A DNA stretch of 64,000 bases from Centroberyx gerrardi (Eukaryota; Chordata; Actinopteri; Beryciformes; Berycidae), in contig NC_136012.1 in NCBI RefSeq assembly GCF_048128805.1, positions 12,961,725 to 13,025,724 of the forward strand. Direction: 5' to 3'. The notes below the pieces were generated by a model. It saw only the letters and a program-made list of their open reading frames with translations. It was not told the origin of the DNA and did no database searches. This document shows, in pieces, positions 1 to 64,000 of this stretch (position 1 is its first letter; the number at the start of each line of letters is the position of its first letter). The translations under genes and the position numbers were made by a program.

Positions 1-2171
<2,171 letters not shown>

Positions 2172-3815
2172 AAGCAGCTTAGAGGAGAGCATCTTTCTCA
2201 CTGCAACTACATGTTACTTTAGGAAAAGAGTCATTAGTCGAGTCTGAAGATTTTATTGTTGAACGTTATTTAAAAGATTATCTGAATACACTGTATAGCC
2301 GACAAGGTTTTAAATGTGAAGGAGAGGTTGTTCAGGGAGCACCCATGGTAGTATTTAGACTTCTTGGTCAATGGGACCTGCTGTTTGTATTATAATGTAA
2401 GGCTTGTTTGAGGATGGCCAACATCTTAATGTTGCCTTTTAACACATACGCGTGGCAACAAGCGCTGCTTGAAATTGGACTCTTGTTATTAAGCACCTCT
2501 AGCATTAAGGGGGAAATCCACCTTAAACAGAATTCACTTGTTATTGCAATGATTTTTGACTGCAAGGTCCATATTTGTGAACATGACCAACTCTCTGAAA
2601 ACTAGAAGCCACAAAATTGACAGGATATTGGAAGCTGACTTTATGGACTTTCAAACTAGAAACTGAAATCATCTGAAATGTGTCCTGGGTACTTCACATC
2701 ACCAGTGTTTTGTGATAGCATCACAGACCGGATCTTAACTTCCTTTAAAGAGATTTCATATTACGATTGTTTGGTTATGTCTTCCACGATCATATGAATG
2801 CCTTATGACAATGTGAATTCGAATTTAGGGTGCATTTGCACTTGAAGATAAAGCAGACAATTCTACTCTGAGCACAAGCTGTAGTCTTAATATTTCCTCC
2901 CTGTCAAGCCAGAGAAAACATTAACTTGAAGAGAGACACAAAATTGACTCTTATTTGGGGGAGCGGGGGGGGATCGAGAAGAGAGAGAGCATTTACGGGG
3001 GAAAGACTTCTTCCGAGACTGCAGTTCATTTTCCCCAATGTTGAGTATTTCAAGTATGGAACTCAATGTGTGCTTTATACTTCATTTTCTTTAGGTCAAA
3101 AGCATAGGACATGCATGCCATCCTGCTCTACGTTAGTGCCATTTGCCCATTATACACTAAGCAAGTCATCTTTTTATTTTTTACATCTGTCTCAAATGTC
3201 TGGACACTTCCTATTATATTGAGATATACAATACATATGCCTTAGTATAATGCACTAGTACAAGTTGTTTTTTTCTATTTGTGGAGCTAATTTCATCTTT
3301 ATGGTGTAGTGTAGTGGAGGCAAAGTAACTTTATTTTGTATCATAATGTATGTGAAATGTTTACATTCATCAAGCCCCCAGATACTTAATTTATTAAATT
3401 ATTTTACATGTTTTATCTCACATGCTTTGTGCCATTTTCTTCTATGCATTTCACTATTAAATCAATGATCTTCCTAAATGTATATTGATGCTTTCAAAGG
3501 TTCATAATAATTTCTGCAAATCTGAACTCGCTAGTTCTTAGAAAAGTTCATCCGATGAGGCTATGATGACATGTAATTACTGCAAACAGCTTATTTCTAT
3601 TTGCATTTCCTACTGTTGAATGTGTAAAACCATACAGTAATTGACAAAAACAAAACAAAAAAACATGATAAATAGTCTTGTCCTGTGATGTAAAATAGAA
3701 CAGTTATGGGGTGACTGAACAGTTGCACCTTATGTGAATGGTGTGGAAGGACTGCTGATGATACTGCATTATGGGAATACTTCCATGAACACGACAAACC
3801 ACTGTCAAGTCATAA
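2172..3815 (+). other. kif3a 3' UTR and downstream intergenic DNA
   Basis: No supportable coding sequence. The proximal part is presumably the kif3a 3' UTR. I did not find one clear AATAAA that would fix its end. Copy B lacks about 54 bp that copy A carries near 2362-2415. The rest is AT-rich and unremarkable. Confidence 0.5.
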
Positions 3816-3929
3816 TTTATTGATTTTATAAATATAAATACTACAAAAATAAGTTATATAAGTACATAAATAGTATAGTACATTACAATAAATAAGGATA
3901 ACTTAAGTGTTGATACATGTAGTCGTGGG
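3816..3929 (-). promoter_or_regulatory. il4/13 copy A 3' UTR with AU-rich elements and poly(A) signal
   Basis: Read on the - strand, the 114 nt after the stop codon hold four ATTTA pentamers (one in TTATTTATTG, one in CTATTTATG, two overlapping in GTATTTATATTTATA). An AATAAA follows (plus-strand TTTATT at 3816-3821). AUUUA clusters are the usual instability signal of cytokine mRNAs, so this supports both the strand and the cytokine call. Confidence 0.7.
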
Positions 3930-4892
3930 TCACTCAGTGTACTCAAGTATATCGTTAGCACATTGAGCAATGGCTTCCAGCAACTCCAGTACAGGTTCCG
4001 TGTTGTTATCATTTCCGCAGTTGGTATTGTTTTTCTGAAACAAAATAATTTTAGCATTTGAAATTTAAGTGCACAAGGATCTTGCTGAACAGGTAGAACT
4101 AAAATGTTTTGGAACAAGATGGACACCCAGGAGCATAAGCTTGACATTCCTGGTTGGCACAAAGGTGGTTTAAAGTCATAGCCAGGTATTTGAAATTTTG
4201 TGTATGAAGTCAGATTTCATAATGGACTGACCAGCCTGTCGAATAATAGTCATTCCTCCTTACCGCTTTGTTGTACTGTGCCAAGACTCTGGTGATTTTC
4301 CAATCAGTGATTCCTTCAGTCACATTGCTAATGCGTCTCAAACTCATCTCAGCCAAACAGAAGGGTTTATCCTGAGATGAGAAAGACACAATAGTGGTGT
4401 TAGGACAGAATTAGACAAAAGGCAGCAGCAAAGCTCTATATTGCAAATGTACACCTGCAACATATTGCTGTTATGAAGACTCTGCAAGCCCCAAGAAAAG
4501 TCTGGAAATTGCAGATACAATGTCTGAAAAAAGAACATTACATGGCTAGGATAAGAACAATACGTTTTTAAATGTTTCTAACATACCTTCGTGATGCCAT
4601 TCTCCATTATCGATGGCACATTTATGCCCTCCAGTTCCTATGACAAGATCAGAATGTCATTATATAAAGCATTTGGCACATTAGTAATGTAAGAGCATTT
4701 ACATTTATCCAAAAAAGAAACTCAAATATAGTTTTATACTTGTCTTACCGTATATTTCTTCCTTCCTTCTTCTCTGATTTCTTTCAGCCACACTGTCACT
4801 AACTTATCATCTGGGGTTGGTGTAATTGATTTTGCGTAGAGCATCTCACACAGCATCATAAATGCAAGACAGAAGATACAAACAGTCTTCAT
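3930..4892 (-). CDS. il4/13: Interleukin-4/13-like cytokine, copy A (complete, four exons)
   Basis: Exons in transcript order: 4749-4892, 4587-4637, 4264-4371, 3930-4034. Lengths are 144, 51, 108 and 105 nt, all phase 0, giving 135 residues. The protein starts with a 20-residue signal peptide (MKTVCIFCLAFMMLCEMLYA). The mature part is short and helix-forming, with cysteines C70, C107 and C126 and N-glycosylation sequons at N81, N103 and N111. Four phase-0 exons, a short secreted product, an AU-rich 3' UTR and a position next to kif3a all fit the four-helix IL-4/IL-13 family, whose genes neighbour KIF3A in tetrapods. Teleost IL-4/13 drives type-2 responses through IL-4R-alpha/STAT6 receptors. 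Sequence identity to mammalian IL-4 is too low to judge by eye, so the call rests on structure and synteny. I cannot tell whether it is the A or B teleost paralogue. The upstream in-frame ATG at 4916 is rejected as the start because the signal peptide begins at 4892. Confidence 0.82.
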
Positions 4893-5000
4893 GGCTTTGA
4901 AGTACAATGTGGGCAAACACTGTCAGGTTGAGGTGGAAAGTTGAATAACTTCCAAACTCAAACACTTGCTACTTATACTGTCACCAAATGCTGACACTCA
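4893..5000 (-). promoter_or_regulatory. il4/13 copy A core promoter candidate
   Basis: On the - strand a TATA-like AGTATAAGTAG lies at about 4968-4980, roughly 80 nt upstream of the ATG. This implies a short 5' UTR. Copy B keeps the same motif (about 17828-17840). Immune-factor sites were not assigned. Confidence 0.5.
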
Positions 5001-6740
5001 GACCGCTGACATCCTGAAGACATATTGCATACACGTCAGAGTCAATCTATGTTCCGAAAGCCTAATAAGGACCAGGAAGGACCTGCAATCAGCAGGTATC
5101 AAACGGAAAGTTGATGTCTTTATCTGTTTGACAATCAAAAATCACACTTAGTGTGTAACCTCCTTCTTTATCTATTACCAAGCAACTACCTCTTAATCAC
5201 TGTGATCTGAGTCAGTAAAACCTTCACCAAGAAGTGCTGGTCTTATTCTTACAGAGTGTCAAACCTCACTGAACACACTTCATCTGATATGTGTAAGGAC
5301 GAGGAAGGACGGACGGGAGATGGAGGAGTATGGCAATGACATTACTTACCATCTAATGAAAGACTAATCTTATGTGATTTCATGATGAAGGCATAAAGAA
5401 AAACTGTCTGATACTGTACATATTCCCAATTTTCTAAAGTGTATTTTTATAATTCATGTTTTGCAAGAAAACTAAATCATTTTCTTAAATAGGCTGGGCC
5501 ATCATTTACCATTGTATTAAAATATTGTGCAACTGAAATGCTTTATTCACACATATTGGTATATACACCAAGGAAAGTGACAAGAGTAGGCAGAGGCTAA
5601 AGGGGATTTTTTTTTTTTTTTTTTTGAGTCAAGCTATATCCCACACACAGCAGATAAGGTGGAGGAAAATGTGACTGACAGACATATTCCTGCCACTGTC
5701 ACAGGTATACCACTTGGAAATATGAATTGCATTTATTACTAAGTCAGCTTCAGTTTTACTCCAAATGACTATGATTCAAGTTTACTGTTCCATGACCAGT
5801 TGATAATTTTGTTTTTAAGACAAGTTCCCTCTTAAAAAAAAACACAAGAATCCAGTTATTGTGTGTTTTTTTTTTATTCAAATAAAATAAATCCAAAAAT
5901 ACTGAAGACATTTTGAGAAAGGAGTTTCCTAAAATAGCAACATAGGAAGGTGGACTGTCTTGGATATATGATTACACACTTGGAGGAGTCATAGGCAGAT
6001 AGGTTTATTAACTAGGAAGTAGTTACTGAACAGAGAAAAACAACAGGAAAGTATTCAGTAATACAAGCCAGTCTTGCACAATACTTTGAGTTTTCCAAAA
6101 GCGAGACATATTTTTAGGATTTTTAGGACAATGCCATCATTTTGACATGTGGGTCCTGTCCTGCTCACCTTGATAGGAGTTAATAGATTTGCATTTTTCT
6201 GTTATTAATGTATCTGGTATGCACATTGGACACAGACTTTATTATACAATAACCCCAAAACTCTTACAGATCTCCACATTAGGTGAAAATGCAACACTTT
6301 AACTCAATGCCATTTCGGTATACTTGTGTAGTGTAGCTGCACCACAAGACAACAGTTGAGGAAGAGCCCCCTCCTCAGGTAATGTTTGTAACTTCTATAT
6401 GTGCAGCAGCAGTTCATTTCAAGAGGCATAGCTAGTGGCCAGAAAGAGAAATGCTACAAATAGCCTTTATTTTGTTTTGTCAGTCTCTAAAAATCAAATA
6501 AACACGTGAGTTAAACTGCCCCGTCTTAACTGAGTTCACATAGTAGTGCCACATCTCCACAGAGAGCACCTGTGACATGTTATTAATATTTTGAGACCAT
6601 AGTAGAGAATGGGGCAAACGATTTCCTCTTCCAAACCATACAGCACAGTCAATAATTTCACCGGCTTTGTGTTCTGCTTTGCAGCGATAATTATCCCACG
6701 GAACCTGCAGATGCCTAACTGTTGCCCTGACATAACGGCC
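5001..6740. other. Non-coding remainder of duplication unit A
   Basis: Upstream flank of il4/13 copy A. It has poly-T tracts (about 5611-5627 and 5862-5874) and no exon-like structure I can name. A - strand open frame at 6480-6794 crosses the duplication junction and is discussed among the rejected items. Confidence 0.6.
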
Positions 6741-8324
6741 AGATTCATTTGCTAACTGCGCCTGTTTTACAGCTGTATTTGGACATGTTCGCACAGAAGA
6801 TGTGCATAAAATGAAAAAGCTCTCTTTGCCTCTGAATGACTGTCCATTGCTTTACTTAGTTTGTGTCATGCTAAACAGTTTTCACTGGCATAAACGTTTG
6901 CTTTTTTATGTATAATAACTGTGAGGCATGAGCACTTAAAAAAAACAAAGGGCAAGTTGCTAAATAATGAATCAATGAAATTATTTTTACACCAAATAAA
7001 ACTATAATACAGCTACTTGATGAACATGCTTTTAGTTGGTTTGCATTTGTAAGCTTTGTGGATAATATTTGTCTTTGTTGTTCTTTTTTCCTGTCTAGGA
7101 GATGATAGAGAATTACGTGCACTGGAATGAAGATATTGGAGAATGGCAACTGGTGAGCTCTCCTGGCATAGCACGTCCACGCACTGTGAATTCAAATCAT
7201 ATTAGCTTATGATCTCAGACGTGCAAACTCTGAGCTAAGGACTGCTACTCAGTAACTTGTTTCTTTCAGAAATGTGTGGCATACACTGGCAACAATATGA
7301 GAAAACAGACCCCCGCACCGGACAAGAAAGAAAAACCACATTGTGTGGTTTCTTTTTTGTTCCCGTCTGAAGTTTGTTTTCGTTTTATGAACTAACATCC
7401 CTGACATTCTTCTCTTGTTCTTTCCTTCTTTTATTCCTCCTCTCTCTCTTTTTTTTTCATTTGTCTCTCCCTGCCTCCTGTAGCCGTTTGAGGTGGACCT
7501 GTCCCATGTGTACCTGGCCTACACAGAGGAGAGCATGCGGCAGTCACTGATGAAACTAGAGAGGCCTAGGACTTCTAAAAGCAGCAAGAGTGGCCGGCCC
7601 AAGACTGGTCGAAGGTAATCTACAGTCTACACAGGCCACAGATGGCCTGGAGCTGCACAACCTATTAAACATGTCTGATATACCAGCCATTAGTCAGCCG
7701 TGGTGCAAAATAATGTAGCAATGTCTCAGTTGCTCTTCCTGAGCAGTCGTTAATAATGCAAGGCATCAGAATATAATCACTGATATGATATGCAGTGTGA
7801 TATTTGCCATTATCATGGTATACTGTTATTCTGAGAAATATGAAGGCTGAAAGCTTCTTGAAGTTGTTGAATGATATGTCAACGATATAAACTGTGTTGG
7901 ATCATTGGTTGATATGAACTGGGAAAAGCATGGTACTGAATCTACCGAAAAAAGGGTTAAGAATAGCTCATATTAATGTCAGGAGTTTAAGAAATACAGT
8001 TGATGAAATGTCTAGCTTAACTAGAAAGGTGCATTTTCTGGAGAAAATGCGTGTGATTGCTGAGAGTGCAAACTGTGGCTTATCAGTAAAAAACAGTGGT
8101 GCAGTTTAGTGTGGGTACAGCTCACCCTTTCTGTTGGCTGTCTGTGACCGGTCTATCACTCTCCTCTTTCCCTCTTTCTTATCCTATGGCTGTATCTATG
8201 TCACATATTTCTGTCTGTCTCCACTTGTTGTCTCTGTCTCATCTGCTTCACTCTCTCCCTGTTCTTCAGTTGCTGTCTCACTCTCCTGGTAAAACAGGGA
8301 TAGGTACTGATACTGGTCCTATAT

Positions 8325-8595
8325 ATGTACCAGTGGCTGTGTGTGTGTGTGTGTGTGTGTGTTGTGTGTGTGTGTGTTGTGTGTTTGTGTGTGTGTGTGT
8401 ATGCGGGTGGATGTGTACTGATGTGTAGTGCGTGTGGCAGATTATACACGCACTGGCACTGGCACATACTGGTACCAGTAACTGCCTGTGTGTGTGTGTG
8501 TGTGTGTGTGCATGCGTGCGTGTGTGTGTGTGTGCGTGTGTGTGTGTGTGTGCGCGTGCAGGTGGATGTGTACCGGTGTGTAGTGTGTGTGGCAG
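8325..8595 (+). repeat. Compound GT microsatellite block inside the LINE
   Basis: Two GT/GC-rich dinucleotide tracts (about 8337-8412 and 8487-8590) are separated by a non-repetitive spacer. CACTGGCACTGGCAC-like short repeats occur at its edges. The block replaces the LINE endonuclease core. Confidence 0.85.
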
Positions 8596-8904
8596 ACAAT
8601 TCGACAATTTTGTTAGAGATATAGAGAATGTTGAGTGGAACCAAGTGTTGGCATTAAATGAGGTGGAAAAAGCCCCCGAGTTATTTACTGAACTATTTCT
8701 CTCTGTGGCTGATCAATATGTCCCATTAAGAAAATTAACAGTAAGATCTAATAAAGCATCATGGATTGATGAAGAACTTAGGGAGTGTATGCGTAAAAGA
8801 GACGAGCTGAAAAAAGCTGCAATAGATTCTAAAGGAACTGAAAAGTGGCAAATGTACTGTGTAATGAGAAATAAAGTTACAAAGTTAACCCTCCTATTAT
8901 CTTT

Positions 8905-8921
8905 GGGGTCAATTTGACCCC
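8905..8921. promoter_or_regulatory. Palindrome GGGGTCAATTTGACCCC (piggyBac left end, copy 1)
   Basis: Perfect 17-bp palindrome apart from its centre, about 16 bp inside the left end. Its core GGTCA-nnn-TGACC matches the estrogen response element half-site geometry. It may instead be a transposase-binding site. Confidence 0.8.
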
Positions 8922-9083
8922 ATTCAATGTTTAACATCTCTAAATAAATGATTGACATCATTTTTTTTGCTTCATATTTAATGACTTTTCCTAATTTAAT
9001 GGGGACAACTGGGTAAACATAAAATTAACATGATGATATGTTTTCAATGTCCTGTACACATTTTGTACGCATCGGTGTTCTTT

Positions 9084-9100
9084 GGGGTCAATTTGACCCC
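9084..9100. promoter_or_regulatory. Palindrome GGGGTCAATTTGACCCC (piggyBac left end, copy 2)
   Basis: Identical to copy 1 and about 180 bp further in. Confidence 0.8.
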
Positions 9101-9416
9101 AGGCTGTTTTAGCTGTATAAAACATATAAGAAATATCAACATTTTACAAACATTTGTTTTGGTTGTTTTGGATGATATTGAGGTCACTATAACATGCAAT
9201 TTTATAATCTTCAAAAAACTTCCCTCTGCTTTAGGGCCCTAACTTAACATAACCATACCTGTAGTAGTGCGAGAACCACTGATAGTTCACACGACATGGG
9301 GGAGGGGAAAACATAATTCCCACGAGAACTTTGATATTTCCCGCGACGTGGGGGCGGGGAAATATGGTTCCCGCGAGGACATTGATAGTTCACACAACAT
9401 AGGGGAGGAGCAAACA

Positions 9417-9424
9417 TATAAAAG
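9417..9424 (+). promoter_or_regulatory. TATA box of the piggyBac transposase gene
   Basis: TATAAAAG lies about 60 nt upstream of the first transposase-like codons, after GC-rich near-repeats containing CCCGCGA and TCACAC. It is the most plausible internal promoter of the element. Confidence 0.6.
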
Positions 9425-9477
9425 CTTGCACAGCAGCCTTCTAAACCATTTCTCTTGGTGCTCTGCGTGCTCTCTCT

Positions 9478-11166
9478 AAGCAAAGGTTTTCTGTCAATGA
9501 GGTTTTGTCACAGCTCTTTGACAGTGAAAGTGACATAGAGGAGAATGTGTCTGAGACAGAGGATAATGTTGAGGAGGACCCTGATTATGAGGCATCCTCC
9601 TCTGATGAGAATGAGACCCTTAGTGTTGACCCTCCTGTTGTCTCTCAACCACCAGCAGACACGTTACCTTCCAAAAATGGAAAGTTATTATGGTCCCTCT
9701 GCCCACTTGAACGACAGGGTACAGTTAGTGCTGCTAATGTCATCAAAATGGTTCCAGGCTCCACCAGATACGCTGTCAGCCATGTCCAAGACATAAAATC
9801 AGCATTTGAGCTCTTCGTAACACCATCAATCGAAAAGGATATACTTGAGATGACAAACTTAGAGGGGAGGCGCGTGTATGGGGACAGTTGGAAAGACTTG
9901 GATGTGACCCACTTGCAAGCCTACATTGTTGCTCATTTTGGCAGGAGTGTACAAGTCAAAAGGCGAAGCAACAGCAAGCCTTTGGAATGCCGACACTGGA
10001 AGGGCAATATTTCCAGCCACCATGTCTCTAAAGACATTCCATGTTTTCTCCCGTGTTATACGCTGTGATGACAGAGAAACAAGGCAGGGCCGACGAGAGC
10101 GTGACAAACTCGCAGCAATACGGGATGTATGGGACAAGCGGGTTCAGCGATTACCCTTTCTTTACAATCCAGGCCCCCACGTGACTGTGGATGAATGTCT
10201 GGTTGCATTTCGTGGGCGCTGTCCCTTCAGACAATACATACCAAGCAAACCGGCCAAATACGGTATCAAAATATGGGCAGCATGTGATGCACAGTCCAGC
10301 TATGCCTGGAATATGCAGGTGTACACTGGTGAATCCCCTGGCAAGCACCTGAAAAAAATCAGGGCATGAGGGTGGTACTAGACATGGCTGAAGGACTGAA
10401 TAGTCATAACATTACATGTGATAATTTTTTCACATCGTACGCCCTGGGTGAGGAACTGCTGAAAAGGAAGGTTACCATGTTGGGGACAGTGAGAAAAAAC
10501 AAGCCGGAGCTTCCCTCTGAGCTTCTTGCGATGAAGAACAGGAAGGTAACATCTTCAATGTTTGCCTTCACTGACAGAGCCACTGTCGTCTCCTATTGCC
10601 CCAAGAAAGGGAAAAATGTCCTGCTGATGAGCACCATGCACAAAGATGCTGTCCTGAGCACCAGAGAAGACGGAAAACCACAAATGGTCTTGGACTACAA
10701 CGAGACAAAGAGAGGGGTTGATAACCTGGACAAGGTCACAGCCACATACAGCTGCTGACGCATGACTGCCCGTTGGCCCCTTGTCATTTTCTTCAACATC
10801 ATTGATGTGAGCGCCTACAATGCCTTTGTAATATGGAGCGAAATAAACAAGGGCTGGAACAGCAGAAAACTGAGTCGAAGGAGGATTTTCCTGGAGCAGC
10901 TGGGTTACGCGCTGGTGAAACCTCATATCGAGAGAAGACGGTGCCTTCCAAGAGCATCAACAGCTGCTGCAACTGTTGTGAAGGACATCCAAACGGAGAC
11001 ACACACCCCAAGTCCTCCAGTGGTTCAAACTGCAGGCAGGAAACGTGGCAGGTGCCAGGTCTGTCCCAACAGAAATGACTCCAAGACCAGCAACACCTGT
11101 GTGAAATGCAAGAAATACATCTGCAAGGAGCACGCACACACTCTCTGCACATCATGTGCACAGTAG
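9478..11166 (+). pseudogene. piggyBac transposase (DDE_Tnp_1_7 type), inactivated
   Basis: Coding similarity begins near 9478 (KQRFSVNEVLSQLFDSESD), with an acidic N-terminus. It continues through the DDD core: D in HVTVDECLVAFRGR (about 10180-10215), D in ITCDNFFTSY (about 10410-10440), and D in RGVDNLDKVTATYSC (about 10710-10755). It ends in a cysteine-rich zinc-binding tail (CQVCPNRNDSKTSNTCVKCK, then CKEHAHTLCTSC) and stops at 11166. The expected start codon is missing. The frame changes near 9920 and again near 10366. A stop at 10756-10758 interrupts the conserved segment after TYSC. The transposase is therefore dead, although domain order is intact. It would have cut and pasted at TTAA sites. 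Confidence 0.93.
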
Positions 11167-11490
11167 TGCAGACAAAAGGCTGGACTGTACCTTCTGGTGG
11201 CCTGTAGGAAATATAATATGCTGTTCATATTCTGTCTGTTCATATTCTGTCAAACTCATTTTGGTGACTACGTAACTTTGTTTTTTACTATCTCACACAT
11301 ACATATTCGCATACATAGCACCTACAGTAGCATAGAACAATCCCTGACACAATGCTCAAATTTACTTTTTATAGGTGTTTTTTGTAAATAAAGAACTGTT
11401 ATGTGTTCCTTACTGATGTTCTGATGATGATGATGTTCTGTTTTACAAATAAAATCCTTCTAAATGTTTGAAATTGTGTTTGTTTTTCCT

Positions 11491-11507
11491 GGGGTCAAAT
11501 TGACCCC
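11491..11507. promoter_or_regulatory. Palindrome GGGGTCAAATTGACCCC (piggyBac right end, copy 3)
   Basis: Same palindrome with one centre base changed, about 390 bp from the right end. Confidence 0.8.
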
Positions 11508-11838
11508 GAACATAATACATGTTACTATCCTTGATAACAGAAATTGTTTTTCTTTCCAAATGTTATAAATAACAAAAATCTGTACTTAGAAATAACATAA
11601 AGCCATTAAAACACCAAAAAGATCTTTCTTTCCAATTTTAGGTCAATCAGTGAGATTTTATGGTGATTTGCATGTTTTTCCATAGTTGCGTAATAGGTAT
11701 TCTGGATGTATAAGGGGGGGTGGGGGGTTATGTTTTATTTAAAGGGCTATTTAGGTAGTCAAAGAAACATAAAGTACCTGACACATAAACTTGGGTAACA
11801 ATTTTAATTATAATCATTTTCTGGAGGTTTAAATTGCT

Positions 11839-11855
11839 GGGGTCAAATTGACCCC
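11839..11855. promoter_or_regulatory. Palindrome GGGGTCAAATTGACCCC (piggyBac right end, copy 4)
   Basis: Same as copy 3, about 40 bp from the right end. With copies 1 and 2 this gives two sites per end. Confidence 0.8.
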
Positions 11856-13123
11856 AAGGATAAAAGATTAGTAAATTTGAAGATAACAGGAGGGTTAAAC
11901 AGAAGGGAGAAAAAAGCATATTATCAAAACAAAATTCAGAGAGGAAGAATGACGGTAACAAACTTTGGAAAACCCTGAATGAAATTATGGGTAGAGCCAA
12001 GAATAATGCACCTTCTTTCATTGAGGTTAACAGAATTTTCTTAACAAAAGCAAAGGACATGGCAAACCATTTCAATGATCAGTTTGCAGACAAAGTTGAT
12101 AAGTTAAGAAAGGAAATGGGCTCCCCTAGTGGGGTGGTATGTTGCTTCAAATAATAACCAATTCTATCGTGAGAAACAAACAATGTGTTTTTGAGTTTCA
12201 ACCTATAGAAATTGGAAAGTGGAAAAACTACTTGCTGGGCTAAACAATGATAAACAGCTGGTATGGATAATCTGGATGGATGGTTACTTAAAGTTGTTTC
12301 GAACATAATTTCATTGCCAATATGTCATATTTTCAACTTGAGGTTTTGTTGTACCTGGGTGGTGCGCGCGCAGTACGCCGGCTGTCGGAGTGAATATCAA
12401 TAGGTAATTAAAAAATATGAAATAAAGTGACACTTGACTGCAAAACAAACTTTAGAACATATTTATTGACATATTTACAACAACATATTTATTCATACAT
12501 AATGCCTCTTTGACCCACTACTTACAGAGGGCACTGTATATTAGCCTCAGTGGCAAAGTTTGCAGCCTGGCTGAGAGCACTTAATTTTTCTAACATAGAG
12601 TTCGCTAACATTAACGTTAACGTGGAACATTATTTCACGATTTATTATTAATATTAATAATAATTAGTTGGCCATGAACATCAATAGAGACTACATTGCG
12701 AATGTAAAATCTATCTAACTTAACGTTAGCTAGTTAAATCTACCTTTCTCTCTCTTCTCTTTCTTTTTCTCTTCTTCTCTTCTTTCTTCTTCTCTCTCCC
12801 TCTCGCCCTCTCGCCCAAGGAGGTTCTATATTCGCCTCGGCCGGGTGTCGCCACATGTCGCCACTTCCTGTATCCGTCGTTTCAAATTAAAAGCCCTCTG
12901 CTAGGGGTGGGCGATACCGCAAAATTTGGTTTCGATCCGATACCAAGTAATACAGGGCCAGAATCGCCGATACCGATACCGATACTTTTTATTATTAAAA
13001 GCGGCTTATGTACTTTCATGTAGGGGAGAGCAGTGTGTCATGATTTATGAGGTGAATGCATCATCAATAGGCTAAATCTGAATACATTTTCATGACCACT
13101 AAATTATTTGCCAAAGGTTAGCA

Positions 13124-13195
13124 ATCATTGTAAGGTGAGTGGTAGAATTTCTACCTGTCACCTGTGAGACCCGGGTTTGATTCCCAACTGAAGCA
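13124..13195 (+). repeat. tRNA-Gly-derived sequence (SINE head or tRNA pseudogene)
   Basis: GTGAGTGGTAGAATTTCTAC resembles the D-arm and A box of vertebrate tRNA-Gly. GGGTTTGATTCCC at 13173-13185 is a B box with one change from GGGTTCGATTCCC. The acceptor stem does not pair and the anticodon-loop position reads GTC rather than GCC, so it is not a functional tRNA. It may be the promoter head of a SINE. Confidence 0.6.
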
Positions 13196-13228
13196 TGTAT
13201 GTAGCAAGCAAAGCAAAAAAAAAATTGG

Positions 13229-13281
13229 CTTCATTCATTTATGTAGCACTTTGTAAAAAAGTGCTACATAAATGAATGAAG
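13229..13281. repeat. Perfect 24-bp hairpin with 5-nt loop
   Basis: 13229-13252 is the exact reverse complement of 13258-13281. The arms start CTTCATTCATTT. Outside the arms an A-run with AAAGC and a T-run with GCTTT extend the fold to about 13208-13297. Confidence 0.9.
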
Positions 13282-13657
13282 TTTTTTTTGCTTTCCACTG
13301 TTAATTACTTAATCACATGCATGTTAAAACACAGGACAGTTTTTAAAGGCAAATAACAAAAATATTTTTTTTATTATTGTAAATTGAATGTGCAAACATG
13401 AAACATTTTTTTTTGAATAAACAAAGTGCACACAATTATTTGTGGAGAACAATGAATGTTTTAAAACTTTCACAACTTTTATAAATAAGCAAAGTGCAAA
13501 TAACTAAACAAAAGCACAAACTATCCTCAACCATTCTTCTTTCCTTCAGTTAGAGCAATGGTTCTCATGGTGCGCGCCGCTGCGCTGTTCGTTGTTTGAG
13601 TGCACACGACACGACAACAGCAGTGGAGAAGCAAAGAGTGCATGCATGCATTAAGAT

Positions 13658-14578
13658 GTGTTCCCCCAGGTTTGGAAATCTTCCAAGGTTGTACCTCTTC
13701 CGAAAAACAAACGGGAGAGTTTCTCAGCTACCAATAGCAGACCCATTAGTATTCTTCCAGTGTTGAGCAAGCTAATGGAAAAGGTTGTTTTTGAACAGAT
13801 ACTACACTATTTTTCACTTAATGAATTAAACTCTGATTTCCAGCATGCCTATAAGGCAGATCACTCTACGTGCACAGCACTGACAGAGATGATCGACAAA
13901 TGGTTATCTGATACTGACAAGAAAATGATGGTTGGAACTGTATTACTTGACTTTAGTGCAGCATTTGATATTATAGACTATAGGTTATTATTAACACAAG
14001 TAACTGCATATGGGTTTAGTCAGCAATCAGCAATCAATTGGATGAATAGCTACTTATCCAATAGGATGCAGTCTGTGTTTTTTAATGGTAGTTTTTCCTC
14101 CCCTACATGCTTACAGTGCGGCGTGCCCCAGGGGAGTTGCCTTGGGCCGCTACTCTTTTCAATATTTACCAACGACATGCCCTATGTTTTGGATAAGTGC
14201 AGTGCTACTCTATTTGCAGATGATACAACTATATATTTCACATCAAATAACATAACTGAGTTAAGGAACACACTTCAATCTGAACTGCAACTATTACTTG
14301 ACTGGATATGTGAGAATAGACTTGTTTTGAACGTAGCAAAAAACAAAAGTATGATGTTCAGGGCCAAACATGCCACTAATAATGATAATCAGCTGTGCCT
14401 ATCACTCAAAGGCTCGGATATTGAACAGGTTCAAAAGGCAAATTTGCTTGGTATCACACTCAATGGGCAGCTATCATGGGAGAAACATATTGAAAATATT
14501 GTTAAGAAAATGGGTAGAGGAATTTCTTTTGGAATATCGGTTATAGTAAACAACCAATTTGTCTGTACTCACAAATAA
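13658..14578 (+). pseudogene. LINE reverse transcriptase fragment (about 306 codons open)
   Basis: An open frame covers the RT palm and fingers of an L2/Rex/CR1-like ORF2. It contains FPQVWKSSKVVPLPK, NSRPISILPVLSKLMEKVV, the first aspartate in GTVLLDFSAAFDIID, the GVPQGSCLGPLLF block, and the catalytic FADDTT (about 14213-14231). The normal C-terminal region after ISFGISVI is mostly deleted. A trace resumes as MWNKLPTMIIEAPSKATFKK near 14695-14755. The element is immobile, since the endonuclease is also broken. Confidence 0.9.
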
Positions 14579-16672
14579 ATTATGTGAGAGAACAACATAG
14601 TCACACTACCAGGCAGGCTACTAGGGGTTATCTAGTTAAACCAAAACCCAGAGAACAGATGCAGTGTGTAGTTCTGTAATGTATATCCATCACAATGTGG
14701 AACAAGTTACCAACTATGATCATTGAAGCACCCAGCAAGGCAACTTTTAAAAAACTACTATTAACAATAACCCTAATGTTAATTAACCGACCTGATCAAC
14801 CACGATGGAATGCAATTTGATGTGTTGTGATTTTTTGTTTTTTATTTCTTTTTATTTCTTGAATATGTTTTTATTGAGACTTGTTACATGTGTTATATGT
14901 CTTGTTATATATGTTATGTTTTGTTGTGTGTGGACCCCAGGAAGAGTAGCTGCTACGTTAGTGGCAGCTAATGGGGATCCGAATAAACGAATAAACGAAT
15001 GAATGAATAATGCTTATCATCTAGGCTACTCCACACAGGAAAAGATCTGCAAAGCCAGAGGCCGTGATCGAATCCCTTCTGCAGTGAAAGCAGCTTAGAG
15101 GAGAGCATCTTTCTCACTGCAACTACATGTTACCTTAGGAAAAGAGTCATTAGTCGAGTCTGAAGATTTTATTGTTGAACGTTATTTAAAAGATTATCTG
15201 AATACACTGTATAGCCGACAAGGTTTTAAATGTGAAGGAGAGGTTGTTCAGGGAGCACCCATGGTAGTATTTAGGCCAACATCTTAATGTTGCCTTTTAA
15301 CACATATGCGTGGCAACAAGCGTTGCTTGAAATTGGACTCTTGTTAGTAAGCACCTCTAGCATTAAGGGGGAAATCCACCTTAAACAGAATTCACTTGTT
15401 ATTGCAATGATTTTTGACTGCAAGGTCCATATTTGTGAACATGACCAACTCTCTGAAAACTAGAAGCCACAAAATTGACAGGATATTGGAAGCTGACTTT
15501 ATGGACTTTCAAACTAGAAACTGAAATCATCTGAAATGTGTCCTGGGTACTTCACATCACCAGTGTTTTGTGATAGCATCACAGACCGGATCTTAACTTC
15601 CTTTAAAGAGATTTCATATTACGATTATTTGGTTATGTCTTCCACGATCATATGAATGCCTTATGACAATGTGAATTCGAATTTAGGGTGCATTTGCACT
15701 TGAAGATAAAGCAGACAATTCTACTCTGAGCACAAGCTGTAGTCTTAATATTTCCTCCCTGTCAAGCCAGAGAAAACATTAACTTGAAGAGAGACACAAA
15801 ATTGACTCTTATTTGGGGGAGCGGGGGGGATCGAGAAGAGAGAGAGCATTTACGGGGGAAAGACTTCTTCCGAGACTGCAGTTCATTTTCCCCAATGTTG
15901 AGTATTTCAAGTATGGAACTCAATGTGTGCTTTATACTTCATTTTCTTTAGGTCAAAAGCATAGGACATGCATGCCATCCTGCTCTACGTTAGTGCCATT
16001 TGCCCATTATACACTAAGCAAGTCATCTTTTTATTTTTTACATCTGTCTCAAATGTCTGGACACTTCCTATTATATTGAGATATACAATACATATGCCTT
16101 AGTATAACGCACTAGTACAAGTTGTTTTTTTCTATTTGTGGAGCTAATTTCATCTTTATGGTGTAGTGTAGTGGAGGCAAAGTAACTTTATTTTGTATCA
16201 TAATGTATGTGAAATGTTTACATTCATCAAGCCCCCAGATACTTAATTTATTAAATTATTTTACATGTTTTATCTCACATGCTTTGTGCCATTTTCTTCT
16301 ATGCATTTCACTATTAAATCAATGATCTTCCTAAATGTATATTGATGCTTTCAAAGGTTCATAATAATTTCTGCAAATCTGAACTTGCTAGTTCTTAGAA
16401 AAGTTCATCCGCTGAGGCTATGATGACATGTAATTACTGCAAACAGCTTATTTCTATTTGCATTTCCTACTGTTGAATGTGTAAAACCATACAGTAATTG
16501 ACAAAAACAAAACAAAAAAACATGATAAATAGTCTTGTCCTGTGATGTAAAATAGAACAGTTATGGGGTGACTGAACAGTTGCACCTTATGTGAATGGTG
16601 TGGAAGGACTGCTGATGATACTGCATTATGGGAATACTTCCATGAACACGACAAACCACTGTCAAGTCATAA

Positions 16673-16786
16673 TTTATTGATTTTATAAATATAAATACTA
16701 CAAAAATAAGTTATATAAGTACATAAATAGTATAGTACATTACAATAAATAAGGATAACTTAAGTGTTGATACATGTAGTCGTGGG
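16673..16786 (-). promoter_or_regulatory. il4/13 copy B 3' UTR with AU-rich elements
   Basis: Duplicate of the copy A 3' UTR, with the same ATTTA pentamers and AATAAA on the - strand (plus-strand TTTATT near 16674). Both copies should therefore share mRNA instability control. Confidence 0.65.
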
Positions 16787-17752
16787 TCACTCAGGGTACT
16801 CAAGTATATCGTTAGCACGTTGAGCAATGGCTTCCAGCAACTCCAGTACAGGTTCCGTGTTGTTATCATTGCTGCAGTTGGTATTGTTTTTCTGAAACAA
16901 AATAATTTTAGCATTTGAAATTTAAGTGCACAAGGATCTTGCTGAACAGGTAGAACTAAAATGTTTTGGAACAAGATGGACACCCAGGAGCATAAGCTTG
17001 ACATTCCTGGTTGGCACAAAGGTGGTTTAAAGTCATAGCCAGGTATTTGAAATTTTGTGTATGAAGTCAGATTTCATAATGGACTGACCAGCCTGTCGAA
17101 TAATAGTCATTCCTCCTTACCGCTTTGTTGTACTGTGCCAAGACTCTGGTGATTTTCCAATCAGTGATTCCTTCAGTCACATTGCTAATGTTTCTCAAAC
17201 TCATCTCAGCCAAACAGAAGGGTTTATCCTGAGATGAGAAAGACACAATAGTGGTGTTAGGACAGAATTAGACAAAAGGCAGCAGCAAAGCTCTATATTG
17301 CAAATGTACACCTGCTACATATTGCTGTTATGAAGACTCTGCAAGCCCCAAGAAAAGTCTGGAAATTGCAGATACAATGTCTGAAAAAAGAACATTACAT
17401 GGCTAGGATAAGAACAATACGTTTTTAAATGTTTCTAACATACCTTCATGGTGCCATTCTCCATTATCAATGGCACATTTATGCCCACCAGTTCCTATGA
17501 CAAGATCAGAATGTCATTATATAAAGCATTTGGCACGTTAGTAATGTAAGAGCATTTACATTTATCCAAAAAAGAAACTCAAATATAGTTTTATACTTGT
17601 CTTACCGCATATTTCTTCCTTCCTTCTTCTCTGATTTCTTTCAGCCACACTGTCACTGACTTTTCATCAGCTGGAGTTGATGTAATTGATTTTGCGTAGA
17701 GCATCTCACACAGCATCATAAATGCAAGACAGAAGATACAAACAGTCTTCAT
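16787..17752 (-). CDS. il4/13: Interleukin-4/13-like cytokine, copy B (complete, four exons, diverged)
   Basis: Exons in transcript order: 17606-17752, 17444-17494, 17121-17228, 16787-16891. Lengths are 147, 51, 108 and 105 nt, giving 136 residues with all splice sites intact. The 20-residue signal peptide is identical to copy A. Differences from A: P24S, D28A, an added E after D29, L31S and T48A (exon 1); E51V, S57L, I63T and T64M (exon 2); R78N (exon 3); G108S, C126R and T133P (exon 4), in copy A numbering. R78N creates a new NIS sequon next to the shared NVT sequon. C126R removes one of three mature cysteines and leaves a single pair. The gene has no stop or frameshift, so it looks functional. 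A 3.4-kb hAT begins about 500 bp upstream of its start codon and could alter its regulation. Confidence 0.82.
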
Positions 17753-17860
17753 GGCTTTGAAGTACAATGTGGGCAAACACTGTCAGGTTGAGGTGGAAAG
17801 TTGAATAACTTCCAAACTCAAACACTTGCTACTTATACTGTCACCAAATGCTGACACTCA
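17753..17860 (-). promoter_or_regulatory. il4/13 copy B core promoter candidate
   Basis: The TATA-like AGTATAAGTAG of copy A is retained at about 17828-17840 on the - strand. The proximal 400 bp is nearly identical to copy A, up to the hAT inserted at 18255. Confidence 0.5.
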
Positions 17861-18514
17861 GATCGCTGACATCCTGAAGACATATTGCATACACGTCAGA
17901 GTCAATCTATGTTCCGAAAGCCTAATAAGGACCAGGAAGGACCTGCAATCAGCAGGTATCAAACGGAAAGTTGATGTCTTTATCTGTTTGACAACCAAAA
18001 ATTACACTTAGTGTGTAACCTCCTTCTTTATCTATTACCAAGCAACTACCTCTTAATCACTGTGATCTGAGTCAGTAAAACCTTCACCAAGAAGTGCTGG
18101 TCTTATTCTTACAGAGTGTCAAACCTCACTGAACACACTTCATCTGATATGTGTAAGGACGAGGAAGGACGGACGGGAGATGGAGGAGTATGGCAATGAC
18201 ATTACTTACCATCTAATGAAAGACTAATCTTATGTGATTTCATGATGAAGGCATTAGGGGTGTAACGATCCATCGATCAGATCGATTCAATGATCAACGA
18301 TCCAATATCATCGATGCAAAGTGAAAACATCGATACATAATCATCATCTTTAAGATACGCCTTTATTTTGAAATTCCCATGGCACGTCTGTGTCACAATT
18401 TCCGTCCAAGCGCACCTCCTTCCTCAACATTCAAACGATGCTAGCGGCTAGCGCCAGGTAGATAATGGCAAGCAGCCAAGAAAAAGAGACAATGAGGATA
18501 TTTACTCCCCTCTC

Positions 18515-19070
18515 AGGAATAAATCAGCGGAGTGGAAATATTTTGGATTTCGGAGAAAAGACGGGTCAACGGACAAAGCGCATACTATATGCAAAAATGC
18601 CATTACGAGATAAAATACTCAGGAAACACGACGAACCTGGCTGGGCACCTAAAGAATAAACACGGCATTGCCCCCGTGCTAGCGCTAGCGTTAACGTGTC
18701 AGATGCCTGCTCACCAGCCTTGACCAGCTTTTTTCCGCAAAAACTGAACTATAACTCTAAAACAGCGATGAGTATCACAGCTGTCATTTCATATTTCATT
18801 TGCAAAGACATGAGGCCTTACAGTGTTGTCTAGAACGACGGTTTTCGTGAGCTACTGCATACTCTGGAGCCGAAATATGCAATCCCATCGAGACAGCACT
18901 TAAGTGAAATTTGCATACCGAGTCTGTACAATCAAGTTAAAGGTGAGGTTAAACGTGGGTTAATGAACGCAGAACGAGTCGCTATCACTACAGATGGATG
19001 GACGTCATGTACAACAGAAGCCTATGTAACTGTGACCGTTCAGAACGCAGCGTTTTGTCTCCTGAACATG
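18515..19070 (+). pseudogene. hAT transposase remnant (BED finger plus DGWTS block)
   Basis: A BED zinc finger is read in two frames. The first part is AEWKYFGFRRKDGSTDKAHT, ending in TICK. A one-base shift near 18595 follows, then CHYEIKYSGNTTNLAGHLKN and KHG. The N-terminal conserved region of ZBED/hAT transposases, ITTDGWTSCTTEAYVTVTVQ, appears at about 18983-19042. The catalytic domain and the C-terminal dimerisation region are missing. Confidence 0.88.
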
Positions 19071-19568
19071 TCTTATCAGTCGGGTTTTTTTTTAAGAAAA
19101 ACCCCTCAAAGAAGAACACTGAAGGACATACTTGACTGTTGTAGAGATCCCATAGTAAGCTATGATACAAGCCAATGAGCTGTCATCAAACTACTGATGA
19201 TGATTACATGCAAAGGACTTTGTTAAAGTATTTTACTTGTACAATATGCACTAAGAACATGTGGAATTGTTTACATTTGCTTTGTTCTAACAACTGAAAT
19301 TTCTTATTTTGATTTGGTTAAGAAAAATGTATATCCCAAGGTGTAGTGGATAGCTATGATGCAGGAAGACTGTACTGCATTTGCACTTAAAAGTATAGGT
19401 TAAGTGGTGACCTTGGTTATTACTAAGTTCTAACTGTTAAAAATATATTGTTTGAGACTCTAAATATGAGTGATGGTTTACACAAAAATCCTGCTTTAAT
19501 GTATAAAAATGGGAACTTAAAGTTCTTTCAGTTTTCTTTTATAGGATGTGAAAATTTTAAAGCTCAAT

Positions 19569-21193
19569 GGGCCTCATTCACGAAACGTGCGTACGATCAG
19601 ATTTGATCTTAAAGTGTACTTACGAACGTTTCCACGAACATTTCGGCATTCATCATTTTTTTTCTTACCTGAATTTGTTCTTTGGTACGATCAAAATCTA
19701 CGTGTGTTTGGAAACATGCGTGGGGCATTAAGCATGAAGTGGTTTCTGCTTAAAATGCCTTATTCTTTAAGGGAAATCTATTAAAGCAGTCCCAGACCTC
19801 ATATCAACACCAAATGTGTTTCAGGCCATTTGTAAGCCTGGTGATAATAACCATATTAACAAAGCTAGGCCGATATGAACAAATTCATAGGCAATTCTAT
19901 TCAATTGGAAACATGAATGATTAAAGTGATTAATTAGTATCGTATATATATTATCATATTATATTATTATGTATTGATCAATAAAGTTCTATCTTATCTT
20001 ACCACAGGAGCAATAGACTGTGCACATCAAAGCACCGTCTCCAAACCGTCTCCACCGTCTCCTATTTAAATCGCAAACAATAACACACCATAAACATTCA
20101 ATTAATTTGTGACGCCAACCTAAACCTCCTACATGTGGTTTCCAGCTGTCCAGGAGGGATCCACGACTCGTTGGTGCTGCAGAACAGCAGGGTGTCGTGC
20201 GTCTTGAGCAGGTGCTGCTGGAGACGCACGGCGCATTTAGGACTGAATGGAAGTTAAATTAACCAGAGTCTCAAGACTAACTAGTTTGTCTCTAGGTGAT
20301 AGAGGTTATGCCTTGACCACATTGCTAATGACACACCTGATAAACCTTCAGACCCCTCAGCAGAGATCATATAATTATCATACCTGCACTCGCTCCGCCA
20401 CAGAGCGCAGCATACTGAGCTGGAAGGCTGTGATGAGTTTGGACACCGCAGGAAGAAAGCTCCTGTCAAGAGCTACAGTCAAAACCAGCAATATTATTAT
20501 AAAGCCTTAAGTCTGAGCTTACCATCAGATGGAGATGCTGCTTGAATTAAACCAGTGTCCAACTCCACTGATGACTGGACACCTGACAGCACAGTCTCCA
20601 TATTATTTCCCCAAACATTTTGGCAGCGCCCTGCCGTCCGCCTGGAGCTAATAAACTGCATCTATTTGGAGTTAGACTATCACCCTCGCTTTTTAGATTC
20701 TAACTGTAAGTCAAACGGTTTCTTTTTAATTTAATTCAAGGTGTGTGTTTCTGATGTTGCAGCATTGACAGCATCAGTAATTTCTTTCCATGTTTTCTTT
20801 CTCAGTTGCTGTCACTCCACCGCTTACACTTTTAAAAAGTATATATATTTTTTTCTCTCACTCCCGAATACAACACTTGTATTTCAGAGTTTGAATTTTT
20901 CTTCTTGGGTCTGTTTGCCATTCTCCACTACTCCAGTAATGCTTTCCATTTGCGCACGACCCTTAAGACAGCAGACCTTTTATGGAGTTGCCAGGGCGTC
21001 TACCTGCTAATCAGCATCAACAGGCACGCGCATCCAATTAAGGAACAAGTGGCATTCATCATCAGATACACCTGGAATACGCAAAAATCGAGACTCTGCG
21101 CATGCTTCATGAATCCCACGTTGGTTTTGCGTAGGCATGTTTCTTAAGAACAAAAGTAAGAACAATTTAAGAAAAGTTTCGTGAATGAGGCCC
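19569..21193. mobile_element. PIF-Harbinger/ISL2EU-like transposon nested in the hAT
   Basis: Perfect 18-bp terminal inverted repeats, GGGCCTCATTCACGAAAC, bound 1625 bp. The element is flanked by AT on both sides (19567-19568 and 21194-21195), consistent with the 2-bp AT duplication of ISL2EU-type elements. It contains a fragment of a Harbinger-superfamily transposase. A transposase fragment with intact ends suggests a decayed copy that was once autonomous or was mobilised in trans. Confidence 0.88.
20145..20510 (+). pseudogene. Harbinger-type (DDE_Tnp_4) transposase fragment
   Basis: CPGGIHDSLVLQNS (about 20149-20190) matches the conserved W/CPGSxHD block. LGDRGYALTTLLMTHLIN, then RSYNYHTCTRSATERSILSW and KAVMSLDTAGRKLL, match the GDxGYPL...YN..H..TR..VER.F.xLK..F block up to about 20465. 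The two blocks are in different frames, and the first catalytic region was not found. HARBI1-like proteins share these motifs. Confidence 0.82.
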
Positions 21194-21658
21194 ATTATCT
21201 CTAAACCACTGAGCACACAGATAGAACCTTGTAAATCCAAGGTGATGAAGCATAGATGTGCATGGTTTATGTTCATAATTGAAAGGTCATCAAGGGCTCT
21301 TTAAATTAACTGATAAAAAACATTTGCACTTCAACATGAGAAATGTGGCACTTTATAGTGAACAACAGGAGGTCTATTTTTATTAAAAAGAATAGATTGT
21401 TTTTCATTTAAATGTCTGGAAGAGCTCCGAAATAAAATTGTCAAATCATATTTTAGTTGCTTTTTGTGAGTTGATATAAATGTAACTGATTGTGTTAAAT
21501 GAGCATATGATATCGTCTCATATTGATCGCAGGCCCCTGAATTGAATCGAATCGAAATCGTATCGTGGCAGACTTTGTGATATCAGCAAATATTGTATCG
21601 TTGTCCAAAGAATCGATATAATATCGTATCCTGATGAAACTTGTGATTTACACCCCTA

Positions 21659-23039
21659 GAAGGCATAAAGAAAAACTGTCTGATACTGTACATATTCCCA
21701 ATTTTCTAAAGTGTATTTTTATAATTCACGTTTTGCAAGAAAACTAAATCATTTTCTTAAATAGGCTGGGCCATCATTTACCATTGTATTAAAATATTGT
21801 GCAACCGAAATGCTTTATTCACACATATTGGTATATACACCAAGGAAAGTGACAAGAGTAGGCAGAGGCTAAAGGAGATATATATATATATATTTTTTTT
21901 TTGAGTCAAGCTATATCCCACACACAGCAGATAAGGTGGAGAAAAATGTGACTGACAGACATATTCCTGCCACTGTCACAGGTATACCACTTGGAAATAT
22001 GAATTGCATTTATTACTAAGTCAGCTTCAGTTTTACTCCAAATGACTATGATTCAAGTTTACTGTTCCATGACCAGTTGGTAATTTTGTTTTTAAGACAA
22101 GTTCCCTCTTAAAAAAACCCCACAAGAATCCAGTTATTGTGTGTTTTTTTTTTATTCAAATAAAATAAATCCAAAAATACTGAAGACATTTTGAGAAAGG
22201 AGTTTCCTAAAATAGCAACATAGGAAGGTGGACTGTCTTGGATATATGATTACACACTTGGAGGAGTCATAGGCAGATAGGTTTATTAAGTAGTTACTGA
22301 ACAAGGCTGATGATTGCATCAGTGAATGGTGGTGAGAAAAACAACAGGAAAGTATTCAGTAATACAAGCCAAACTTAGACAATACTTTGAGTTTTCCAAA
22401 AGCGAGACATATTTTTAGGATTTTTAGGACAATGCCATCATTTTGACATGTGGGTCCTGTCCTGCTCACCTTGATAGGAGTTAATAAATTTGCATTTTTC
22501 TGTTATTAATGTATCTGGTATGCACATTGGACAGACTTTATTATACAATAACCCCAAAACTCTTACAGATCTCCACATTAGGTGAAAATGCAACACTTTA
22601 ACTCAATGCCATTTCGGTATACTTGTGTAGTGTAGCTGCACCACAAGACAACAGTTGAGGAAGAGCCCCCTCCTCAGGTAATGTTTGTAACTTCTATATG
22701 TGCAGCAACAGTTCATTTCAAGAGGCATAGCTAGTGGCCAGAAAGAGAAATGCTACAAATAGCCTTTATTTTGTTTTGTCAGTCTCTAAAAATCAAATAA
22801 ACACGTGAGTTAAACTGCCCCGTCTTAACTGAGTTCACATAGTAGTGCCACATCTCCACAGAGAGCACCTGTGACATGTTATTAATATTTTGAGACCATA
22901 GTAGAGAATGGGGCAAACGATTTCCTCTTCCAAACCATACAGCACAGTCAATAATTTCATCGGCTTTGTGTTCTGCTTTGCAACGATAATTATCCCACGG
23001 AACCTGCAGATGCCTAACTGTTGCCCTGACATAACGGCC
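21659..23039. other. Non-coding remainder of duplication unit B
   Basis: Collinear with about 5390-6740. It differs by a (TA)n run near 21879-21892 and an extra stretch near 22308-22335. No supported gene. Confidence 0.65.
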
Positions 23040-23480
23040 GTTAGCGTTTTGAGTCTGGGGAGCTCCGACTCACACGGGGAAGACAGGGGCAACAACATCG
23101 GCGAGAGCGCCTGTTTCTACATAAATAAATGAATGAATCAAAAATACAGTGCCTTTTACTTCCCACCAACGTATTTGCAAAGAATCCAGTTCCCTCTCGA
23201 TCTAGACGAATCAATAAGCTCCACACAGCACGAGCCACTCAGAATGCAACAATGTCCGAAGCGGTCAACCAATAGGATTGCGCATAGGATTTGGGCTTGA
23301 TGCGCCATTTTACTGCGTCCACAGCCATCCGGCAAGATGGTCCCCTTGCTTTGTCTCCCCTGACCGGAGTTGTTTCAATATTCAATGTTTTTTCTTGTTT
23401 CCGTGCCATCGAAAATTTGAAAATCGAATTGCATTGGGTCGACCGTACCACAATTTATACGTGTCTCTATCAATCAAGAA
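23040..23480 (+). promoter_or_regulatory. atrx: atrx promoter and 5' UTR region
   Basis: Single-copy sequence immediately upstream of the first atrx coding exon. It contains ACCAATAGG (about 23268-23276, a CCAAT box) and two YY1-like ATGG/CCAT motifs (GCGCCATTTTAC near 23301, CAAGATGG near 23332), which often mark TATA-less housekeeping starts. No TATA box was found. The transcription start is not fixed. Confidence 0.5.
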
Positions 23481-51967
<28,487 letters not shown>

Positions 51968-53440
51968 GTCAGGAGGACTCTTCCTCACCCCCACCCACCT
52001 AGCTGGCTCACAGTGGCCCAGTCCAAGCGAGGCCCTGCTCTCACCGCTCACTATGAAACCGCTTTGAGCCAAACTGCTTCACAGCTCGGTCTGGTCAAAG
52101 CGTTCTGGTTCAGCTCAATCTGGTTGAAAGTGATGCACCAAGCAGAGAGGGCTGCAGTTTTGAGACTAGGCTGCTGTCCGCTGGAGCCTCAAGTGGGACG
52201 GACTGATCTCAGAAAAACCCTCTGTCCTTCCTTCTCTAGTTCTTAGTCACTGAGAGGAGGAGGTGGAAAATAATGTGTAAATGACTGTATGAAGGGGGTC
52301 TATTAGCAATTTCATCTGAAATTATGTATATACCGCCTTAATGTTATTCGAGTTCTATATCTTCATTTTTCATGTATTTAAAGAAAACCAAGTTTTACCC
52401 CCAATGTTTTTAAGCATTGTATTGTTTTCCCCTTAAAGGAGGGTTTTGCTGATTATTTAAACTCAGTTGTTTTTTATACAGTTTTAAATGCCTAACAAAA
52501 CCTGAGTGGGACCAGTGTCGTTGGTGACAGGATTCTATGATGTAAAGACCTAGATGCTTTTATCCCCAATAGATTCCTCCACCAGTATCTAGCTAGCGGA
52601 CAGCTGTTGTAGCTGCGAAGTCCTGCTCTTTTTGGGAGATAGAAAAATTGATATGTCAAGAAAAAAAAAAGAAAACCAACAAAAAGTTATGGCCTTATAT
52701 CCATTTCCTAAAAAAGTTCTGTAAAGTTCTGAAATTTGAGATTTGTTGAAAATCTTTTCTATTATGCTTTTAGGCGTTGACATTAGTTGTCGCTGAACAT
52801 GGTAAAATGGAATGCTTGTGTCGTTCAAAACTGCCTGCCGGTTCCTATGACTTTTTTGTAACATCATTCTCGTTGTCAAGTGTTGTCTAGCATAGCACTG
52901 TGCGTCCTGTTCATTGTTTATGTTCCACTTGTGTTGCACCCAAGCCTGGGTGAATGACTGGGTCTCACAAAGCACAGCCAGGTCAGCCAGGTATTGGAAA
53001 AACTCAGAACAATTCACCTTTACTTGTGAATTTGAAACCGGTTTCAGGATGGGCTCAATACTAGTAAATAAAGACAAGAAATCTGATTGGTTAGCTGGCT
53101 GACTTGTGTACTCTGCTTTGCGAGAAGCGCCCCCTGGACACTGTCTCTAGTCCCACCAGGCAGGCCCCCAGACTACCTGTATTCTACTTTGGCACATTCT
53201 TGCTTCTAAATGCTTAAACTGGTGTAGCTGTTTGATGAGGAATATAACAATTTCTCTTAGGAGACTGTTGGCTCCTGTTTGCACAAGGTGTATTTCATAA
53301 ATGTAGAGAAACTTTTCTGCCCTCCTAAGAATGTTCTTATGTTAGCGAATACACCAACTTGATTTGCCATTAATCTGATCTGCTACTATCTTGATAAGTA
53401 TTTAATATAACATTTAATAAAGTGACCAAAAGGATGACCA
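51968..53440 (+). other. atrx: atrx 3' UTR with poly(A) signal
   Basis: Non-coding sequence from the stop codon to AATAAA at 53416-53421. An earlier AATAAA occurs near 53067-53072. Either could end the transcript. Confidence 0.6.
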
Positions 53441-54860
53441 CCTCCTGTTTTTGAGTCATTTGTTCAGAAGGACTGCAATACTTCATTGCAATGACTGAAT
53501 ATATAAAGGTAAATATTGGTAAGCTAAATCCATGCTGTTGTGTAGGTATGAATTGGTATGAAGCCTTTAATATCATCAAAGGAGAACAGACCATCTTACT
53601 ATGTATTTTAGGAGGCCAGAACCAAGAATTGAATTTCAAGAGGGATTTGGCAATGCTGATTAACTTATTGGTCATTTATGTTGGTCTTTCAGAAATTCCC
53701 ATTATACACCTGCATGTGGAATATTTAAAATTGAATTCAGGCTTCCTGGTTGGTCTTTGAGGATCATGCTATCAGTAAACATGAGCAATAAATATTGGGT
53801 TAGTGTAAAATGAATAGTTGAAAGCTGATAACTGGTACGTCCTGATTCAATGTCCCTGGATATGAGACGCATTTCACACCCAGAGCACTATCTAAGCCGC
53901 CTTTGTCCCACTCTCTCTTCTCCCTTCAATCTTTCATCTATTTTCCCCTCTCCCGGTATTGTTTTCATTTCTCAGTCTGCCAGGGTTTTCCCCTGCATGT
54001 CTTTGACTTTTCCATTCCCTCCCCCCAGGGGAGCTTGCTCTCACAGCTTACAGATATCTGCCAGTGGAGAAACATTACAACTATTGCAGATGTTGAAATG
54101 TTGATCCCATCCCCTCTTAGCCCGAGATTACCACCACTCCAGGTTTGCTGCACATCCCTGCTGGCTGGCTGTGTAGCGGGCAGCTGTTTCTGTCCATTGA
54201 AATGGCTCCGGCGCAGACCGCACTGCAGCAGAGCCTGTGGGGCCCCTGCAACCAACAACCAATCATTGCCCTAAATCCACGCTGATGTGTAAAGCCAATT
54301 AGGGGTCGAGATCCAGTTGCATAAGGAATCTGATTTTGTACGGTGGATATAGGCTGAGTAAGACCGTATGGAGACAGAGAGGGCCTGTGCATACGACTTG
54401 GTAAAGGGTTTATGAGGGCAAATTGCCATGAGATTGTATGGGTGTTCTCCTCTGGGAAAATATCTGCTGTATCCTTTTACCCCATTTGCTGTCTGTCTTT
54501 TGGACAGGGGGACAAAATGCCCAGTGGGTATTACTTTTAAAGACATTACATTTGAGTCTTTTATTAATTCTGAGCAAGCCCCATAAGAGGCAAGGCCCAA
54601 TTTTTTTTTCCAGAAAAAGGAAGGGAGCTATGCTTAAATATTGTAGTGGTTTTCTGGCACTTTGACTCAACCACAAGCGGTATGGCTGCCAACTTCCACC
54701 ACCGGCTTTTAGGGTCATTCTCAGGTGAAATGAAGTTATACAAGGTGGAATAAAAACGCAATATATTCACATATAGTCTATATCTGGTTTTAATTGGTAC
54801 ATTAGATCCTTATCCAAGCAAAAACAGTCTCTCACAATGAGCACTCAATAGCAGGACAAT
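53441..54860. other. Intergenic region between convergent atrx and fgf16
   Basis: No gene, terminal repeat or conserved motif that I can name. Open frames here are short and lack splice context. Confidence 0.5.
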
Positions 54861-56292
54861 TTTATTGTCATATTCATCGCACTTCTTCATTTTTTTTTTG
54901 TTTGTTTTTCTGTATAATTTCAGTAGAATCTACAGTCCAGATAACTTCAAGTTCATTACAAAATAAAGTCTTTGCAATAAATAAATATATAGATTTATAT
55001 TTATACTTTATATGTAGAAAATAAATATATTGTACATCTCATAAATAGGGTCACCCATATGTACACCTCAGCTGCTTGCATTTTTAATAATGTTCCTGAC
55101 ACTCCGAACATTACAAGTCACCATCCTTTGAAAATCCATCACTTATGCAGATTTTTCTTACAACAACAGTCAGAGAAGTGCTTTTGTCCCAAGCTTACTC
55201 GCATGTAGATCATAAAATTCCTACAAGATGCTACTTAAGATTTTATTTAAATGTGATGATCACACAGGGAAAACCAAGTGAAGTCCCAGCTGGGGGTGTG
55301 TGTGGGTGTGTGTGTGTGGGGGGGGCAGTAAGTGCTCTTTTATCTACCAATGTCTCACATTGAACATATCGATTTTTCTTCCTCTTCCATCTTTGATTTA
55401 GAAGAGAACTTAATGAACTCGGGTAACAATTTGTTCTCCGTTTGCCTCACAGACATTCCTCTCGCAATTTCTCTTTGTTTTTAAGTACACCGGACCTTTT
55501 AGTACCTCGCCATGCTAAGCTGTCATTTACTATGTATTTAGCACATAGTTTATGTCGTTCTGACCCATAACTCCTCTCTCTGTGTATGTGGAATGTGCCC
55601 TCTCTCCAGTGAACTGGCATGCTAGCTTCAGGGTCAGCATAAACATTACCATGACTGCGCATAATGCATGACAAATGAGATCTGCAATGCTCTCCGTCAT
55701 TTGAAGCTCCGAACAGTCTTTCGCTTACTGATGCTCGTTCTCTTCTTGGAGTTCTCATAGTCCACCATTCATTCTCTGGCCCACCAGTTTAGTGCCTCTC
55801 AAAAACCGCTGAGGGTCAATAACCCAAATCTTTCATCGCTGCACTGAACGTCGCTTAAGTATCCATTCCCCTCTGAAAGTGGTTATTCAGGAAACGTGGC
55901 ACCTGCGGCTCAGATTCGATCGTCCTGATCCCGCAGCTGTGCGGTCACGCGGGCCCGAGGCCAGCACCTCTCGATCGGACCGACCCCGTCTCGCCTCTCT
56001 CCTCTCTCCGTGTCTGCAGTGGTTTTAGAAGATAGCTTTCCCTCCGCTCTGTGGTCAGAAACCCACTTGCAGAAGCAAAGAAGCTACATCCAGGATCAAA
56101 CGCAATGTTTACGTCGGTGCTGTGCTTGGCAGCGGGCCTGGCATGCGGGCCGAGGGGCGAACGCGAACACCTCAGGGGAACTGAGGAATGCCGGAAGGTT
56201 GAGACGGTAAAGAGTTCTGTCCCAGGTCCCAAACATCCGCACACACCCCTCTCCTTTCCTTGGCCAGTTCTCCCAGCACGGGCGCTGCATGG
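54861..56292 (-). other. fgf16: Probable fgf16 3' UTR
   Basis: Between the fgf16 stop codon and a - strand AATAAA (plus-strand TTTATT at 54861-54866). A nearer signal at about 55240 is possible. AT-rich stretches with ATTTA fit an unstable growth-factor mRNA. Confidence 0.45.
56218..56235. repeat. 18-bp exact repeat within a diverged approximately 80-bp duplication, copy 1
   Basis: TGTCCCAGGTCCCAAACA, just downstream of the fgf16 stop codon. The other copy is at 57289-57306. Flanking similarity extends to the left (GAACACCTCAGG versus GAACCTCAGG). Confidence 0.7.
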
Positions 56293-59200
56293 TCACCTGT
56301 ACTGGAACAGGTCTCTGTAGGCCTGAGGGATCTTTTCGATCTCTACTGGCCGGGGTAAGAAATGGGTGAGTTTCTGGTGTTTTTTAGTCCTGCCGCCCTC
56401 CCTGGGTGAGCCGTCCTTGTTTAAGGCGACGTAGTAGAACCGTCCCGTGTCTGTGTGCTTGTACAGCGTTGAAGCGTAGGTGTTGTACCAGTTCTCCTCA
56501 AACTGCTCCCTGAACACACATTCTGCTGTCAGCTTCTTCTGTAAGGGAGAGAGCAATATATTAGTCATATGCTAGAATTGTGCTCATGTGGGATTGGGGG
56601 AGAAACAGTGGAGAAGATTCGATGGATATACCTTAGGCAACAGCAAAAAGATTGAAAAGACATCAAAATGTAACTTAGTTTATGTGTCATTAACTTTTCT
56701 TCTTTTTTTTTACTTGGACTTTGCACATTTTTGTGCTATAGGCTGAAATGAACCAGTGGAAACTCTTTTAGGCAGGTGCTCATTATGACAAAAGAGGGAA
56801 AGTCATTACTAGCGGCTTTTCGCTTTACACCCCAAACTCGCTCCTCGGACCTGTTAACCTTTCAGTGTGCATGGAGAATGATTTCCCTCGCTGTGACGCA
56901 ACAAGAGCAGTGAACACTCATACAATCTTCCCTCCCCCCCCCCCCCCCCTCTCTCTCTCTCTCTGTGTCTCTCTCTCTCTCTGTCTCTCTCTCACACACA
57001 CACACACACACGTACTCACGCAGGCACGCACACGGCAGCTCTCAAAGCCTGGGCCTTCACTGACAGCGCAGCATGAGCGATGGCTGAGGGTTCAACAGGT
57101 GAGAGTGTGCTGGCTGAGCGAGCGTGTGAGAACAATGGAAGACATCGGGGTGAGAGCCGCTTTCCTGCCAAGACCAGTCAGTCATGCGGCGGCTCTGCTG
57201 CAGCGCCGGCCGGCTCCTTGGAGCTGCTTTGTGAGAAGGCCGAACCTCAGGCGGGCCTGGGGTATTGCCATGATAGGGTACAGCGTTGTGTCCCAGGTCC
57301 CAAACACCCAAGTTCCCACTCTCCTCCCCTCCCCTGTCCTGTCTGAATTCCTTGGACTAACTTGGGTCTTTTTGGCTTGGGGATGACATGGCACAATAAG
57401 ATAAACAGTTGTGGTCAGCCAGTCTCTCCTTTTAACCCAGATAATAGTTCTAGCAAGTGTTTATGCAGGCAGTCTCGCCAGTGTCCCAAAGCTGTGGAGC
57501 TTCAAATTTTTTTAAATTTCTATTCCAGAAGCAATTTTGTTGATTAGCTGTCAGGTTCTGCTCGGCTGCGGCTATGTGGTGAAGGTGTTGTCTGTAAACA
57601 TGGCCTTGGGGGCACATGACTGGGCCAGCGCTATCCCAATACATACACAGAAACCTCGCCGGATCAAAAGCCCGTCAAGGTCTGGCGGTTGTGGGACGGA
57701 AGCACCCGTCTACGCGTTACCCCAGTTTCGTTGGCGGTGGCGGTTTAGGCTGATCCCCTTTGCCTCTCAGAGCCAGACAGACGGGTCTAGTCCATCCCTC
57801 CCTCTGTCAGTCAGGTGACTCGGTCAGGTGTGTGATTACCAGATGACCCCCCCGCCCCCCCCTCACCCCCTCACCCCCCCCTCACCCCCTCACCCCCCGG
57901 GGTCAAAGCTGCAGGATGCCAGACTCTGATAGTGTGCAGTAACGATATCCGCAGTTTCAACATAATGGCCATGCTTAAAAGTGGCCTCTGTTCTGATTGT
58001 TCAGAGCCGGGGGGAGTCCGAGCCTGAGAGGCCCTCAGGTAATGCCCTGGGACACCTGATACGGGTAACCCTCACATGCCCCCCCCCCCTACCCCACCCC
58101 ACCCCCACCCTTATCTCTCTCTCTTCCTTTCTCTCTCTCTTAAATTCCCACCCCATGTGAGAGAGAGTCGACCAAAATGAAATAAAACGAGAGGTTCCCA
58201 GATACTACACTTAGTGCTGTGGACATATATATGCTGTATGTATACTGACAAGAGATTTCTTCTACATTTCACATTTCAGTGCGATCTTGAGTCCAGCTGT
58301 GCGCAGACGGTGATCTGAGAACCTCTACCAAATTCACCAGCGGTCCATCTGAAGTGACTCCAAAATGTTCCTGTCTCTACTTGGGGGAAATATGTAAATA
58401 TTTTTGCATATCTCAAAACTGAATGAAGAGGTTGGTTTCCTTTCTAGCGCTGCAGACAAATACACGGTGGATCTTGGGACATTTCCTTGAATCTCTTCCC
58501 ATGGAAAACAAGTATACAGGGCCGTCTTTCTGCTACGGTTGTTGTTTTCGGTCTGAAGGTCCACACCATTGAGATAGGTGTCTTTAGTCATTTGTACAAT
58601 CAACATACTGAAGAAAACGACAGTAAGCAGCAGGAAACTAAGGAGATACGGCATGGATAGTGTGAGACTCATACTTGTTTTGTCTCACTGTGCTTTTCCC
58701 GTCTGCCATGTATGGGAACCTTGATAACGAACTAACTTCCAGATGGCTACTGTATTTTCCCGTGAAAACCTCTTTATGATAGATTAGTCTTCGGTAAGTA
58801 GTAATAACGATAAGCCATTCTCTGAGAATGGCTTTACAATGTTGTGCGTTTGCAATCTGAAAAGCAATTCATATAAAAAGCGTACTTCTGCAGTTACTAA
58901 TGTGCCAGGCTTGTTGTGAATGACTGGGGCCGTGGGCCGGAGGCGGGGTTGTAAATGAAAGGAGGGGTTTGACTTACCGACCCATAGAGCTCTCCTTTCT
59001 CATTCATGCCGAGGTAGAGTCCGGCGTCCACCCCCCTGATGCTGACCAGACCCACCGCCAGACTGATGAACTCCAGGATACCTGGGGTCAAACACACCAG
59101 CGGTCAGAGAATCCCACAAACACACTGGAAACCCACTGCAAACATTCAGGATTACAGCAAGCCTCCATTCCTTTGACAACAGACCATTCATATGTCACAG

Positions 59201-61093
59201 TTACCTGGGTTTGGGAGTGAATGCTTTATTTTTGCTCTGCTCCTAATTGTAAATGCTTCATTTTGAGATCTATAGTATACAAAGCAAGTCCAACATCAGC
59301 CACTGACTCAAAAAGTTGCTATTTCAAGGCCATAAATTAAATTCAAATGATCTGAATCAGCTTGTTAAGAGATTAGAACAGAAATGACAAACGTATGGAT
59401 TGGATAGGAACACCACCAGAGAAAGATTTCTCTTCTATATAGCTTTCTTACATAATATCACATTTGTTTTCACTTTATGGACTAAAGACCATACATCACT
59501 CCTGTCTATCACATTGGGTTGTGGAGACTGCAAATGTGTTTTTCCTGCTCTGACTGGTTACCGATAAAGAGTGAGAAGTAACTTTTATGTAGCAGAAATA
59601 TGGGCAAGTTGGCAGAGGACTGCTGACTCAGAGGAAGTTACAGTAAAGTGAGCGTCTGTACTTCAAAGGAAGAGCTACAACCGGTATAATTAAAAGCTAT
59701 TAACTGTTGTGATGCAAAGGTTAGTCAGAGAGAATACAGCTGGGCGCCTTTGACTGGCATGGGCCAACGGAGCCACCTGGTCCCCATCTTCCTGCCTCCA
59801 TCTGATGCCAGAGAATGACAGAGAAGATCCCTCTAATTTTTTGTGGGGTGAAGAGTGTGTTTCATATCCCTTTAATCAAAGCCATGGCTTCCTTGCAGCT
59901 CTGACAAAGACCTTGCATTTTAAACTAAGTGAAGCCAGAAACAAACACACGGACCACCCAACCCTGTAAACTGGCTTGTTTTGGCTGAAGAGTGAACATT
60001 AAACCTTGCCTGAATTCCACAGTGGTCATGCTTTAATTTAGAGTTATTCCGCTCTTTCCAGCGAGCGAAGCTACAGCTGCACCTGTGAGATGACTGCATG
60101 GATATGAGGCGCGAGAAATGTGCGTATCTGCCCTCTGACCTCATTTGTTTATCATTCTGATGCAAACCACGCCTCGAACGATTTATATTAATAGTATAAT
60201 CAAGGCCGCGTGTGCGCGCCCGTGTGGGCTCGTCGACGGAGACGCGCGGCCCCGCGGCTGTGCGCGCTGCTTGTTTGCGGCTGAAGGGAGACACCTGCGC
60301 CCCACACGCAGCGGGGACTGCCAGTTAAAGGTGTGTGGCTTTGCTTTCCTGCAGACCCGGGTGACAGTGACGCACAAACATCCCCAACACCTCGACACGA
60401 CCAATCACCAGGGACGCAGGGGAGGATAAACCCGTTTAAACTCAATACCCACAGTTTCATATAATATTAATCTTTATTATCTATATTTATAGTATACATC
60501 ACACTATATAGTATCAAACTGGAAAATAGCATTAACGCTTTTTGAAAATATGACTGAATTTTGTTTATATTTATCAATTGTTTGCCTGAAGATGATCACG
60601 AGTGGAGGTCATAGTTTACCCAGCACTACATCTCTGCTAATAACTGTGAGAAACGAGTCATTATGGCAAAAGTAGCCTAGGTTTCTCTTTAATCTGTTTA
60701 TTGTAAAATAATGTATGATAAAATCTTTGATAAATTTCCCACCGGGAAAGTGCTGCCACTAGTGCGCTCACAAAAACGCTCAACTTCGAAAAGGCCGTGC
60801 AATGATAATGAACTGCGCTCACCAAATCTGCTGTGGTCCTGTCTTGTCCCATGCACTGTCCCATTGGGGAATATCTCCAGCTGAAACCCTGTTCTGCAGT
60901 AGAGCTGCCGCCGCCTCAGGATCCCTTTGAGGTGCCCGAAATCCGTCAGCGACCCCCGCTGCAGCCTCCCTTCAATCTGCCCCAGCCGCTCATTCAAGCC
61001 CACTGGCGACTCCGGTACGGGCATATTTCCGAGTGCGGGAAAGCTTTGTAAATCCAAGTCGAGTGTCCCCAGAAAACTTCCGACCTCTGCCAT
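56293..61093 (-). CDS. fgf16: Fibroblast growth factor 16 (complete, three exons)
   Basis: Exons in transcript order: 60823-61093 (271 nt), 58978-59081 (104 nt), 56293-56538 (246 nt). They total 621 nt and give 206 residues (human FGF16 is 207). The 104-nt middle exon is the classic FGF size. The protein has the FGF9/16/20 layout: no cleavable signal peptide, then [16 protein letters not shown], the beta-trefoil with [59 protein letters not shown], and a C-terminus HFLPRPVE...DLFQYR. That C-terminus resembles FGF16 rather than FGF9 or FGF20. FGF16 is a secreted heparin-binding ligand of FGFR2c/3c-type receptors, needed in heart and fin development. The gene sits beside atrx, as in human Xq21. 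The start is the first ATG in frame with the family start MAEV. Confidence 0.95.
57289..57306. repeat. 18-bp exact repeat, copy 2 (fgf16 intron 2)
   Basis: Partner of 56218-56235, 1071 bp away. It may be a local duplication of the 3' UTR edge. Confidence 0.7.
57847..57898. repeat. CCCCCTCA minisatellite in fgf16 intron 2
   Basis: Several CCCCCTCA-like units with runs of four to eight C. On the fgf16 sense strand this is G-rich and could fold as a G-quadruplex in DNA or pre-mRNA. A second C-run cluster lies at 58079-58110. Confidence 0.9.
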
Positions 61094-62424
61094 GGTGTAC
61101 AGCTGTCAAATTCTACAAAGGCAATTAAAATGTACGGTGTCTTAAGGAGGGAAAAAGTTTACGGTGCAACGCAGAAGTCCGATCCATATACGCACAAAGC
61201 GTACCCAGCGCGCCGTGCTCCTCTAATCAGCAGACCTCCGAGTCCTTTCAGTTCATTAATCGTCCTTGACTACATTCATCAGTTTGATATCTCTGTTTAT
61301 CAGATGGAAAGACCCTATTATATACATACTCCCTACGCATTCTCACATTGGATATTCAAATACAAGCCACGCCTGGCTGGCATCCCTTCTTACGCGCATC
61401 AGTTTCCTTACTGAATGTGCACTTTCAGTCCAACTTTTACTATTGATGATGCCGCTGTCTTCGCCTCTGTCACTGCTCTCCTGAAAGCTGTTATCTATCT
61501 CCCGACCAAACAAATCCAAGCCGAGAAGGATCTTCTCATTGCTGCTGCGCTGTCGACTGCGGTCCGAGGGTTTCTGATAAAACCACATAGCCTACCCAAA
61601 GGCAGGAAACTCTGGTAATAGTTTGTGGTGCATTAAAATGCCGTTCGGATGCAGAAGCAAAGAACATCATTGTTAAAACACAAATGGTAGTTGACGCAAA
61701 GCCGAGAAGCTACATGTTTCACAAATCTGTACCAACCATTCCACCACAAAGGCAATCCATAATTTACATTCAGTGGTTTTGGTCACACCACAGCAGCCTA
61801 TACACTGCGCGGGTCCCCTCTCCTCACGCTCTCCTGGAGAAATAAAAAAAGAAAGTGTCAGGCGAACATTTCCCACAAGATTATCAAAAGAGTCTGCGCA
61901 TAATCTCAGAGCAATCCAGTCTGCTGCACAAGTGTCAATGCAAACCACTGCAGTTGGAAGTTTTCATGCGAGCATTTTCTCCACCTCCTTGTTGGAAGCA
62001 GGTGCTTCCTCGCCCCTCTGCACAACGTTTGTAATGTGCTCCAACAAACCAGCAGCTTAACCACTAGCACTACAGGCAAGGAAGGAAGAAAAAAGGAAAA
62101 TCCAAAGGCTGATGACGTGCAGTATCAAATCTGACTGGTGCAGAGGCTGCCTGAACCTTTAGAGTCATCAGAAGAGCTATGATAATAAGTTTGCCTGAGA
62201 TGATTTGTCACCTCAGGTCTCCAACATTAATCACAGTTGGCCTTCACACTGTAAAGCAATAAAGAACAGGGGCCTCAGTGTTGTCCAGATATGATTGCCA
62301 GAATCCCCAAAATGTTGATTTACCCCTCTGACTTTGGTCCTATAATGGTTTCAAACAGGTTGTGATCTCTCTGCTGTACTTCTCTGGAGTTTCTATTGTT
62401 TACACATCATTTAGGAAGTTTAGT
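61094..62424. promoter_or_regulatory. fgf16: fgf16 upstream region
   Basis: On the - strand a TATATAATAG motif near 61314-61325 lies about 225 nt upstream of the fgf16 ATG and could be its TATA box. No coding sequence is supported. Open frames around 61130-62060 have no recognisable content. Confidence 0.35.
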
Positions 62425-62572
62425 CTAGTCTAGTTTATTTATATAGCTCTTTATCACAGTCAAGTCTCAAAGGGCTTTACATACCATCATATACATGTCA
62501 TATAGCCTACCATACTACATATATACACACATCATATACGTCCTATACTACATCATATACATACTTCATATA
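62425..62572 (+). repeat. SINE-like fragment and CATATAC repeat array (left part)
   Basis: TTTATTTATATAGCTCTTTAT then AAAGGGCTTTACATAC resembles a common fish repeat tail. It is followed by irregular ATCATATAC units. A MITE splits the array, and similar units continue at 62941-63005. Confidence 0.5.
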
Positions 62573-62940
62573 CACTACCAGTCAAAAGTTTGGACACACA
62601 CATTTTCTTTATTTTTTACTATTTTTCACATTTTAGAATAATAGTAAAGGCATCAAAACTATGAAATAACACAAATGGAATTATGCAGTGACCAAAAAAG
62701 TGTTAAACAAATCAAAACTATCTTATATTTTAGATTCTTTAAAGTAGCTGCCCTTTGCCTTGATGTACAGGCAAAGGCTTTGGAAAGAAATGCATACATA
62801 GGCATCAACTTCACTATTTACATTTGTCTAAGAAACAAATTTCAAGCATTTAAGCAGAAGCCTTTAGATCAAAATGGCTTTAAGATAATGAAAAACATAG
62901 TACATTCAATCAGGTGTGTCCAAACTTTTGACTGGTAGTG
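62573..62940 (-). mobile_element. Tc1-like MITE upstream of fgf16 (copy 2)
   Basis: Termini CACTACCAGTCAAAAGTTTG and inverse CAAACTTTTGACTGGTAGTG, 368 bp. The left flank is TA and the right is TG (decayed TA). It is the reverse-oriented relative of the copy at 36450-36815 and is inserted inside a CATATAC repeat array. Confidence 0.9.
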
Positions 62941-64000
62941 TGCATCATATACTAGATCATATACTAGATCATATAGGCCTACATCATATACCATACTACA
63001 CATAAACACTCACACCTTTAGAGTCTTGAATTCAGCTGACCTGCTTGTCTTTGGAGGGAGGAGAATAAGCATTTTGTCCACACATTGATGAAAGAGAGAT
63101 CCTTCATCAACACTGAAATGTATATCAAACTGCTTTATTGTGATTCATACAGCAGTTAAAAATGACCTGAATCAGACAACTAGTGGGCTTTTCTCAGAAC
63201 CTCCTCCCCTCCACCCCTCACTCGCTCCCAGCCGAAGCCAAAGTGCTGCACCTCCTGAAGTGAACAGTGATGTCAAGCATTTGATATTTCAGGTGCACAG
63301 CGAGCTGTGCCATCACGCTCAAGAGCTGGACTTGAAAGAGAACAGGGTGAGAGCCACAACAGGAATAATGAATAATAGGTATAATTTATGATTGAATGGG
63401 GATTTTATATCTTTTATGTGCACAATGGCGCGGCAGGCCCCGACTTGCACCCTCGCAGATAAAACGCAGTCATTTAGGCAAGACTTGATTTCTGCGAGGA
63501 ATGAAACGAAAACAAACTCCAGGAGTGTTTTAATTAGTTCACCGTTCTTGAGATATCAGTGACAGCAGGGTGGGTGGGAGGGGAGGGCATGATTACATCA
63601 ATAACACGATTTAACTATTAGACATGTTATTTTAGACCTCCTTCAAACTGTTTTCGGAAACCCCCTTCCTCGGGGGGAGTTCTCACCTCGGCTCTGCTCA
63701 TCACAAGCAGCCTTTCCCTGCAGAGCGCCGGGCCTTCTGACATGACTCAACACACTCTTGCCTCCACGAATGGTGACAAATAGTGAACAGTTGATCTTGA
63801 ATGTGTATAAATGGTGTCGTTAGTGTGTGACATTACACAGGTATATCTCTCTGATTGGGCAAAGGCGTTGATGAATTTCACAGCTCCTTGTTTTCAGCAG
63901 ATGCATTAACTTCTGTGGCGGCGGCACAATCCATTTTGAGGCAGATGTGACTGGCTCGGAGAGCGGGATACAGTACGGGTGACCCTCGAAAGCATGCTGC
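62941..64000. other. Distal fgf16 upstream sequence
   Basis: Begins with the rest of the CATATAC array (to about 63005). Beyond that I see no gene, RNA or terminal repeat. Confidence 0.5.

Follow-up and report, generated by a model that had tools for sequence, protein, structure and literature searches.

A young tandem pair of probable il4/13b genes in Centroberyx gerrardi with coding exons more divergent than the surrounding DNA

Why do the coding exons of two young tandem gene copies differ from each other several times more than the DNA amid and around them? This question is raised by a pair of four-exon genes that lie between KIF3A and ATRX in the fish Centroberyx gerrardi and that were analysed here in a window of 64,000 nucleotides of contig NC_136012.1. 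Both genes are encoded on the minus strand. Copy A (LOC144542471; 3930-4892) has its exons at 4749-4892, 4587-4637, 4264-4371 and 3930-4034 and codes for 135 amino acids; the exons of copy B (16787-17752) lie at 17606-17752, 17444-17494, 17121-17228 and 16787-16891 and code for 136. The coding sequences including the stop codon comprise 408 and 411 nt, respectively. In both copies the introns are of the GT-AG type, are all in phase 0 and measure 111, 215 and 229 bp, and the reading frame, the splice sites, the 3' flank and ≈0.5 kb of upstream DNA are retained. The copy A protein is identical to the LOC144542471 protein of C. gerrardi ('uncharacterized') over all 135 residues. A word-based search of the protein database, restricted to proteins of 0.55-1.75 times the length, yielded no record for copy B, its only match being copy A at 90%. 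Copy B is thus a predicted gene, and the presence of a database protein for A and none for B was counted against the selective explanation given below.

The arrangement of the interval was derived from self-BLAST: the last KIF3A exons together with the four-exon gene were doubled by one tandem duplication of 5.8 kb. From left to right the window contains the last exons of KIF3A, copy A, a partial set of KIF3A exons, an insertion with LINE and piggyBac domains, copy B, a hAT-like insertion and ATRX. Copy 1 of the duplicated unit (950..6740) comprises the 3' exons of KIF3A, il4/13b copy A and its upstream DNA, while copy 2 (6740..23039) is stretched by the two transposon insertions. The collinear blocks pair 950-2093 with 6740-7876, 2085-2358 with 15000-15274, 2416-5394 with 15274-18254 and 5387-6740 with 21659-23039, and the junction at 6740 is base-exact with a microhomology of at most 1 bp. 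A segment of 57 bp in the 3' flank of copy A (2359-2415) is missing at the matching site of copy B (15274/15275). The KIF3A exons of copy 1 (709..2171, plus strand) start at 709, 1309, 1480, 1701 and 2123 and end with a stop codon at 2169-2171; joined, they match the KIF3A structure 9w9i_A in the PDB (E 7.2e-83). Their counterparts in copy 2, also on the plus strand, start at 7099, 7270 and 7484 (7099..7637), with the copy of the last exon from 15039. Since the 5' exons are absent from this fragment and a deletion near 7334 removed a splice donor, we take it to be non-functional. On the downstream side, an exon with the ADD domain of ATRX is found at 26966..28987 on the plus strand (PDB 2jm1_A, E 2.7e-32).

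Both transposon insertions are present in copy 2 only and were therefore acquired after the duplication, or represent a haplotype difference if the assembly is wrong. The larger one (7877..14999, plus strand; its right end was set from the BLAST blocks) contains a LINE-type reverse transcriptase (PF00078, E 1.7e-30) into which a piggyBac-type DDE transposase (PF13843, E 3e-21) is nested. The other (18255..21658) lies ≈0.5 kb upstream of the ATG of copy B, has the ends TAGGGGTGTAA and TTACACCCCTA, and is framed by the two copies (18247 and 21659) of an 8-bp target duplication, GAAGGCAT. We presume a hAT-like element from the end motif and from the length of the target duplication; a Pfam search with one frame of the element gave no match. 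This insertion could change the regulation of copy B.

The sequence-only reading had addressed the genes as an il4/13 tandem pair. In euteleosts, including sea bass, the IL-4/13B locus is described as being flanked by KIF3A and ATRX, and teleost IL-4/13 genes as consisting of four exons with phase-0 introns (PMC5440397). Precisely this neighbourhood and this structure, four coding exons separated by phase-0 introns, were found for both copies. The pair thus very probably represents teleost IL-4/13B. Synteny and gene structure are the basis of this name, which sharpens the earlier assignment, whereas homology to IL-4 or IL-13 at the level of sequence did not emerge: a Pfam search gave no IL4/IL13 match and sequence searches of the PDB gave no cytokine match. 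Such a failure is to be expected given that the three IL-4/13 isoforms of sea bass are reported to share only 16-38% identity with each other (PMC5440397). One PDB entry, 8frf_A (chain RBL7_C2_3), was retrieved with E 0.0012 for copy A and 9e-6 for a two-row profile, but was rejected; the match spans only residues ≈96-129, and no individual stretch of it is significant by itself. By eye, the N-terminus is hydrophobic. Eight ATTTA motifs occur within 630 bp after the stop codon of copy A, and a signal of the AATAAA type follows 108 bp after the stop. The 3' flanks of the two copies (3300-3929 and 16160-16786) resemble each other in having eight ATTTA each and the same polyadenylation-type signals at equal distance from the stop. 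An AlphaFold2 model from the two-row alignment shows a leader helix followed by four helices, at a mean pLDDT of only 48.2.

Alignment of the two copies confirmed the differences that had been noticed by eye, namely 15 substitutions plus an in-frame indel of 3 nt in the coding sequence as compared to 2 differences in 555 intron positions (1, 1 and 0 in the introns of 111, 215 and 229 bp), the introns being of equal length in both copies. The substitutions had been read as 14 replacements and one silent change. Our recount gives 13-14 replacement and 1-2 silent changes, because the path from GGA to AGC is ambiguous and may pass via a silent step; the amino acid is altered in 12 codons. With 323 replacement and 82 silent sites counted, dN and dS amount to 0.043 and 0.018 (NG86) or 0.049 and 0.011 (YN00). 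The changes occur in clusters. A stretch of 20 bp in exon 1 (4801..4820 in A and 17658-17680 in B, minus strand), near the N-terminus of the presumed mature protein, contains four substitutions as well as the indel, and three close pairs are present. Outside the coding sequence (15/408), differences were counted at 7/1512 sites on the 3' side, 3/502 on the 5' side, 1/191 in the block 2113-2358, 10/886 in the non-coding part of the KIF3A region, 1/306 in KIF3A exons (ranges drawn by eye) and 19/1337 in the distal 5' block. Introns included, this adds up to 43/5289 for all non-CDS aligned sites of the unit, of which 306 belong to KIF3A exons. Three stretches were excluded from the counts: 2094-2112, an insertion edge; 2359-2415, the 57 bp that B lacks; and, in the distal block, the overlap of the target duplication at 5387-5394. 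In the distal block a poly-T stretch of A (5597-5623) stands opposite a TA repeat and T run in B (21876-21902), which raises the raw divergence of that block; the T-to-A differences within this run (5609-5615) were retained in the raw counts.

The excess of coding changes is statistically robust. With dN, dS and intron divergence computed, the introns (2/555) are far below the coding sequence (15/408; Fisher p = 1.9e-4, odds ratio 10.6), and comparison with the remainder of the aligned unit (43/5289) gives p = 8.8e-6. For the 13-14 replacements in 323 sites we used four references: introns (2/555; p 4e-5 to 9e-5), the non-CDS sites of the inner block between the two transposon insertions (12/2569; p 1e-7 to 5e-7, odds ratio 9-10), all non-CDS sites (43/5289; p 3e-6 to 1.2e-5) and the outer sites, i.e. 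the rest of the unit (31/2720; p 1.4e-4 to 4e-4), with odds ratios ranging from 3.6 to 12.5. The initial estimate that exons change about ten times faster therefore holds against the introns and, for replacements, against the inner flanks; against all or outer sites the factor is 3-6. Six of the 15 coding substitutions fall on CpG sites, a point that we counted against selection, but the excess persists at non-CpG sites (9/388 versus 35/5170, p = 0.003; versus 1/549 in introns, p = 0.002). Because of the clustering, the independent events may number only nine. When changes up to 5 bp apart were merged, the coding sequence retained 9/411 compared to 39/5343 elsewhere (p = 0.006), and the p-values rose to between 0.002 and 0.034 depending on the reference (inner sites, 0.002; introns, 0.011; outer sites with 25/2772, 0.034). 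A mask with the shape of the coding sequence was slid along the aligned unit; of its 5754 shifts, 10 covered at least 15 substitutions, and each of these lay at -7 to +2 columns from the true exons. The coding excess follows the exon borders. The comparison of replacement and silent rates alone is not significant (p 0.32-0.75), and neither is the dN/dS ratio of 1.5-4.7 across four methods. Neutral simulations with 15 changes yielded at most one silent change with a probability of 0.05-0.09 and at most two with 0.15-0.26. The evidence for selection is thus the comparison with the neighbouring DNA and not dN/dS by itself, for which the changes are too few.

Relaxed constraint can raise the rate of change to the neutral rate at most, a point made in the sequence-only reading that we consider sound, and so the excess requires selection, an import limited to exons, or bad luck. 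We regard positive selection acting on the proteins once the gene had been duplicated, the first of the two causes that had been suggested, as the best explanation and as a probable one. A single tandem duplication of 5.8 kb in the KIF3A-ATRX interval would have yielded two il4/13b genes, both of which would have kept ≈0.5 kb of upstream DNA, the splice sites, the 3' flank and the reading frame. Selection would then have promoted amino-acid changes in one of the predicted secreted cytokines or in both, presumably at their surface, and replacements would have outpaced the changes in the non-coding DNA amid and around the exons several-fold. The likely functional effect, as judged from the predicted proteins, would be two ligands that differ in glycan cover and in contacts to receptors or antagonists. 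The pair provides its own neutral yardstick in the form of introns, flanks and the dead KIF3A fragment, and it is so young that the changes between A and B are few and each can be named.

Other histories have to be weighed against selection on a young pair. The duplication might be older, with gene conversion between the copies homogenising introns and flanks and selection removing those conversions that erased useful exon differences; we consider this conceivable but rather unlikely. Raw non-CDS divergence is lower in the inner block (12/2569) than in the outer sites (31/2720; p = 0.008; counting gap columns gives 2e-5, merging adjacent changes 0.017), and the transposon insertions would halt conversion tracts at the edges of that block. 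However, the contrast fades when changes are merged at 3, 5 or 10 bp (p 0.11, 0.15 and 0.10), the silent divergence of the exons is low as well, conversion would have to affect introns as short as 111 bp and yet spare the exons, and selection for exon difference would still be needed. An assembly error, by which two haplotypes of one heterozygous locus were placed end to end with the insertions on one of them, would turn A and B into alleles. The non-CDS divergence of 0.8% is within the range of fish heterozygosity, and the protein database search returned A only. The window is free of N, the single junction at 6740 is base-exact and the source contig is listed as 30 Mb, all of which speaks against an error of this kind; we regard it as unlikely. 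The replacement excess would persist even then, as a property of divergent alleles, and would have to be read as a sign of balancing selection.

The second cause that had been suggested, conversion confined to the exons from a diverged il4/13 allele, or likewise from a paralogue or a cDNA, is very unlikely in our judgement. The dense 20-bp cluster with its indel in exon 1 might stem from the import of a short tract, but differences are present in each of the four exons and nearly absent from the introns between them, so that several tracts would be needed, each bounded by introns of only 111-229 bp. A diverged donor should also have brought silent differences, of which there are only 1-2 among 15; neither these nor the introns accompanied the exons. 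No convincing third il4/13b copy was detected in the window by tblastn, and we attribute a weak pair at 48254-48459 (E 0.23) to chance. We give equally little credit to neutral drift under relaxed constraint combined with a local hot spot of mutation or with complex mutations that happened to strike exons. The CpG share (6/15) and the clustering of the changes would fit such a history, whereas a neutral rate that relaxed constraint cannot pass, the non-CpG excess (p = 0.003) and the respected exon borders do not.

Exons that differ more than introns have been encountered in other duplicated genes. The introns of venom phospholipase A2 genes are reportedly more conserved than the exons, and in the tandem long-wave opsin genes of primates the greater difference of exons is explained by gene conversion together with selection; for the present pair conversion is possible but not needed. 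Snake venom gene families share duplicated paralogues with KA/KS >1, but are described for toxins in larger families (PMC6062510), in contrast to a cytokine pair of two genes. Closer in kind are IL-4/13A1 and A2 of sea bass, also tandem teleost il4/13 duplicates with four exons and phase-0 introns, which are reported from the RAD50 (A) locus with 37.9% amino acid identity (PMC5440397); the pair described here occupies the KIF3A/ATRX (B) locus and is young, with ≈90% amino acid and ≈99% non-CDS identity. Replacement-biased change in a type-2 cytokine is also described for mammalian IL4, for which 15 positively selected residues at receptor epitopes are reported and explained by escape from parasite antagonists (PMC3017759); we take this as a precedent in favour of selection. 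According to that study, 12 of the 15 map to the IL4R-alpha epitope (helices A, B and C) or close to it, and two to the AB/CD-loop epitope for IL13R-alpha1 or close to it. A review reports positive selection on mammalian IL4 and notes conflicting evidence as well (PMC9465101). The published IL4 case compares species and concerns mostly the IL4R-alpha epitope (PMC3017759), whereas here two paralogues sit within one genome and the modelled helix C is untouched. Tandem IL-4/13 genes and the fast evolution of IL-4 are thus already known, and the pair adds a new and unusually young example; among the matches listed in a search of the open-access literature (title and start of abstract), no report of an il4/13b pair between KIF3A and ATRX was found.

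The replacements from A to B, in the numbering of A, are P25S, D29E, L31S, T48A, E51V, S57L, I63T, T64M, R78N, G108S, C126R and T134P; in addition, B has an extra codon near residue 28, the exact place of the indel being ambiguous. Residues 1-24 and 32-47 and the entire modelled helix C are free of replacements, which was counted in favour of selection. In the AlphaFold2 model the helices comprise residues 29-51, 66-82, 88-104 and 114-133. Six of the 12 replacements would lie outside of them, three of these in the 14-residue AB loop (52-65), and the replacements would thus lean to the N-terminus and the AB loop, as far as this weak model (mean pLDDT 48.2) can indicate.

Copy B features six N-glycosylation sequons and copy A three, the difference being due to I63T, R78N and G108S, and A has one cysteine more than B (C126, an arginine in B). 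One of the sequons in B is N-C-S, a form that is seldom used, and this was also counted against selection. With no outgroup il4/13b found by the word search of the protein database, the direction of the changes can be inferred only. At five coding changes in four codons (S57L, T64M, R78N and G108S) the CpG is present in A, so B is probably the derived copy there, and at one change, in the C126 codon, it is present in B, so A is probably derived; these hints are suggestive only. They suggest that the predicted sequons of R78N and G108S were gained in B and C126 in A. Simulations of 15 random substitutions starting from A produced at least three sequon gains in 1/4000 and 0/4000 runs, and those starting from B at least three losses in 4.7% and 3.9% of runs, p-values that serve only as a guide since the test was picked after the changes had been seen. 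The rarity of the gains from A was counted in favour of selection; with B as the ancestral state, losing three sequons would be no rare outcome (0.04-0.05), a point against it. It is a tentative and rather doubtful idea that the pair represents a newly split type-2 cytokine, with B shielded by glycans at six sequons and A less so at three, A carrying an extra and probably unpaired cysteine, and evasion of parasite proteins that bind the cytokine or mimic it being the driver. The differences could be tested individually for their effect on glycosylation, on the use of receptors and on resistance to parasite antagonists.

Note that the window also contains an inverted repeat pair at 36449-36818 and 62568-62939, the arms of which are 91% identical and which is probably a dispersed repeat.
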